Below are positions 1 to 64,000 of a stretch of 64,000 nucleotides of DNA, in pieces (position 1 is the stretch's first letter; every line of letters begins with the position of its first letter). The stretch comes from Ignisphaera sp. (GTDB lineage Archaea > Thermoproteota > Thermoprotei_A > Sulfolobales > Ignisphaeraceae). Below the pieces are notes generated by a model. That model ran no database searches, had not been told where the DNA came from, and saw nothing but the letters and a program-made list of their open reading frames with translations. Where the stretch lies: NCBI GenBank assembly GCA_038831005.1, contig JAWBKZ010000004.1:186001-250000 (forward strand), written 5' to 3'. Position numbers and translations under genes: made by a program.

Positions 1-1101
1 CTTGTTTGCCCAAACAATTTCCTTGGTGTAGAGGTTTCTGAAGGCTCCTACTATTAGGCATAGCTGCATCGTTACCCACGTCCTATAGTGCTTTAAAGCT
101 AGAAGTTGGAGCCCTAACGCCAGGATCGTCCAAGATACCAGGCTATGGTAAGCAATCGCCGATGCTGTGAGCAACACGGTTGCTGCAACCAGGATTCACG
201 GATTCACTAGATGTAAGTAGTCTTCAACTAGTAGAACCCGCTTAAGCCTTCTATGCGCCTTCTTAGTCCTCAACGCCTTTATGAAGTGTTGTATCAGGTG
301 CTGGGCTCTCCTAATTCTCCACGAGAAGTACTTTTCCTTTGGAACTATCTCCTCAACGCATAAATCATCTGGGATTATCGCTCTAAAGCCCATGAGAGCT
401 ATCTTGGTGGCCGTGTGGCTGTCGTCTGCTCCTATATCTGTGGGGAACCCTCCTACTTTTTCCAGCAGGTCTTTCCTGAAGGCTGCTAGCTCCCCGTGGA
501 ATATTGGGGTAGAGTAGGCTTTGCTCTCAGCAACTCTCAAGACGTTGTAGTACTGTCTATAGCCTACCTCGATACTGGTTATGCTTGAACCCAGTGGTTT
601 CTTCAGGCATGAGAGAGCTCCAACTAAAGGGTTCGATAGCCACTTAACTGCCTTGGTTAGAGCTTCCCTAGGCCACAGTGCGTCAGCGTCGGCTATCACT
701 ACTACCTCACCGCTTGCGTACCTCAGGGCGTTGTTTAACGCAAACGCCTTACCCCTCCTCTCGCTCTCGACAACTAGCTTGAGCTCAACATCCTTGTGTC
801 TAGAAGCCCACTCCTCGACTAGCCTCGGAGTTCCGTCCGTGCTGGCTGAGTCTACCACTATTATCTCCATAAGCTCCTTGGGGTAGTCTTGTTCGTAGAT
901 GTTGTCTAGCTTCTTCTCTATGAGTTTAGATTCGTTGTACGTAGGTATGATGACGGTGACCTTGGGCTTGTAGTTCTCGTCTATACTGAGGTTCCACGGT
1001 CTTTTAAGCCACTTTAGCTTAGCGTATGCATAGTACGCTAGTGGGACTGTGGAGTGTGCTAGTGCTAGTGTGAGTCCGAGTACCTCTAGCGCATTAAGCA
1101 T
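1..1101 (-). pseudogene. Family 2 glycosyltransferase, interrupted by an in-frame stop, runs off the left edge
   Basis: The intact part (196-1101, 301 aa) is a membrane-linked GT-A family 2 glycosyltransferase, expected to transfer sugar from a nucleotide sugar on the cytoplasmic face. It has one N-terminal hydrophobic segment, a VTVIIPTYNE strand, VVDSASTDGT, the DADA metal site near residue 138 and a C-terminal RRAQH motif. It stops at TGA (196-198) just after LHLVNP. The same frame then stays open to base 1 and encodes two hydrophobic helices ending in RNLYTKEIVW, the usual C-terminal membrane part of such enzymes. So this looks like one gene with a nonsense change or a base error. G+C here is visibly higher than in most of the window, which may indicate transfer. 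Confidence 0.8.
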
Positions 1102-1142
1102 AGTCCTGCGGTCTTACACGTCCCTGACGTGTAGCTGGCTAG

Positions 1143-1592
1143 CTATCCGTGTATTCTGTAGAGTAGTGGTAGGTTCATGTACTGTATTCCCATAGCGATT
1201 ATCTTAGATAGGTTCCTCGAAAGGTCTGAGAGTATCTCTCTCGCTCCTCTCATGGCCTCTAGTATCCCATAGAATATCGCCTTCCCCCTAGTAGTGTGTA
1301 GCTCTATCTCAACGAATATCCTGGTGAGTATAGACCGAAGAACTAGTGACTTCACGCTCCTCTTCCAGCTACGTAGTGCGAGTAGGAGTGCACGCGACTC
1401 AGGCTTGAGGCTCCTCCAAGCACCAGTTCGAACAGCCTTGCGGATGTAGGTCTTAACCGTGCCACCCACCGAATCGAAGCTTAGAGCTATGACCTTAGTC
1501 ATTAAGGACTTAACATGCTCTACGAGCCGATTTTCGAGACCCTTACTAGACATTTCAGCCAGCCTTGCGGTGGGCGGCACGTAGTAGATCAA
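1143..1592 (-). CDS. Conserved-looking hypothetical protein, basic and helical
   Basis: A 149-aa protein rich in Arg, Lys and Leu, predicted all-helical, with no membrane segment that I trust and no motif I can name. It begins MIYYVPPTARLAE and has a central block RALLLALRSWKRSVKS. It lies 41 bp upstream of the glycosyltransferase on the same strand and shares its higher G+C, so the two may have arrived together. The length and codon use look like a real gene. I do not recognise the family and assign no function. Confidence 0.55.
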   Translation of the reverse strand: MIYYVPPTARLAEMSSKGLENRLVEHVKSLMTKVIALSFDSVGGTVKTYIRKAVRTGAWRSLKPESRALLLALRSWKRSVKSLVLRSILTRIFVEIELHTTRGKAIFYGILEAMRGAREILSDLSRNLSKIIAMGIQYMNLPLLYRIHG

Positions 1593-2223
1593 GAAATCAC
1601 CAAGATACTAAAACTACGGGTAAGGAATATAAGCTTTACCGTAAACCATGGAACTATTCGGAGCTCTAGCTATGCTCAGCAAGTATAATTAAGAGTGTAA
1701 ATAATAACCTAGTTATCTTCTCTCCTCAGCTCGGCAATCACAGTACCGCCAGTAGTGTAGGGTCTTCCAGGATCGGCGAGAATATGTCCTCAAAGAGTGT
1801 ATTTGTCAAAGTAGGAGTGGAGAACGTCCAACCTCCTCCCAACCTTAAAATATTGGGTTCGAGGGAGGTTTAAAGCTACATTCTCAGCTCATGCTGGGTT
1901 CAGCTCTTCGCCGGTCTCAGGCGCATTATCTACCCCGCATAGAGCGGACTTGGGGTTAGGTATGTACTTTACAGGTGTTTGTCTCATCTTGAATCACTAT
2001 CTCTACTACCGCTTGAGCCGTGATCCTCTGTTATGTAATTACTCAGTAATTTAGTAGTTTAGTAGTAGCGGACAGGTTTTAGAGTTGTTGTGAGAGCGGT
2101 ATCTATCATGTCTAGATGTTTGAGACTTTGTTTCTGTGTTGGCTTTTTGACTGGTATTGCTGAGCCTGATCTTAATGTTATTTGAGTACGTGAGTGTGTT
2201 TTTTAATTAACTTGAAAAGCCTC
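1593..2223. other. Non-coding stretch with a hairpin repeat copy
   Basis: I see no gene on either strand. The only structured element is the hairpin repeat at 1932-1962, listed separately. Base composition changes from G+C-rich to A+T-rich across it. Confidence 0.5.
1932..1962 (+). repeat. Hairpin plus conserved flank, copy 1
   Basis: A small hairpin (CCGC, loop ATAGA, GCGG) is followed directly by ACTTGGGGTTAGGTA. A second copy lies at 3009-3035 with CCGT/ACGG and CCTTCGGGTTAGGTA. The stem change (C-G to T-A) is compensatory, so the fold is what is kept. It could be the end of an IS200/IS605-type element, which uses subterminal hairpins, or a small non-autonomous element. Confidence 0.45.
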
Positions 2224-2704
2224 TTATCGTATAATTGACTTAAGGTCTTCTGGTGTGTATATAATTCCCTCTATCTTGTAGTTGTGTTGTTTCAGAAACT
2301 CGATGAACTCTTTGTATATTGTTAGCCATGGAGTATTGGCTATCTTAGCTGTAGAGTAGTATGGGGCGTCTATGTAGTCTTTATGGTCCTCGTTGTAGAT
2401 TCTATAGGCCTCTATGTATGCTTCTATGGGTATGTCTAGCATGTTGTATGTTGTTTCTTATAGAGTCTAGACCTACTTTGACTACTTCGAGATGTTCTAG
2501 TGGTATAGCTTTGATTACTTTCCACATCGCCTCTAGGATTCCGACTTCTAAGTAGTAGATTTCTAGCTTTCTAAACAGAGCTATAGCTTTTAAAGCGTCT
2601 TCCTCAATCTCTACGCCTAGAGCTGGTAAGAGGAATGTTGTATCAACTAGTACTCTCGGTTTCCGCGATATACTTCTTCTGCTCACGTATGCTCTCCCCC
2701 TCAA
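2224..2704 (-). pseudogene. PIN-domain toxin (VapC-like), frameshifted
   Basis: Two overlapping reading frames together make one PIN-domain ribonuclease. The first (2402-2704) gives VLVDTTFLLP with the first acidic residue, then a Glu-containing helix, up to RNNIQ. The second (from about 2442 down to 2224) continues HMLDIPIEAY and DYIDAPYYSTA, carrying the later acidic residue and the typical Ala-Ser-like helix. Dropping one base near 2443-2452 joins them. It overlaps the antitoxin gene 2643-2906, as is usual for VapBC pairs. The toxin is probably inactive unless the shift is a base error. Confidence 0.65.
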
Positions 2705-2906
2705 GTTCTCTCAGAGTTATTCTCGCAACCTTCTTATCCTTAAGCGAGAGAGTTATAGCGTCCGGTAATGGTATAACCTCCAGCTTGTTATTACTTACGG
2801 CAAGCACAACTCTACTCCCCTCATCAATACCCAACATATCTGCAACCTTCTTCAGAATAACTATAGTCCTCTTCCGACCTACACGCACTATCAGACTTTC
2901 AGCCAT
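2643..2906 (-). CDS. AbrB/SpoVT-type antitoxin (VapB-like)
   Basis: An 87-aa protein whose first 45 residues form a swapped-hairpin AbrB domain: SLIVRVGRKRTIVILKK, then ADMLGIDEGSRVVLAV and LEVIPLP. Such proteins bind their own promoter and neutralise the partner PIN toxin. Its 3' end overlaps the frameshifted PIN gene, so it is the antitoxin half of that locus. The C-terminal tail (about residues 50-87) is charged and would be the toxin-binding part. With the toxin broken, it may be an orphan. Confidence 0.7.
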   Translation of the reverse strand: MAESLIVRVGRKRTIVILKKVADMLGIDEGSRVVLAVSNNKLEVIPLPDAITLSLKDKKVARITLRELEGESIREQKKYIAETESTS

Positions 2907-3699
2907 TTCAGACTATCAATAAGTTCCAACCTACACTACCTAATAAACACAGTGAGCAACAACACCTACAGATAGCAACTCTAGAACTATCGCATGGGTG
3001 AGTACCGACCGTTAGGACGGCCTTCGGGTTAGGTACCTAAGCTCTATCCAATGTCGTCTATATCGAGACAACAAACATCAGTAAGGCAGGAACCGTGGAA
3101 AGGAGTATGTAATAAACTCCTTAATTGACATACTCTACTCCATACTCTACGGAATTCTGTCCACAGGCATTGGTTGTCTTTGGGTTAGACCTATTCCATG
3201 GGGTCATATATGCCTTGAGAAGCTACCACATCGCTAATCTACGATCTATCCAGGGTATTCAAGTCGTTGACTGTATACGTCATCATTTAAGCATGGAAAG
3301 GAAGATTAAGAGCTCTAAGAGGCTCGAGAATGCTAACACCTAGAACTATCGAAGCACTACTAAGCCACCTTCATGGAGAGCTGTCGCATGAATCCTAGAA
3401 ACTATACATAGAAGTTAAGGTGAATCTTCCGGCGCATAACATGAAAGCAAACTAATCTTACGAAGACTTGCTAGAGAGATAGGTTTAGTAAAGAACCCTA
3501 AACCTGAGGTCAGCAAGATATAGCGCTAGGGAGACATCTACGTAATATAAGACAAAACGATCTGAAATAATCAAGAAAACAGAAGAGGAATAAAGAAACT
3601 GTGAATATTCATAAATGGAAGTTTCAGTACTTGAAAGTACCGAGACTTCGCCTACGTCCTCAACCGTTATGTAACTAAAGTTTAGTCTTTTTCAGTAAC
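2907..3699. other. Non-coding stretch between two toxin-antitoxin loci
   Basis: No convincing gene on either strand. It contains the second hairpin repeat (3009-3035). Short open stretches do not resemble any protein and are interrupted by many stops, which suggests decayed DNA. Confidence 0.45.
3009..3035 (+). repeat. Hairpin plus conserved flank, copy 2
   Basis: The hairpin CCGT, loop TAGG, ACGG is followed by CCTTCGGGTTAGGTA, matching copy 1 at 1932-1962 in fold, orientation and 3' flank. See copy 1 for interpretation. Confidence 0.45.
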
Positions 3700-4080
3700 T
3701 CACAAACTACGGTAGGCACCTCTTCTCACTCCAATCTTAGTAAGTTCTTGAATAAGTTCTTTCAAAGTTTTCCACAGGATCCCCGAAGAAATCTTCTGAA
3801 ATCACAGCTCCTTTCATCAAGTCCTCAAGGATTTTAACACATACTTTGACTATCTTACCGCTGGAACTTTTCTTCTCATCACAAACTACCAAGGTTTTAC
3901 TCAAGACTAAGCATCTCAATAAACTTTTCTTGTTTTCTGAGGTCTTGCAATTTCTTTTCAAGGCTTCATATTTTTTCGCTGCTGATAAGGTCTCCTACTT
4001 TATCAAAGTACTTGAGGTTCCACTCGAGTGTTGCGTACTTCTTCTTGTAGAGGGCAAGAGAGTACCCGTGGGAGATGTGC
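3700..4080 (-). pseudogene. Decayed gene of unknown family
   Basis: Read on the minus strand from about 4078, one frame gives a protein-like stretch HISHGYSLALYKKKYATLEW, then KYFDKVGDLISSEKI, an in-frame stop, and SLEKKLQDLRKQEKFIEMLS. Further 3' the sense moves to other frames, including the short frame 3737-3961. The composition is charged and helical. No intact reading frame remains and I do not recognise the parent family. Confidence 0.35.
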
Positions 4081-4240
4081 TATGTTGATGAGCTGATTAT
4101 GCGGGTTTCTGGCAGTTAAGTATGTTGTCGGTTAGTCGATCTATATGAGGTTTAGTGTGAATGGCTTAATGGATAGGAAAGTAAGTTAGTATAGAGGTTG
4201 TAACATCTAGACTTATATACCGATATTAGTATATCTAGGT

Positions 4241-4522
4241 ATGGGAATTGGAATGGGTAAGGTTAAGACTAGTATTTATGTTGATGAGGATCTCTGGAAG
4301 GAGTTCAAAAAGATTGCTTCTTCAAGGGATCAAGAGCTTAGTGAAGCTCTAGAAGGCCTTCTTAGAGAAGAGCTTATGGTGGATCTAGAGGCCGTGATTA
4401 GAGAGCTCGTTAATGAGTTAGATACGGAATTGAATTTCAAACCTGTTAAGGCGAAGGCCTCCGTTAGTGAACTTGTTAGAGAGATGCGGAATGAGAGAGA
4501 AAGTTGTTTACTTAGACAGTAG
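4241..4522 (+). CDS. VapB-like antitoxin
   Basis: A 93-aa protein with an N-terminal ribbon-helix-helix type segment (KVKTSIYVDEDLWKEFKKIA) that would bind operator DNA, then a charged helical C-terminus expected to wrap the toxin. A TATA-like element (TTATATACC, about 4212-4220) lies roughly 25 bp upstream, so translation may start at or very near the transcript's 5' end. An alternative Met lies at 4253. It overlaps the next gene, a PIN-domain toxin, by about 30 bp. The pair forms an intact VapBC operon. Confidence 0.75.
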   Translation: MGIGMGKVKTSIYVDEDLWKEFKKIASSRDQELSEALEGLLREELMVDLEAVIRELVNELDTELNFKPVKAKASVSELVREMRNERESCLLRQ

Positions 4523-4946
4523 CGTCATTGATAAGAGGTATATCGAAGAACCCGGTAGCGAATACGTAGGACAGCTATACGTGCAGGCTTACAATGGCTT
4601 AATCAAGATATCTTTCAGTCTCTGGAATATCGGTGAAGTACTCGGAGTTCTGGATAACTCGAGGACAAGAGAGATCATTACAGCTGAGGACTACCAAGTG
4701 GTTAAGAAACGATTCTTAAGTGAAACTCTAAGGCTTACTAAGCTTGGGTACCTGGTTACTGTACCAGTTAAATTATCTACGCTTAGAATAGCCTGGAAAA
4801 TCGTCGAGAAACACCACATATACCAAGCAGATGCTCTACAGATAGCCTCAGCAAAATCAATAAATGCAGACGAATTCCTAGTCGCAGATAAGAGGCTCCA
4901 CCAAGTAGCACTAGAAGAAGGGTTAAACTCTAGCTACATTACTTAA
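4491..4946 (+). CDS. VapC-like PIN-domain ribonuclease toxin
   Basis: A 151-aa PIN-domain protein, the toxin of a VapBC pair, expected to cleave RNA with Mg2+ or Mn2+. The acidic site is complete: Asp in VVYLDSSVIDKRY, Glu in WNIGEVLG, Asp in IYQADALQIASAK and Asp in FLVADKRLH. I chose the ATG at 4491 because it places YLDSS close to the N-terminus, as in the family; a longer frame starts at 4467. It overlaps the VapB gene, so translation is probably coupled. Regulation is likely by the VapB-VapC complex on the upstream promoter. Confidence 0.85.
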   Translation: MREKVVYLDSSVIDKRYIEEPGSEYVGQLYVQAYNGLIKISFSLWNIGEVLGVLDNSRTREIITAEDYQVVKKRFLSETLRLTKLGYLVTVPVKLSTLRIAWKIVEKHHIYQADALQIASAKSINADEFLVADKRLHQVALEEGLNSSYIT

Positions 4947-5211
4947 CAAGTCTCCTTCAAGAAGTGAGGAAGAAAAACTATAGCCTGATAATAATCTATT
5001 CTTGATAAACGAATAACGCAAATGCTTAAAGCCTATTACTAGATGTTGCTGTTGTAGTTTAAACATGGTTAGTGTTTATAGAGTTAAGTCTTTGGTGTTA
5101 GTACCTCTATGCATAGTATTTTAAGATGATGTTGGATTCCTTGATTATATCTGTTGCAACAAATTTTCTGCATCCAGCTACAAGCCTGTTGCTAAGTGTA
5201 GTAAGTCGAGT

Positions 5212-5673
5212 GTTCTAAGCCAAAGGCCAAGAGGCTTGTTGAAGAGGCTTACTTTAGGGGCTATGTGTAGTCTAGGCTTAACGAAGTTTTTGAGAAGCGC
5301 TGGCATAGGCTTGTCTTTAAGACTTGGAGAATTGGTTATGGAGTAGGTCTACTTTTAGCCTCCACAATCTTTGCTCTAATACATATAGTTAATTACTGGA
5401 ACCCAAGTACATCGAGATGGGAGCCGATTTAGTGGATGCCTATACACATCCTCGGGTGCTTCGCCTTTGGATGTGTGGTCGGGGCTATAAGGGAGGCATT
5501 AGACATTTACGTTTTGGTATAACTACATGGGGGTATAGTATCTGCCTACGTTCCTATCATACTATACAAGTGAGTTGATCCTAAACGCTACTCTATTCAT
5601 CAGCTGGTTCATCTTCTTCTACCTCCTGGCCATATTCTTCCACAAATCTGAGAATCTAAAGCTCAGAGCTTAG
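5212..5673 (+). pseudogene. Decayed membrane-protein gene
   Basis: One frame reads KPKAKRLVEEAYFRGYV, a stop, then SRLNEVFEKRWHRLVFKTWR followed by a hydrophobic helix (GVGLLLASTIFALIHIVNYW), another stop, then GCFAFGCVVGAIREALDIYV, and further stops. A shift near 5570 continues it as LILNATLFISWFIFFYLLAIF and ends KSENLKLRA. Three membrane helices are still visible. This was a small integral membrane protein and now has at least four in-frame stops and one shift. Bases 4947-5211 upstream show no gene. Confidence 0.6.
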
Positions 5674-5894
5674 TAATTAGGTACACTATCTCTGCTTCTA
5701 CTCAATAACACACGATAAGCATCCTCCTATCGCTTTTCAACCTCGTTAGAGATCGAACGTCTACTTTCTTTCTACTAAATTCTTGTATGTTTTACCGTAT
5801 TGCTGAAATCTATGGTAGCTTCTTATGACAGAGGTTGTCTCTTAGTTTAGAAAGCCTTAAATTTAAGGTTGCTATAAGCTTGTGATCGTCGTGT

Positions 5895-6218
5895 TTATGG
5901 TTTTATCTCTATCCAGTACTTTGATATGTCTCTGAAGAACGCTTTGCTTAATCTACTCTTGAATTCTTGTGGTGTTAAGGCTACTATGTCGAATCCAATA
6001 TCCAGTGGTAGCTTTGTTCTTACAAATGCAACTCTATCTGGGTAGCTCATACTCTTGAAGCACTCGCATACAACTACTATATCAACATCGCTTTCAAGCG
6101 TGTGATCACCTCTGGCGTAGCTCCCAAATAAGTAGATCGTGGCATTGATCTCTCTAGCAAACTTTCTGAGGATCTCTACAATGTTACTACGGGTCTTGAA
6201 TAGCTTTTGAGACCTCAT
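5895..6218 (-). CDS. Minimal nucleotidyltransferase (MNT) of a HEPN-MNT pair
   Basis: A 107-aa protein of the DNA polymerase beta-like superfamily. It shows the core GSYARGD near residue 32 and the catalytic acidic pair in SDVDIVVV. In known HEPN-MNT modules the MNT protein is the antitoxin; in one studied pair it adds AMP to the HEPN toxin. The gene overlaps the HEPN gene 6187-6585 by 32 bp and lies downstream of it on the same strand, the usual arrangement. A second such pair lies at 14546-15314. Confidence 0.85.
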   Translation of the reverse strand: MRSQKLFKTRSNIVEILRKFAREINATIYLFGSYARGDHTLESDVDIVVVCECFKSMSYPDRVAFVRTKLPLDIGFDIVALTPQEFKSRLSKAFFRDISKYWIEIKP

Positions 6219-6585
6219 CTACTACACCCCTGGCAATTGAGACAGCTTCCTCGGCATGCTCCCTCGAGATCTCCTCTGATGGTCTCTCTAACCCAGCGTT
6301 GGGGTATCTAGCTAGAGTGTAGTATGCAGATAGCTTAGCGAGCACAACTTCACTAAGTGAAGTAGTAGTAGAGCCCTTGACTCTACGATAGAGTTTAACA
6401 AGGTCGTGACCCCGTGGATACTCACCTAGAACATGAAGCACTAAGGCTTTCAGAGCTTTCTCAGCAGCTTGTTGAGCAGCAAAACAGGCCCAGTTGTACC
6501 CACCTATACTAATGCTTACCTCAGCGTGCCTAAGATCAGCTCTAGCCTCTGCTAACCAGTTGAGAACCTCCTCTCTTACTGGCAT
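6187..6585 (-). CDS. HEPN-domain protein of a HEPN-MNT pair
   Basis: A 132-aa all-helical HEPN protein with the recognisable block WACFAAQQAAEKALKALVLH near residues 31-50, then RGHDLVKLYRRV and the ARYPNAG motif near residue 93. Many HEPN proteins are RNases acting as toxins; this subgroup keeps a conserved RYP motif rather than a clear Rx4-6H, so RNase activity is uncertain. It is cotranscribed with the overlapping MNT gene. No promoter stands out upstream. Confidence 0.8.
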   Translation of the reverse strand: MPVREEVLNWLAEARADLRHAEVSISIGGYNWACFAAQQAAEKALKALVLHVLGEYPRGHDLVKLYRRVKGSTTTSLSEVVLAKLSAYYTLARYPNAGLERPSEEISREHAEEAVSIARGVVDEVSKAIQDP

Positions 6586-7876
6586 ACTATCACTTCAATG
6601 GTATCCATGTATACCACAGTTTTAACTGTTTCCCGCCATAGGTTTTTGTAGATTTCCTGAGACGTATCATTATGGTTCCCTAAAGCCCCTCCCCCATGGT
6701 CTTTCATGGATCTCGGGAACACGGGGGCACCGAAAGGTTTGTATATATTCATTGATTTATAGGTTTTGTTGAATTGTATCAAGAGTTCTAAACATCCTAA
6801 AGAAATCTACAAAATTACGTGTTTAGAAAGAGGGGACGTAATGCTATATATCTAGTACCTAGAAAAAAGAATAGCTAACGAATTCTTCTTCAGCTCGAGA
6901 AACAACTTCAACTTAGTGGATCCATAGCGTTTTGCTTCATGGATTTAGTGCAATGGTAGCTCTGGATATCTCTTCCTAAAATATTTGTATAGCTCTTTCT
7001 TTACTTTCACCCATAAGGCTACATTCCTGGAATACATATGTTTCTCTCAGTATCCAGTGAAACAGTTTTCTCAAGAATCCTTGCTGACTCCTCAACACAC
7101 TTCACTAGTTTTCGTATTTGTGGCTTCTCTTACCATATACTCTCGTCGCAAAGGATGTAGCTATCTCGACCATATCCTTAACAAGCTCCTACATATAGTT
7201 CTTTGACTTTTCCAATCTATATGCGATCTAGCTTATACATTTCTTTCTCAAACTTCTCATATAAAACAGATAGATAATTCTGTATTTAGACTTTGATTAG
7301 ATCTAAGACTAAATACCGTTAAACCAATGATTCCAAGAAAACCCAAGTGATTCAATAAGATTCTCTAGATTCTGTTCAAAACCTTTAAAGGTCTACCTCT
7401 ATTCAATTTACATAGCTTTAGTTTATGATTAATACTTAATCTTGTTATCTCACCTAGAGCAGATACACTAACATATACCCAATACCTAGACTAGGGTGAC
7501 TGAAAATTAATATAGTATTCATTTGTTTAGATAGTTGAAATCTCTAGAACAGATCTCGATAATAGAGTTCGAGAGGAGAAGTTGTTGAAGAAATGTATTC
7601 AAGGTTAATAACTATGCTGTTCATCTATAGCGGTAGTGGTTGTCTATGTCCATCATCTAGGTTGTTTTAGTTTCTTAGGTTTTCTGATACAGAAATAACC
7701 AGAATACCAAGAATTGAACAATCTATGTATAGTCTATATAGTTTTTTGCAGTAGGTTACGGTATATACTGAGTCTTCTAACCGTCTTAGATATTCATTAA
7801 TATCTGCTACATCAATTATGTTGATTAAAGGTTAAGATTTTGCAGAAAATGTATTGTGAGTGTATTGGGTGGTGAT
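6586..7876. other. Long gap with transposase remnants
   Basis: No intact gene. The minus strand contains decayed transposase-like sequence (about 6860-7260, listed separately). The short frame 6576-6782 carries FPRSMKDHGGGALGN, which could be the remnant of a transposase C-terminus. From 7261 to 7855 I see only A+T-rich DNA without a gene. Confidence 0.45.
6860..7260 (-). pseudogene. Decayed TnpB/OrfB-type transposon protein
   Basis: Read 7260 to 6860 on the minus strand, pieces in different frames resemble IS200/IS605 OrfB (TnpB). The clearest piece, about 7012-6860, is WVKVKKELYKYFRKRYPELP, then LH, a stop, and IHEAKRYGSTKLKLFLELKK. This matches the N-terminal 'RYPELPSHY...A...A..S.K..' region of crenarchaeal TnpB proteins as I remember them. 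Upstream, IVKDMVEIATSFATRVYGKR is protein-like but less certain. The zinc-binding and RuvC parts are not recognisable. Confidence 0.4.
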
Positions 7877-9703
7877 ATGGGTGGAATTTTTGGTATTGTT
7901 TCTCGTGATAAACGTAATATTGTTGATATAGTTGTTCGTGGGGTCAAGGTGCTTGAGTATAGAGGTTTTGATGGTAGTGGTCTAGCTGTACTAGTTGATG
8001 GAGATATCAAGATATTTAAAGATGCTGTAAAAATCGATATACTGAAGGAGAGGTACAGGCTCAACGAAATCTCTAGTTGGATTGCTTTAGGGCATACTAG
8101 GTATGCTACTCATGGAAAACCGCATAGAGAGAATACTCAGCCTCATAGCGATTGCTATAACCGTATAGCAGTTGTTGGAGATGGCGCTATTGCAAATTAT
8201 GAGAAACTGAGGGACGAGGCTATATTTAGAGAACATAGAGTTGTTTCACGTTGTGATTTCGAGATTGTTGCTCATCTAATTGAGGATGAGCTTAAGAGAG
8301 TCTCTAGTTTCTTAGATGCATTGATTAATGTGGTGAAAAAGGTCTCAGGCTTCAATAGTTTTGCTGTTCTATATCCTAAATGCAACTGTATTGCTGTATA
8401 TACATCATTAGCACCAATATTTTTAGGAGCATCAGGTAATTTGTTTGCGGTATCCTCTGGCAAAGGCGCTCTATATGGTGTAGTAGATTCGTATACTGTT
8501 CTAGAGAGAAATGAGGTAGCGATAATTACTGAAGAACGTATCGAGGTTTATAGTGCTCTAGATGCTAGAAGAATACAGAAAGACTTTAGGAAACTCGATA
8601 TAGATCCCAACTACATCGATAAAGATGGGCATCCACATCACATGCTTAGAGAGATATACGAAATACCTTACTCTATATCTAGAACAGTATCATCTGTACA
8701 GGAAAAGTATCTAACACTTGCAGCAAGACTTATTTCAGATGCTAAAAACCTCTTCATTATAGGTAATGGAACAAGCCTTCACGCAGGTCTAGTTGCATCC
8801 TACTATTTCTCTGAACTTGCTGACATAAACTCAATTGTTGTAAGTGCAGCAGAATTCCCGTTATACTATGTAGATAATGTTTCTCCAGGTACTGTAGTTG
8901 TAGCTATTTCGCAATCGGGTGAAACAAGAGATGTTATACAGTCTGTTTATGAAGCTAAGATCAGAGGCGCAACTATTGTGGGTATAACGAATCATATAGG
9001 CTCTAGACTAGCCAATCTATCTAACCTCTATCTACCTGTAGCAGCAGGACCCGAAATCGCTATTCCTGCTACAAAAACCTTCACATCAACACTAGCTCTT
9101 CTCTATATGCTATCACTAAAAGCCTCAAGCTATATAGGGAAGATGACTGAATCTGAATATAGAGAACGTATAGATGGATTAAGATCTTTTAGCGAAATGC
9201 TGATGAATCATATGCATAGAATAGATGTAGAATCATCAAATGCAGCTAAATATATAGTTGACTGTAGAAGTGGGTACATCACATCAAGAGGCATAACCTA
9301 TCCAATAGCTCTAGAAGGAGCCTTAAAGTTTAAGGAAACAGCATATATCCATGCTGAAGGTGTAGAAACTGGCGAATTTAGACACGGTCCTCAGTCACTG
9401 ATAGAGAGAGACATATTTACAATATTTCTTGTACCAATTGAGAAATCAGCTATACCCTCTACCTATGAGCTTATCCAGCTTGCTCTCAATAGAGGTGCTA
9501 AAACAATTGTTATAGGATTCAATATAGAACAACAGCTAGACAACATTCAGAAAGGTATCGTGATCCAGGTACCATATTCTGAAAGACATCTAGCACCTAT
9601 AGTTATGACACTACCGCTTCAGTTCATGGCATATAGATTAGGTGTATTATTGGAAAGACCTATAGATACACCAAGATATTTATCAAAATCTGTAGCTCAC
9701 TAG
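7877..9703 (+). CDS. GlmS-like protein lacking the glutaminase nucleophile
   Basis: A 608-aa protein with the full GlmS layout: an N-terminal Ntn glutaminase-type domain (about 1-230) and two SIS sugar-phosphate isomerase domains (SQSGETRDVI; ALEGALKFKETAYIHAEG; a C-terminal PRYLSKSV). Normal GlmS makes glucosamine-6-phosphate from fructose-6-phosphate and glutamine. Here the N-terminus is MGGIFGIV instead of MCGIFGIV, so the catalytic Cys1 is Gly, and the oxyanion motif HNGIIENY is GDGAIANY, replacing the Asn. HTRYATHG is kept. Start chosen at 7877 behind GGTGGTGAT. With NagA and GH20 nearby, I infer ammonia-dependent or deaminating activity rather than glutamine use. Confidence 0.88.
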   Translation: MGGIFGIVSRDKRNIVDIVVRGVKVLEYRGFDGSGLAVLVDGDIKIFKDAVKIDILKERYRLNEISSWIALGHTRYATHGKPHRENTQPHSDCYNRIAVVGDGAIANYEKLRDEAIFREHRVVSRCDFEIVAHLIEDELKRVSSFLDALINVVKKVSGFNSFAVLYPKCNCIAVYTSLAPIFLGASGNLFAVSSGKGALYGVVDSYTVLERNEVAIITEERIEVYSALDARRIQKDFRKLDIDPNYIDKDGHPHHMLREIYEIPYSISRTVSSVQEKYLTLAARLISDAKNLFIIGNGTSLHAGLVASYYFSELADINSIVVSAAEFPLYYVDNVSPGTVVVAISQSGETRDVIQSVYEAKIRGATIVGITNHIGSRLANLSNLYLPVAAGPEIAIPATKTFTSTLALLYMLSLKASSYIGKMTESEYRERIDGLRSFSEMLMNHMHRIDVESSNAAKYIVDCRSGYITSRGITYPIALEGALKFKETAYIHAEGVETGEFRHGPQSLIERDIFTIFLVPIEKSAIPSTYELIQLALNRGAKTIVIGFNIEQQLDNIQKGIVIQVPYSERHLAPIVMTLPLQFMAYRLGVLLERPIDTPRYLSKSVAH

Positions 9704-9980
9704 AAATACAAACCATTTTAAATCTATATTTTCTGGAATTCCACAACTTTACCAAGACTCTGAGACTTAGAATCGATAGCTGGTTCTACTACCGAGGGCT
9801 ATTCTTCAGAAGGTGCAATATCTAGAGACAATCACATATAATGTTTCAATAGAAAGAGGAATTTAAATGCTTAGCTATATACTATAGGATAACTGGTTAA
9901 AGCTCTATAACAAGCTCTATCTACTGTATCATTAGTGGAAGGATCTTGTGTATTGTAGAGTAGATAATGTAATGCTTAGT

Positions 9981-11147
9981 TTATTTATCTAGTACTTTCT
10001 CGCCTTCGATATAGACTTTTCTAATCCTATAGTTTTCATCTATAGCCACTATATCGGCTAGATACCCTATCTCTATCTTACCTATCTTAATCTTTGATTC
10101 TAGATCTAAGCTTTTAACTGGTATTGTGCTACTCATTTTAGCTACATCTACTATGTTAAAGCCTAGATCTAGAAGATTTCTAAAAGCTTTATCCATGGTC
10201 AGTACGCTTCCAGCTAACACATCTCTGTCAATTAACTTAGCTACTCCTTGTTCAACACGTATCTTTAGATCTCCAAGACTATACTCACCATCGCTTAATC
10301 CTGTAGCTGCTATAGCATCTGTTATCAATACTATTCTATCTGTACCTGCATACTTTACTACATGTCTAATTATAGCTGGATGGAGGTGTACATAATCAGC
10401 TATAATTTCTAGATATACTGAAGGATTCTCGATTAGAGCTAAAGCTATACCTGGGTCTCTGTGATGAAACTTCTTCATACCATTGAATAGATGTGTAGCC
10501 TTGGTTACACCACTCTCTATAGCCTTGACCCCTTCTTCATAAGAAGCATTTGTATGACCAGCACTAACAACTATACCGATCTGTTTTACATAACGGATAA
10601 AGTCGAGAGAGTTCTCGATCTCTGGAGCTACTGTGACTTGGATCACACTATTGTTAGAAGCTTCAACAAGTTCTCTAAGTTCTTGAATACTTGGCCTCCT
10701 GATGTATCTAGGGTTATGTGCTCCAGCCATTTCCTTATTGATGTAGGGACCTTCTAGATGGAGACCAAGGATTCTAGCACCATGTACTGGTCTCCACATA
10801 GCTTTAGCGTTATGTATAGCTTTACATACAGCTAGAAGAGTATCGTGAGGTGCAGAAATAGTTGTTGGAGTAAAAGAGGTTACACCGTATTTGACAAGTC
10901 TATGCCCAATCTCTAGAAGAGCTTCAGGTTCTGAATTCCATGTTACATCAATTCCTTCAACTCCATGTATATGTGTATCAATAAATCCTGGTAAAACAGT
11001 ATAACCATCTAAATCTTCACTCTCGATGTTTAGGTATGGTGGAGATCCTCTACCTATATCTATGATTCTACCTCTATCTATCACTACATATCCATTATCA
11101 ATAACTCCACATTCTCTAACTATTTTAGTATTCCTCAACACATACAT
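9981..11147 (-). CDS. nagA: N-acetylglucosamine-6-phosphate deacetylase
   Basis: A 388-aa amidohydrolase that would remove acetate from GlcNAc-6-phosphate in the cytoplasm. Family marks are HIHGVEGIDV, LEGPYINKEMAGAH, VTVAPE, SAGHTNASY, THLFNGM, ITDAIAATG with the catalytic Asp, and a C-terminal LAGSVLTMDKAF. The longest frame starts at 11192 (TTG); I chose the internal ATG at 11147 because the extra residues are not family-like and MYVLRNTKIV starts the usual N-terminal beta sandwich. It lies just downstream of the GNAT gene on the same strand and beside GlmS-like and GH20 genes, forming an amino-sugar cluster. Confidence 0.9.
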   Translation of the reverse strand: MYVLRNTKIVRECGVIDNGYVVIDRGRIIDIGRGSPPYLNIESEDLDGYTVLPGFIDTHIHGVEGIDVTWNSEPEALLEIGHRLVKYGVTSFTPTTISAPHDTLLAVCKAIHNAKAMWRPVHGARILGLHLEGPYINKEMAGAHNPRYIRRPSIQELRELVEASNNSVIQVTVAPEIENSLDFIRYVKQIGIVVSAGHTNASYEEGVKAIESGVTKATHLFNGMKKFHHRDPGIALALIENPSVYLEIIADYVHLHPAIIRHVVKYAGTDRIVLITDAIAATGLSDGEYSLGDLKIRVEQGVAKLIDRDVLAGSVLTMDKAFRNLLDLGFNIVDVAKMSSTIPVKSLDLESKIKIGKIEIGYLADIVAIDENYRIRKVYIEGEKVLDK

Positions 11148-11193
11148 ATACGCAACACTACATCTATATCGTTTTAACCGGTTTACAGCCAAT

Positions 11194-12150
11194 CTATACT
11201 TCTAGACTCATTATCAAGTAATGCTTTATCCGCGTAATACCGGGGACTTGGGTATAGAAGAACAAGTGTGTAGTCCAGGTTACCACAGAGTATCTATGGC
11301 CAGCAAGCTTCATCTCGCTTAACGCTCTAAACAGCAAGACACTACCGATACCTAAACCCCTAAACTTTCCATCAACACCTATAGGCCCAAACTCGTTTCT
11401 CCCCATTCTGTTATATACGGCAAAACCTATGAACTCGTTATTTGTTTCAGCCAACAATATTGATGGAGGATTATTCCTAAATGCATAAAGAGTCTCTACA
11501 CCCCAAAACGGGTTACCAAAAGCCTCCTTAACCCATTTAACTATAGCTTCTTCATCAGATTCGCTACCTCTTCTAATCGTTATCCCCTTACTTCTTATAG
11601 CCTCTTCTATCTTCATGATTCTTCGTGGGTAATAGAATTGCGTGAGATCAACTTCATAATTCACATTTTCTGAGATCTTATTATAGCCTAGTTCTTCGAA
11701 GAATTCTATATAGTCTTCATATAACACGTTTACTCCAGGCATGAAATAGAATGGTGCGTAAGCATATAGAATCACCTTCTTCTTACCTAAGCCATCTAGT
11801 GAATTCAGGAAGAACTTCATAAGATCTAGCTGTATATTCTTCAACAGATCTCTATCTAGATCAGGATCTACAGCAAAATCTTTAATCCATATAGTGTCTC
11901 TAGAACTCTCTACAACTTCTATAGGCTCCTTCGATACATCTACCCCTACCAGAAACCCTAGAACATGGTCCTTACCATCTATAGCTATATATATTAGATC
12001 TTCTCTAGCATTAGGATCTTTAGTCACAAAATTTAGGAAAGAGTATGTATCTACAGTATCGTAGGTGAATGCTTTATTATGAATTCTACACATCTCTAGA
12101 AAAATATTCTTATCTCTCAGCTCCAGATACGTAGATATCCTGTAGCGCAT
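11194..12150 (-). CDS. Double-GNAT acetyltransferase-like protein
   Basis: A 318-aa protein with two GNAT-like halves. The C-terminal half has the acetyl-CoA-binding signature GVDGKFRGLGIGSVLLFRAL near residue 260, preceded by the FIGFAVYN strand; the N-terminal half (VLGFLVGV) is diverged and lacks that signature. It is the first gene of a two-gene minus-strand unit with nagA (45 bp to the chosen nagA start). The acceptor is unknown; the setting suggests an amino sugar or sugar phosphate, but a protein or small-molecule acceptor is equally possible. Confidence 0.7.
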   Translation of the reverse strand: MRYRISTYLELRDKNIFLEMCRIHNKAFTYDTVDTYSFLNFVTKDPNAREDLIYIAIDGKDHVLGFLVGVDVSKEPIEVVESSRDTIWIKDFAVDPDLDRDLLKNIQLDLMKFFLNSLDGLGKKKVILYAYAPFYFMPGVNVLYEDYIEFFEELGYNKISENVNYEVDLTQFYYPRRIMKIEEAIRSKGITIRRGSESDEEAIVKWVKEAFGNPFWGVETLYAFRNNPPSILLAETNNEFIGFAVYNRMGRNEFGPIGVDGKFRGLGIGSVLLFRALSEMKLAGHRYSVVTWTTHLFFYTQVPGITRIKHYLIMSLEV

Positions 12151-12281
12151 ATACTCGAAACCCTTTAGAGAACTATGTTCAGCAAAATTAAAATAGTTAT
12201 TTTATCACTATAGATACGGTTTTAGTTTAGATCGAAGATAGGGTACCTAATTATTGTAGCTTTATATGGTGAGTGTAGAGA

Positions 12282-13979
12282 TTGAATAGAGGTAGACCAA
12301 TTCTAGTCCCTGAACCTAAGAAGATTAGATTTAGCGGTAGATGGTATAATTTCAATGGATTTACGAATATGTCTAGTTTCCTGATGAAGGAGTTTGGTGT
12401 TTCTTTAGGTAGATGGGAGATAGTTAGAGAAGGAGTTGATGTGGATAGAGTCTATATAGTTGTTGAAGAGAATAGGGTTAGATTCTATGGTGATGAGAGA
12501 ATAGCTTATGCAACAATACTTCAGCTTGTTAAACAGTATAGAGATAGGTTACCTGAGGTAGAGATTGAGGAGAAGATGAGCTTCAGGTTCAGAGGTTTTC
12601 ATCTCGATGTTGCTAGAGGAGGTGTTCCTACTGTAGAGACTTTGAAGAAAATACTTAGGTTGCTTTTCTTATTGAAGTACAATTATTTTGCACTATACCT
12701 AGAAGATCTGTTTCCTTGGAACAAGTATCCAGATATAGGTGTTCTGAGGGGGAGGTATACTGAAGATGAACTTAGAGAAGTAGTAGAATATGGTCTCAAA
12801 CTCGGTATAGAAGTGTTCCCGTCTCTAGAACTCTGTGGACATATGGAGAACATATTATTGTTACCTTCATACAGTATGCTTAGTGAGTGGTGGCACCCTA
12901 GAGAAGGAGTGATAAATGTTATCGATAGTAAAGCTAGAGAGTTTGTTCATAATCTTCTTGAAGAAGTTCTGAACTTTTTCCCAGGAAAGTATATACATAT
13001 CGGTGGTGATGAGGTATGGGCTTTAGGTAGAGGAAGATCACTAGATATACCAAGAGAGTTCAGAGGGCCACAGCTATATGAGGAATACTATAGAGAACTA
13101 ATCAGTATAGTTAGATCAAAAGGCAAGATTCCCATGATATGGGGAGACATGATAATGTCTGCTTACATGAGGGAAGATGAAGCTAGATACTGGAGAAAAC
13201 TCATAGAGAGTAGCATTTGGAGAGACACAATAATCGTTAACTGGGACTATGGTGTTAATCCCAAGAATTATTTTGTGGAGAAGATAAGAATCCTCAGCAC
13301 AAGAGGATTAAAACAAGTAGTGGCTCCAGGTCTCTGGAACTGGAATAGATTCTATCCAGACTTTATAACAGCATTAAGCAACATAGAGAGTTTCTTATCA
13401 GCAGCTAGAGAAGAAGGTGTAGAAGGTTTTCTAATTACTGCATGGGGAGACGATGGAGCAGAATGTCTCTTCTCTTTTCTAGAACCTCTACTACTAGCAT
13501 CAATCGAGATAGCAGAAGGTACTGGTGAATGGGAAGATAAGTGGGTATCACTAATAGGTGAAGATCCCAAGGTACTCAATGTTAGAAAGATATTCGGTAA
13601 AGTTTCTACAGTAGTCCATAGATGGAGAGAGTATTGGGGCATATGGCTTCCAAAACATATACTACTCAAAACCGATATACTTAAGCTTGTAAAGTACTAC
13701 AGTAGAGAAGATATAGAAAAACTAGTGCCTCAGCTCGAGGAAGCTATAAATACGTCGAAAGATGTGGAACTACCACCCGATCTAGATTTCATGAAACGGT
13801 TCTATATAGCTACACTAAAAGCTATCAAGAACAATATATCTGTTCAAGATTACATAGAGCTCTCTAATATCTATACAAGACTATGGCTTAACGAGAGAAA
13901 AATCCAAGGACTTGATTCAATAATCAAGAAGTTTTGGGGTGCAGCAGGAGTAACAAGAATAGAGAATATCAATGCTTAA
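12282..13979 (+). CDS. Family 20 beta-N-acetylhexosaminidase
   Basis: A 565-aa glycoside hydrolase that would release terminal GlcNAc or GalNAc. After a GH20b-like N-terminal domain (about 1-95), the TIM barrel begins RFRGFHLDVARGG and carries the catalytic HIGGDE near residues 240-245, the Asp-Glu pair of substrate-assisted catalysis. ITAWGDDG later in the barrel fits the family. No signal peptide is visible, so it is probably cytoplasmic, acting on imported oligosaccharides. Start TTG at 12282 follows GGTGAG. Divergent from the GNAT-nagA unit, with a shared 130-bp A+T-rich control region. Confidence 0.9.
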   Translation: MNRGRPILVPEPKKIRFSGRWYNFNGFTNMSSFLMKEFGVSLGRWEIVREGVDVDRVYIVVEENRVRFYGDERIAYATILQLVKQYRDRLPEVEIEEKMSFRFRGFHLDVARGGVPTVETLKKILRLLFLLKYNYFALYLEDLFPWNKYPDIGVLRGRYTEDELREVVEYGLKLGIEVFPSLELCGHMENILLLPSYSMLSEWWHPREGVINVIDSKAREFVHNLLEEVLNFFPGKYIHIGGDEVWALGRGRSLDIPREFRGPQLYEEYYRELISIVRSKGKIPMIWGDMIMSAYMREDEARYWRKLIESSIWRDTIIVNWDYGVNPKNYFVEKIRILSTRGLKQVVAPGLWNWNRFYPDFITALSNIESFLSAAREEGVEGFLITAWGDDGAECLFSFLEPLLLASIEIAEGTGEWEDKWVSLIGEDPKVLNVRKIFGKVSTVVHRWREYWGIWLPKHILLKTDILKLVKYYSREDIEKLVPQLEEAINTSKDVELPPDLDFMKRFYIATLKAIKNNISVQDYIELSNIYTRLWLNERKIQGLDSIIKKFWGAAGVTRIENINA

Positions 13980-14545
13980 GATCTATAGATACTGAAGCCA
14001 CGTGAAATGATGTTTAACAATATAGCAGTAGATTCTGGTTAAAGACACTTACACGTCTCTTAATATATCGGTTACTGTGAGTTGTTTTAAATTTTGTTGA
14101 TTTCTGGGTTATATTTTGTTATTGTTTTTGTTAGTTTATCTACTTTTGTTGTTCTTTATCTTATTTTAGAGATATTTATTTGAGGTAGTATGTTAATGGT
14201 TTAAGGTTTATTTAGATAGTTTTGTTGGTTGATTCTCTTATGCTTGAGGCTAATGTGTTAAGAAGCTTTACTCTAGTTACTGAATTACGTGTATAACTTA
14301 TGATGATGGGTTTCATTGCCGTAATTCTATATGATTTATCTTTGGAGAGAATATGCTTTTGCTAGGTCTTGCTCTTTTCATTGAATAGCCTCTGCATCTC
14401 AATGTAGATAATTTATAAATGCTTTGATAAGAATTTATGTAATAGGACTTCTAGTTTGGTTTGAGATTTTAGAGATAGATAAACAGTTTAATACTACTTC
14501 AATCTGTTATACATTATGTGGATAACCAGTATCGTGATATATATG
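13980..14545. other. Intergenic stretch without a clear gene
   Basis: A+T-rich. A few hydrophobic codons around 14290-14370 (for example NLMMMGFIAVILYDLS) might be debris of a membrane protein, but no frame is sustained. I see no RNA gene. Confidence 0.4.
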
Positions 14546-14926
14546 GTATCTCGCTTTAGGGATTGGTTAAGACAGTCAGAGAGAAATATGGCATCTGCTG
14601 TAGCTAACTATCGTGAAGGAATATATGAGGAAGCATGTTTTGAATCACATCAAGCTGCTGAAAAAGCTATAAAAGCGCTTTTGAATTATCTCAATAAGGA
14701 AAGAAGAGGCCATTCTTTGCTATTCCTTGTATCAGAAGCATCAATTGAAGTTCCAGAAGAAGTTAGACGATGTATTTTAGATCTAGATAAACACTATATT
14801 CCATCGAGGTATCCAGATATATTTGATGAAGGAGCTCCACTAGACTACTATACTAAAGAAGATGCCGAGAAATGTCTTTCTTGTGCAAATAAGGTAATTG
14901 AGTGGGTGAAATCTATTGTTAAATGA
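14546..14926 (+). CDS. HEPN-domain protein of a second HEPN-MNT pair
   Basis: A 126-aa helical HEPN protein with ACFESHQAAEKAIKALLNYL in the middle, RRGHSLLFLV after it and SRYPDIFDEG, the RYP motif of this subgroup. It is about the family's usual length. I chose ATG 14546; the frame opens at 14516 but the first ten residues are hydrophobic and unlike the family. It overlaps the following MNT gene by about 11 bp. The same module occurs on the other strand at 5895-6585. Confidence 0.8.
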   Translation, partial: VSRFRDWLRQSERNMASAVANYREGIYEEACFESHQAAEKAIKALLNYLNKERRGHSLLFLVSEASIEVPEEVRRCILDLDKHYIPSRYPDIFDEGAPLDYYTKEDAEKCLSCANKVIEWVKSIVK

Positions 14927-15314
14927 TTTAAATACATTATTAGAGAAATATAGGAAGAAACTAGCATTAAGACTTGTGATACTCTTTGGCTCTAGAGCAA
15001 GAGGAGACTATACAGATAGAAGCGATATAGATATACTAGTGGTTGCAGATGATCTACCTAAAGATCCTAGAGAATCATTTGCACTACTTCGCGATACTAG
15101 TTTCGTAAATGTTAATCCAATTGGCTTCAATACGGAAAGCTTTCTTAAAAAACTTAAGGATGGTAGTGTATTTGTTATTGAGGTAATAGAGGATGGAAAG
15201 ATACTATACATAGATAACGAATTCCTAGATAAGGTAATGAAAATATATAGAGATGTAAGAAAAAGATACGCTAGACAAGGAAAGACATGGTACTTGATTT
15301 CATCGAAACAATAA
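14916..15314 (+). CDS. Minimal nucleotidyltransferase (MNT), second pair
   Basis: A 132-aa nucleotidyltransferase-fold protein: VILFGSRARGDYTDRSDIDI holds the GSxARGD loop and the catalytic acidic residues. The C-terminal 40 residues (DKVMKIYRDVRKRYARQGK) form a basic helix. TTG start overlapping the HEPN stop. Expected partner and probable antitoxin of the HEPN protein just upstream. Confidence 0.8.
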   Translation: MLNDLNTLLEKYRKKLALRLVILFGSRARGDYTDRSDIDILVVADDLPKDPRESFALLRDTSFVNVNPIGFNTESFLKKLKDGSVFVIEVIEDGKILYIDNEFLDKVMKIYRDVRKRYARQGKTWYLISSKQ

Positions 15315-15357
15315 GGCTATAGATTAAGTTATCTAAGTGTCTAGGATAGTGTTGCAT

Positions 15358-16290
15358 ATGGCTAGACCAAGGATAATGCTTAGTGAGTGCTTAGGAGTAA
15401 AGTCTGTGAGATATGATGGAAACATAGTGTTTGATTCATTTATAGAAATACTTAAGAAGTACGTAGATGTTGTACCTATTTGTCCCGAGGTAGGCATTGG
15501 GCTTGGGATTCCTAGAAACCCCTTAGTTCTGAGTAAAGAAAACAACAATATTGAGCTAATTGATACAGGAACAGGATCTATATACACTAAGCTTTTAGAG
15601 AAATTCGCTATAGATGTTTTAGACAAGACAGATGTCGATGGAGTTGTACTAAAGTCTGCTAGTCCTTCTTGTGGTGTAGGTGATGCTAAAATATATGGAC
15701 CAGATAGAAGGGTTGTAGGAAAAGGAGATGGGATATTTACAGCTACAATAAAGAAGCTTATACCATGTATTCCGATAGAAAGTGAAAAGAGGCTCTATGC
15801 TTACGAAATTAGGGTCAGATTTCTGACGAAGATTTTTTCGTTTGCTGAACTTAGATCAACACTATCTAACTTAAAATCTATTGAGGAACTTGTAGACTTC
15901 CATAGAAAATACAAATACCTAATTATGCTACACAGTCAAGAGAGTTTAAAAAACTTAGGAAGATTAATTGCAAAAAGAAAAGAATACGTATCTGAGGAGC
16001 TAGCTAATAGGTACAGAAAGGAGTTTACGAAGGCATTGTGTAGAAATCCATCACGAAGATCTTACGTAAATGTGTTCATGCACATATACAGTCATTTAAA
16101 GAAAGATTTGAATACAAATGAGAGGAGATACATCATAGATTTGATCGAGAGATACGGAAACTGTAAAGAAAATCTGAAAACCATTATGATATACTTTCGG
16201 GGCTTTATACACAGATTTGAGGATAGTTATCTAGCAGAACAAAGATTTCTCTTTCCATATCCTGAAGAACTAGATTCTATCTCTCAATAA
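15358..16290 (+). CDS. DUF523 (TudS-like) plus DUF1722 fusion protein
   Basis: A 310-aa two-domain protein. The N-terminal part (about 1-150) is a DUF523 domain, the family of the iron-sulfur thiouracil desulfidase TudS: SECLGVKSVRYDG, PICPEVGIGLGIPR and SPSCGVGDA supply the three conserved cysteines that hold a [4Fe-4S] cluster. The C-terminal part (about 165-310) is a helical DUF1722 domain. A role in desulfurising thiolated compounds is possible but only inferred. ATG 15358 is preferred over the upstream in-frame start at 15337. It lies 43 bp after the MNT gene. Confidence 0.8.
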   Translation: MARPRIMLSECLGVKSVRYDGNIVFDSFIEILKKYVDVVPICPEVGIGLGIPRNPLVLSKENNNIELIDTGTGSIYTKLLEKFAIDVLDKTDVDGVVLKSASPSCGVGDAKIYGPDRRVVGKGDGIFTATIKKLIPCIPIESEKRLYAYEIRVRFLTKIFSFAELRSTLSNLKSIEELVDFHRKYKYLIMLHSQESLKNLGRLIAKRKEYVSEELANRYRKEFTKALCRNPSRRSYVNVFMHIYSHLKKDLNTNERRYIIDLIERYGNCKENLKTIMIYFRGFIHRFEDSYLAEQRFLFPYPEELDSISQ

Positions 16291-16337
16291 GCTTAAACGT
16301 TTAAAATCATTATACTACTAACATTAGATTCAAGTAG

Positions 16338-16565
16338 ATGGGTAAATTAGTAAAAAGGCACTCTATAGATGTACCTCGTATAAAATCATTACGAGATTCA
16401 TACAAATTTAACTGGAGCTATGATTCTAGAACCCTCGGAAATCGTGTCATGGAAATCTTAAGAATATTAAGAATATCTAGAGAAAGTTATTACGAAAATA
16501 GGAAGTTTTATTTTTCTTCAGCGGTATCGATAATGTGTAGACATGTAGTTGATCAATTCAGATGA
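16338..16565 (+). CDS. Small basic protein, uncertain
   Basis: A 75-aa frame of basic, probably helical character (IKSLRDSYKFNWSYDSRTLG), following a TATA-like stretch (CGTTTAAAAT near 16298). I do not recognise a family. It could be a real small gene or a chance frame; nothing in the sequence decides this. Confidence 0.3.
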   Translation: MGKLVKRHSIDVPRIKSLRDSYKFNWSYDSRTLGNRVMEILRILRISRESYYENRKFYFSSAVSIMCRHVVDQFR

Positions 16566-16769
16566 ACTGAGCTTCATGGGACTAGCCACAAGATGGTACC
16601 AGTAAAACTGGTTTGATCACGAGGTAGAAGGTTCGGGATACAGATAGTGTCTAGATTTAAGAACGTGAACGAATACAATGGAGTTCGATCTATGGTTTGT
16701 CTAAATTGCGTGGTACTGAGTGTGATTTGTGTTGCAGTCTCTTTGTTTATTAAGAAACGGTATCGATCA

Positions 16770-17861
16770 TTAGAGTCTCTTTGAAGCTTCCCTATATATT
16801 GGGTCTAAGAATACATATTCATCATTTTCCTTAGTTATTATGCTGAAATTCTCTAGGTTTTTGAGTATGTAGTATAGTCTAGCGTTTGCTAATATCTTAC
16901 CGGTTTTTGTCTCGATGTAGTTCTTAATACATTTCCAGGTATTACAGTCTATAGCTATAGCTCTAAGAACGTATAGATAGAGTTCTGAGTATTTCTTGAG
17001 TTTCGATATCTCTGATAACGCTAATGTGATAGCTTCCTCAAGTACTTCTTCAAGTACATCAAATCTTTTCTTTTGAGCAACTGTATAACCATATAGTGCT
17101 AACCAGCCTGGTATACCATCAAGTTTCTCGACAACAGTCTCTAGGACTTCTTTTGGCGGCGAAAAACCTATCTCATTGAAGCCTACCTCGAGAAACTCTA
17201 GTGATTTTTCTTTTGAGAACCTATCTACTGTTACCATGTTTTTTACTCTTCCATAGAGCGGGCTTTCAGGATCGCTGAAACCTAGAAATTCGTGTAGTAA
17301 ACCTACTTCAGAACCAGTTAGAATAAACTTTATGTTATGTAATGTATCGTAACTCCATGCAATAATTTTCCTTATATCAAGCCTTCTATAACCAGAAAGA
17401 AACCTAAGCTCTTGAGCTTCATCAAAAACAACTAGAAATATTGTTTCATGTTTTTCTGCATATCTATCTAGTTGCTCTAGTATGGAGGAGAAAGATACAT
17501 CTCTAGAACTATATTCAAACTCTATACCTATCTGCGAAATTCTAACACCTTTAATCTTCTTAAGGTGATCCTTAAGCTTATCCACTAAACCTCTATACTC
17601 GTTAAATCCATCTGCTATAAGTCTAAGAAAACCAGCTCTAGAGTAACCGTAATCAGAAAGTTTTCTAGCATCTAGATAGAGAGAGGGATATCTATACTCA
17701 TTCATAAAGGTCCTAATTAGAGAAGTTTTACCACTACGTCTAACACCAATACAAAGCGTTATTAGAGGTCCCTGTTCAATACTATTCTTGAGCTCCATTA
17801 ACTCGTTCTCTCTATCGAATAGATCTTTTCTAGACTCTTTTGGCTTAGGATCAAAAAGCAT
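16770..17861 (-). CDS. Archaeal AAA+ ATPase of the MNS/SSO-type family
   Basis: A 363-aa ATPase of the archaeal_ATPase type (PF01637-like). Walker A is GVRRSGKTSL near residue 40, Walker B is FLVVFDEAQEL near residue 146, and sensor-1 is FILTGSE. The C-terminal 100 residues form a winged-helix-like segment. This family expanded in archaea, often near toxin or mobile genes; its partners are mostly unknown. Immediately upstream is a tripled palindromic site (17872-17898) just below a TATA box, so the gene is probably controlled by its own product or another DNA-binding protein. Confidence 0.85.
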   Translation of the reverse strand: MLFDPKPKESRKDLFDRENELMELKNSIEQGPLITLCIGVRRSGKTSLIRTFMNEYRYPSLYLDARKLSDYGYSRAGFLRLIADGFNEYRGLVDKLKDHLKKIKGVRISQIGIEFEYSSRDVSFSSILEQLDRYAEKHETIFLVVFDEAQELRFLSGYRRLDIRKIIAWSYDTLHNIKFILTGSEVGLLHEFLGFSDPESPLYGRVKNMVTVDRFSKEKSLEFLEVGFNEIGFSPPKEVLETVVEKLDGIPGWLALYGYTVAQKKRFDVLEEVLEEAITLALSEISKLKKYSELYLYVLRAIAIDCNTWKCIKNYIETKTGKILANARLYYILKNLENFSIITKENDEYVFLDPIYREASKRL

Positions 17862-17871
17862 TAACTACACC

Positions 17872-17898
17872 AGTGTAACTAGTTACACTAGTGTAACT
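17872..17898. promoter_or_regulatory. Operator-like triple alternating 9-mer
   Basis: Three abutting perfect 9-mers alternate in direction: AGTGTAACT, its inverse AGTTACACT, and AGTGTAACT. This makes two overlapping 18-bp perfect palindromes. The array sits 11 bp upstream of the ATPase start and just downstream of the TATA element, about where transcription should begin, a position where a bound protein would block RNA polymerase. Confidence 0.65.
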
Positions 17899-17923
17899 AC
17901 TTCTCAACTCGCTTAAAATACCT

Positions 17924-17940
17924 TTTAATATATAAGGATT
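17924..17940 (-). promoter_or_regulatory. TATA element of the ATPase gene
   Basis: On the minus strand CCTTATATATTAAAAGG is a strong crenarchaeal TATA-type element. Its centre is about 25 bp before the operator-like array and about 70 bp before the ATPase start. Confidence 0.5.
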
Positions 17941-18124
17941 AACATTGGTAGTTTCATCTAGCTAGAGACCAAGGAGCTACACATCGATACGCTAGCACCC
18001 AGCAACCCATATTATTGAAACACCTTAATACTCTAACGTGCTTATTGACTATTCATGTTGTAGTGTACTGAGATGGGATGCAAATGAAGAAAGTTTTTAT
18101 ATCGCGTTTTCTGTGGCATGTAAT

Positions 18125-18889
18125 GTGATACCGTTGATATGTATTGAGAAACCTCTAACTTTCCCAAGTAGCGGCTATGAGCTTTCAGCATACATCCATA
18201 TATCTACACAAAACCCATCATCAGTTGTATTAATGCTTCACGGATTTACTGGCAACAAAATAGAAGCAAATAGGTTATTCGTAGATATTTCAAGAGCTCT
18301 CTGCAATATAGGTTTAACTGTTCTTAGATTCGATTATAGATGCCATGGCGAAAGCCCATTACCTTTTGAAGAATTCAAGCTGGATTACGCTATCGAGGAT
18401 GCTGAAAATGCTCTGAAATTCATTGAGACTCTCTATAAACCTAAGAAGATAGGTTTAATTGGGCTCAGCATGGGTGGCCATATAGCAATTAAAATCACGG
18501 CAAAATACCAGAACAAAATCTCGTCAACAGCTCTTCTTGCACCAGCTATAGATTTCACCAAACTTATTGAAGCGAAAAACATGATACCAAAAATTAACGG
18601 GTACTATATCTTTGGCCCTCACCGTCTTAAGGAAGAAGGGTTAATGAGTATAGCTAAATCAAATGCTATGGATTTAGCAGAAGCAATATCTACCCCAATG
18701 CTTATAATACACGCTAAAAACGATAGCGTTGTACCCTATACACAGTCTGAAGCCTTCTTCAACAAGCTAAAGTCTACTGATAAGAGGTTAGTGTTACCTG
18801 ATGAAGGTGAACACGTATTTGTTACATATAGGGCAAGAACTAAAGTTATTGAAGAACTTATTGACTGGTTTAAATCAAGAATGGTGTAG
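18125..18889 (+). CDS. Alpha/beta hydrolase, esterase or lipase-like
   Basis: A 254-aa serine hydrolase. The oxyanion HGFTG is near residue 38, the nucleophile elbow GLSMGG near residue 120, Asp in HAKNDSVVP and His in DEGEHVF complete the triad. The frame opens at 18038, but the TATA-like TTTATATCG near 18094 places the transcript start after that; I chose GTG 18125, which puts the first beta strand near the N-terminus. No signal peptide. Substrate unknown; carboxylester hydrolysis is the usual activity of this group. Confidence 0.8.
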   Translation: MIPLICIEKPLTFPSSGYELSAYIHISTQNPSSVVLMLHGFTGNKIEANRLFVDISRALCNIGLTVLRFDYRCHGESPLPFEEFKLDYAIEDAENALKFIETLYKPKKIGLIGLSMGGHIAIKITAKYQNKISSTALLAPAIDFTKLIEAKNMIPKINGYYIFGPHRLKEEGLMSIAKSNAMDLAEAISTPMLIIHAKNDSVVPYTQSEAFFNKLKSTDKRLVLPDEGEHVFVTYRARTKVIEELIDWFKSRMV

Positions 18890-19273
18890 CTACAACTATT
18901 TTCTATAGCCACATCAATTTGTTTTTTATCACTTGTTATGAGCTATACCATAATCATATATTGTTTCTCATTCTACTGCTAAAATAAAAGTCTGTGTAAT
19001 GATTTTGATTCTTTATCACAGGTATTGCTCTATCTTAACAAGACTCTAGATCATTGTCTATTTAATATTCAGTTCGTTTCGCTTCTTAAACTTTCCTTCA
19101 CAAAGCTTAGAGTAACTTGAGAACTTCAAAATCGCGATATAGCGCTAGAAGAGCTGTATGCACTAATTCTGATTATTTTGTATTCTTAGAAGCTCTCAAG
19201 ATGAGTTATTATGTAGATACAGGAAAAGATTTTAATCATTGCACAATATACACATTTTATAAACAGAACGTCA
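18890..19273. other. Intergenic stretch without a gene
   Basis: A+T-rich, no supported gene or RNA. A TATA-like TTTTATAAA lies at about 19255-19263, just before the fucosidase gene. Confidence 0.45.
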
Positions 19274-20842
19274 ATGGTATCTATAGGTGTAAAGAGAGTG
19301 TCTCTAGATATAGATCCTTTAACCATAATGCTTGAGAATATTGCTACAAATCCCTACGATATTTTGAAGTCTATTCCAGCTCCATGCAAAGGTCCTTTTA
19401 AACCTTCCTGGAGTTCCTTGAAGAACTATAGAGTCCCTAAATGGTTTATGGACTCTAGATTTGGTATATTTATTCATTGGGGTGTGTATTCTGTTCCTGC
19501 TTTTGGTAGTGAATGGTATCCTAGAAACATGTATATACCTGATAGACCTGAGCATAGATACCATGTAGAGAATTTTGGTTCTCTAACCACATTTGGATAC
19601 AAAGACTTTATACCGATGTTTACAGCAGAAAACTGGGATCCAGATAAATGGGCGAAACTATTTAAGAAGAGTGGAGCTAGATTTGTTGTACTTGTTGCTG
19701 AACATCATGATGGGTTTGCTCTATGGGACTCTAGCTACACTAGATGGTGTTCAGCTAGAATAGGGCCTAAGAGAGATATTGTTGGAGAACTTAGAGAAGC
19801 TGTTGAAAGACAGGGATTAGTATTTGGTATATCATATCATAGAGCTGAACATTGGTGGTTCTTTGACCAAGGCATGAAGATAGAGTCTGATGTTAAAGAC
19901 CCAAAGTACTTCGATCTCTATGGTCCTGCACAACCTGCATCACTAGACCCTAGAGCGCCTCCATCAAAAGATAACATTCCTCCAAACAAAGAGTTCCTTA
20001 TGGATTGGCTCTTCAGGTTAGTAGAAATCGTTGAAAAGTATCGACCATGGCTAGTATACTTTGATTGGTGGATTGCAAACCCATCTTTTCAACCCTATCT
20101 AAAAGCTCTTGCAGCATACTACTACAACAGGTGTTATAGATGGGGTATAGAGCCTGTTATAGTGTATAAACAGAAGGCATTTGAGGAAGGAACAGCGATA
20201 CCAGATCTTGCAGAACGAGGTACGATAAAGACTATATATCCATCTATATGGCTTGCAGATACATCAGTAGACTACAGATCTTGGGGATTCATAAAAGATG
20301 CAGAATACAAGTCTCCCGAAATACTGATAACACATATGGCTGATGTTGTTAGCAAAAATGGAGTATTTCTTCTTAATATAGGGCCTAAACCAGATGGCGA
20401 AATAGCTGAAGAAACTAAAAGAATACTTTTGGATATCGGAAAATGGTTCAAAACATATGGAGAGAGCATCTATGGTGTAAAACCATGGAAAGCCTATGGC
20501 GAAGGACCTACAGAAATAGGTGAGGAAGGATTCTTCATAGAGAAAAAACTTGTATTTACTGATGAAGATGTTAGATACACAGTTAGAGAACACTATCTTG
20601 GTTACAGCCACATATATGCAATAATACTTGGAAAACCAAAAGAAGAGATAATGCTAAAGATTTTCACAAAATACATCAAACTAGTAGAAGACGAGATAGT
20701 AGGTATAGATGTAGTGGGTGTTGAGAAGAAAGTAGAGTGGAATATAGATACAGAAGGCTTAAAAATAAGGCTACCAGTAGATGAAATCAAGATATGCCCA
20801 TACGCTATCAGGATTATTGTTAAGAAAAAACACTTAACCTAA
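19274..20842 (+). CDS. Family 29 alpha-L-fucosidase
   Basis: A 522-aa glycoside hydrolase expected to remove alpha-linked L-fucose. The barrel starts with WFMDSRFGIFIHWGVYSVPA, followed by KLFKKSGARFVVLVAEHHDGFA and SYHRAEHWW; the nucleophile is the Asp in LVYFDWW near residue 263. A C-terminal beta domain follows from about residue 400. No signal peptide, so cytoplasmic. ATG 19328 is an equally good start because the TATA-like element at 19255-19263 lies very close to 19274. It fits the theme of glycan use set by the GH20 cluster. Confidence 0.9.
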   Translation: MVSIGVKRVSLDIDPLTIMLENIATNPYDILKSIPAPCKGPFKPSWSSLKNYRVPKWFMDSRFGIFIHWGVYSVPAFGSEWYPRNMYIPDRPEHRYHVENFGSLTTFGYKDFIPMFTAENWDPDKWAKLFKKSGARFVVLVAEHHDGFALWDSSYTRWCSARIGPKRDIVGELREAVERQGLVFGISYHRAEHWWFFDQGMKIESDVKDPKYFDLYGPAQPASLDPRAPPSKDNIPPNKEFLMDWLFRLVEIVEKYRPWLVYFDWWIANPSFQPYLKALAAYYYNRCYRWGIEPVIVYKQKAFEEGTAIPDLAERGTIKTIYPSIWLADTSVDYRSWGFIKDAEYKSPEILITHMADVVSKNGVFLLNIGPKPDGEIAEETKRILLDIGKWFKTYGESIYGVKPWKAYGEGPTEIGEEGFFIEKKLVFTDEDVRYTVREHYLGYSHIYAIILGKPKEEIMLKIFTKYIKLVEDEIVGIDVVGVEKKVEWNIDTEGLKIRLPVDEIKICPYAIRIIVKKKHLT

Positions 20843-21292
20843 ACACAAAATCCCTACCATCCCACGCAGATCTCGACATCAATACTAGATCCTATAGCTC
20901 ATTTTCATAACATTTTTCAGAATTAGTACATATATCACATTTAATTAAATCAATAAACTCAGATGTTCCAAATTATTCAAATTGACTATAGCCATAGGGT
21001 TTCGAATAACTTAGACATTCTAGTCATATAGCGAATCTAAACACTTGCTGTTACCCTACTTCAATATAAGCTAAATGAGTTAATGGTGTTAATTGAGAAG
21101 AAAAAAGTGGAAAGAAATAACAATTCTTTTCGAATCTGTATAATATTATCATAGGTGTTATTAAATTAGTGAATATTGATATGAGGAATAATATCACGAT
21201 AAGAAAAACGTCATTCTTGCAAGATTGAGGAAGACAACTTGAATAACCAAAAGTTTAAATTTGTGCACTTATTTCTGTATTAGTGTGCACTG
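20843..21292. other. Intergenic stretch without a gene
   Basis: Strongly A+T-rich. A TATA-like AGTTTAAAT near 21251-21259 probably serves the following small membrane-protein genes. I see nothing else. Confidence 0.45.
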
Positions 21293-21655
21293 GTGAATAA
21301 TGTGGCATGCTTCATTACACCACTACTAGTTGGTATTAGTGTGTATATTCTAGGAAAGAGATTAAGGATATACAATAGGTTGAGACTCAATATACTGGTT
21401 TATCTCTTAATTGGTGGAGCTCTAGTTCTTGCTGCTGAACATGCTTGGCATGGCGAGATAGTTCCATATCCACCATTTTTAACAGCTATGAAGAGTGCAG
21501 AAGAGATCTCTATAGCGTTACATGAAATTAGTACTGTAGGGAGTACAATGACTTTTGCTGTAGCTATGTTGTGGCTCGGAACTTTATACATCTCAAGAAC
21601 TACTGTAGTTAAAACCTCATCTATAGCGAAGATTGGTGCAACCTCAAGAGCCTAG
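21293..21655 (+). CDS. Small membrane protein
   Basis: A 120-aa protein with three likely membrane helices (about 6-20, 35-50 and 85-104). The loop between helices two and three carries His and Glu residues (AAEHAWHGEI). Not recognised. GTG or ATG choices nearby do not change the picture. Its stop overlaps by one base the start of the next gene, another small membrane protein of similar build, so they are translated together. Confidence 0.55.
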   Translation: MNNVACFITPLLVGISVYILGKRLRIYNRLRLNILVYLLIGGALVLAAEHAWHGEIVPYPPFLTAMKSAEEISIALHEISTVGSTMTFAVAMLWLGTLYISRTTVVKTSSIAKIGATSRA

Positions 21656-21948
21656 TGAACGGTGTGTCTATGTATTTTATAGCACTTTCATTACTTGCAA
21701 TTATTTCAGGATTTCTATGGTACAGGAATAGGGAGAGCAATAGGTATAGACTAGATATATTATCCTTAATATCTGGTGGAGCTACAGTAATGTTCTTAGT
21801 TGATTCTCTCTATAGATACCTAGAGGAAGGTATCTTTATAGAATTCTCAACTGAAGCACTAACATTAAGTGGGCTACTTGTGTTGGTGGCAGTTTCTCTA
21901 TGGCTTGTGGTGCTCATAATTAAAAGAATACAAATTAAAAGAATATAA
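21655..21948 (+). CDS. Small membrane protein
   Basis: A 97-aa protein with three likely membrane helices (about 5-20, 35-50 and 68-88) and a basic tail (IIKRIQIKRI). Helix pattern and length resemble the gene just before it, so the two may form a hetero-oligomer or be a divergent duplication. No family recognised. Confidence 0.5.
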   Translation: MNGVSMYFIALSLLAIISGFLWYRNRESNRYRLDILSLISGGATVMFLVDSLYRYLEEGIFIEFSTEALTLSGLLVLVAVSLWLVVLIIKRIQIKRI

Positions 21949-22057
21949 ATAGTATAGAGATCAATCAATATCAACACGATAGTAATATCGATGGCTTATT
22001 GGTATAGATATTTGTGTCTAATGTCTGAGGTTCATAATGTTTATAGCGTAGTTTTGT

Positions 22058-22810
22058 GTGGAATCGGTTAGGTGTAGATACTTGTTGGAACGGTTTTCTA
22101 GAAAACATCTAGGCAGAGTTACAGGTGTTGGTTACACTTTGGAAGGTAAGTACGATAAAAGAATTCTCGATGTGCTAGCTGATGAATATCTATTCTATGA
22201 ATCATTCATAATTTTGTATGGTTTTGCTAGACAGAAGATCTATACGAAATTGAAGACATTCTATACGAATACTCCATATGATCGGGGAGCAGTATTCCTA
22301 TATGGTTCTACAATAGCTCAAACACCTATAACACTTTTCGTAAATCTTGAGTCTAGATGTATTAATAGAAGTGATGCTGAAAGAGCTATTGAGCTAATTA
22401 ATTCTGGTCGTTATTCTCTATATATCTCTACACCATTTACAAGTAATGAGTTAACATCATTATATAGGGAGAGGATACATGGTATGCTGAAGGATCTCGG
22501 TGTAGGGAGAGAATTGATACATCCTTCTTATTCACTTGTGGTAGGAAATAATAGACTGTTTAGAGATTCATTAAATAGTCTATTAGGTTCAGAAATCTTA
22601 GTAGCCTTAATGACAGAAGTAGTAGTAGGTAGAGATAGTATTATGATTGAAAATAATGAATGTATAGATCAAGTATCTAGAAAGATTAAGGGTTTTGAGA
22701 AAATATATATTGAAAAACTTGCTAAAGATGTACTGGATATGCTTGAAGCCAGAAAAGTTATCGATTTAGAGCAGAAGAAAAGTTACTTGAACATGTTGGT
22801 GAAAACATAA
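22058..22810 (+). CDS. Hypothetical protein in an ion-channel operon
   Basis: A 250-aa soluble protein, mixed alpha/beta, not recognised. GTG start at 22058 behind a TATA-like TTTATAG. It ends one base before the Trk-like regulatory protein gene, which in turn ends six bases before an MscS-like channel gene. That tight packing points to a shared job in ion or osmotic control, but no motif confirms this. Confidence 0.55.
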   Translation: MESVRCRYLLERFSRKHLGRVTGVGYTLEGKYDKRILDVLADEYLFYESFIILYGFARQKIYTKLKTFYTNTPYDRGAVFLYGSTIAQTPITLFVNLESRCINRSDAERAIELINSGRYSLYISTPFTSNELTSLYRERIHGMLKDLGVGRELIHPSYSLVVGNNRLFRDSLNSLLGSEILVALMTEVVVGRDSIMIENNECIDQVSRKIKGFEKIYIEKLAKDVLDMLEARKVIDLEQKKSYLNMLVKT

Positions 22811-22811
22811 A

Positions 22812-23531
22812 ATGAAGATATTTATCGCTGTCAGTAGAAGATATGCTAGATCGTTAATTGAAGCAATATCTTCACTCAAACCCAAGCCTTATGTAGTAGT
22901 AATGAGTTATGATGATGATGTCGAGATTCTAGCTAGATCTATGGGTTTTGAGTTTATGAAGATAAAAGATATAGAGAAAATCTATACATATGAGAAGCTA
23001 GAGGAGTTTGATGTAGCTATAGCTGCTTTAGATGATGATGTAATGAATGTAGCGTGCATAAGGATTGCCAAATCTATGGGTATACCTATAGCTATGTCTC
23101 TTATACATAACGAGATGAATAAAGATTCTCTTATTAGAGAGGGAGTACAAAGCATTCTAAACTTGAACAATTTCATAGCAGAGAACATAAAGTTTGTCCT
23201 AATGTCTGATGTATGGATAACGATAGAGATAGTACCTATGTACAGAATAGTTGCAGCATTACATAAATTAGTTAAAAGAAGTGTACTTGGGCTAGATTTA
23301 AAGGTGCTGAAGGAAGCTATAGATATTCGAGATGTAAGTGTGTTTGCTATAGATAGCGCGGGTAGATTTATAGGTGAGGATAGGGTTCTAGAAAGCGGCG
23401 ATATAATAATTGTTATTGGTACTAAAGATAAGGTTCTGAAGACTGTTACTGATATCGAGAAAATTTTCAGAAGATATGAACAGATCTACAGCATTAGGTA
23501 TTCAGATATTCAGAGGATTGGTTATGGGTGA
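22812..23531 (+). CDS. TrkA/RCK-like regulatory protein
   Basis: A 239-aa protein like the NAD-binding subunits of K+ channels and transporters. The N-terminal Rossmann part has alternating strands (VVVMSYDDDVEILARSMGFE; EFDVAIAALDDD), though the usual GxGxxG is absent. The C-terminal part is a TrkA-C-like domain (VFAIDSAGRFIGEDRVLESG, DIIIVIGTKDKV). It lacks membrane helices. The neighbouring MscS-like gene suggests it gates that channel or senses ligand for it. Confidence 0.7.
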   Translation: MKIFIAVSRRYARSLIEAISSLKPKPYVVVMSYDDDVEILARSMGFEFMKIKDIEKIYTYEKLEEFDVAIAALDDDVMNVACIRIAKSMGIPIAMSLIHNEMNKDSLIREGVQSILNLNNFIAENIKFVLMSDVWITIEIVPMYRIVAALHKLVKRSVLGLDLKVLKEAIDIRDVSVFAIDSAGRFIGEDRVLESGDIIIVIGTKDKVLKTVTDIEKIFRRYEQIYSIRYSDIQRIGYG

Positions 23532-23537
23532 ATCCTA

Positions 23538-24290
23538 ATGAACGAGCTGTGGCACATGTTTTCACCTTATATCAGTAAAATTATAGCAATTGCTGTAGTA
23601 GTTATTGTGGTGTACATTCTAGTCAAGGTGTTAACGAAGCTGGTGAACCTCATCTTGAAGGGTGTTGAGCCTAGCTATACTGTAAGAGTTGTAGAGTCGA
23701 TTAAGATAGGTCTATATGTAATGGCTGCGATAATGGTTGCAGCTATTCTAGCACCTGAAACCCAAGTGTTTGTTGGTCTTCTCTTTTTGATAGGATTGGC
23801 ATTAATGTTTATGTTCATCGATGTTTTAAGGAATCTCGGAAGCGAATTCTATATAAGGTCCAAAGGTATTGTTAGAAGAGGTGAATGGATAGAGGTAGAT
23901 GGTGTAAGTATAAGGGTGATAGATTTTGATGCTGTAGGTATTCTAGGCGAAACTCAAAAGCTTGAGAAAGTCTTCATACCCTATACAAAACTTTTGAACA
24001 GTATCACAATAAATAGGGTTACACCATTTGGTTTACTTGTCAGAATTTTTGTAGATATTCCTCAAACCTATGGTATAGATAGTGCAAGAAACAGCATGAT
24101 TGAGGCATTGAAAATAGTTGAAGAGGATCTAGCTACAGAACCTGATGTAACCTATATAGGAAGTAAGGGAGGTATACTGAATTTTGTTGCAGAATTCCAT
24201 ATAATAAACTATAGAAAATTAACAAAAATACTTTCGGTAATCGAGAAAGAGATTAAGAACAGAATACCTGAAGCAGTTATACGGATATAG
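23538..24290 (+). CDS. MscS-family small mechanosensitive channel-like protein
   Basis: A 250-aa membrane protein. Three hydrophobic helices lie at about 12-36, 52-72 and 77-95, followed by the MscS beta domain (RGEWIEVDGVSIRVIDFDAV; IPYTKLLNSITINRV) and a C-terminal alpha/beta part. MscS channels release solutes on hypo-osmotic shock. Third gene of a tight operon with a Trk-like regulator, an unusual pairing. Confidence 0.8.
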   Translation: MNELWHMFSPYISKIIAIAVVVIVVYILVKVLTKLVNLILKGVEPSYTVRVVESIKIGLYVMAAIMVAAILAPETQVFVGLLFLIGLALMFMFIDVLRNLGSEFYIRSKGIVRRGEWIEVDGVSIRVIDFDAVGILGETQKLEKVFIPYTKLLNSITINRVTPFGLLVRIFVDIPQTYGIDSARNSMIEALKIVEEDLATEPDVTYIGSKGGILNFVAEFHIINYRKLTKILSVIEKEIKNRIPEAVIRI

Positions 24291-24359
24291 CTACGATATA
24301 ACACTACTGTTATTATTGAACATGGGTGAATAAAGTTACCGAGCTCTGATCATAGAGAA

Positions 24360-25550
24360 TTGATATGGATTAAGTACTACTGGATATGGGTTATACACTC
24401 AATTTTCTACAGCTTTGCATTCACATTTTCTACAGCATTCTATCAAGCATATGCTATAAGGGTTTTAGGCTATAGTGTAGATGAGTTAGGCAATATAACA
24501 TTCCTGAATCTTGCAGCAATATCTTTGGGTAGCTTTGTATCACCTATTCTTGTAAATAGGTATAGGCATAGAAGAGTTGTTTTATGGAAGGTTTTCACAT
24601 CGTTAAACATAATTTCGTGGTCGTTATCTGGATTCTCAGATATTGTATCACGCTATATGTTATTCTTTTACATAGCTTTAGCACAATTTACTGGTGCTAT
24701 AGGTGGAATGGCTTATTCGGATCTAATAGCAGATATAATACCAAAGGAGAAATCTATAAAGATCTTCAGCAAAGTGAACACATATACAACGTTATCTTCA
24801 TTAGTATCTCTATCTATATCAGTATCTATATTTGTTGTTCTTGGAAGCTCTATTGTGTCATACAGAATATGCTATTCTATAACTATAGTATCTGCAATAA
24901 TCTCTGCAGCATTTCTATGGAAAATGAAGGATCTAGTCCAAAAGAAGAATGAAATGACATCTGTAAAATATGTGATTAAGGTATACAGAGATATTGTTCG
25001 CAAAGATGTTGCTAGAGGCTATATAGTATTCATTTCTTTATTTACATTCTTCGCTAATATGCCGGCAGCTCTATGGAACTACTACATAATAAAGATATTC
25101 AATGGAACAGAACTATGGATCTCGGTGAATAATATAATGAACTTAGTTGCAGGTACGTTAGGTAATTATCTTTTGAGTAAGATTTCACATAGACTCAATC
25201 CGAAGAAGACAATAGTATATTCAATCATACCTATATCTTTTGTACCCACAATCTTTCTGTTCTCGTCTACATTATCTGCACAAGCTGTGATGAACCTTTA
25301 CTCAGGTTTGAGTTGGACTGGATTTAATCTGATTGTGAATATATACAACCTTTATCTCGCCGGAGAGAAAAGAGTGTACATGATAGCTCTTCTAGGTGTT
25401 CTAAACAATCTAGCAGCTTCTATAGCCTCAAGATTAGGATCAGCTATAGCTTCTATAAATCTTCTAACAATGCAGATGGTATTCATAATGTCAACCATAG
25501 GTAGATTGTCGATGTACTTCTACGCTAGAAAAAACCTGCCCAACATATAG
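24360..25550 (+). CDS. Major facilitator superfamily transporter
   Basis: A 396-aa integral membrane protein with about twelve helices in two halves and a long cytoplasmic loop near residues 190-215. The RYRHRR segment after helix two fits the conserved basic loop of MFS proteins. Substrate unknown; it lies before a KduI/IolB-like sugar isomerase gene, so a sugar or sugar acid is possible. Confidence 0.75.
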   Translation: MIWIKYYWIWVIHSIFYSFAFTFSTAFYQAYAIRVLGYSVDELGNITFLNLAAISLGSFVSPILVNRYRHRRVVLWKVFTSLNIISWSLSGFSDIVSRYMLFFYIALAQFTGAIGGMAYSDLIADIIPKEKSIKIFSKVNTYTTLSSLVSLSISVSIFVVLGSSIVSYRICYSITIVSAIISAAFLWKMKDLVQKKNEMTSVKYVIKVYRDIVRKDVARGYIVFISLFTFFANMPAALWNYYIIKIFNGTELWISVNNIMNLVAGTLGNYLLSKISHRLNPKKTIVYSIIPISFVPTIFLFSSTLSAQAVMNLYSGLSWTGFNLIVNIYNLYLAGEKRVYMIALLGVLNNLAASIASRLGSAIASINLLTMQMVFIMSTIGRLSMYFYARKNLPNI

Positions 25551-25624
25551 TGTAACACTATCCAGCTACCCTAAGAAGTACATGAGGTAAGTTTTAAGTC
25601 TCTGTATCATGCTATCTAGGTGTA

Positions 25625-26368
25625 ATGTATGGAGCAGTAAGGATGAACAAGATGCTGTTTAGAAGACCAAACATATGGGATAAACCTATCACATTGTTTA
25701 CCATAGATGGGATCACTGTACATATTGTTCAGTCAAGAGATTCCACTCATACCATTTTTAAAGCGACATATGGTGCAGAAAAACTTTTGATACCATTGAA
25801 AGGGTCTGTAGAGTTTACGGATATATACGCTAACGAGAAAGATATAATCTATGTTCCAAGAAGATATAGCGATGTAGAGTTATCATATGAAAGAGGTTCA
25901 GTAATATATTTAATTGAAGTAATATCAAATAGCGATTTCGAGCCTTATGTCAAGAGGTTTAGCGAAGCTCGGTACATAGATGTAGGTGACGGTTTATCGC
26001 GTAGGAGAAGGTACATACTAATCGATGTAAATGACAGATCAGAAAAGTTTTTAGCGGGATTTACAGAATGTTGCTCAGGTTGTTGGGGGTCATATCCACC
26101 GCATAGACATGATGATAAGTATGAGGTATTTGTTTACTATGGTTCTGAACCTGGTTTCGGAATCCAGCTACTTATTGATGAAGATCTCCAAGAAGCATAC
26201 ATAGTAAGAGATTTTGATGTATTTCTAGTTAGATATGGATACCACCCAAATGTCTCAATACCTTCAACAAGACTGAATTATCTCTGGGTAATGATATCTA
26301 TTAAAGGTGCTAGAGATTTTTCCATGGATATCCATCCCATGTTTAGTGAAAATAGAAGGCGTAGGTAA
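25625..26368 (+). CDS. KduI/IolB-family cupin isomerase-like protein
   Basis: A 247-aa double-cupin protein. The C-terminal cupin carries the family's metal-site pattern SYPPHRHDDKYEVFVYYG and later YGYHPNVSIP, supplying His, His, Glu and His; NYLWVM follows as in IolB. IolB isomerises 5-deoxy-glucuronate in inositol breakdown and KduI a uronate. No other inositol genes are seen here, so the substrate is open. Follows the MFS gene by 74 bp on the same strand. Confidence 0.75.
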   Translation: MYGAVRMNKMLFRRPNIWDKPITLFTIDGITVHIVQSRDSTHTIFKATYGAEKLLIPLKGSVEFTDIYANEKDIIYVPRRYSDVELSYERGSVIYLIEVISNSDFEPYVKRFSEARYIDVGDGLSRRRRYILIDVNDRSEKFLAGFTECCSGCWGSYPPHRHDDKYEVFVYYGSEPGFGIQLLIDEDLQEAYIVRDFDVFLVRYGYHPNVSIPSTRLNYLWVMISIKGARDFSMDIHPMFSENRRRR

Positions 26369-26544
26369 TGTATTTTGTGTGCATATGTAGAGAAACCTAG
26401 AAGGGTTAACTAAAATACCTAGACTTAAGCCATCCCGGATTCTTAGAAACAGATCAAACCATTAAACATATAACACACTAAACATATATTGTGTATCTAG
26501 AACGAATGATACACAGCGTCACTTCAACATGATAGAACCGCAAT

Positions 26545-26603
26545 GGCTAATGAGGTTCGATGGGCGAACTGAGAGATGATGAATTACTGTAGAACTAAAG
26601 CCG
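26545..26603 (+). ncRNA. C/D box sRNA, predicted guide for 16S C1402
   Basis: Boxes in order: a weak C box (ATGAGGT, 26550), D' CTGA (26569-26572), spacer GAG, C' ATGATGA (26576-26582), and D variant CTAA (26595-26598). The D' guide TTCGATGGGCGAA pairs through nine bases with CGCCCATCG in the 16S 3' end; the base opposite the fifth guide position is C at 29339, the equivalent of E. coli C1402, a site known to be 2'-O-methylated in bacteria. The second guide, ATTACTGTAGAA, has no target I could find here. Confidence 0.7.
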
Positions 26604-26661
26604 CGGAAATAGAGAAAACCTAATATAAAGATTTTTAATTTGAGTCCAAGAACAGATGTTA

Positions 26662-26735
26662 GGGCCCGTAGCTCAGCCTGGTGGAGCGCCCGGCTGATAA
26701 CCGGGAGGTCGGGGGTTCGAATCCCCCCGGGCCCA
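26662..26735 (+). tRNA. tRNA-Ile (GAT)
   Basis: Full cloverleaf: acceptor GGGCCCG with CGGGCCC, D arm GCTC, anticodon loop CTGATAA, T loop TTCGAAT. No intron and no encoded CCA (discriminator A followed by TTA). An A+T-rich TATA-like element lies about 30 bp upstream. Confidence 0.97.
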
Positions 26736-26832
26736 TTACTTTCAATAAATATATCAAGATACTTAAGTAGCATTTATAAGCCACTCACCAGCAACACATA
26801 TATGGTTGTCTAAAGAGGTACCAGAAGATTAT

Positions 26833-26944
26833 GCGGGGGTGCCCGAGCTCGGCCAAAGGGGGCGGGCTCAAGGCTTTATTACCTAATGTGGGAGAGACCC
26901 GCTGGCGTAGGCCTGCGTGGGTTCAAATCCCACCCCCCGCACCA
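26833..26944 (+). tRNA. tRNA-Leu (CAA) with a 24-nt intron and encoded CCA
   Basis: Acceptor GCGGGGG pairs with CCCCCGC; long variable arm; T loop TTCAAAT; discriminator A and CCA encoded. The anticodon stem GCGGG (26862-26866) pairs with CCCGC (26898-26902). The intron (about 26873-26896) lies at the canonical 37/38 position after CTCAAG, to be removed by the splicing endonuclease. Confidence 0.93.
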
Positions 26945-27224
26945 CAATTTCTGAAATCATTGCAAACTCATTATACATTTTATTAATTTCATGTCACATG
27001 CCTAGCGTATAGTGATACAAGAATTATATTATCAACATAATCGTTTTAGTAAGAGGTTCCAGATATCTGCAATGCTGTTGTCACTGAATTTCAGGTGATT
27101 TTATGCTATCTTTATAGATGAGTTGATACTTATGATTATTGTGGATCTGATGAAGTGATGCGGCATTGATATTAATATTTCTGTATCTCTCAGCAGACTA
27201 ACTTTAGATCGAGTTGGTGTAGAT
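26945..27224. other. Intergenic stretch
   Basis: A+T-rich. Contains CTGA and GTGATG words near 27155-27170 that suggest a C/D RNA, but the boxes are not correctly spaced. No gene seen. Confidence 0.35.
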
Positions 27225-27425
27225 ATGAACTATAGTCAGGAAAGTGAAGAAACTTGTGGATGGATAATGAGATGCACTATATGTGGAACAACCTGGATTC
27301 TAGAGGTTAGTTTTGATATAAGGGATACCAAAAGACTTTATCATTTTTGTAGAAAATGTAGATCCAATACATTTCACGAAGTTCTAGAGAGAAAGGAAAA
27401 GAGATCAAAATCTGAAACCAAATAA
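27225..27425 (+). CDS. Small zinc-ribbon protein
   Basis: A 66-aa protein with two knuckles, CTICG near residue 17 and CRKCR near residue 46, forming a four-cysteine zinc ribbon, then a basic tail (ERKEKRSKSETK). Probably nucleic-acid binding. Lies between tRNA genes; family not recognised. Confidence 0.6.
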   Translation: MNYSQESEETCGWIMRCTICGTTWILEVSFDIRDTKRLYHFCRKCRSNTFHEVLERKEKRSKSETK

Positions 27426-27467
27426 TGCTTTTAACCCTGTTTATATCACTAACAATACACTTGTGGT

Positions 27468-27543
<76 letters not shown>

Positions 27544-27692
27544 AATATCGCTCTATAATACAACATTATGGAAGTATACCTCACAGCATTCTGTAGTATT
27601 GCTATGTTCATGTAAACAAGTTTTAACCTAGCTAAACTTTATCCAGATATGGATATCATCATATACAGTTTAATTGTTTTTGTATAATAAAG

Positions 27693-27700
27693 CTTATAAG
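27693..27700 (+). promoter_or_regulatory. TATA element of the rRNA operon
   Basis: CTTATAAG matches a strong crenarchaeal TATA box; transcription would start near 27720, about 255 bp before mature 16S. Confidence 0.6.
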
Positions 27701-27721
27701 GTTGTACACACAAAGTTAGGT

Positions 27722-27747
27722 ATCGCGACATATAATCGCGACATATA
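27722..27747 (+). repeat. Tandem 13-mer in the rRNA leader
   Basis: ATCGCGACATATA occurs twice head to tail, directly at and after the predicted transcription start and directly before the G+C-rich leader element. ACATATAA in each copy could act as an extra promoter element. Confidence 0.6.
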
Positions 27748-27749
27748 AT

Positions 27750-27821
27750 CCCGCGGTCCGGCGGCAAAGCTGGACGCGGAGCCATGCTCCGTGAATGAAG
27801 GGCTTGAACTCCAGCCGCGGG
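27750..27821 (+). ncRNA. Unidentified G+C-rich folded element in the rRNA leader
   Basis: A 72-nt G+C-rich island in A+T-rich surroundings. The ends pair (CCCGCGG with CCGCGGG). Inside are a perfect hairpin TCCGGC-GGCAAA-GCTGGA and a second hairpin CGGAGC-CAT-GCTCCG, giving a tRNA-like multi-branch fold, but D, anticodon and T loops do not match tRNA rules and no C/D boxes are present. It could be a leader structure, an assembly aid or an excised small RNA. Confidence 0.45.
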
Positions 27822-27864
27822 TATAGTTACTCATCAAAGCATAAAAAGAAGATATAATCATGGG

Positions 27865-27906
27865 GATCCGATTCAACCCGGGAAACTAACCCGGGGAGAT
27901 CGGATC
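27865..27906 (+). other. Hairpin in the rRNA leader
   Basis: GATCCGAT pairs with ATCGGATC and inside it CCCGGG pairs with CCCGGG around an AAACTAA loop. Its 3' arm abuts the 16S processing stem. Confidence 0.55.
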
Positions 27907-27949
27907 TCACAGGATGTTCGCAATCCAGATCATATAGCAGTACGCTACC
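27904..27949 (+). other. 5' arm of the pre-16S processing stem with bulge-helix-bulge
   Basis: AGGATGTTCGCAATCCAGA (27911-27929) and GCAGTACGCTACC (27937-27949) pair perfectly with 29513-29531 and 29493-29505. Between them TCAT pairs with GTGA, leaving three-base bulges ATA (27934-27936) and AGT (29510-29512): an exact bulge-helix-bulge, the substrate of the archaeal splicing endonuclease. Confidence 0.9.
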
Positions 27950-27974
27950 GCAGCCCCGCGGCCTTGCGGCCGCG

Positions 27975-29480
<1,506 letters not shown>

Positions 29481-29492
29481 ATTAGGGTATGT

Positions 29493-29540
29493 GGTAGCGT
29501 ACTGCGTGAAGTTCTGGATTGCGAACATCCTAGTGAGGTC
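29493..29540 (+). other. 3' arm of the pre-16S processing stem
   Basis: Pairs with 27904-27949 as described there; GTGAGGTC at the outer end continues the helix with one G-T pair. Confidence 0.88.
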
Positions 29541-29593
29541 TAGAACCCCAATTTTATGGGGGGTTTAGACTGATATGCGAGTATTATGCGATG

Positions 29594-29632
29594 AGCGCTA
29601 TGCAGATCCAGTGTAAACCAGCTCCGCCTCAT
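29594..29632 (+). other. 5' arm of the pre-23S processing stem with bulge-helix-bulge
   Basis: GCGCTATGCAGATCCA (outer) and CCAGCTCCGCCTCAT (inner, 29618-29632) pair with 32734-32749 and 32712-32726. GTGT (29611-29614) pairs with GCAT (32727-32730), leaving bulges AAA (29615-29617) and ATT (32731-32733). Confidence 0.85.
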
Positions 29633-29634
29633 GT

Positions 29635-32711
<3,077 letters not shown>

Positions 32712-32750
32712 ATGAGGTGGGGCTGGGCATATTTGGGTCTGCATAGCGTG
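32712..32750 (+). other. 3' arm of the pre-23S processing stem
   Basis: Pairs with 29594-29632; see that entry. Confidence 0.83.
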
Positions 32751-32920
32751 AGTAATGTAATGGGATCTAACTCCATAATCTCATTTCTGTTGGCTTCTGT
32801 CTGCTTTTGGTTTCGAATCGCTTGCTATGAACTTATTACATACCTAGTTAATATTGATTGTTATGTGTCTCTGTATATTTTTAAGTTGGGTCAGCCCTAC
32901 ATGTGATAGGTGGTGAAGAG

Positions 32921-33217
32921 ATGTCGATGAGTACATCGAAGAAGACAGTAGATGAAAAACATAAAGAGGCTAAAAAACAGTGGGTTCAGAAGATGATCAG
33001 AAGTGCGAAACTTCATCACAAAGTATGTCCCTTCTACGATAGGAAGAAGAAGTTCTGCTTTATTAAACTTGGCGAAAGATGTCCTTATGATGGTAAGTTC
33101 GACAACTGTTCAGTATTTGTTGAGTTTTTGGAGAAAAGGTATGACGAGATTGTTGAATCGGGTAAACCTTTACCGATAGATTTTGAGGATCCCTTGGTTC
33201 AATTTGGTGTTACATAG
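32921..33217 (+). CDS. Small cysteine-motif protein
   Basis: A 98-aa basic protein with four cysteines in a compact pattern: VCPFYDRKKKFCFIKLGERC, then PYDGKFDNC, a likely zinc or cluster site. It ends in a charged stretch. Start at ATG 32921, behind a strong AGGTGGTGA site, rather than 32903. It lies 12 bp before argS and is probably cotranscribed. Not recognised beyond that. Confidence 0.7.
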   Translation: MSMSTSKKTVDEKHKEAKKQWVQKMIRSAKLHHKVCPFYDRKKKFCFIKLGERCPYDGKFDNCSVFVEFLEKRYDEIVESGKPLPIDFEDPLVQFGVT

Positions 33218-33229
33218 GTAGATAAAGAG

Positions 33230-35155
33230 ATGGGTATAGATATTGACAATTCTTTTGAATATGTTAGACTATGTATAGCTCAAGAAGTATCGAGAGCTCT
33301 AGGGATATCCATAAACAATATACTTCAAGGATTTGAAATTCCTAGAGAAGAGTATGGAGATCTTTCCATAGTGCTACCTAAAGCAGGAATCGATCCAAGT
33401 CTAGCTGAAAGAGTTGCTGAAGCTACTAGAAAATGTAATGTTGTCTCTAATGTTCATACAGTCGGTATATACGTGAACATACATTTCGAGAGAAGGCTCT
33501 TCACCAAAGCGCTATTCAACTCGCTAGTCAGTAATAAAGAGCGGTTCGGAATCTATGTAGATCCTGAGCCAAAGAGAATTGTAGTAGAATTTGTTTCAGC
33601 AAATCCTCTACATCCTCTACACATAGGTGCTGCAAGAAATGCTGCTCTAGGCTGTTTTCTAACCAACATACTTAGGTTGTGTGGAAATAGAGTTCAAGCG
33701 AGATTCTATATCAATGATGTTGGTAGACAAGTAGCGTTACTAGCTCTAGGAGCTCTACAGCTTCGTAATGCTCTACCAAACAAAATGAAGCCTGACCACT
33801 GGATAGGTCTTGTTTATGCTATAACAAATACTGTAGCAGAGATTAAGAACATAAAGAAGAAGCTAGAGCATGCTAGTGTTAGAGAAAGAGAAGAACTACA
33901 GAAAGAGCTAGATGAGCTTCTAGTTGATGCATCAAAATTGAGGAAACAAGCACCAGAGATATTCGACACCATAGCTGAAAAACTGAAGGATATTGATGTA
34001 GATGCCGAAGTATCCAAGATAATGAAGAGCTACGAATCTAGAGATCCTGAGATAAGCAGGTTCATAAGAGAACTCGTATCTACGTGTATAGATGGCTTTA
34101 AACAGACTTTGAGTAGATTTGGTGTAGAGATAGATGTTTGGGATTGGGAAAGCGATCTAGTCTGGAGTGGTGAAGTAGATAATATAATAGACTCTCTAGA
34201 GAAAAGCCCTCTAATAGTTGTACATAAAGGTGTCTCAGCTCTAGACATAGGGAAAATAGCTGAAGATCCTGCTCTAAGGAAGGCTTTGTCGATAGGTAGA
34301 GACCTAGAGATACCGCCACTAATATTCAAGAGAAGTGATGGAACGACACTCTATACCGTAAGAGATATAGCGTATACATTAAGAAAGTTCCGTGAATTTC
34401 AGGCAGATAAAGTCATAAACGTTATTGCATCAGAACAAAAGCTACCACAAGCACAACTAAAATTAGCTCTATACGTCCTAGGGTACAAGAGAGAAGCAGA
34501 AAACCTCATCCACTATAGCTACGAGATAGTTACTATTGAGGGCACGAAGATGAGTTCGAGAAGAGGAAGACTAATTTCGTTGGACGAGATACTAGATATA
34601 GCTAAAGATAGAGCACTAGCAGAACTAGAGGCAAGAGGAAGCAAATCTGAAGAGAAAGCCGAAAAAATAGGTGTAGCAGCTGTAAAGTTCTATCTGTTAT
34701 CATCATCGCCATCAAAACCGCTTAAGTTCTCATGGAAATTAGCTCTAGACTTCGAAAAGAATTCAGCTCCATATCTGCTATACACATATGCCAGAACTGA
34801 AGGAATATTTAGAAAAGCTTCAGAATACGGTATAGATATAGATCCTGTAAAACTTCTAGACAGAGCTGACGAAGGTTTTGCGTCTACAGATCAGAGGAGG
34901 TGGAGGTTAGTTAAGCTTGTGGCACAGTTCCATGATACAGTATACAATACTTACATGAGCCTAGACCCATCAATTCTAGTCGTCTATACCTTAAAGCTAG
35001 CAGATGAATTCAATTCGTGGTATAACGATGAACCCATACTGCTTGAAGAAAATGAAAACATAAGAGCATCAAAGTTATTGCTTACATATGGCGTGAATAT
35101 AGTCCTTAAGAATTCGCTTAGAATCTTAGGTATAGAACCTCTTGAGAAGATATAG
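33230..35155 (+). CDS. argS: Arginyl-tRNA synthetase
   Basis: A 641-aa class Ia synthetase charging tRNA-Arg. It has the N-terminal Add-1 domain, the HIGH-type motif NPLHPLHIGAARN near residues 124-136, the KMSKS-type GTKMSSRRGRL near residue 437, and a helical DALR anticodon-binding domain at the C-terminus (YLLYTYARTEGI). A charged helical insert at about 200-260 is longer than in bacteria, as often seen in archaea. Length fits. Confidence 0.95.
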   Translation: MGIDIDNSFEYVRLCIAQEVSRALGISINNILQGFEIPREEYGDLSIVLPKAGIDPSLAERVAEATRKCNVVSNVHTVGIYVNIHFERRLFTKALFNSLVSNKERFGIYVDPEPKRIVVEFVSANPLHPLHIGAARNAALGCFLTNILRLCGNRVQARFYINDVGRQVALLALGALQLRNALPNKMKPDHWIGLVYAITNTVAEIKNIKKKLEHASVREREELQKELDELLVDASKLRKQAPEIFDTIAEKLKDIDVDAEVSKIMKSYESRDPEISRFIRELVSTCIDGFKQTLSRFGVEIDVWDWESDLVWSGEVDNIIDSLEKSPLIVVHKGVSALDIGKIAEDPALRKALSIGRDLEIPPLIFKRSDGTTLYTVRDIAYTLRKFREFQADKVINVIASEQKLPQAQLKLALYVLGYKREAENLIHYSYEIVTIEGTKMSSRRGRLISLDEILDIAKDRALAELEARGSKSEEKAEKIGVAAVKFYLLSSSPSKPLKFSWKLALDFEKNSAPYLLYTYARTEGIFRKASEYGIDIDPVKLLDRADEGFASTDQRRWRLVKLVAQFHDTVYNTYMSLDPSILVVYTLKLADEFNSWYNDEPILLEENENIRASKLLLTYGVNIVLKNSLRILGIEPLEKI

Positions 35156-35156
35156 C

Positions 35157-35405
35157 ATGAGATGTTTAAATATGGTTAATAGAGATTCATGTTCTGAGAC
35201 AAAGTCTATACTCGATATAGAGGGTTATAGTCAAGTTGGTATGGTAGTTGGTATAAAGATGGATAAATGTGGTAAGAATAGAATTAGACTTATAGTAGAA
35301 CTTACAAATAAGCAGAACATATGCAGTCCATGTATTCCAGAAGCTGTAGCTAAGCAAAGTATGAAGGTTCTAGAGCTTTATTCAAAAATTATAAAGCTTG
35401 TATAA
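35157..35405 (+). CDS. Small hypothetical protein
   Basis: An 82-aa frame beginning directly after argS (its first codon follows the argS stop by one base). It has a beta-rich core (GMVVGIKMDKCGKNRIRLIV) and four cysteines without a zinc-ribbon spacing. Codon use resembles its neighbours. Not recognised; probably translated with argS. Confidence 0.5.
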   Translation: MRCLNMVNRDSCSETKSILDIEGYSQVGMVVGIKMDKCGKNRIRLIVELTNKQNICSPCIPEAVAKQSMKVLELYSKIIKLV

Positions 35406-35423
35406 CGGTGATAGATATAGAGA

Positions 35424-35490
35424 TAGGTGATGATTGGTATTACCTCGTAGCGTAATATGCGCGATGAAGAAGATACCAGAAGCTGAAGCA
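35424..35490 (+). ncRNA. Candidate C/D box sRNA, 16S 530-loop guide
   Basis: C box GTGATGA (35427-35433), guide TTGGTATTACCT, then C' ATGAAGA (35464-35470, one mismatch), a 12-nt guide AGATACCAGAAG and D CTGA (35483-35486). The first guide pairs with ten bases GGTAATACCA of 16S (28460-28469). Weak points are the unclear D' box and a long spacer before C', which could fold as a small hairpin (GCG...CGC). Confidence 0.5.
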
Positions 35491-35569
35491 GTGTACCATG
35501 ATTTAGATATGTTTTTAAACCTAGTAAGTAGAAAGGATAAAGCCCAGTCCAGATTCGAGGTGTCTATCA

Positions 35570-35854
35570 ATGCGATTCTGCCCTAAATGTGGAGGTCTAT
35601 TAGTACCTCAAAAGAAGGGTGAGGAAGCGGTTCTTAGATGCTCTAAATGTGGGTACGAAATACAGCAACAGGGAACAGGATACAGATTAGCTACACAACA
35701 ACCGCCACCAAAAGTTTTAACAACATCTGTTGTAAGTGAAGAGAAAAAGGGAGGAAGAAAGAAGGAGGAACTAGAGCAAGAGAGGGAAGAATACTATAAA
35801 GAGCTCTTCATGGAGCTCCTCCGCGAGGAGGAGTACGGTGGTGAAGAAACATAA
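35570..35854 (+). CDS. TFS/RpoM-like zinc-ribbon protein
   Basis: A 94-aa protein whose N-terminus ([13 protein letters not shown] ... LRCSKCGYE) is a four-cysteine zinc ribbon like the first ribbon of transcription factor S and RNA polymerase subunit M. The C-terminal half is a charged helix ([17 protein letters not shown]) instead of the second, catalytic ribbon, so it cannot be a complete cleavage factor. May bind RNA polymerase or RNA. Confidence 0.65.
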
Positions 35855-35958
35855 CGTTAAAGCATGTAATAGATCTTGTTGATAAATCAGAAAGAATATC
35901 AAGCAACATAGCGCAAAACATCAAGGACCATTTTTCCAGATATGAGAAAATAGTTATA

Positions 35959-36801
35959 ATGTATTGTGGTACAACAAGAGGATTAGCGACCTATATAGGT
36001 ATTCTTCTCAAGATCTCTAAACCTAGTCTCAACATACTTACGCTAGATGCTGAATACTGTCACAATATTGTGGTGCCATACATAGCTGAAGACATAGATA
36101 AAGTTGTTCTGGTGTCAAGTCCAGCAAGCGTCAATTGTGTGTATAGAGTGGCACAAACGGTATCAACTATGGGATTAGATACCTTAATGTTTTTACCAAC
36201 AACTGTAGCATCGTTAATAAGAGGAAGGGTAGACGTCAGTTCAGAAAAGTTAGAGATTATAGAAATAGAGAGCACTATTTATAGGGTAACAGTTCTGCAG
36301 ACTTTCTTGCGTATAGCTCTATATATTGGTGGAAAAAGTGTAGCAAGAATACGCAGGATAGAAAAAGAGCTAGAGCTAAAAAGTATCGTTAATGAACTCG
36401 TAGAGAAATATGCTCATGAACTATCTATGTATAGAGATGTGAAGCATATAGCAGTATCTAAAGCTCTTACTATTGTAGGAGAAGAACTTGTTGATAGAGG
36501 TGTACAAGCATTTATCATAAATGAAAGCTTTGGTATTCAAAAAATTGAGGCACCCCTTTTTCTAATATATACATCAGTTGAAGAACACATAGTAAACGAA
36601 TTTGTTTTAAACCTAGTGAGAAACGGTGTAGAACGGAGTAACATTATGCATTTAAGAATAAACGTAGACCCATTTACTGCACCCATATACAGCATTATAA
36701 TCATGTGCTACATAATGTCTAGTGAGGATAAGGTCAACGATAAACTTAAAGCCTCAGAGTACGGATCTAATATGAATGTGACAACATCGGTGCCGGGGTA
36801 G
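35959..36801 (+). CDS. SIS-domain-like protein with uncertain start
   Basis: A 280-aa alpha/beta protein. IVIMYCGTTRGLATYIG looks like the sugar-phosphate-binding start of an SIS domain, and KVVLVSSPASVNCVYRV could be its second loop; the C-terminal half looks like a second, diverged copy. The frame is open upstream to 35845 and reads VIDLVDKSERISSNIAQN, a plausible first helix, but holds no ATG, GTG or TTG before 35959. An ATA codon at 35851 overlaps the previous stop. The stop codon lies inside tRNA-Asn. Confidence 0.5.
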   Translation: MYCGTTRGLATYIGILLKISKPSLNILTLDAEYCHNIVVPYIAEDIDKVVLVSSPASVNCVYRVAQTVSTMGLDTLMFLPTTVASLIRGRVDVSSEKLEIIEIESTIYRVTVLQTFLRIALYIGGKSVARIRRIEKELELKSIVNELVEKYAHELSMYRDVKHIAVSKALTIVGEELVDRGVQAFIINESFGIQKIEAPLFLIYTSVEEHIVNEFVLNLVRNGVERSNIMHLRINVDPFTAPIYSIIIMCYIMSSEDKVNDKLKASEYGSNMNVTTSVPG

Positions 36802-36864
36802 CTCAGCTGGTAGAGCGCGGGGCTGTTAACCCCGTGGTCGGAGGTTCGAATCCTCCCCCCGGCG
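36792..36864 (+). tRNA. tRNA-Asn (GTT)
   Basis: Acceptor GCCGGGG with CCCCGGC, D arm GCTC/GAGC, anticodon arm CGGGG-CTGTTAA-CCCCG, T arm GGAGG-TTCGAAT-CCTCC, discriminator G, no intron. Its first ten bases overlap the end of the preceding protein gene, whose TAG is the tRNA's own GGGGTAGC. Confidence 0.96.
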
Positions 36865-36960
36865 CCTTAAACCCGCATCCATAGTGTCTGTGTCTTGATG
36901 ATCTTTTTCCATAAAATTCGCTTACATGTGTCTGATGATGAAGCTCGAAAGGGTTGAAAT

Positions 36961-37608
36961 GTGATAGACTCGCGCAGGTCTGAAGTATTGAAGGTTTTTC
37001 TTGGGGTGACTGGTGCTAGTGGATGTGTGCTTGCTATAAGGTTTGCAGAACTACTGAAGAAACTGAATTCATATATAGTGGCATCGTACACTTCTAATGC
37101 TCTTCTTGTAGCAGATAGCGAGTGTGTATCTAGAGAATGGTTCATATCTAAACTAGGTGAATATGTGGATGAGTTGTATGATGAAAATAGAATCGATGCA
37201 TCTGTAGCCAGTAGTAGCAACACTCTTGATGCATATATACTTATTCCTGCATCTATAAAAACTCTAGCACTGATTGTAAACGGAATTGGATCAAACCTTA
37301 TTACCAGAGCCATACTTAATGGGCTTAGAATGAAGAGAAAAGTAATAGCCATTGTTAGAGAATCTCCTCTTGGCGAAATAGAGCTCAAGATATTGTATAG
37401 AGCAGCTAGAGCTGGAGTAGCCATTATACCAGCTGTGATAGGTTTCTATGCATATCCACAAAATATAAGAGATGTGGTAGACTTTATCATCGGTAAAGTA
37501 TTTGATGTTCTTGAACTACACAGCAATCTCTATAGGAGGTGGAAAAGTGCTAAGGAACCTAAAATACAAGATCCTTGCCAAATCCTTTACGGCTTAAAAG
37601 ATTCTTGA
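36961..37608 (+). CDS. ubiX: UbiX-like flavin prenyltransferase
   Basis: A 215-aa flavoprotein of the UbiX/Pad1 family, which prenylates FMN to make the cofactor for UbiD decarboxylases. Marks are VTGASGCVLAIRFAELL at the N-terminus, SSSNTLDAYILIPASIKTLA, and RESPLGEIELKILYRAARAG with the conserved Arg-Glu-Pro-like region. GTG start. Its 3' end overlaps a convergent minus-strand gene by 50 bp. No ubiD is in the window. Confidence 0.85.
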   Translation: MIDSRRSEVLKVFLGVTGASGCVLAIRFAELLKKLNSYIVASYTSNALLVADSECVSREWFISKLGEYVDELYDENRIDASVASSSNTLDAYILIPASIKTLALIVNGIGSNLITRAILNGLRMKRKVIAIVRESPLGEIELKILYRAARAGVAIIPAVIGFYAYPQNIRDVVDFIIGKVFDVLELHSNLYRRWKSAKEPKIQDPCQILYGLKDS

Positions 37609-38053
37609 GATTCCTGTTGTCCTCGCTTCTCTCCAACTCCTTCAGAAACATATCCTCCTTCTGGGTATCACTTTTTGCAACAGCAAGACATTTACCATCG
37701 GGCAACAAGTATCTTTGTAAACATGATGAATACTGACACTTATACGAGATACAAGAATCTTTAACCCATTTACAGAAAGCCGTAGATCTTCCATTAATAA
37801 GTTTAACCTCAAGCGCTTTTTTAGTACACCTAAAGAAGGAGCACATAGGGTTACACATACCGTTTACAGGTTTTGGTTGAACGTCTTTACGTTCTTCATA
37901 TTGTTGCTGCCTAGGCAATCTAGTGAAATGATTATCTCTATATCGATGTTCCTCTACACGTTTTCTTTCTCTATAATCTTTAAAGTGTTGAGGCTTTTGT
38001 TGGCTGTATCTACTGTCTTTAGAATGCTTTATAGCTGATTCATCGTCTTTCAA
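37559..38053 (-). CDS. Cysteine-rich protein with basic disordered N-terminus
   Basis: A 164-aa protein. Residues 1-60 are charged, rich in Arg, Gln and His and probably disordered. The middle (about 65-122) has nine cysteines: CNPMCSFFRC, FCKWVKDSC, YKCQYSSC and DGKC, suggesting zinc or iron-sulfur binding. A basic tail follows. Last gene of a minus-strand row that includes endA and glyS; an RNA-linked role is possible but unproven. Confidence 0.6.
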   Translation of the reverse strand: MKDDESAIKHSKDSRYSQQKPQHFKDYRERKRVEEHRYRDNHFTRLPRQQQYEERKDVQPKPVNGMCNPMCSFFRCTKKALEVKLINGRSTAFCKWVKDSCISYKCQYSSCLQRYLLPDGKCLAVAKSDTQKEDMFLKELERSEDNRNLKNLLSRKGFGKDLVF

Positions 38054-38111
38054 AAGGATTCACCATGACTTTAAATACCTAGACTTTCGGGTTTTCACCT
38101 AAGGTCTACTT

Positions 38112-38678
38112 CTACAACTTAATCCACTTAAAAACTATATAACGTATATTGTTGTCATCTCTATCCACGATAGCTAGTACAGAGTGCTTCCTTACACTGT
38201 GGCTAACTCTACCAAGAGCTACTATATCTGTAGGCTTAATTTTGTGTTCTTTAGATACAACAGTAACAACATAGGGTGCATGTTCGTATCCTGGTCCCAC
38301 AGTATATACAGTAAAATCTGCTCCATATTTAGTTCCACCCCTTATGATATAGTTACGATCCCTTAGATATTCATAAACATGATACTTAATATCAAAATCA
38401 TGTGAAACATCTCTACAAAAACTCCATAGTTTATCACAGTCGATAGATTCGCCATTGATACTTACCTCAGCTAAACCTTTCCTACACATGTAGAGAGTTT
38501 CGTACATGGATAAAACTAAAGGTTCTTGATAGCTCTGATCAATCTTAGGTTTTGAGATAGATAGTGGTTTACCGTAGAATCGTTTGAAGAGGACATCGCT
38601 CTGGATTTTATCTAATACTAGGGACTTTCTACCAACAACATCTATCTTGGCTATGTAGTTCTTATCGTATACAGCCAT
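38112..38678 (-). CDS. endA: tRNA-splicing endonuclease
   Basis: A 188-aa endonuclease that cuts bulge-helix-bulge RNA. The catalytic domain has the triad: Tyr in GTKYGADFTVY, His in YEHAPYVV and Lys in SHSVRKHSVLAIV, after the strand YHVYEYLRDRNYIIRG. At this length it is the single-domain crenarchaeal alpha subunit, which normally works with a second subunit (not seen here). Its substrates in this window are the tRNA-Leu intron, the split tRNA-Gln halves and both rRNA processing stems. Start overlaps the upstream gene by 28 bp. Confidence 0.92.
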   Translation of the reverse strand: MAVYDKNYIAKIDVVGRKSLVLDKIQSDVLFKRFYGKPLSISKPKIDQSYQEPLVLSMYETLYMCRKGLAEVSINGESIDCDKLWSFCRDVSHDFDIKYHVYEYLRDRNYIIRGGTKYGADFTVYTVGPGYEHAPYVVTVVSKEHKIKPTDIVALGRVSHSVRKHSVLAIVDRDDNNIRYIVFKWIKL

Positions 38679-39331
38679 ACAATTTTTTCACCTAGATTAA
38701 CAAGGTCTTGTATAATGTTGCCAAGTGATAGGATGAAGGTGGTTATTTGGATAGAGCTGTGCTTAAGATCATATGGCTGGCTTAAATAGATACCTCTATA
38801 CATTTCAATTATGGTATCTCCATCTCTAAAGATCTTCGATATCTGTTGTACACCTTTAACAGGGCTCTCTATGAAGTATCTAAGTATATCACTTAAACAT
38901 GTTAGGTAATCTACAATGCTTTTGATAATATTTTGGATAGAAAGTATTGTTGATTCATCTATTGCTATCTGTCTCAAGCCAAGTAACTCCAACTCTAGGA
39001 TGAATTTGTATAAAGAATTTGAAAGAACTGTTATAGAATCCAGTAGACTTACATAGTAGTTGGTACCTATCATCGAAACCGCTACCTTGGCTACATAACG
39101 AGCTAGATTATAACGTATATCGCGAACTGTTTTAAACTCTTCAACTACTTTACTCGCTCTAGTTCTAGTAGCTTCAAATTTCTGGTTGAATAAATGGTTC
39201 GCAATGTGTTGTGATTCTTGAACAATCCATAGAAGCTTAACTATATAGTTACGTATCTGCTCGATCAGATTTTCTTCAGCTAGAGAAATCTTTATTCTCT
39301 CGATTTCAGGTTCAACTATTTCGCTAGTCAT
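38651..39331 (-). CDS. All-helical hypothetical protein
   Basis: A 226-aa protein predicted to be nearly all alpha-helical, with long amphipathic repeats reminiscent of PhoU-like four-helix bundles (VREFKTVRDIRYNLARYV-type pattern), but no signature I can assign. It overlaps endA, so the two are translated together. Function unknown. Confidence 0.55.
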   Translation of the reverse strand: MTSEIVEPEIERIKISLAEENLIEQIRNYIVKLLWIVQESQHIANHLFNQKFEATRTRASKVVEEFKTVRDIRYNLARYVAKVAVSMIGTNYYVSLLDSITVLSNSLYKFILELELLGLRQIAIDESTILSIQNIIKSIVDYLTCLSDILRYFIESPVKGVQQISKIFRDGDTIIEMYRGIYLSQPYDLKHSSIQITTFILSLGNIIQDLVNLGEKIVWLYTIRTT

Positions 39332-39432
39332 TATTGAAGCACCATTCTATGGAACAAGCCATCTAAGCAAAATAGTGTGAACATAGTATATAAATTTTTG
39401 GATTAGAACAACCTAGATCTACAATATAATAC

Positions 39433-39873
39433 TCATCTAGATAGAAAAGCACTACATTTTTCAACATTCTCTAACACTTCTTTGGCCACGTTCTTTAGTC
39501 GATCTAGACGCATAAGGTGCATATTCACGTCTTCGAGATGATGCTCATCAGAAAGTTCTCTACTGTACCTAAGCCAAAGTATACGTTCTTCTTCTATAGA
39601 TACCTCATATATGTAGAAGGTCATTATAGCTATAGATTCAATTTCTTCAATCGTTAGATTTTCCAAAGAAAGTGAATTATTTATGAGTCTAAGTATTTCT
39701 TCTAGTCTCTTAGACAATTTCACTAGGTTTGAAAGACCTTCGTTTAGTTTATCTAGCTTCTTTTCTTTAGATATCCTTTTTAATACGATTTTACATCTTT
39801 CTATATACCTACTATGTCTGTAGACAGCATTTTCAAGCATCTGGACAATATTCGTTTGATTCATTTGGATCAA
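39433..39873 (-). CDS. Coiled-coil hypothetical protein
   Basis: A 146-aa helical protein with heptad-like leucine spacing (KLDKLNEGLSNLVKLSKRLE). It resembles its downstream neighbour in being all-helical and may be its partner. Four bases separate it from the gene upstream. Not recognised. Confidence 0.55.
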   Translation of the reverse strand: MIQMNQTNIVQMLENAVYRHSRYIERCKIVLKRISKEKKLDKLNEGLSNLVKLSKRLEEILRLINNSLSLENLTIEEIESIAIMTFYIYEVSIEEERILWLRYSRELSDEHHLEDVNMHLMRLDRLKNVAKEVLENVEKCSAFLSR

Positions 39874-39876
39874 CTT

Positions 39877-40305
39877 CTATGTGCTTCTTATTGTACAAAT
39901 ACTCTTATCAGCTACGCCGTGTATTTTCATGAGTTCTGGATTAACGTGAACAACATCACCAGATACATCATCAGCTATTAGAGCCCTGAATCTAAATCTT
40001 TTACGTCCTGCAATAGATATTTCGATAAAGTCTTTTACTCCAAGCTCCTTGGCCAAACCACTAGGTATTTTAGCCTCATCTTTACCTATAGAAGAATCGT
40101 AGACGAGTCTGATTCTTTTCTCCTTAACAACTTTCCTATTCTTTGAGAGAATAGCGCTAGGTGGAGGCACTACAGCTAATAGCTTCTTGATATCTGTTTT
40201 TTCCTGTTTTTCCTCATATTCATAGCTCTTTGCTTCAACATTCTCGAAATCTTCTTTAACTGTATCCATATACATCCCGATACATATACCTAGTAATGGA
40301 TACAC
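39877..40305 (-). CDS. Hypothetical protein with AbrB-like C-terminal part
   Basis: A 142-aa protein. Residues 10-60 are charged and likely disordered. The C-terminal part reads EAKIPSGLAKELGVKDFIEI and SIAGRKRFRFRALI, like a swapped-hairpin or small barrel domain (compare AbrB: I-P-x-x-L-A-x-x-L-G-V). Starts at residues 11 or 13 (ATG 40275 or 40269) are possible. Lies 12 bp after glyS and is probably in its operon. Confidence 0.5.
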   Translation of the reverse strand: MYPLLGICIGMYMDTVKEDFENVEAKSYEYEEKQEKTDIKKLLAVVPPPSAILSKNRKVVKEKRIRLVYDSSIGKDEAKIPSGLAKELGVKDFIEISIAGRKRFRFRALIADDVSGDVVHVNPELMKIHGVADKSICTIRST

Positions 40306-40317
40306 ACTATAGAGATT

Positions 40318-42084
40318 TTAATCTTTTGGTTCAATAACTTGGTAACCCAAGCCAAATATATCGCACTCTTCTAGACCTATATCTAAAACCTTTACAAGAT
40401 CCTGTAATGGAATTCTTATCTGTTTTCTACTGTCCCTATCCCTGATAGTTACCGTCGATCCTGTGCTTATACTCTCATAATCTATTGTAACAACAAAAGG
40501 TATACCTATTTCATCAGCTATAGCATATTTCTTACCTATCGATTCTCCCTCTAATATGAGTGCATGGTGCTTAGATTTTATTGTCTCGTAGATCTCGCTT
40601 GCCATAGATTTAAAGGGCTGTTTATCAACAAGTGTAGCTATACCCACCTTTATAGGTGCTAATTTTTTTGGTAGAGATAGAACAATTCTTCCGTTCTCTA
40701 GCTCTTTGTATGCATACTCGAGAACTATATACATAAGTCTTTCAGCTCCAAATGAGGGCTCAGATACATGTGGCACAAATTTCTCTACCCACACTTTTTC
40801 CACACTATCCTCAACAACAAATACCGACTTTGGTATAGTAACACCATCAATAACTACGTTATCGCCTACAGTCGATTCCAGTACTTTAAGAAGTTCTTCT
40901 GGAGAATAATTAGAGAGGACCCTGAATACCTCTCCTGCTTGCTGACCATAGATATTCAGAATAAGCTTCTTATCGTATCTAGCTGTACGTTTTTTGATTA
41001 CTAGGGGCTCTTTAAGTTGCCGAAGAGCGTAGAGATCAGCTCCACTATACTTAGCATGTCTCTCAAGATCATAGCTATGTCTATAAGCATGTCCTGAAAT
41101 CTCTAGTTTACCCCATTTATCTACAATAACTATCTGATCGAATGTTTGCTTAGAATAGTGTGCTCTTTCTGAAGGCAGTTTCTCCTCAAAATAGCTATTT
41201 TCATCAGGTACACCCATCATTGATATAAATCTCTTCGACACACACATCCAGTAGGCAAGCCACGGACTTATAATTATGTTCTCTCTAAAGGCTTCGGTAG
41301 GAGAAATGGTTATGGGTTTGGATTCTCCGCGAGTTCTCTCTTCAGCCGTCAAAATCCTTATCTTCTCATTATTGCATTTCTCCTCAAGAATAGAGCAGTC
41401 CGGATTTTGTGCATCATAGAAGAATTCTATCTCCATTATCGTAAACTCTCTTAACCTTATAGGTCCTTGTCTAGGGGAAATCTCATTTCGTGCAACTTTA
41501 CCTATCTGTACAATACCGAATGGAAGACGCTTCTTCATTAACTCATAGACGCGTTTGAAGTTTATGAACATTCCTTGAGCTGCTTCAGGTCTTAGATAGG
41601 CTAAGTTTTCTGGAGAGTAGGGTCCTACAAATGTTTGAAAGAGTAGCAGGAAACGTCTAACTTCTGAGAATTTTCCTCCACAAGCAGGACAAACAATACC
41701 ATGTTCTTCTATAAGTTTTCCTAACATTATCTCGTTTAATCCTTCAGCTGATATACCGAGTCTTTCTTCAATAAGGTGATCGGCTCTATAGACACGGTGG
41801 CAAGAGAGGCATTCTACAGCATAGTCCGTAAAACTTTCCTCATGTCCACTTGCTCTAAAAACTATAGCGGGATTTATTATAGGGGTCTCCACCTCTACAA
41901 CAATATCTTGGTGTTGTTTAACAAACACTTCACGCCATAGGCTCACTATATTGTTCTTAAGCAAGACACCGAGGGGTCCTAAATCGTAGAACCCAGCTTG
42001 ACCTCCATATATCTCGAATGAAGGCCATATAAAGCCTCTTCTGAAGGCTAGGTTCATGATTTTGTCGTACTTTGATGTACTCAC
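40318..42084 (-). CDS. glyS: Glycyl-tRNA synthetase
   Basis: A 588-aa class IIa synthetase of the alpha2 type. Motif 1 lies in the FRRGFIWPSFEIYGGQAGFY start; a zinc site is formed by CLSCHRVY and CPACGGKF; motif 2 is RPEAAQGMFINFKRVY; motif 3 is PSFGAERLMYIVLEY; the C-terminal anticodon-binding domain starts APIKVGIATLVD. Length fits archaeal enzymes. First gene of a minus-strand row leading to endA. Confidence 0.95.
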   Translation of the reverse strand: MSTSKYDKIMNLAFRRGFIWPSFEIYGGQAGFYDLGPLGVLLKNNIVSLWREVFVKQHQDIVVEVETPIINPAIVFRASGHEESFTDYAVECLSCHRVYRADHLIEERLGISAEGLNEIMLGKLIEEHGIVCPACGGKFSEVRRFLLLFQTFVGPYSPENLAYLRPEAAQGMFINFKRVYELMKKRLPFGIVQIGKVARNEISPRQGPIRLREFTIMEIEFFYDAQNPDCSILEEKCNNEKIRILTAEERTRGESKPITISPTEAFRENIIISPWLAYWMCVSKRFISMMGVPDENSYFEEKLPSERAHYSKQTFDQIVIVDKWGKLEISGHAYRHSYDLERHAKYSGADLYALRQLKEPLVIKKRTARYDKKLILNIYGQQAGEVFRVLSNYSPEELLKVLESTVGDNVVIDGVTIPKSVFVVEDSVEKVWVEKFVPHVSEPSFGAERLMYIVLEYAYKELENGRIVLSLPKKLAPIKVGIATLVDKQPFKSMASEIYETIKSKHHALILEGESIGKKYAIADEIGIPFVVTIDYESISTGSTVTIRDRDSRKQIRIPLQDLVKVLDIGLEECDIFGLGYQVIEPKD

Positions 42085-42197
42085 GCATTTACACCAGTAT
42101 ATACCGTTTCTGTAAAGCTAAAATTATACTGAACAGAGTATTAAGGCTATTATAGGTAACAATGTCGAGAGAGGCACTGTAGTACGAGGTATCGATC

Positions 42198-43136
42198 ATG
42201 TGCTCCAAGATGTACTTAACAGGCACGGGATCTGGAGAAGCATTTCTAGGTTTTAACAAGAACAAGAATGAAACACCGTTTACGATCTTGGGCGTTCCTT
42301 TAGATATGTCTTCATCGTTCAGGAGCGGATGTGGTATAGCGCCAAGAAGGATTAGATTTGTATCTAGATCACTAGAGTTGTGTTCGATCATGACGGGAAT
42401 AGATATAGAGTCTATAGGATTTGAGGACGTAGGTGATGTAGTGTTATCCCCAGGTGATATGCAGGGTTCGCTGAAGAGAATAGAGTGTGTGGTAAGCGAA
42501 ATCCTCAAAGATAGAGATAGGATACTAATCGCCATTGGCGGTGAACACACAATAACTCTACCTATCTTCAAGAGTCTGGCTTCAGAGAGATCACCATGCC
42601 TGGTTGTACTAGATGCACATGCAGATCTAAGAGATGAATATCTGGGATCCAGATACAATCATGCTACAGTAATTAAGAGAATTATTGAAGAGACCAAGAG
42701 CAGGATAATACTGTTAGGCGCTAGAGCCTTAAGCAGAGAAGAGGTAGAAGCATACCGTCAGCTAAAAGACTATATAGATATAATTAGTGTATGGCAAGGA
42801 AATGCCCCCCCAAATATAGAAAGAGAACTAATGCATGAGTTAGAGAGTTGTAGTGGGCTATATGTATCAATAGATATGGATATACTTGATCCAACATATG
42901 CACCTGGTGTACAAACACCAGAACCTCTGGGACTTGATCCAACTACACTACTCAAAATACTGTCACTGGTTGCTAACAATAGGATACATGTAATCGATCT
43001 AGTAGAGATATCGCCTATATATGATCAATCAGATATAACATCATTTCTTGCAGCAAAAATAATCATAGAATTAACAGCAACAATCTATAGAAACATTTAT
43101 CGAGATAGAGCAGAAAAGCACATGTGTAGGATGTAG
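42198..43136 (+). CDS. speB: Agmatinase-family ureohydrolase
   Basis: A 312-aa Mn2+-dependent ureohydrolase. Metal ligands are in GGEHTITLP near residue 114, DAHADLRDE near 138 and SIDMDILDPTYAPG near 225. The likely reaction is agmatine to putrescine plus urea; in crenarchaea related enzymes may act on aminopropyl-agmatine. A spermidine-synthase-type gene lies at 51044-51838, which fits a polyamine role. Confidence 0.88.
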   Translation: MCSKMYLTGTGSGEAFLGFNKNKNETPFTILGVPLDMSSSFRSGCGIAPRRIRFVSRSLELCSIMTGIDIESIGFEDVGDVVLSPGDMQGSLKRIECVVSEILKDRDRILIAIGGEHTITLPIFKSLASERSPCLVVLDAHADLRDEYLGSRYNHATVIKRIIEETKSRIILLGARALSREEVEAYRQLKDYIDIISVWQGNAPPNIERELMHELESCSGLYVSIDMDILDPTYAPGVQTPEPLGLDPTTLLKILSLVANNRIHVIDLVEISPIYDQSDITSFLAAKIIIELTATIYRNIYRDRAEKHMCRM

Positions 43137-43141
43137 AGATA

Positions 43142-43179
43142 TGGTAGCCGGGCGGGGATTCGAACCCCGGTCACGGGGG
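43142..43179 (-). tRNA. tRNA-Gln (TTG), 3' half of a split or long-intron gene
   Basis: Reads CCCCCGTGAC, T arm CGGGG-TTCGAAT-CCCCG, acceptor CCCGGCT, discriminator A and encoded CCA. It pairs exactly with the 5' half at 43335-43372 (acceptor AGCCGGG, anticodon stem CGGGG). Its 5' leader GGGTAGCGGCGGTTA (43203-43189) is the complement of the tail of the 5' half. Joining after G37 gives the loop CTTTGGC and a normal cloverleaf. A TATA-like element (43235-43250) lies about 35 bp upstream of the leader helix. Confidence 0.88.
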
Positions 43180-43234
43180 CTCTTTTCTTAACCGCCGCTA
43201 CCCAGAGAGCTAGACAATACCAGTATAGATTGAA

Positions 43235-43250
43235 GGTATTTAAGTTTTAA
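43235..43250 (-). promoter_or_regulatory. TATA-like element before the tRNA-Gln 3' half
   Basis: Minus-strand TTAAAACTTAAATACC, followed about 25 bp later by the predicted start near 43215, a few bases before the complementary arm at 43203. It lies inside the 155-nt interval between the halves and would let the 3' half be transcribed by itself. Confidence 0.5.
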
Positions 43251-43334
43251 TAGATCCTCTAAAAATTTTTTAGAAATATTCTGCACCGAATAGGGACATA
43301 ATATGATATGTTGTGTGGGTAGCGGCGGTTAGAT

Positions 43335-43372
43335 CCAAAGCCCCGCATCCTTGGCCGCTAGACGACCCGGCT
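43335..43372 (-). tRNA. tRNA-Gln (TTG), 5' half of a split or long-intron gene
   Basis: Reads acceptor AGCCGGG, T8 C9, D arm GTCT...GGAT with AGCGGCCAA loop, G26, anticodon stem CGGGG, then CTTTGG. The next bases ATCTAACCGCCGCTACCC are complementary to the leader of the 3' half (14 bp perfect plus TCT/AGA with one bulged A). CTTT pairs with AAAG between three-base bulges GGA and AGC, an exact bulge-helix-bulge. Position 33 is T, the anticodon TTG. Confidence 0.88.
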
Positions 43373-43400
43373 ACTTCAGAATAACTTATCGTTAGCTAAG

Positions 43401-43411
43401 GTTAAAAATTT
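43401..43411 (-). promoter_or_regulatory. TATA-like element before the tRNA-Gln 5' half
   Basis: Minus-strand AATTTTTAACC, centred about 34 bp before the tRNA 5' end, giving a short leader of roughly 9 nt. Confidence 0.5.
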
Positions 43412-43489
43412 TGTAGTTAGTGAGATCCTAGAGGAGATTACAGAAAAATTTATAAGCTTTTCGCTCAAAGAGTTAAGAGGTAAGCTCTT

Positions 43490-44437
43490 ATGGTGATAAG
43501 ACCTTCAGAACCTTCTCCAGAAGATATTGTTTCGAGATGTCCTAGCGGTAATATTGTGTATGATGAAATTAGTGGTGAATGGATTTGTGCTGATAGTGGT
43601 GAAGTTATTTCCGAACATGTTATTGATAGAGGACCAGAATGGCGTGCTTTTACTGCAGAAGAGAAGGAGAGGAGAAGTCGTGCTGGAAGCCCTATAAATA
43701 TAGCTCTACAAGATAGCGGGCTATCAACTATTATAGACTGGTATGATAGAGATGCATCGAGTAGGAAGCTGGATCTCAAGAGAAGACTCGAGCTCATTAG
43801 GATAAGGAGATGGCATAGTAGGACAAGGATTCAGAGTGCTGTAAGTAGAAATATCTTGCAGGCTCTAAATGAGCTTGAGAGAGTGGCAGAACAACTCAAT
43901 TTACCTAGGTTTGTGAAAGAGGAGGCGGCAATAATATATAGAAGAGCTATAGAGAGAGAACTTGTACGTGGAAGAGCGATAGAGAGTATGGTTGCTGCAG
44001 CACTTTATGCTGCTTGCAGAATACATGGTGTGCCTAGAACTCTTGATGAGATTTCGAAGTATACAAAGAGTAGTAGGAAAGATATTGCTAGATGTTACAG
44101 ACTTCTTGTGAGAGAATTAAGCCTCAAGATACCTATTGTGGATGCTACAGAATATGCTCAAAGAATAGCATCAATGCTGGGTCTTAGCGGAGCTACAGCA
44201 AAACTTGCAGTAGATATTATCCAGAAGGCTAGAGAACTAGGTATAACAGCAGGCAGAGATCCTGCAGGAATTGCAGCTGCTTCAGTATATATAGCGGCTC
44301 TTATAAATGATGAGAGAAGAACACAGAAAGAAGTTGCAGCAGCTGCAGGTGTGACTGAGGTAACAGTTAGAAATAGGTATAAAGAGCTTACAAAGGTATT
44401 AAACGTCCTCAAGATAAATAGTGAGGAAGAGACATAA
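43490..44437 (+). CDS. tfb: Transcription factor B
   Basis: A 315-aa TFB, the archaeal TFIIB that joins TBP at the promoter and recruits RNA polymerase. The N-terminal ribbon reads [23 protein letters not shown]: only one Cys of each usual pair remains, as also known for some crenarchaeal TFB1 proteins. B-reader region [12 protein letters not shown] follows, then two cyclin repeats (about 120-205 and 215-305) with the recognition helix ending [11 protein letters not shown]. Full length. Confidence 0.95.
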
Positions 44438-44446
44438 ATGTTGGAT

Positions 44447-44593
44447 TCAAATTGCTTTCAGTATCTTTATCTCACTACTTCTACTTTTTGCTATAACTCT
44501 ATATCCGCAGTAGGGGCATCTGGTACTCAACATGACCTTTAACTCTGATTCATCAAATTCTTTGTAACACTTTATACATATGTATCTGGTCAT
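44447..44593 (-). CDS. rpo12: RNA polymerase subunit Rpo12 (RpoP)
   Basis: A 48-aa zinc-ribbon subunit of RNA polymerase. CIKCYKEF and RCPYCGYRVI hold the four cysteines, and the tail SSEIKILKAI matches the usual VKAI end. ATG 44593 is chosen; the frame extends to 44635 but the added residues are unlike the family. Convergent with tfb. Confidence 0.88.
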   Translation of the reverse strand: MTRYICIKCYKEFDESELKVMLSTRCPYCGYRVIAKSRSSEIKILKAI

Positions 44594-44679
44594 AGAGTTC
44601 AACCTTGTATGCACATCATATAGAAAACTAGTCAAATTTTTAAACTGTTACGCTAGAAACTGTATGGGCATGCAAACCA

Positions 44680-45000
44680 ATGAAAGTAGACACACTATGT
44701 GCTGGATTACCTTCAGAACTATGTGCACAACTTGAAACAGAATCACAAGTCATAAAAATAAAGCTAGAGCGCAGAAAAATGAGTAAGGTTGTAACAGTAA
44801 TAGAAGGTATAGACGATAAAACCTTTGACTTAAAGAAGCTTGCTTCTTACCTAAAAACAAAGTTAGCTGCTGGAGGTACTCTAAAGAACGGTAGAATAGA
44901 GATACAGGGAGATCATAGATCTAAAGTAAAGAAAATATTGGTCGAAGAGCTGGGATTCAATCCTGATAACATAGTATTCATTGAAGAAGGAGGATCATGA
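44680..45000 (+). CDS. Translation initiation factor aIF1 (SUI1)
   Basis: A 106-aa SUI1-domain protein that helps choose the start codon on the small ribosomal subunit. Core: [40 protein letters not shown] with the conserved GG-T and QGDH, and [11 protein letters not shown]. The first 30 residues hold a CxxGLPxELC-like stretch seen in several archaeal homologues. Full length. Confidence 0.92.
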
Positions 45001-45145
45001 ACCAGTAAAAGAGGCCAGTAAAAGAGTAGAGTTAATGAAGTATAATAGTTTCTATGGCTCCAGTAATGATATATGCGATCAATCCAAAGTTTTTGTTTTA
45101 CTTAATACGAACTTATTTATCTATGTTGGGTTCTGTACGCACTAG

Positions 45146-45206
45146 AGCAGTCAGGGCGAGAGCTCTTCATCACGAAATCAGCCGGTTTGCATAATCATCA
45201 TTCAAC
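45146..45206 (-). ncRNA. C/D box sRNA, guides for tRNA-Ala U32 and 23S
   Basis: Perfect boxes on the minus strand: C ATGATGA (45201-45195), guide TTATGCAAACCGG, D' CTGA (45181-45178), spacer TTTC, C' GTGATGA (45173-45167), guide AGAGCTCTCGCC, D CTGA (45154-45151). The first guide pairs with nine bases CGGTTTGCA of tRNA-Ala(TGC) plus a G-U, pointing to U32. The second pairs with GGCGAGAGC in 23S, pointing to A32263. It starts about 20 bp after the stop of the upstream ATP-grasp gene on the same strand. Confidence 0.88.
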
Positions 45207-45227
45207 TCAATATATGTATCACAACAC

Positions 45228-46124
45228 TTATCGTTTAATGAGAGATAAAACATATCTGGCTAGATGTAGTGCTGGATTAATACCTGTAGCTTTTTGGATA
45301 CCTCTCCATTGCGGAGACGCATTAACCTCAAAAATTACGTATCCTTTCTCGGTTTCAGCTACATCTATCCCGGCATAGTGAAGTTTTAGAACCTTCATAA
45401 CCTTGAAGATAATGGTGTGAAGCTCTTCACTAAGTTTAGTTATGGGTATTGGTTTAGCTCCTTGAGCTATGTTGGTTTTCCATTCATCTTTTGAATTCTG
45501 TACACGATAATAAGCTGCGACAATTTCGTTACCTACGACAAGGATCCTTATATCTCTACCAGGCTTTTCTATGTATCTCTGAAGATATATAGGTTGTTTA
45601 AGTTGCGCTAGCGTTCTAGCTATTGTGTAAGTTACATCAGGGTTTTCAGTCATAACTATTCCGAAGCCCATACTCCCTATCACAGGCTTTATGATAGTTT
45701 TACTCCATTGTTCTGTAACCTTTGATGGTAACATAAAATCTTCTGTTACGAGGGTCTTAGGTACCGGTAGACCGGCTCTATTTAGAAGTAGTAAACTATA
45801 GTACTTATCTCTGGCTACAACTATAGAATCCACGGGATTAATCACAGGAATACCAAGTAACTCTAAGTGTCTAAACACATTACATCTCCTAAGGAAATTC
45901 TCTAGGGTTATTGTTGAGCCTAGATCCCTTAGAATTACGCCATTGAATTCTATAGGTCTTGATGTAGCTAGATGGAGTATAGTATCGTCTCCTTCACCAA
46001 AGACTGAAACAAGTTCAGAAGGTCTTACGTATATTGCTGAAGCACCTAGATATTCTAGAGCAAGTATTATCTGTCTAACACTCCATGGCGGTACCGCTTT
46101 ATCAGCTACAACCGCTATCTTCAT
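45228..46124 (-). CDS. RimK-family ATP-grasp ligase
   Basis: A 298-aa ATP-grasp enzyme that would form an amide or peptide bond using ATP. Visible are TIIKPVIGSMGFGIV (ATP-binding glycine loop), QRYIEKPGRDIRILVVG and the Mg2+ site VIFEVNASPQWRGIQKATG. The family includes RimK, LysX and the glutamate ligases of methanopterin and F420 synthesis; the substrate cannot be read from the sequence. No LysW-type partner is adjacent. Confidence 0.82.
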   Translation of the reverse strand: MKIAVVADKAVPPWSVRQIILALEYLGASAIYVRPSELVSVFGEGDDTILHLATSRPIEFNGVILRDLGSTITLENFLRRCNVFRHLELLGIPVINPVDSIVVARDKYYSLLLLNRAGLPVPKTLVTEDFMLPSKVTEQWSKTIIKPVIGSMGFGIVMTENPDVTYTIARTLAQLKQPIYLQRYIEKPGRDIRILVVGNEIVAAYYRVQNSKDEWKTNIAQGAKPIPITKLSEELHTIIFKVMKVLKLHYAGIDVAETEKGYVIFEVNASPQWRGIQKATGINPALHLARYVLSLIKR

Positions 46125-46202
46125 AAAAGATCACTTCAACGGTTTTAAGTTCAATAACTGCAGAGCTTAGCTAAGTTTAAGAATCTTGATGAAGCACTTT
46201 AA

Positions 46203-46841
46203 TCAGAAGTGTATGCCAAATAATTGCAGTATTCGAAATATTGATAATATTGATAGAGAGATTATGAGAGATATGGGTATCGAATCTAAAGCCATATATC
46301 CTCCGATTACCAACACCTTGCTTTCACTCTCTAGAGATCTATACATGAATATAGATGGAAGTATATCAGAACCTAGAACTATTCCCATAATTGTTGAGAA
46401 AGGTAATATGTAGTAGATATCTTCACTATACGTTATAGCTATCGATAGAAGTACGAATGATAATGTGTATCTAACCACATTAACAAGAATCATCTTCTCT
46501 GTTGCATACGTATGTACTACGGCTATGGCTATAGCTAATGATAGTAACAGAATTAGGTGTTGTATTTCTACGGTCTTGCATATCATCAGTACTAGTGTAG
46601 AGTATAATGGAAGTAAAAAGCCGCAACAGTTAATGGCGATACCATTGATTAGTGGTAAACGTATCGATCGACATACTTTCTTGGGGTTTGCTATACATGG
46701 CATCACTATAGCTAGAAAAGTAATGGTTAGTATATTCAAACAATTCAGTAGTAAACAATAAGAGGTATACACTGTTAACAAAAGGATCATCATAGTTCTC
46801 TGAATGAGCCATAGTTTTAGCTTGTTTTTCTTCATTCTCAA
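46203..46841 (-). CDS. Integral membrane protein, possibly DUF1614-like
   Basis: A 212-aa protein with about six membrane helices. STIMGIVLGSDILPSIF and VIGGYMALDSIPISLIISLS resemble the repeated Gly/Asp-containing ends of DUF1614 proteins, but I am not certain. Basic N-terminus faces the cytoplasm. Function unknown. Internal starts near 46829 are possible. Confidence 0.5.
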   Translation of the reverse strand: MRMKKNKLKLWLIQRTMMILLLTVYTSYCLLLNCLNILTITFLAIVMPCIANPKKVCRSIRLPLINGIAINCCGFLLPLYSTLVLMICKTVEIQHLILLLSLAIAIAVVHTYATEKMILVNVVRYTLSFVLLSIAITYSEDIYYILPFSTIMGIVLGSDILPSIFMYRSLESESKVLVIGGYMALDSIPISLIISLSILSIFRILQLFGIHF

Positions 46842-46979
46842 TCATAACTAAAGATTGATTGAGTAACACCATATAAATACATCATCGCTTGCTGGAGCTA
46901 TAGGTAACCGATATACACAAAATAAGGGCATCATTTAAAGCATCTCCATGGCATAATTTGTTTAAGTACTTTAAGTAAC

Positions 46980-47693
46980 TCATATATTTACATCTATAAC
47001 TGTTATATGTTTGATGGCTGGAAGAGATACATTAAAGATCTTGGTGGTATTGATCATGGCATAGGTTTTTGTAGAATTATGCACATGACCATGGATAGAT
47101 ATATCAGGTCTAAGATCGCTATCTATATACTCAATTATCTTATAACCTAAGAAATAGTGAATCTGTGGTGGCTCTCCTTGTAGAGTTACAGATGTTGAGG
47201 CATAATGTGTTACAAGTATTGATAATCTATACTCTCTACATATATTCAGTAATTCCTTAATTTTTCTGAGCCTATTGCTATACAAATTCTCTATACATGG
47301 AATATTCTTTTTCTGCCACGTAGTCGGTCTCTCAAGTACCCCACGACTACCTACAATACATATTTCTGCGTCCTTAATCTCGATGATAGTATATTCATCA
47401 TCTAGCCATAGAACTTCCGGATACATCTCTCTATATCTGTGTTCAAAGCCTATGTACTCTTCATTACCGAATACAGCTACTATAGGAATACGTCTAGGAT
47501 TTTTATTGACAAGCTTATTGAGAACAGAGATAATGGGCTTCATGTTATCTATAGAATTCTTTTCCACCATATCGCCTGCAAGTATTATTAAATCAGCTTT
47601 TTGATTCACAAGTCTTAACGTAGTTATAGAGGCAAAGAAAAGCGGAAGATATCTAGGGCTATGGACATCAGATACTGATACTATATGTAACAT
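46980..47693 (-). CDS. Metallophosphoesterase
   Basis: A 237-aa calcineurin-like phosphoesterase with two metal ions. Motifs: VSDVHSP at the N-terminus, AGDMVEK near residue 40, FGNEEY (the GNH/GNE block) near residue 76, VTHYAS near 160 and HGHVHNS near 201. The usual GNHD His is Glu here, seen in some family members. Substrate unknown. Confidence 0.85.
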   Translation of the reverse strand: MLHIVSVSDVHSPRYLPLFFASITTLRLVNQKADLIILAGDMVEKNSIDNMKPIISVLNKLVNKNPRRIPIVAVFGNEEYIGFEHRYREMYPEVLWLDDEYTIIEIKDAEICIVGSRGVLERPTTWQKKNIPCIENLYSNRLRKIKELLNICREYRLSILVTHYASTSVTLQGEPPQIHYFLGYKIIEYIDSDLRPDISIHGHVHNSTKTYAMINTTKIFNVSLPAIKHITVIDVNI

Positions 47694-47778
47694 AACTAAA
47701 CGTCACCAATAAGATAAGTTCATTAACACTTAAAATAGATTTGCATCTTCTCAGCACTATTAAGAGGTGTAAAGCAGT

Positions 47779-48000
47779 ATGATAAAGCCTAGGGGATGTA
47801 ATGCCTCTGGACATAAAGGATGGATTGAACTTAAGTGCAGGTTATGTGCTAAAAAACTCTACATAGGTGATGACATAATATATATGTGTCCCAAGTGCGG
47901 TAGCAAATATGAAGCTTACTTCTGTATAGCAGATGCTAAGAAACTTCACATGAAATGTCCTTATTGTGGTTCAGAGCTGAACCTTTTACTGAATCTTTAA
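47779..48000 (+). CDS. Zinc-ribbon protein
   Basis: A 73-aa protein with several CxxC knuckles: CRLC, CPKCG and CPYCGSE, plus a Cys near residue 7, enough for one or two zinc ribbons. Probably binds nucleic acid or protein. Not assigned to a named family. Confidence 0.65.
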   Translation: MIKPRGCNASGHKGWIELKCRLCAKKLYIGDDIIYMCPKCGSKYEAYFCIADAKKLHMKCPYCGSELNLLLNL

Positions 48001-48137
48001 TGAATATCTTAACAAAAACTAAGAGATAAAAGACGATTACTAGAGTTTGATGGGTTATTGATGTTTTGTTTGTTCGTTAATTGACTCGGCATGATGATTC
48101 AAAATACGATTAGTAATTTTGAATATTCTGAGCTGGG

Positions 48138-48503
48138 TTGAAGGAAATGAATAATGTTGGTGTCCAGAAGATAATAATAGATAATCATAGAGAGATTGCT
48201 ATAGTCAATGTAAATCAAGATACAGTTATAGCCATTATAGATGCTGTAGTGAAGGCTACAAAAAGAGATGAATATGTGGAGTTAACGAGCTTTAGCATAG
48301 TTGAAATAGCTAGAAAGAAGATTGTTGCAGTACATATATGTGAAAATGCCTATGGATACACACTATATGAAGAAGCACTATGTTTAAAAAATCAAGATAC
48401 ATGTACGGTCATGTCCTATATAGCATATATAATGTGTAATGAAGGGAGTTGCGAGGAGGAAAAGCTTATTAACACAGTTAAATGTATTGCATCCAGATAT
48501 TAA
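48138..48503 (+). CDS. Small hypothetical protein
   Basis: A 121-aa soluble protein with alternating strands and helices and five cysteines in its second half. No motif recognised. Codon use resembles neighbours and a TATA-like stretch lies upstream. Confidence 0.5.
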   Translation: MKEMNNVGVQKIIIDNHREIAIVNVNQDTVIAIIDAVVKATKRDEYVELTSFSIVEIARKKIVAVHICENAYGYTLYEEALCLKNQDTCTVMSYIAYIMCNEGSCEEEKLINTVKCIASRY

Positions 48504-48579
48504 AATGAGTACCACGTCAGGAAAGAGACTTAGCTTTTAAATTCTGTAGTGATACTCAAAGTTACATATAGGTGTGAAC

Positions 48580-48900
48580 ATGAGGCAGGAACTCGCATTG
48601 AAAAAACTTACCGAGTATGTAGCTAGAAAAGCAGCTCTATTAGGTCAGAAATATGAACTAAGAGAACTTGTAACACCTTCTATTGTATCAATGATGGATA
48701 AAGCCATAGATAAGATGGTGGCGACTATAGTTAAGAGAAATGGAGGATTATGGTGCAATCTTTGTGATAAGGGGCCCTTCACAAAAAGGGGATTTTATCT
48801 GCATCTCGTAAGAGTTCACTCAAGAGATATAGAGTTCATGGTTAAAGAAGAGATGAAGAAACTTCTAGAAGCGGTAAACCGTAAATCCTCACCAGTTTAG
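48580..48900 (+). CDS. C2H2 zinc-finger protein
   Basis: A 106-aa protein with one classical-looking finger, CNLCDKGPFTKRGFYLHLVRVH near residues 59-80, between two helical parts. It may bind nucleic acid. ATG 48580 follows AGGTG at proper spacing; GTG 48574 is the longer option. It lies 21 bp before a HAD phosphatase gene. Confidence 0.65.
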   Translation: MRQELALKKLTEYVARKAALLGQKYELRELVTPSIVSMMDKAIDKMVATIVKRNGGLWCNLCDKGPFTKRGFYLHLVRVHSRDIEFMVKEEMKKLLEAVNRKSSPV

Positions 48901-48921
48901 GTTTGTTTTAGGAGCTGGTGC

Positions 48922-49560
48922 ATGGTAAGAGTGTACGCTTTTGATGTAGATGGAACATTAACACCGATTAGAAGTTGCTGGAGATTCATTCACAATATTC
49001 TCAATACTGTGCACAGATCTAGAAACTATTCAAAGTATTTCTTTGAAGGTTTGTTAAGCTATGATGAATGGGTAGCAATGGAGCTAAATCTATGGAAAAA
49101 TATAGATGTTGAAGTCTTCAAAAGAATTGTGTATGCTATTCCATGGAGAAACGGTATAGAGGATTTAGTAGAATTTAGGCATAAAAAGTCTAGAGACATA
49201 TTTATAGCTATCTCAGGGGGGTTTAATTTCTTAGGTGAAAGAGCGGTACATGAACTCAAATTCAATTCATATATAGGTGTAGAGTTAGAAATATTGAATG
49301 GAAGACTTACAGGTTATGCATTGAGTTATCCAGATTTCAATGGTAAAGGTACGGAATTGATAGAGTATCTGCGTAGCAATAGTATAGAGTATAGCGAATT
49401 GATATGTATAGGTGACAATATCAACGATATCGATATGTTTAGACACTGCGATGTCTCGATAGCTTTCTGTCCTTCAAAAAACTTAAGAAGAGATTACATC
49501 AACATCTTTATTAATTCATGTAACATAAGAAATCTCGTAAATGTACTTTATACGATCTAA
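48922..49560 (+). CDS. HAD-superfamily phosphatase, SerB-like
   Basis: A 212-aa phosphohydrolase. Motif I is FDVDGTLTP, motif II the Ser in IAISGGF, motif III the Lys in NGKGTELI, and motif IV GDNINDIDMF. Layout is closest to phosphoserine-phosphatase-type HAD proteins, with a helical cap at about 20-75. Substrate unproven. Confidence 0.8.
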   Translation: MVRVYAFDVDGTLTPIRSCWRFIHNILNTVHRSRNYSKYFFEGLLSYDEWVAMELNLWKNIDVEVFKRIVYAIPWRNGIEDLVEFRHKKSRDIFIAISGGFNFLGERAVHELKFNSYIGVELEILNGRLTGYALSYPDFNGKGTELIEYLRSNSIEYSELICIGDNINDIDMFRHCDVSIAFCPSKNLRRDYINIFINSCNIRNLVNVLYTI

Positions 49561-49639
49561 TGTAACTACATTTTCACTGATTGCCTTAAACCTTAAGTAC
49601 CAGCTGCATTATACTAACTAAGGTTGGTGTAACCAGCTC

Positions 49640-50965
49640 TTGAATTTGAGAAAGATATTTTATACATGTATAATTATAATGCTAGTGTTTGTCACATTGA
49701 ACATGGAAAACAATATTTCTGAAGAAGGGTCTGAAAACACAATCAAGGTACGAGATAAAGAGATTTCATGGATTTACCGTAGTAAAGTGAGTAGAGCTAA
49801 TGTTTACTCAAGTTCTATGCTCGTAGTGGGACCATCAAGTATCGAACACCAAATTGAAGCATTATCGAATCTGGATATAGATCAAGGAACAATATCAAAT
49901 TTATCATATGTTTTTGTAGGTGGCGAAAGACTGTTCTACCAGTTCACTTACACATATTCCAATCTCTCCATACTTATTGACAGCAATATAGTGGTAAACA
50001 AGGATTACATAATTGTTCAATGGTTTAGCTTAAAAACAAATCTCCAGGTTAATTCAGGTAATTCTTCTTTTAAATATATGCAGATAAACGATTATGTAAA
50101 GGATACTATAAAGAAACTTAACTTGTCTATGATCGAGAACTGGAATACTTTAATGACAGTATTGAGAACAAAAAATGAGGTGCGTGAATACATAAATATA
50201 TATGATCTCTATATAAATAAGACCAAGTATATCGGGTACCTGGGCTTAAATGATGATACGTATATTTGTCTTAATAGAATACCCATGTATACCTGGATCG
50301 AAGTTAACGAAGTCGTGAAAGATAGTAAGCATAATACAATGTATAGGATAGAAAGTATAAATGGTGATGAAGTAGCATCAGTCACAAGCTCTTTGTCTTG
50401 CATGATTCCTATAATTGGTATAGTTAATGATATCATCAAGAATCTCGAAATACGGACACTATTTGTAGAGCTTAGCGTCATGAATAAACTTGATATCACA
50501 AAGAAGATGAGTGAAATACTTAGAGAATACATCAATAAGGGAATAGAGATATACACACTAATGAGCCATACGGTAGACAGATATAACATATCTAAATTCG
50601 TCATAGAGATACAATATATTTCATATCCCTCGGAAACAGTAATAACAACAGTATTAAGCAACATAAACACAGTAGCTCTTAATGAGGATGAGGATTATAT
50701 ACGTACCCTATTAGCTGAAATAATCCAAATCTACAGAGATATTTGCTATTGCAATAATACAATAGATTGGGCAAATATGATAGCTACAGCAAAAGTAAAG
50801 CGCATTTATACAGATACCTTAAATGAGGATCACACAAAATACACTTTGACAACTGTTTCCCCAAAACAAGTGTCAGTTTTAGTGCTTATAACATTAGTAT
50901 TTGTTGCGGTTCAGGTAATGGTAATACTATTTATAATTCTTAAAACATTTAGAGAGGCAACATAA
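49640..50965 (+). CDS. Membrane-anchored extracellular protein
   Basis: A 441-aa protein with an N-terminal signal-anchor (about 5-20) and a C-terminal membrane helix (about 412-434) followed by a short basic tail, so the large middle part faces outside. It has many N-glycosylation sequons, usual for archaeal surface proteins. No domain recognised. Confidence 0.6.
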   Translation: MNLRKIFYTCIIIMLVFVTLNMENNISEEGSENTIKVRDKEISWIYRSKVSRANVYSSSMLVVGPSSIEHQIEALSNLDIDQGTISNLSYVFVGGERLFYQFTYTYSNLSILIDSNIVVNKDYIIVQWFSLKTNLQVNSGNSSFKYMQINDYVKDTIKKLNLSMIENWNTLMTVLRTKNEVREYINIYDLYINKTKYIGYLGLNDDTYICLNRIPMYTWIEVNEVVKDSKHNTMYRIESINGDEVASVTSSLSCMIPIIGIVNDIIKNLEIRTLFVELSVMNKLDITKKMSEILREYINKGIEIYTLMSHTVDRYNISKFVIEIQYISYPSETVITTVLSNINTVALNEDEDYIRTLLAEIIQIYRDICYCNNTIDWANMIATAKVKRIYTDTLNEDHTKYTLTTVSPKQVSVLVLITLVFVAVQVMVILFIILKTFREAT

Positions 50966-51043
50966 AATTTAACTATATGTATATAACTATGTGTTTCTGC
51001 ATCACTACTTAATCTATTTATCTATGTCTTCTTTATATCATGC

Positions 51044-51838
51044 TCAGTATATGCCTATACTAACTAAAGCTTCTATTCGTTGCCCATTTATAAATTTAGT
51101 TTCAACTCCTCTAAATTTCAGTATACTATCCACGAACTCCTTCTTGAGATGCTCTATTGGATTGTATTCTTTGGATCCCAAAACAAAGTTACATGAGTAT
51201 CCAAATGATGGAATCCATACTTGGTATTCTAGATGGTATCTATAGATGTTCTTAATAGAATTAGCTATGGAGTTATAAACATCTCTATAGAAGAATGCTG
51301 AACCGGCTTGTGTAACGACTAGACCATTGTTGCTTAGAATCCTATGTATATCTCTATAAAAATTCTCGCTATAGAGTGGTCCAGCTATATCGCTTGAATA
51401 TGGATCCGTTAGATCTAGTATGACGATATCGTATACTTCCTTTGCTTCAGAGACAAACTTTAAACCATCTTCAATTATTATCCTAGCTCTTGGATCATAA
51501 AACGCATTTCCATGGAATGAAGGCAGATATTCTTTCGAAACTTCAATAACATCTTCATCTATATCAACCATAACAGCTAATTCTACTGTTTTATGTTTTA
51601 AAACTTCACGCAATGTAGCTCCCTCACCTCCACCAATTATCAAGACCTTGGTTGGGTTAGGATGAAGCACCATAGCTGGATGAACTAGAGATTCATGGTA
51701 TACGTGTTCATCTGCTTCACTACTCTGAATATATCCGTCGAGAATAAGGCTTCGTCCAAAATCCTCCACCTCTGCTACTACTATCTCCTGATATCTGGAT
51801 CTCTTTACAACATGTACCTGTTTAACTCTTAAACTCAT
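51044..51838 (-). CDS. speE: Polyamine aminopropyltransferase (spermidine synthase)
   Basis: A 264-aa enzyme moving the aminopropyl group of decarboxylated SAM to a polyamine acceptor. After a small N-terminal beta domain, the SAM-binding site is VLIIGGGEGATLREVLKH near residue 67; VDIDEDVIEVSKEYLP, IIIEDGLKF and VILDLTDPYSS with the catalytic Asp follow. Acceptor preference (putrescine, agmatine or longer amines) is not readable. Pairs in function with the agmatinase at 42198-43136. Confidence 0.92.
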   Translation of the reverse strand: MSLRVKQVHVVKRSRYQEIVVAEVEDFGRSLILDGYIQSSEADEHVYHESLVHPAMVLHPNPTKVLIIGGGEGATLREVLKHKTVELAVMVDIDEDVIEVSKEYLPSFHGNAFYDPRARIIIEDGLKFVSEAKEVYDIVILDLTDPYSSDIAGPLYSENFYRDIHRILSNNGLVVTQAGSAFFYRDVYNSIANSIKNIYRYHLEYQVWIPSFGYSCNFVLGSKEYNPIEHLKKEFVDSILKFRGVETKFINGQRIEALVSIGIY

Positions 51839-52035
51839 TGTACTTCCTCTTCCTATACCTTGGGTAACAACTAAACCGAGCAGCCTATATCACCTTGTGT
51901 CAATAGTTTCTGGAGATCACATAGTAGTTCTAGGCGTTTTAAAGTTCTAGGTTATATAGTTTTTCTGTGGTTTTGTTGAACCATTAAATATAAAAATCTA
52001 GCTAGAATTAATAGTGTTCAGCTGTAAAACAATTC

Positions 52036-52094
52036 AATAGATGATGTGCATGCTAAATACTGAAAAATGATGAAGGGCCAAAGCGCTGATTCTA
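52036..52094 (+). ncRNA. C/D box sRNA, guide across the tRNA-Gln splice junction
   Basis: Boxes: C ATGATGT (52041-52047, one mismatch), guide GCATGCTAAATA, D' CTGA (52060-52063), spacer AAA, C' ATGATGA (52067-52073), guide AGGGCCAAAGCG (12 nt), D CTGA (52086-52089). The second guide is complementary to GCTTTGGCCC in spliced tRNA-Gln(TTG): seven bases from the 5' half and three from the 3' half. The D+5 rule points to U34, the wobble base. Target of the first guide not found. Confidence 0.85.
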
Positions 52095-52133
52095 AATTTC
52101 AATTACTGTAATGGAACTCACTGTATACAGTTT

Positions 52134-52808
52134 TCATCGACATTTTTTAATAGCTAAACCTCTTATGAGTCGTGATTCGTATCTATTTAACTCAACTCTT
52201 TTACCATTTATTAGCAAGGATATCATCATAGGTGATGTAGATTCTATGCATACCTTCTTACTTACCTCGATACCTAGACTGATAACCTTTGCAAGAAGGG
52301 AGCTATCAAACGAACATAAAATACGTGTAATAACTATCTCTGTTCCTTCAACAAACTCTGTTAACGGTAGATCACTTATATTATCTGTAACTGAACCCGG
52401 TATAGGATTTCCATGTGGGCATCGGCTTGGTTTCTGCATATATATCCAAAGCCTATCCAATATTTCATCTGGTAAATGTTCGAACATATGTGCGTACCTA
52501 TGCGATTCTATAAGATCAAATCCTAAGTGAAGATGAAGAAAGGTTTCAGCAATTCTATGTTTCTTAATAGCATCTTCAGCTAATCTTCTACCTTTTTTTG
52601 TTAGCTTAACACCCTCATATGGTATCCATCTAATGTAGTCTCCTTCAGCTAGTTTCTTCAAAGTTTTAGAAACAGTAGCAGGCGTTACATTAAGCTCTGT
52701 CGCAATATCTTGGGTTTTAGCAATACCATATATTTCCTCAAGTCTATACATGGCCTTAAGATAATCCTCTAATGTCTTAGTCTGTATCTTGAAGTGTTTC
52801 ACAACCAT
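52134..52808 (-). CDS. DtxR/MntR-family metal-dependent repressor
   Basis: A 224-aa transcription regulator. The winged helix is residues 10-70 (DYLKAMYRLEEIYGIAKTQD, ELNVTPATVSKTLKKLAE), the dimer and metal domain follows (HRIAETFLHLHLGF, ESHRYAHMFEHLP, CPHGNPIPGS), and the C-terminal 80 residues look FeoA/SH3-like. Such proteins repress metal-uptake genes when Fe2+ or Mn2+ is bound. No target genes are evident nearby. Confidence 0.88.
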   Translation of the reverse strand: MVVKHFKIQTKTLEDYLKAMYRLEEIYGIAKTQDIATELNVTPATVSKTLKKLAEGDYIRWIPYEGVKLTKKGRRLAEDAIKKHRIAETFLHLHLGFDLIESHRYAHMFEHLPDEILDRLWIYMQKPSRCPHGNPIPGSVTDNISDLPLTEFVEGTEIVITRILCSFDSSLLAKVISLGIEVSKKVCIESTSPMMISLLINGKRVELNRYESRLIRGLAIKKCR

Positions 52809-53009
52809 AGCTAGTTCCAGTAGAGATTATAGAATAAAGCTATATAAACATTAAACTATAAATAATGTTAATAAAGTATCTTCAAATACCGAATAAGGTT
52901 ACGGAGTGGTACTATTATGTTTATGTATCTCAGTCCTTAATAACTACTCTGTAGGATAAAGCAAATTGTTGAAGCATCAACGTTACTGAGATTGTCAAAG
53001 GTTATATTT

Positions 53010-53369
53010 ATGGGCATCTCAGTTCACGTACATAAGAAGATTAAGACTGTACCAAAATTCATAAACAGCATAGTGGGTATTGGATCAAGGAATAGTTTAG
53101 TCATACATCAAGATTCCACATCTTTAAAAGAACTTAGCGAAGCAGTAGAAGATATCGCTGGGGTGCTTATGAATATTGTTGTTATTGGTAAAGAGAAGAG
53201 AAAAATATGTAGGCATTTTGAGCCTGTGAAAGGTGTGTGCAATTTCTTGAATCTAGACAACAACATTCCTACACTAACAACAATACCAGATGGGGGCAGA
53301 TTCAAAATACTTGTTTCATCTCATCCCGAGATATGTGCTGTGTGTCCCTATTGGTCTACCAGAAGTTAA
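53010..53369 (+). CDS. Small protein with cysteine motif
   Basis: A 119-aa alpha/beta protein with cysteines placed CRHFEPVKGVC near residue 67 and CAVCPYW near the end, a possible metal site. Start at ATG 53010 is preferred, though the frame opens at 52992 (TTG) and a TATA-like stretch (GTTATATTTA) overlaps that region. Not recognised. Confidence 0.5.
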   Translation: MGISVHVHKKIKTVPKFINSIVGIGSRNSLVIHQDSTSLKELSEAVEDIAGVLMNIVVIGKEKRKICRHFEPVKGVCNFLNLDNNIPTLTTIPDGGRFKILVSSHPEICAVCPYWSTRS

Positions 53370-53453
53370 TATCATTAGACGTATTTCTTATGTTAATACT
53401 TAACAATACTTTATATTCATATAAACAATACTTTACATAGTGGTAGGTAGATT

Positions 53454-54134
53454 ATGCTAATTGTGGCTCTAGATCCACCTATAAATGTTGGTTCAGAGAA
53501 ATGGGTTACAGAACGATACAAAGTATTAAGGGATATAGTAAAGGGATTCAAGATAGGATTACCGGCTATAGTTAAATACGGCATCAATTGGTTAAATAAT
53601 CTATTTAAAGACTACGATGGTCTCTCAATAGCGGATCTTAAGCTAGCTGATATAGGAGATATAATGGCTTTAACGGCAACAATGCTGAGGAATGTGGGTT
53701 TCAATGCCGTTATTGCTCATGCATTCGTAGGATACGAGAAAGGTATAGAGGTGCTAGCTAAGGTATGTGAAAAAGAGGGCATTAAGTTGATACTAGTTGT
53801 ATCAATGTCTCATGAAGGTTCTAAGGAATTCATAGATAGACATATAGATGAATTCGTAGATACAGCAGAACGTGTTGGTAGCTGGGGTGTTGTAGCACCA
53901 GCTACACGACCTAATGTAATACAATACATTAGATCAAAAGTTGGATCGAAGATAAAAATAATTTCACCTGGAGTAGGAGTGCAGGGAGCAGAACCTGGTG
54001 CAGCTCTTTGTGCTGGTGCTGACTATGAGATAGTTGGTAGAGCTATTACGTATTCAGATTTGGAAAAAGTAAGAGAGCTGGCACATGGTTTATTAGAGTC
54101 TCAGAAGAAGAGGTTATTGCTATGTCGTGGCTAG
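53454..54134 (+). CDS. pyrF: Orotidine 5'-phosphate decarboxylase
   Basis: A 226-aa TIM-barrel enzyme for the last step of UMP synthesis. It begins LIVALDPP; the catalytic Asp-Lys-Asp array is ADLKLADIGD near residues 61-70; GVVAPATRP and SPGVGVQGAEPG form the phosphate-binding end. First gene of the pyrimidine operon; it overlaps pyrE by 13 bp. A TATA-like CTTTACATAG region precedes it. Confidence 0.93.
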   Translation: MLIVALDPPINVGSEKWVTERYKVLRDIVKGFKIGLPAIVKYGINWLNNLFKDYDGLSIADLKLADIGDIMALTATMLRNVGFNAVIAHAFVGYEKGIEVLAKVCEKEGIKLILVVSMSHEGSKEFIDRHIDEFVDTAERVGSWGVVAPATRPNVIQYIRSKVGSKIKIISPGVGVQGAEPGAALCAGADYEIVGRAITYSDLEKVRELAHGLLESQKKRLLLCRG

Positions 54135-54718
54135 CTGTAGAGCTATTTAGAAAGGGTATGATAAAGATAGGTAGATATAAACTTACTTCGGGTCTAGAAA
54201 GCCCATTCTATATAGATTTGAGGCAACTCTATAGCTATCCTGATGTTATTGAAAAACTCGTAACAGAATTATGTTCTGCTTGGGATCTAAGTAGCTACGA
54301 CGTTATTGTCGGTATAGCTACCTCAGGCCTAGTGTTAGCATCATTCATAGCATGTAGGCTTAATAAACCTCTATCTTATGTTAGGATAGACAGAAAGGCT
54401 CACGGTACGCAGTCTATTGTTGAAGGTGTTGTAGAATCAAAAAGCTGCCTAATAGTAGATGATGTAGCAACTACTGGAGGATCTATAGAACATGCATATA
54501 ATGCCATAAAGGAGGTTAGGGGTATACCAATAGCAGCATTAGTGGTTGTAGATAGAGAACAAGGAGCAAGAAAGAAGATAGAGTCACTCGGTATGAAGTT
54601 CTACAGCTACATTAATGTATCAAACATCTTTAAACATCTTTATGAGAAAGAGTTAATCGATACGAGAACCTATGACGAAGTTATTAACTACATTAAGCGT
54701 TTTAATCAAGATCTATAG
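54122..54718 (+). CDS. pyrE: Orotate phosphoribosyltransferase
   Basis: A 198-aa type I phosphoribosyltransferase joining orotate to PRPP. The PRPP loop is CLIVDDVATTGGSIEHAYNA near residues 105-122; YKLTSGLESPFYIDLRQLYS near the N-terminus is the orotate-site region; GIATSGLVLAS supports the fold. Second gene of the operon. Confidence 0.93.
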   Translation: MSWLAVELFRKGMIKIGRYKLTSGLESPFYIDLRQLYSYPDVIEKLVTELCSAWDLSSYDVIVGIATSGLVLASFIACRLNKPLSYVRIDRKAHGTQSIVEGVVESKSCLIVDDVATTGGSIEHAYNAIKEVRGIPIAALVVVDREQGARKKIESLGMKFYSYINVSNIFKHLYEKELIDTRTYDEVINYIKRFNQDL

Positions 54719-54797
54719 ATAGTGTCCAAAGAGTTCATCATTGTAGACAGAAATGTTTTATAGTTTACAGATAGTAGCATTAGATTTGGGCATAAAG

Positions 54798-55727
54798 ATG
54801 GTCACATCATTTAAAAATAGAGATGTAGTATCAATACTGGATTTCACTAGGAAGGAGCTTGAGACATTGTTTGAGTATGCAGATAAATTCCGCAAAGTTG
54901 AGGGAAAATTGAATCTATTAAACGGGAAGGTGGTCTCTCTCGCTTTTTTTGAACCATCTACTCGTACAAGGCTCAGTTTTGAAGTAGTAGCAAAACGTCT
55001 AGGTGCAGATGTTGTATCGATCATAGGTGAGGAAGCCTCCAGTATAGCTAAAGGCGAAAACTTGGCAGACACAATACGTATGCTTGATGCATATTCCAAT
55101 ATTATAATTCTAAGACATAGATATGAAGGAGCAGCAAAATATGCTGCAGAAATAGCCGAAAACCCTGTTATCAATGCTGGTGATGGTATTCAACACCATC
55201 CAACACAAGCTATGATCGATCTATATACAGTAAAGATACTCTTTGGATCAATCGATGGATTAGTGTATGTTGTTTTAGGGGATCTTAGATATGGAAGAGC
55301 AGCAATGTCATTCATATACGGTCTTTCTCTATATAAGCCCAAGAAGTTGTATGTAGTTGCTCCTCAACTATTACGTATACGTAGCGAAGTTCTACAAATA
55401 CTGAAAGAAAGAGGTCTACCTATCGAAGAGAAAAATGATGTGAGAGAAATAATCAGTGAAGCAGATGTTCTATATGTTACACGTATCCAGAGAGAAAGGT
55501 TTCCAGATCCTATGGAGTATGAAAAAGTTAGAGGTTCGTATATTGTTACATTAGATCTTCTAGAGAAAGGCAAGTCTACATTAAAAGTTCTACACCCTCT
55601 ACCAAAAGTAGATGAAATAGACCATAAAGTTGATACATCAAGATATGCAGCCTACTATCTTCAAGCTAGATTAGGTGTACCCCTAAGAATGTCTTTATTA
55701 TCTTTGGTTTCTGGTGTAGAGATATGA
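54798..55727 (+). CDS. pyrB: Aspartate carbamoyltransferase, catalytic subunit
   Basis: A 309-aa transcarbamoylase. Carbamoyl-phosphate site [13 protein letters not shown] near residue 48; [20 protein letters not shown] and the aspartate-loop RIQRERF follow. ATG 54798 is chosen because [16 protein letters not shown] matches the usual N-terminus; the frame opens at 54753. Its stop overlaps the pyrI start by four bases (ATGA). Confidence 0.94.
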
Positions 55728-56206
55728 GTTCAGAAAACATACACACGTTGGTGGTTCCAAAAATACTGAATGGAACTGTCATTGATCATATACCAGCAGG
55801 TAGAGCTCTAGACATACTAAAGGTGTTGAATATAACTGGTGGAGAAGGCTGGAGAATAGCGGTACTATTGAATGTTGAGAGCAAGAAGTTAGGTAGAAAA
55901 GATATAATAAAGATAGAGCGTAGAAAATTAACTTCAGCAGAAGTAAACGTTATAGCACTCATAGCTCCTACAGCAACTATAAACATTATCGAGAATTTTG
56001 TTGTAGTTGAGAAGTTTAAGGTAAATGTGCCAGAGATTATAGAGGGTGTAATTAGATGTCCGAATCCTACATGTATATCGAATAAAGAACGAGAACCGGT
56101 AAAGTCTAGGTTTAGAACATTATCAAAGGATCAGCTTGTATTTCGTTGCGAATATTGTTCAACCATTGTAACTAGAGATGATATACTAAAGCTTATCATA
56201 AGATGA
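55724..56206 (+). CDS. pyrI: Aspartate carbamoyltransferase, regulatory subunit
   Basis: A 160-aa regulatory chain. The N-terminal nucleotide-binding domain starts [20 protein letters not shown]; the C-terminal zinc domain has CPNPTC and CEYCST, the four cysteines that hold the contact with PyrB. It makes the enzyme sensitive to CTP and ATP. Overlaps pyrK by four bases. Confidence 0.94.
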
Positions 56207-56991
56207 ATGTTATGTCTATTAAACCTGCCAAAATATTAAGGATAGATAGAATAGCTGAAAATACGTATCTCTTAGCTGTAGAATTATTTACACATGTAGA
56301 CAGTATCTCTCCGTTCAATTTTTTTATGGTTTGGGTACCTCGCGTAGATGAAATACCCTTAAGTGTGGCATTTGTAGACAACAACATCATATATTTTCTA
56401 TTCAAAGTTAAGGGTCTAGGTACAGAAACACTCTCTAAAATGTGTAAAGGTGAGATAGTAGGTTTAAAGGGGCCTCTAGGTAGAGGTTTTATCGTTGAAG
56501 ACTATACGAAAAGTGTACTAGTGATAGCTGGAGGTATAGGTATAGCTCCCATCCCTTTCTTCATATATAGGTCAAAATACAAGAAGCTCGATGTTGTATG
56601 GGGAGTTAAACGAAGAGAAGAACTATTTGATTTAAATAGATTTAATCAAGATATTGGAGATAGGTATAGATTATTTATGGCAACAGAAGACTGTAGCTAT
56701 GGTTTCTGTGGAACAGCTTTAGAGAGGCTAAAGAATATTCCACTAGAAGATTATGACATCATATTAGCAGTAGGACCACAACCTATGTTGAAAGGTATAT
56801 GCGAATACATAAGAAACACTAACCTAGAAGCATATGTAGCTCTTGAAACAATGGTTAAATGCGGCATAGGTCTATGTGGTAGCTGCTTCATTAGAGCATC
56901 AAACAAGCTTCTCTGTATAGATGGACCAGTATTTAGATGTGATGAGGTGATACAGCATCTTGGAAAGACTAATAATAGCAAAAACATATGA
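56203..56991 (+). CDS. pyrK: Dihydroorotate dehydrogenase electron-transfer subunit
   Basis: A 262-aa flavoprotein subunit carrying electrons from PyrD to NAD+. It has an FAD-binding barrel (GEIVGLKGPLGRGF), an NAD-binding part (VLVIAGGIGIAPIPFF) and a C-terminal [2Fe-2S] motif with cysteines in MVKCGIGLCGSC and FRCDEV. It fits with the class 1B-type PyrD two genes downstream. Overlaps pyrC by 32 bp. Confidence 0.9.
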   Translation: MNVMSIKPAKILRIDRIAENTYLLAVELFTHVDSISPFNFFMVWVPRVDEIPLSVAFVDNNIIYFLFKVKGLGTETLSKMCKGEIVGLKGPLGRGFIVEDYTKSVLVIAGGIGIAPIPFFIYRSKYKKLDVVWGVKRREELFDLNRFNQDIGDRYRLFMATEDCSYGFCGTALERLKNIPLEDYDIILAVGPQPMLKGICEYIRNTNLEAYVALETMVKCGIGLCGSCFIRASNKLLCIDGPVFRCDEVIQHLGKTNNSKNI

Positions 56992-58231
56992 AGATGGTTA
57001 TTTGAAAGAGATAATGGTGTTAGTTAATAAAGGTATTGTTGAAAGAAGATTTAACTATATCGACAAGAATCTATGTAGAGATTATGAATGTATAGATCTT
57101 CGTGCTAAAGGCATACTTCTCCCAGGGTTCATAGATATCCACGTACATTTACGTGGACTTAAACTTAGTTATAAAGAAGATGAAGAAAGCGGTACGAAGG
57201 CTGCTTCTAGAGGTGGTTTTACAGCTGTTGTAGATATGCCTAACACTTTACCACGAATAGATAACAAACAAGCTCTTCAAGAAAAAATAGAAGCACTTAA
57301 GCTAAAGAGTAGAGTTGATTTTGGAATCTATGTATCTCCAGCAAAAGACTATAGGGAAATGTATGACATGTTGTATGAAGAAGGTGTTGTAGGTGTAAAA
57401 TTCTTTCCTCAAGATCTTCACCTATTCCCCAAGATCCTCAATATTACTAGTTCCAGAGATCTAAATAGAATAGTGATTGTTCATGCAGAACATCCATATA
57501 TGGTGAATGATTGTGAAGCTGGTTCTAGATGGATGTGTAGACCTATTGAAAGCGAGCTTTCAGCTCTAGATATTGTTCACATGCATGTTAAAGAAAATAT
57601 GAAGATCCATATCACACATATAACAAATGTTCTAACACTATCTTTAGCAAAAAGATATAAATTCACTACAGATACTTGTCCACACTATCTCTACTTAGAT
57701 TCTTCTCACGAGAAGGAAATGGGCTGTATAGCTAAAGTAAATCCTCCTCTTAGAACTCCTTCAACAAGATACTCATTATTGAAACTACTGAAAGCATTTG
57801 ATGCAGTTTCCTCTGATCATGCGCCTCACAGTTTCGATGAGAAACTTCTTGATTTCTCGATGTGTCCATCAGGTATAGCTTCTCTAGAATTGACTGCTTC
57901 CTTAATCCTAAACTTAGTAAATTTAGGTGCTATAGATCTAGATGACGTTGTAAAGCTCTTATCTCGAGGTCCCTCCAAAATACTTGGGCTTAAGAGATGG
58001 GGATGTACGTATACTGGTTGTGTAGCTAGTTATACTGTAGTGGATATGAATAAAGAATTTTGTGTCGATCCTGAAACATTTTATTCGAAATCTAGATTTT
58101 CGCCCTACAAAAAGAATGTATTAAAGGGTGTAGCTACAGCAACTATAGTCAGAGGCGGTATTGTTTATATCGATGAAGGATATGAAGAGAAAATCAAACC
58201 TGAACCTTTAACAAAGTTTATGGTGAATTGA
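56960..58231 (+). CDS. pyrC: Dihydroorotase
   Basis: A 423-aa amidohydrolase closing the dihydroorotate ring. Metal motif IDIHVHLRG near residue 59; the bridging Lys lies in GVVGVKFFPQ; His in IVHAEH and HITHI; Asp in SSDHAPHS. TTG start inside the end of pyrK. Length fits class I dihydroorotases. Confidence 0.92.
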   Translation: MERLIIAKTYEDGYLKEIMVLVNKGIVERRFNYIDKNLCRDYECIDLRAKGILLPGFIDIHVHLRGLKLSYKEDEESGTKAASRGGFTAVVDMPNTLPRIDNKQALQEKIEALKLKSRVDFGIYVSPAKDYREMYDMLYEEGVVGVKFFPQDLHLFPKILNITSSRDLNRIVIVHAEHPYMVNDCEAGSRWMCRPIESELSALDIVHMHVKENMKIHITHITNVLTLSLAKRYKFTTDTCPHYLYLDSSHEKEMGCIAKVNPPLRTPSTRYSLLKLLKAFDAVSSDHAPHSFDEKLLDFSMCPSGIASLELTASLILNLVNLGAIDLDDVVKLLSRGPSKILGLKRWGCTYTGCVASYTVVDMNKEFCVDPETFYSKSRFSPYKKNVLKGVATATIVRGGIVYIDEGYEEKIKPEPLTKFMVN

Positions 58232-58233
58232 TC

Positions 58234-59139
58234 ATGCTAGAAACAGTTGTAGCCACAATAAGTCTTAGACATCCTGTAATGAATGCTAGTGGTATACTTG
58301 GAACACATAGAGAACATATATCAAGACTTGTAAGTTATGGATTAGCTGCTGTAGTTACAAAGACCATAATCCCAGAACCTAGGGAAGGTTATAGTCCACC
58401 AATAATAGTTGAGCTACCTACAGGTGGATTAATTAATGCTGTAGGTCTAGAGAATCCTGGTAAAAATATTATTAGAGAGCTTGTAGAGGAAGCTAAAAAA
58501 TATGGCACACCTATTATAGTTAGTATTGGTGGTAGAAATGAAGATGAATTCATTGAGGCTGCTGTAGAGGCGGATATGAATAAAGCTGATGCTGTAGAGC
58601 TTAACTTAAGTTGTCCTCATACCAAAGGGTATGGCGTCGAGATAGGGGTAGATCCTAAGAATGTGTACTCAGTAGTTAGAGCAGTTGTTTCAACAATAAA
58701 GATACCTGTTGTAGCTAAACTAGGGTTAAGCGATAGAGTAGTTGAATCAGCAGAAAAAGCATTAGAGGCAGGAGCCAAAGGTTTAACGCTCATAAACACA
58801 ATAAAGGCTATATATATAGATGTATATTCTTTAAAGCCTGTATTAACGAATATCTATGGAGGTCTTTCTGGTACCCCAATACATCCTATAGCTGTCAGAA
58901 TTGTCTATGATGTGTATAAAGAAACTAAAGCCGATATAATAGGATGTGGAGGGGTAGTAAACTGGCAAACAGCAGCAGAAATGATTCTAGCTGGAGCAAA
59001 AGCTATTCAAGTAGGAACAGCATTAATGCGTGATCCAAAGAGAATTGTAGAAGATATAGTTAAAGGATTGAGTGAATGGCTAGAAACAATAGGAATGAAA
59101 GAAATTTCACAAGCAGTTGGTCTCGCTCATAAGGTGTAA
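58234..59139 (+). CDS. pyrD: Dihydroorotate dehydrogenase, catalytic subunit
   Basis: A 301-aa FMN-dependent barrel of the class 1B type. MNASGILGTHR, TKTIIPEPREGYSPP, ELNLSCPHTKGYG with the catalytic Cys, KLGLSD and GCGGVVNWQTAAEMILAG are typical. ATG 58234 follows GGTGA at good spacing; TTG 58228 is the alternative. Needs PyrK, encoded upstream. Last recognised gene of the pyr operon. Confidence 0.93.
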   Translation: MLETVVATISLRHPVMNASGILGTHREHISRLVSYGLAAVVTKTIIPEPREGYSPPIIVELPTGGLINAVGLENPGKNIIRELVEEAKKYGTPIIVSIGGRNEDEFIEAAVEADMNKADAVELNLSCPHTKGYGVEIGVDPKNVYSVVRAVVSTIKIPVVAKLGLSDRVVESAEKALEAGAKGLTLINTIKAIYIDVYSLKPVLTNIYGGLSGTPIHPIAVRIVYDVYKETKADIIGCGGVVNWQTAAEMILAGAKAIQVGTALMRDPKRIVEDIVKGLSEWLETIGMKEISQAVGLAHKV

Positions 59140-59143
59140 AGGT

Positions 59144-59977
59144 GTGCCTATACTTGTTATAGCAACATTAAATACGAGTTTAGCGATGGAGATAAATCGA
59201 TACATTAAAGAGTTGAGTAATAAATATTCATATATAGTGACATATGTATGGGAATACTTGCCTCAACACTCTCTAGAGATACAATATTTCCATAAACCAT
59301 TGGCTAAACTCGAGAAAGACTTTGAACAAATAGTAAAACTAAAGGAATTGATAGTATTTGTGAACACTATTTGCATAGATTCTGTAAGACAACAATTAAT
59401 GAATTACATAGACAGTAAGGTGGATAACGTTGTACTAATTGATTATTGTCTCAATCATGTTTCTTGTTATAAGAATCTACTATCGCTACCTCCGTATATT
59501 ACTATCGTAAAAACATTCATAGACCGTATAACCACAATTTTTTCAAATATCGACGAAATATTGATACGTATAAAGATATGCAGAGAATGCTTGAAGACTC
59601 TTTCTATTCTACATAATATCGATACTATCAAGACTATAGATCTGTTCCAAGAACTAATAAGACAAGTTATTAAAAATCATTACAGAATAGAAATTTCAAT
59701 TAATACGATTACAGAATTTCTTTTAACTGCAAGAGGGATAGTGAAGGGGTACAGAGAAAAGAGAACATATATGTATAGAGTTGAGATATCTGAAGAACAT
59801 ACGAATAAAAGCTACATGCTACAACTTTTAGCAATCCTATTGTTAATAACCGATGGATATAATAAAGCTATGAGAAACATCTGCATCTCAGACATTGGTC
59901 TAGATGAAGGACTTTACTCAATCTTCTTTGCATATCTCGTTAAACATGGTGCAAATATCTCTGTGAACATACTCTAG
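59144..59977 (+). CDS. Hypothetical protein at the end of the pyr operon
   Basis: A 277-aa protein with a Rossmann-like first half (VPILVIATLNTSLAMEINRY, LIVFVNTICID, VVLIDYCL) and a helical second half. GTG 59144 sits behind AAAGG and begins four bases after the pyrD stop, so it is probably cotranscribed with pyrimidine genes. I do not recognise a family and assign no role. Confidence 0.55.
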   Translation: MPILVIATLNTSLAMEINRYIKELSNKYSYIVTYVWEYLPQHSLEIQYFHKPLAKLEKDFEQIVKLKELIVFVNTICIDSVRQQLMNYIDSKVDNVVLIDYCLNHVSCYKNLLSLPPYITIVKTFIDRITTIFSNIDEILIRIKICRECLKTLSILHNIDTIKTIDLFQELIRQVIKNHYRIEISINTITEFLLTARGIVKGYREKRTYMYRVEISEEHTNKSYMLQLLAILLLITDGYNKAMRNICISDIGLDEGLYSIFFAYLVKHGANISVNIL

Positions 59978-60164
59978 ATAATGTTATATTAATGATGTAG
60001 TGACACAATACTTTACTAATTGCTAAATACTAGCTAAAGATGTTTCACAATATATAGTGTTGTTTCAAAATCCTATAGAATTACTTCTATTGAGGCAATT
60101 TTAATTTATTTACCAGCTATAGACATATTTACCAATACAAGGATAAATAGTTTGGGATAACGAT

Positions 60165-62678
60165 ATGGAGTCTAAAAAACGTATAGCCATATATTTGGTA
60201 GTGATAATTGTTTTGGCTAGTATTACCGTATATAGCTATTATTATCTAGTGAGAGAAAGTGATAAAGAGGTAACTCCAAAGACATTACCAACAGAATTCA
60301 CATCTCCAATTACACAAACAACACCTGTGGAGATCTCAACACCTATAACGAATACCATTAGAGATGAGGAAGACATCACAAAAAACACATTAACTACACC
60401 TACAACTTCTTCGCAAGAAACAGTAACCACAGTTACTGACTATACTACTAGTATAGCTAGTCAGCCACCTTTATATCACTCACCGACAGAGACCTCTCCA
60501 CAGGAAAAGGGTCTCGCTATGAATATAATCTATTATCCCAAAACAATTATTTCGTGTTACGAGAAAATCGAAGTAATGTTCAATATATCGAACCTAATGT
60601 ACAGAAATCCATACAACTCAAGCGACATAGATGTTGTAGGATACATCTATACACCAAATAACGAGGTTATCAAAATTCCAGCGTTCTACACAAGGAACTA
60701 CACGATTCAAAGTATGGGATCGAGGGAACATATAGTTTTATTCAATACGCCACCTCTCTGGGCATTACGTTTTACACCAAAAGTCTCTGGAGAATATAGG
60801 GTAGTTATAGAGGCTAGAAACAGTAGTGGGGTAAAAATTTCGAGTGAAGAGCTGAAGATACAGGTTTCTGAATGTAGAAACAAAAGAGGATTCATATCAG
60901 TTGATGAATCAAAGAAATTCTTGGTGTTTGAAGACGGATCTTCAGAAATAATGATAGGCATAAACTTAGCTTGGCCTCCAAACAAACTTGAGGCTATATC
61001 CTTCTATAGCTCATGGTTCAAAAGACTTAAAGAATTAGGTGTTAAGGTTGTACGCATAGGTCTTGTTCCATGGTCTCTAAATCTAGAATGGAGTAATTTG
61101 AATCGCTATAGTTTAGCAGATGCAGCAAGAATAGATGAAATCATCAGATTGGCAGAAGAACATGATATCTACATAATATTTGTGTTTATGTGGCATAACG
61201 AACTTGCAGATGATTGGGAAAACAATCCATATAATGCTTTAAGAGGAGGGCCTATAAAGAATCCTGAAGAATTTTGGAGTAATCCCATAGCCATAGATAT
61301 ATTCAAGAATAAGGTGAGGTACATAATCGCTAGATGGGGTTATTCGCCACATATACTTGCATGGGAATTAGCCAATGAAGCTGATCTAACATCAAACTTC
61401 TTTAGTATTAGAGATGCTTTTGTTAATTGGGTTAAAGAGATAAGTAGTTATGTAAAGTTACTTGATCCCTATAAACGACCTGTAACTGTAAATCTTGCAG
61501 ACTATAACTCAGAACCAAGAGTATGGAACATAGAGAGTATAGATTTGATAACAGTCCATAGATATGGACCCACAGGGTTTAAGGATATAGGATCCTCAAT
61601 ACCAAGTATAATAGATTCTCTATGGAATACCTATAGAAAGCCTGTAGTGATAACAGAGTTTGGTGTAGATTATAGATGGATAGGGATGCAGGGATTTACT
61701 GGAATTCCGTATTGGGCTATAGATAGAGAAGGTATAGGTCTTCATGAAGGATTATGGAGTTCCACTTTATCAGGATCTCCTATATCGGCCATGAGCTGGT
61801 GGTGGGATACACAGATAGAGAGATACAACCTGTTCTATCACTTTAAAGCTTTATCTGAATTCCTAAAAGGTGTTGACCCAGTAAAAGGAAGACTAAGTAG
61901 ATTAAATGTATATGTAGAATCAGCTTCAACTATCGAAGGTAATACAACTTCCTTAATACTTTATCCAAGTGCTGGATGGATCTGGGTTTCACCAGTAAAA
62001 CAGAACATCTACACTATATACCCTAACGGAAAGATAGAGGGTGATACATCGCTACTTAGTGGCTTTGTGTACGGTAAAGGACATAACCAGCGGACTCTGA
62101 ATCCCATATTCATAGTTACGTTTCTCGATAGAGGTAGAATGATCTTGAATGTAAATTCTGTAGGAAGAGGATCAGCAGTAGTATCGATATATGTCAATAA
62201 CACAAAGATAGAGGAGAAAGTGTTACCCGATATAGATGGTAAAAGTGATGAAGATGCTAATGAGTATAATATCGACATTACAATAGATTTTGAACCTGGT
62301 ACATATGAGATTAGAATAGATAATGAAGGTATAGATTGGTATACATGGAACTACATAGTATTCGAAAACACTATATACGCTTCAGCAAAGGTGCAGGCAA
62401 TAGGTTTAGGTAATAAGAGTTTTGCAATAATGTGGATAAGGAATACAGACTTTAACTGGTGGAATTATGCAGTATTAAACAAATCACCTATACCTCTAAA
62501 GAATGTAGTGATTTCAGTAGAAGGTTTAGAAGATGGTATGTATGTAGTTGAGTTTTGGGATACATTTAGAGGAGAAGTAGTAGAAAGTAAAGAGGTAATG
62601 GTTACTCAAGGAAAAGCATGCATATCAATAGATAGTTTAGAGAAGGATCTAGCTTTAAAGATGTATAAAACAGAGTAA
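60165..62678 (+). CDS. Membrane-anchored extracellular glycoside hydrolase, GH5-like
   Basis: An 837-aa surface enzyme. A signal-anchor helix (about 7-27) is followed by a Thr/Ser/Pro-rich linker to residue 115, an Ig-like domain (about 118-240), then a TIM-barrel glycosidase (about 250-570). Likely catalytic acids are Glu in ILAWELANEAD near residue 402 and Glu in VVITEFGVDY near 498, as in clan A (GH5-type) cellulases and mannanases. The C-terminal 250 residues form beta-sandwich modules. Polymer specificity is not readable. It would feed extracellular oligosaccharides to the cell. Confidence 0.82.
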   Translation: MESKKRIAIYLVVIIVLASITVYSYYYLVRESDKEVTPKTLPTEFTSPITQTTPVEISTPITNTIRDEEDITKNTLTTPTTSSQETVTTVTDYTTSIASQPPLYHSPTETSPQEKGLAMNIIYYPKTIISCYEKIEVMFNISNLMYRNPYNSSDIDVVGYIYTPNNEVIKIPAFYTRNYTIQSMGSREHIVLFNTPPLWALRFTPKVSGEYRVVIEARNSSGVKISSEELKIQVSECRNKRGFISVDESKKFLVFEDGSSEIMIGINLAWPPNKLEAISFYSSWFKRLKELGVKVVRIGLVPWSLNLEWSNLNRYSLADAARIDEIIRLAEEHDIYIIFVFMWHNELADDWENNPYNALRGGPIKNPEEFWSNPIAIDIFKNKVRYIIARWGYSPHILAWELANEADLTSNFFSIRDAFVNWVKEISSYVKLLDPYKRPVTVNLADYNSEPRVWNIESIDLITVHRYGPTGFKDIGSSIPSIIDSLWNTYRKPVVITEFGVDYRWIGMQGFTGIPYWAIDREGIGLHEGLWSSTLSGSPISAMSWWWDTQIERYNLFYHFKALSEFLKGVDPVKGRLSRLNVYVESASTIEGNTTSLILYPSAGWIWVSPVKQNIYTIYPNGKIEGDTSLLSGFVYGKGHNQRTLNPIFIVTFLDRGRMILNVNSVGRGSAVVSIYVNNTKIEEKVLPDIDGKSDEDANEYNIDITIDFEPGTYEIRIDNEGIDWYTWNYIVFENTIYASAKVQAIGLGNKSFAIMWIRNTDFNWWNYAVLNKSPIPLKNVVISVEGLEDGMYVVEFWDTFRGEVVESKEVMVTQGKACISIDSLEKDLALKMYKTE

Positions 62679-62874
62679 ATATAGAATACAAAGCAGATAC
62701 CAATGTTTCAACACTTTTATTATCTATTTTGTTTGTATTCACAATATCTCTACATAACATTACAATATTGAACTCTATAGATGGTCGGATACCAATAGAT
62801 ATACTCATAGGGCTCTCTACATGTATAGTTTATGTTACATTTATCAAAATCATTAATTAGGTGATTTATAGAAT

Positions 62875-64000
62875 ATGAATAGGGTGTATCTATCTCCTAA
62901 ATCCTTGTTTATAATCATACTCATAGTCATTATTATAGTGTCAAGTTTAACTGGATATATTATTAGACCATCTTTTAAATCTATTGAAAGAACGATAACA
63001 TTAACAGAAACAGTAATATCGCCTACAACAGTCTTTATTACTGAAACACTAATTCAACCAATTGAGAGAATAATAACATTAACTAGAACAGAAACTGTAA
63101 CCTATACTGAGGCTATGATATCAAATTATGTTACCTCATCTCTATTAGCTTCACTACCTACACAATCATTCATACCTATCTCTACTACAGAATCCTCATT
63201 ACCTCCAGATGTCTATGTAGAATTAGGGGAAAGACTCTCTACAGTAATGCCATTCATATATATATCAGTAATAGTATAAGTTATACTGAAGACCTAGGTT
63301 CTATGCCTAATAGATGGATCATTAATGGTTCTTACGAGTTGATAGAGAAAGGTTTAGCAATACATGCTATAGATGCTTGTATAATTGCATATAATAATGT
63401 AGTTAAGATAGAGGGATACAAGGTCTACAACATTCAACTCGCTATATCGAGGATAGATGGCGAAATTCGGATATCTATGTCAACAATTTCGCAACTAAAT
63501 GTTAATCGATTCATAACCATACTGATCGACAGATACATATATACTTATGTGTATCTTCAGGACAAGAGGGTTACTAATCAGAGGTTTATTGATCTCGAGA
63601 ATGTAGATAGTATAGACATCCTATTTGCGTATGCTCTATCTGCTGTTGAGGTATTTGTTAAGCGTAAGGATATCGATACTGATTGGATTCTTTTAGCACA
63701 AGTATCAACACCACAACTCTGGCTATATAATGTTAGAATCTTGGTAGAGGTATGCAACTCTTCAGTAGTTGTAGAGGGTATGACTGTATATGATTTGGCT
63801 GGTACTGGTATAAGGGATCTTAGACCTGTTTTTGATTGGAGTGATGGGAAATATAACCCAAGATCTATTCTAAAAGATTCTGAAGGGTACATGATATTCT
63901 TTGCTACAGCAGGATTCTATCGTCAGCCATTAGGCATTCTTATTCTTAGGACAAAAGACATGATTAGTTATGAGCCAATTAAGCTTGTTATCATCAGGGG
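62875..64000 (+). pseudogene. Thr-rich surface protein with a frameshift in an AT repeat, runs off the right edge
   Basis: The first frame (62875-63279, 134 aa) has a signal-anchor helix (about 10-30) and a Thr-rich stalk with repeated ERxITLT motifs, ending VMPFIYISVIV. Removing two bases from the dinucleotide run at 63256-63265 joins it to a second frame that is open to base 64000 (ISNSISYTEDLGSMPNRWII and onward, about 245 aa). The second part is a soluble alpha/beta domain I do not recognise. Either a base error, a decayed gene, or a switchable gene. Confidence 0.6.
63256..63265. repeat. Dinucleotide run (AT)5 at the frameshift
   Basis: ATATATATAT lies exactly where the reading frame changes. 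Loss of one AT unit restores one continuous frame through both parts. Confidence 0.6.

What the first reader, a model, noticed from the sequence alone, without database searches (positions are those of the whole stretch)
43142..43372. tRNA-Gln(TTG) encoded as two halves: split tRNA or very long intron
Seen: 5' half 43372-43335 and 3' half 43179-43142, same strand, 155 nt apart. Acceptor, D, anticodon and T arms all pair when joined. The tail of the 5' half and the leader of the 3' half are complementary over 17 bp with one bulge, and the joint forms a strict bulge-helix-bulge (bulges GGA and AGC, central helix CTTT/AAAG). Each half has a TATA-like element about 25 bp before a sensible start, and a T-run lies between them. 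Known: split, trans-spliced tRNAs occur in Nanoarchaeum, Caldivirga and some Desulfurococcales, with just such complementary arms. Inference: this is a split tRNA caught at an early stage, or a giant intron that carries an internal promoter.
Basis: partly seen in the sequence, partly recalled or inferred. Interest (0 to 1): 0.92.

Follow-up and report, generated by a model that had tools for sequence, protein, structure and literature searches.

The report
Split glutamine tRNA gene in archaeon
A hot-spring archaeon (Ignisphaera-like) carries its only tRNA for the glutamine codon CAA as two halves 155 bases apart, and the second half has its own strong promoter, so the tRNA is probably made from two RNAs that pair and are spliced together; a second species of the genus and many relatives show the same or later stages of splitting this one gene.

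Summary
The joined halves give exactly the intact tRNA-Gln(UUG) of congeners. It is the only UUG-Gln gene in a 99.5%-complete genome, and the insert sits at the canonical intron position 37/38 with a strict bulge-helix-bulge and an 18-bp arm. A promoter model trained on the genome's other 44 tRNA genes finds AAAACTTAAATACC inside the insert at 14.3 bits: above 42 of those 44 promoters, second-best site in 64 kb, 44 nt before the arm (median 46 nt before ordinary tRNAs). The best reading is a split tRNA with adjacent halves, as proven for Aeropyrum pernix tRNA-Asp; the rival is one long cis-spliced intron. Separate transcripts cannot be shown from DNA. A second Ignisphaera species has an independent 175-nt case at another locus. 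Elsewhere in the order the same tRNA has short introns, 97-169-nt inserts, or halves at separate loci in 18 genomes. Four further genomes carry a LAGLIDADG homing-endonuclease gene antisense inside this tRNA. So the window locus is a new member of a known kind, in a series that makes the origin of split tRNAs testable.

The parts
43335..43372 (-). 5' half of tRNA-Gln(TTG), positions 1-37, anticodon TTG
   Evidence: identical to positions 1-37 of intact congeneric tRNA-Gln(TTG)
43142..43179 (-). 3' half of tRNA-Gln(TTG), position 38 to encoded CCA
   Evidence: identical to intact congeneric orthologues; joins the 5' half at 37/38
43316..43333 (-). complementary arm trailing the 5' half (TCTAACCGCCGCTACCCA)
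   Evidence: 18-bp duplex with the 3' leader, -34.0 kcal/mol; best of 2000 shuffles -21.4
43186..43204 (-). complementary leader of the 3' half (TGGGTAGCGGCGGTTAAGA, one bulged A)
   Evidence: pairs with 43316-43333
43332..43340 (-). 5' side of the bulge-helix-bulge: CTTT helix, GGA bulge; cut expected after 43335
   Evidence: strict BHB by inspection; fold; same junction as intact orthologues
43175..43186 (-). 3' side of the bulge-helix-bulge: AAAG helix, AGC bulge; cut expected before 43179
   Evidence: as above
43235..43248 (-). BRE/TATA promoter of the 3' half (AAAACTTAAATACC)
   Evidence: 14.3 bits, above 42 of 44 own tRNA promoters, 0.001 of Markov shuffles, second-best site in 64 kb both strands; 44 nt before the arm
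43399..43412 (-). promoter of the 5' half (AAAATTTTTAACCT)
   Evidence: 8.0 bits, 40 nt before the mature 5' end, rank 12 of 44
43259..43273 (-). CTAAAAAATTTTTAG: T-run and small hairpin between the halves, possible terminator of the 5'-half transcript
   Evidence: sequence only
38112..38678 (-). catalytic subunit of tRNA splicing endonuclease EndA, the enzyme that cuts BHB motifs
   Evidence: PF01974 99.3 bits at C4:224142-224396 and PF02778 34.8 bits at C4:224424-224636, same reading frame

Best explanation
A split tRNA-Gln(UUG) gene with adjacent halves. Shown: the exons, the junction, the arms, the single-copy status and a strong sense-oriented internal promoter. Inferred: the 5' half (exon, 18-nt arm and a trailer) starts at the promoter at 43412-43399. 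The 3' half starts about 26 nt after the TATA box near 43218, runs through its GC-rich leader and ends after CCA. The two RNAs pair through the 18-bp arm, forming a standard bulge-helix-bulge that EndA cuts, and the tRNA ligase (RtcB in archaea, general knowledge) joins position 37 to 38. Because the gap is only 155 nt, some read-through RNA that is spliced in cis is likely too.
For: (1) Exact join to the intact orthologue sequence and no other UUG-Gln gene; CAA codons are used freely (17 CAA versus 13 CAG in four window genes). (2) A 155-nt gap. Other introns visible in this genome's tRNAs are short (longest ARAGORN nt), and archaeal tRNA introns span 11-129 nt with median 15 (PMC3218864). 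(3) Internal promoter 14.3 bits, sense-oriented (antisense best 5.0), spaced like tRNA promoters. (4) The A. pernix tRNA-Asp(GUC) parallel: 37/38, 121-nt gap, 14-bp GC stem, internal promoter, separate halves by northern. (5) Congener G006 independently has the same layout: 175 nt, 15-bp perfect arm, T5 just after the arm, AGAGCTTAAAATCC 58 nt before the exon. (6) 18 genomes in three other families carry this same tRNA as separate halves with 11-18-bp arms of the same build. (7) In the pair G064/G066 (94% identical locus; 145/146-nt inserts) the arm and pyrimidine tail, and the TATA plus arm, are kept while the spacer between them differs: the pattern of two transcription units. (8) EndA is encoded in the same window.
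Against: No RNA data. Homing-endonuclease introns of 711-727 nt in the same position of the same tRNA in relatives, presumably spliced in cis, show that a long gap with a long GC stem need not mean separate transcripts; 61-nt inserts with long arms also exist. The T-run is 51-55 nt beyond the arm, not directly after it as in G006. The promoter model gives the G006 promoter only modest support (p 0.028) and does not recognise the g20 promoters.
Confidence: 0.66

Rival explanations
1. A single long cis-spliced intron (155 nt) at 37/38: one ~231-nt precursor folds on itself through the long stem and EndA removes the insert. The insert could be what is left of a mobile intron after loss of a homing-endonuclease gene.
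For: Same strand, correct order, only 155 nt apart. Relatives have homing-endonuclease introns in this tRNA at this position with similar long GC stems. A low-level full-length RT-PCR product was seen even for A. pernix.
Against: A sense-oriented promoter better than 42 of 44 own tRNA promoters, at the right spacing, is not expected in an intron (0.001 by shuffles). No homing-endonuclease remnant is detectable in the insert by tblastn, and the genome has no homologue at E <= 1e-6.
Confidence: 0.28
2. A long intron that hosts a small RNA (as the C/D-box sRNA in the tRNA-Trp intron of some archaea) or an independent short transcript driven by the internal promoter.
For: The length is of that order; there is a promoter inside.
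Against: Rfam at permissive threshold finds no such RNA. The promoter is 44 nt before the arm and leads straight into the 3' half. The insert has no resemblance to the G006 insert.
Confidence: 0.04
3. A relic or an assembly artefact.
For: The genome's two Gln genes share their exons, so a 38-base repeat exists; the source is a draft in 9 contigs.
Against: The exons are perfect, no other UUG-Gln gene exists, CAA codons are in use, both flanks are collinear with the intact locus of the nearest relative, and the insert itself carries a matched arm and BHB.
Confidence: 0.02

Closest known systems
[quoted passage not shown] 2011, PMC3218864)
   Same: adjacent halves, same strand, right order, join at 37/38, strict BHB, GC-rich arm (14 bp there), strong BRE/TATA inside the gap, single-copy essential tRNA
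   Different: Asp not Gln; gap 121 versus 155 nt; there two transcripts were shown by northern blot, here not tested
Split tRNA-Gln(UUG) of Nanoarchaeum equitans
   Same: same isoacceptor made from two halves
   Different: split at 32/33, halves far apart on opposite strands (Table 1 of PMC3218864); here 37/38 and adjacent
Split tRNA-Asp of Thermosphaera aggregans and tRNA-Lys of Staphylothermus
   Same: recent, independent splits in the same archaeal order
   Different: halves on opposite strands, or ~4.5 kb apart; other isoacceptors
BHB introns with LAGLIDADG homing endonuclease (archaeal rRNA introns; here found in tRNA-Gln of G065, G158, G039, G091)
   Same: BHB junction, long terminal stem, same insertion site in the tRNA relatives
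   Different: the window insert has no reading frame of this kind and is only 155 nt

Membership tests
Split (trans-spliced) archaeal tRNA, adjacent-halves type | two gene pieces that together make one complete, canonical tRNA | tested here: met
   joined halves identical to intact orthologues
Split (trans-spliced) archaeal tRNA, adjacent-halves type | BHB at the joint | tested here: met
   bulges GGA/AGC, 4-bp CTTT/AAAG helix, 37/38
Split (trans-spliced) archaeal tRNA, adjacent-halves type | long GC-rich complementary tail and leader (13-14 bp in the Desulfurococcales cases) | tested here: met
   18 bp with one bulge, -34 kcal/mol
Split (trans-spliced) archaeal tRNA, adjacent-halves type | own promoter before the 3' half | tested here: met
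   14.3-bit BRE/TATA, spacing 44 nt to the arm; sequence evidence only
Split (trans-spliced) archaeal tRNA, adjacent-halves type | only source of that isoacceptor | tested here: met
   one TTG-Gln in the genome
Split (trans-spliced) archaeal tRNA, adjacent-halves type | two separate transcripts joined in trans | not testable with these tools
   needs RNA
Ordinary cis-spliced archaeal tRNA intron | length within the known range (11-129 nt, median 15) | tested here: not met
   155 nt; the range dates from 2011
Ordinary cis-spliced archaeal tRNA intron | single precursor transcript | not testable with these tools
   needs RNA
tRNA intron hosting a C/D-box sRNA | embedded C/D sRNA | tested here: inconclusive
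   no Rfam match; no dedicated C/D finder available
Homing-endonuclease BHB intron | LAGLIDADG reading frame in the insert | tested here: not met
   no tblastn match to the relatives' endonuclease in the window; no genomic homologue at E <= 1e-6

The most novel reading that the evidence does not exclude
tRNA-Gln(UUG) in this archaeal order is the target of a mobile BHB intron that carries an antisense LAGLIDADG endonuclease specific for this site. When the endonuclease is lost, a ~100-175-nt insert with a long stem and a promoter remains, so the 3' half becomes its own transcription unit (the window and G006, G064, G066, G067). Genome rearrangement then separates the halves (18 genomes). Split tRNAs would thus be late remains of a selfish intron, with every stage still visible.
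Probability: 0.33. Interest if true: 0.85.

Novelty: new member of a known kind. Interest (0 to 1): 0.64.

Why it matters
Split tRNAs are central to the debate whether tRNA pieces are ancient or recent. Known examples were few: 29 trans-spliced genes in seven genomes by 2014 (PMC4033280). Here one tRNA in one archaeal order shows intact, short-intron, endonuclease-intron, adjacent-halves and far-apart-halves forms in related species, sometimes within one genus. This makes the direction and mechanism of splitting testable. The window locus, with an intact copy at the same place in its nearest relative, is a young example.

Tried and rejected
ARAGORN's call Pro(TGG) for this span: rejected, because it shifts the joint and intact orthologues give Gln(TTG). 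Intron-hosted sRNA: no Rfam match. Homing-endonuclease remnant in the insert: none by tblastn. A second split tRNA in this genome for the missing Pro(CGG): no second Pro 3' half found. Homology between the G000 and G006 inserts: none; only the exons match. The T-run as a terminator: kept only as weak evidence. The promoter model from G000 does not recognise the promoters of genus g20, so it was not used to judge them. Literature searches for Ignisphaera or Fervidicoccus with split tRNA gave no paper in the held library, which does not prove that none exists.

Full report
Identity of the window. The window is C4:186001-250000 of a 1.70-Mb, 9-contig, 99.5%-complete genome. Its nearest named relatives by the neighbouring TFB protein are Desulfurococcaceae Bin S23 (89%) and several Ignisphaera genomes (80-83%); ten other species of the genus are held.

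The observation. On the minus strand, 43372-43335 and 43179-43142 are perfect 38-nt halves of tRNA-Gln(TTG) with encoded CCA, 155 nt apart. The joined sequence equals the intact gene of congeners letter for letter. The joint is at 37/38 with a strict bulge-helix-bulge; the arms pair over 18 bp with one bulge (-34.0 kcal/mol; the best of 2000 shuffles was -21.4). The genome has 44 other tRNA genes. The only other Gln gene is CTG at C3:154275, with a ~20-nt intron. So this gene is needed to read CAA, which is in normal use.

Origin in time. Both flanks (TFB on one side, agmatinase-like SpeB on the other) are collinear with the nearest relative, whose Gln(TTG) at the same place is intact (L048/L090). 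Other congeners have an intact Gln(CTG) there. The insert therefore looks recent.

Promoter test. A 14-position model was learned by Gibbs sampling from the upstream regions of the other 44 tRNA genes (consensus AAAGCTTATAAACC); the window gene was not in the training set. In the insert it gives AAAACTTAAATACC at 43248-43235 with 14.3 bits: above 42 of 44 real tRNA promoters, reached by about 1 in 1000 Markov resamples, best antisense score 5.0. In the whole 64 kb, both strands, only one site scores higher: 43460, which by position is probably the promoter of the divergent TFB gene. Its distance to the arm is 44 nt; the median distance to mature tRNA ends is 46 nt. This is the strongest evidence that the 3' half is its own transcription unit.

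A second case in the genus. G006 (apparently Ignisphaera sp. SKYB63, from an identical tRNA upstream stretch in L049 and L077) has tRNA-Gln(TTG) interrupted by 175 nt at the same position: a 15-bp perfect arm, T5 just after the arm tail, and AGAGCTTAAAATCC 58 nt before the exon (9.6 bits, p 0.028). It lies at a different genomic place; the collinear gene in G011 is intact. The two inserts share no sequence. Two independent events is the simplest reading.

The order-wide series. Among 214 genomes of the order, 71 have a Gln(TTG) 5' half that does not run straight into the 3' half with a C. Measured inserts are 12-39 nt in most, 61 nt in two, 97 nt in one, and 145, 146 and 169 nt in genus g20. 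In 18 genomes (G018-G021, G112-G118, G129-G135) the 3' half is elsewhere, with an 11-18-bp complementary leader and in most a TATA-like element 48-65 nt before the exon. They are truly apart where contigs tell: opposite strands ~3.6-3.9 kb apart in G116 and G117, and 46 kb apart in G115 (a 1.319-Mb contig, which from memory matches Fervidicoccus fontis). In g20, G064 and G066 (94% identical) keep the arm plus pyrimidine tail and the TATA plus arm, while the spacer between has drifted.

A mobile intron in the same tRNA. In G065, G158 and G039 the gap is 726, 727 and 711 nt and holds a LAGLIDADG homing-endonuclease gene antisense to the tRNA. It is intact (~200 aa) in G065, where two contigs overlapping by 99 nt had to be joined, frame-broken in G158, and with at least one stop in G039. 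G091 has the 3' half and part of the gene. The best-scoring homologues in the order all sit in this tRNA. This supplies a rival for the window (a mini-intron after endonuclease loss) and a possible origin for the whole series. No endonuclease remnant was found in the window insert.

Mechanism. Shown: exons, junction, arms, single copy, promoter, EndA gene 4.5 kb away. Inferred: two transcripts, pairing in trans, EndA cleavage, RtcB joining. Chan et al. (PMC3218864) proved this for the near-identical layout of A. pernix tRNA-Asp(GUC), where the full-length precursor was detectable only by RT-PCR.

Verdict. Most likely an adjacent-halves split tRNA (0.66), otherwise a long cis-spliced intron (0.28). 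The kind is known; this isoacceptor at this site, the genus, the repetition and the endonuclease introns are, as far as the held library shows, not reported.

Noticed in passing
G006:C36:13761-13991 (L092, L182): Second Ignisphaera species with tRNA-Gln(TTG) in two halves 175 nt apart, 15-bp perfect arm, T5 after the arm and a TATA before the 3' half; unrelated insert sequence and different locus.
   Followed up: yes
L101-L104, L137-L143, L145-L151 with L170-L173, L175-L180, L192, L184-L190: tRNA-Gln(TTG) halves at separate loci with 11-18-bp complementary tails in 18 genomes of three families: apparently widespread, unreported trans-split tRNA-Gln.
   Followed up: yes
L109/L174 (G065), L194 (G158), L207 (G039), L209 (G091): LAGLIDADG homing-endonuclease gene antisense inside tRNA-Gln(TTG) at 37/38 (inserts of 711-727 nt; G091 partial), intact in G065 and broken in G158 and G039.
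   Followed up: partly
L107-L111, L174 (genus g20: G063-G067): Within one genus the same tRNA has a 36-nt intron, 145/146/169-nt inserts, and a 726-nt endonuclease insert.
   Followed up: partly
window 43142-43372 versus L048-L054, L071: The tRNA-Gln next to TFB is TTG in some species and CTG in others of the genus: anticodon change or gene replacement between the two Gln genes.
   Followed up: no
G000: tRNA-Pro(CGG) was not found among the 45 tRNA genes; either absent or in an assembly gap.
   Followed up: partly
L169 (G011:C10:81230-84250): A third tRNA-Gln-like gene (CTG, without CCA) directly followed by a second tRNA-like sequence.
   Followed up: no
window 26662-27543: tRNA-Ile(GAT), tRNA-Leu(CAA, 24-nt intron) and tRNA-Ala(TGC) lie in a row before the 16S rRNA gene.
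   Followed up: no
L013, L015, L016: The three tRNA-Gly genes share near-identical upstream and downstream flanks, pointing to recent duplication or conversion.
   Followed up: no
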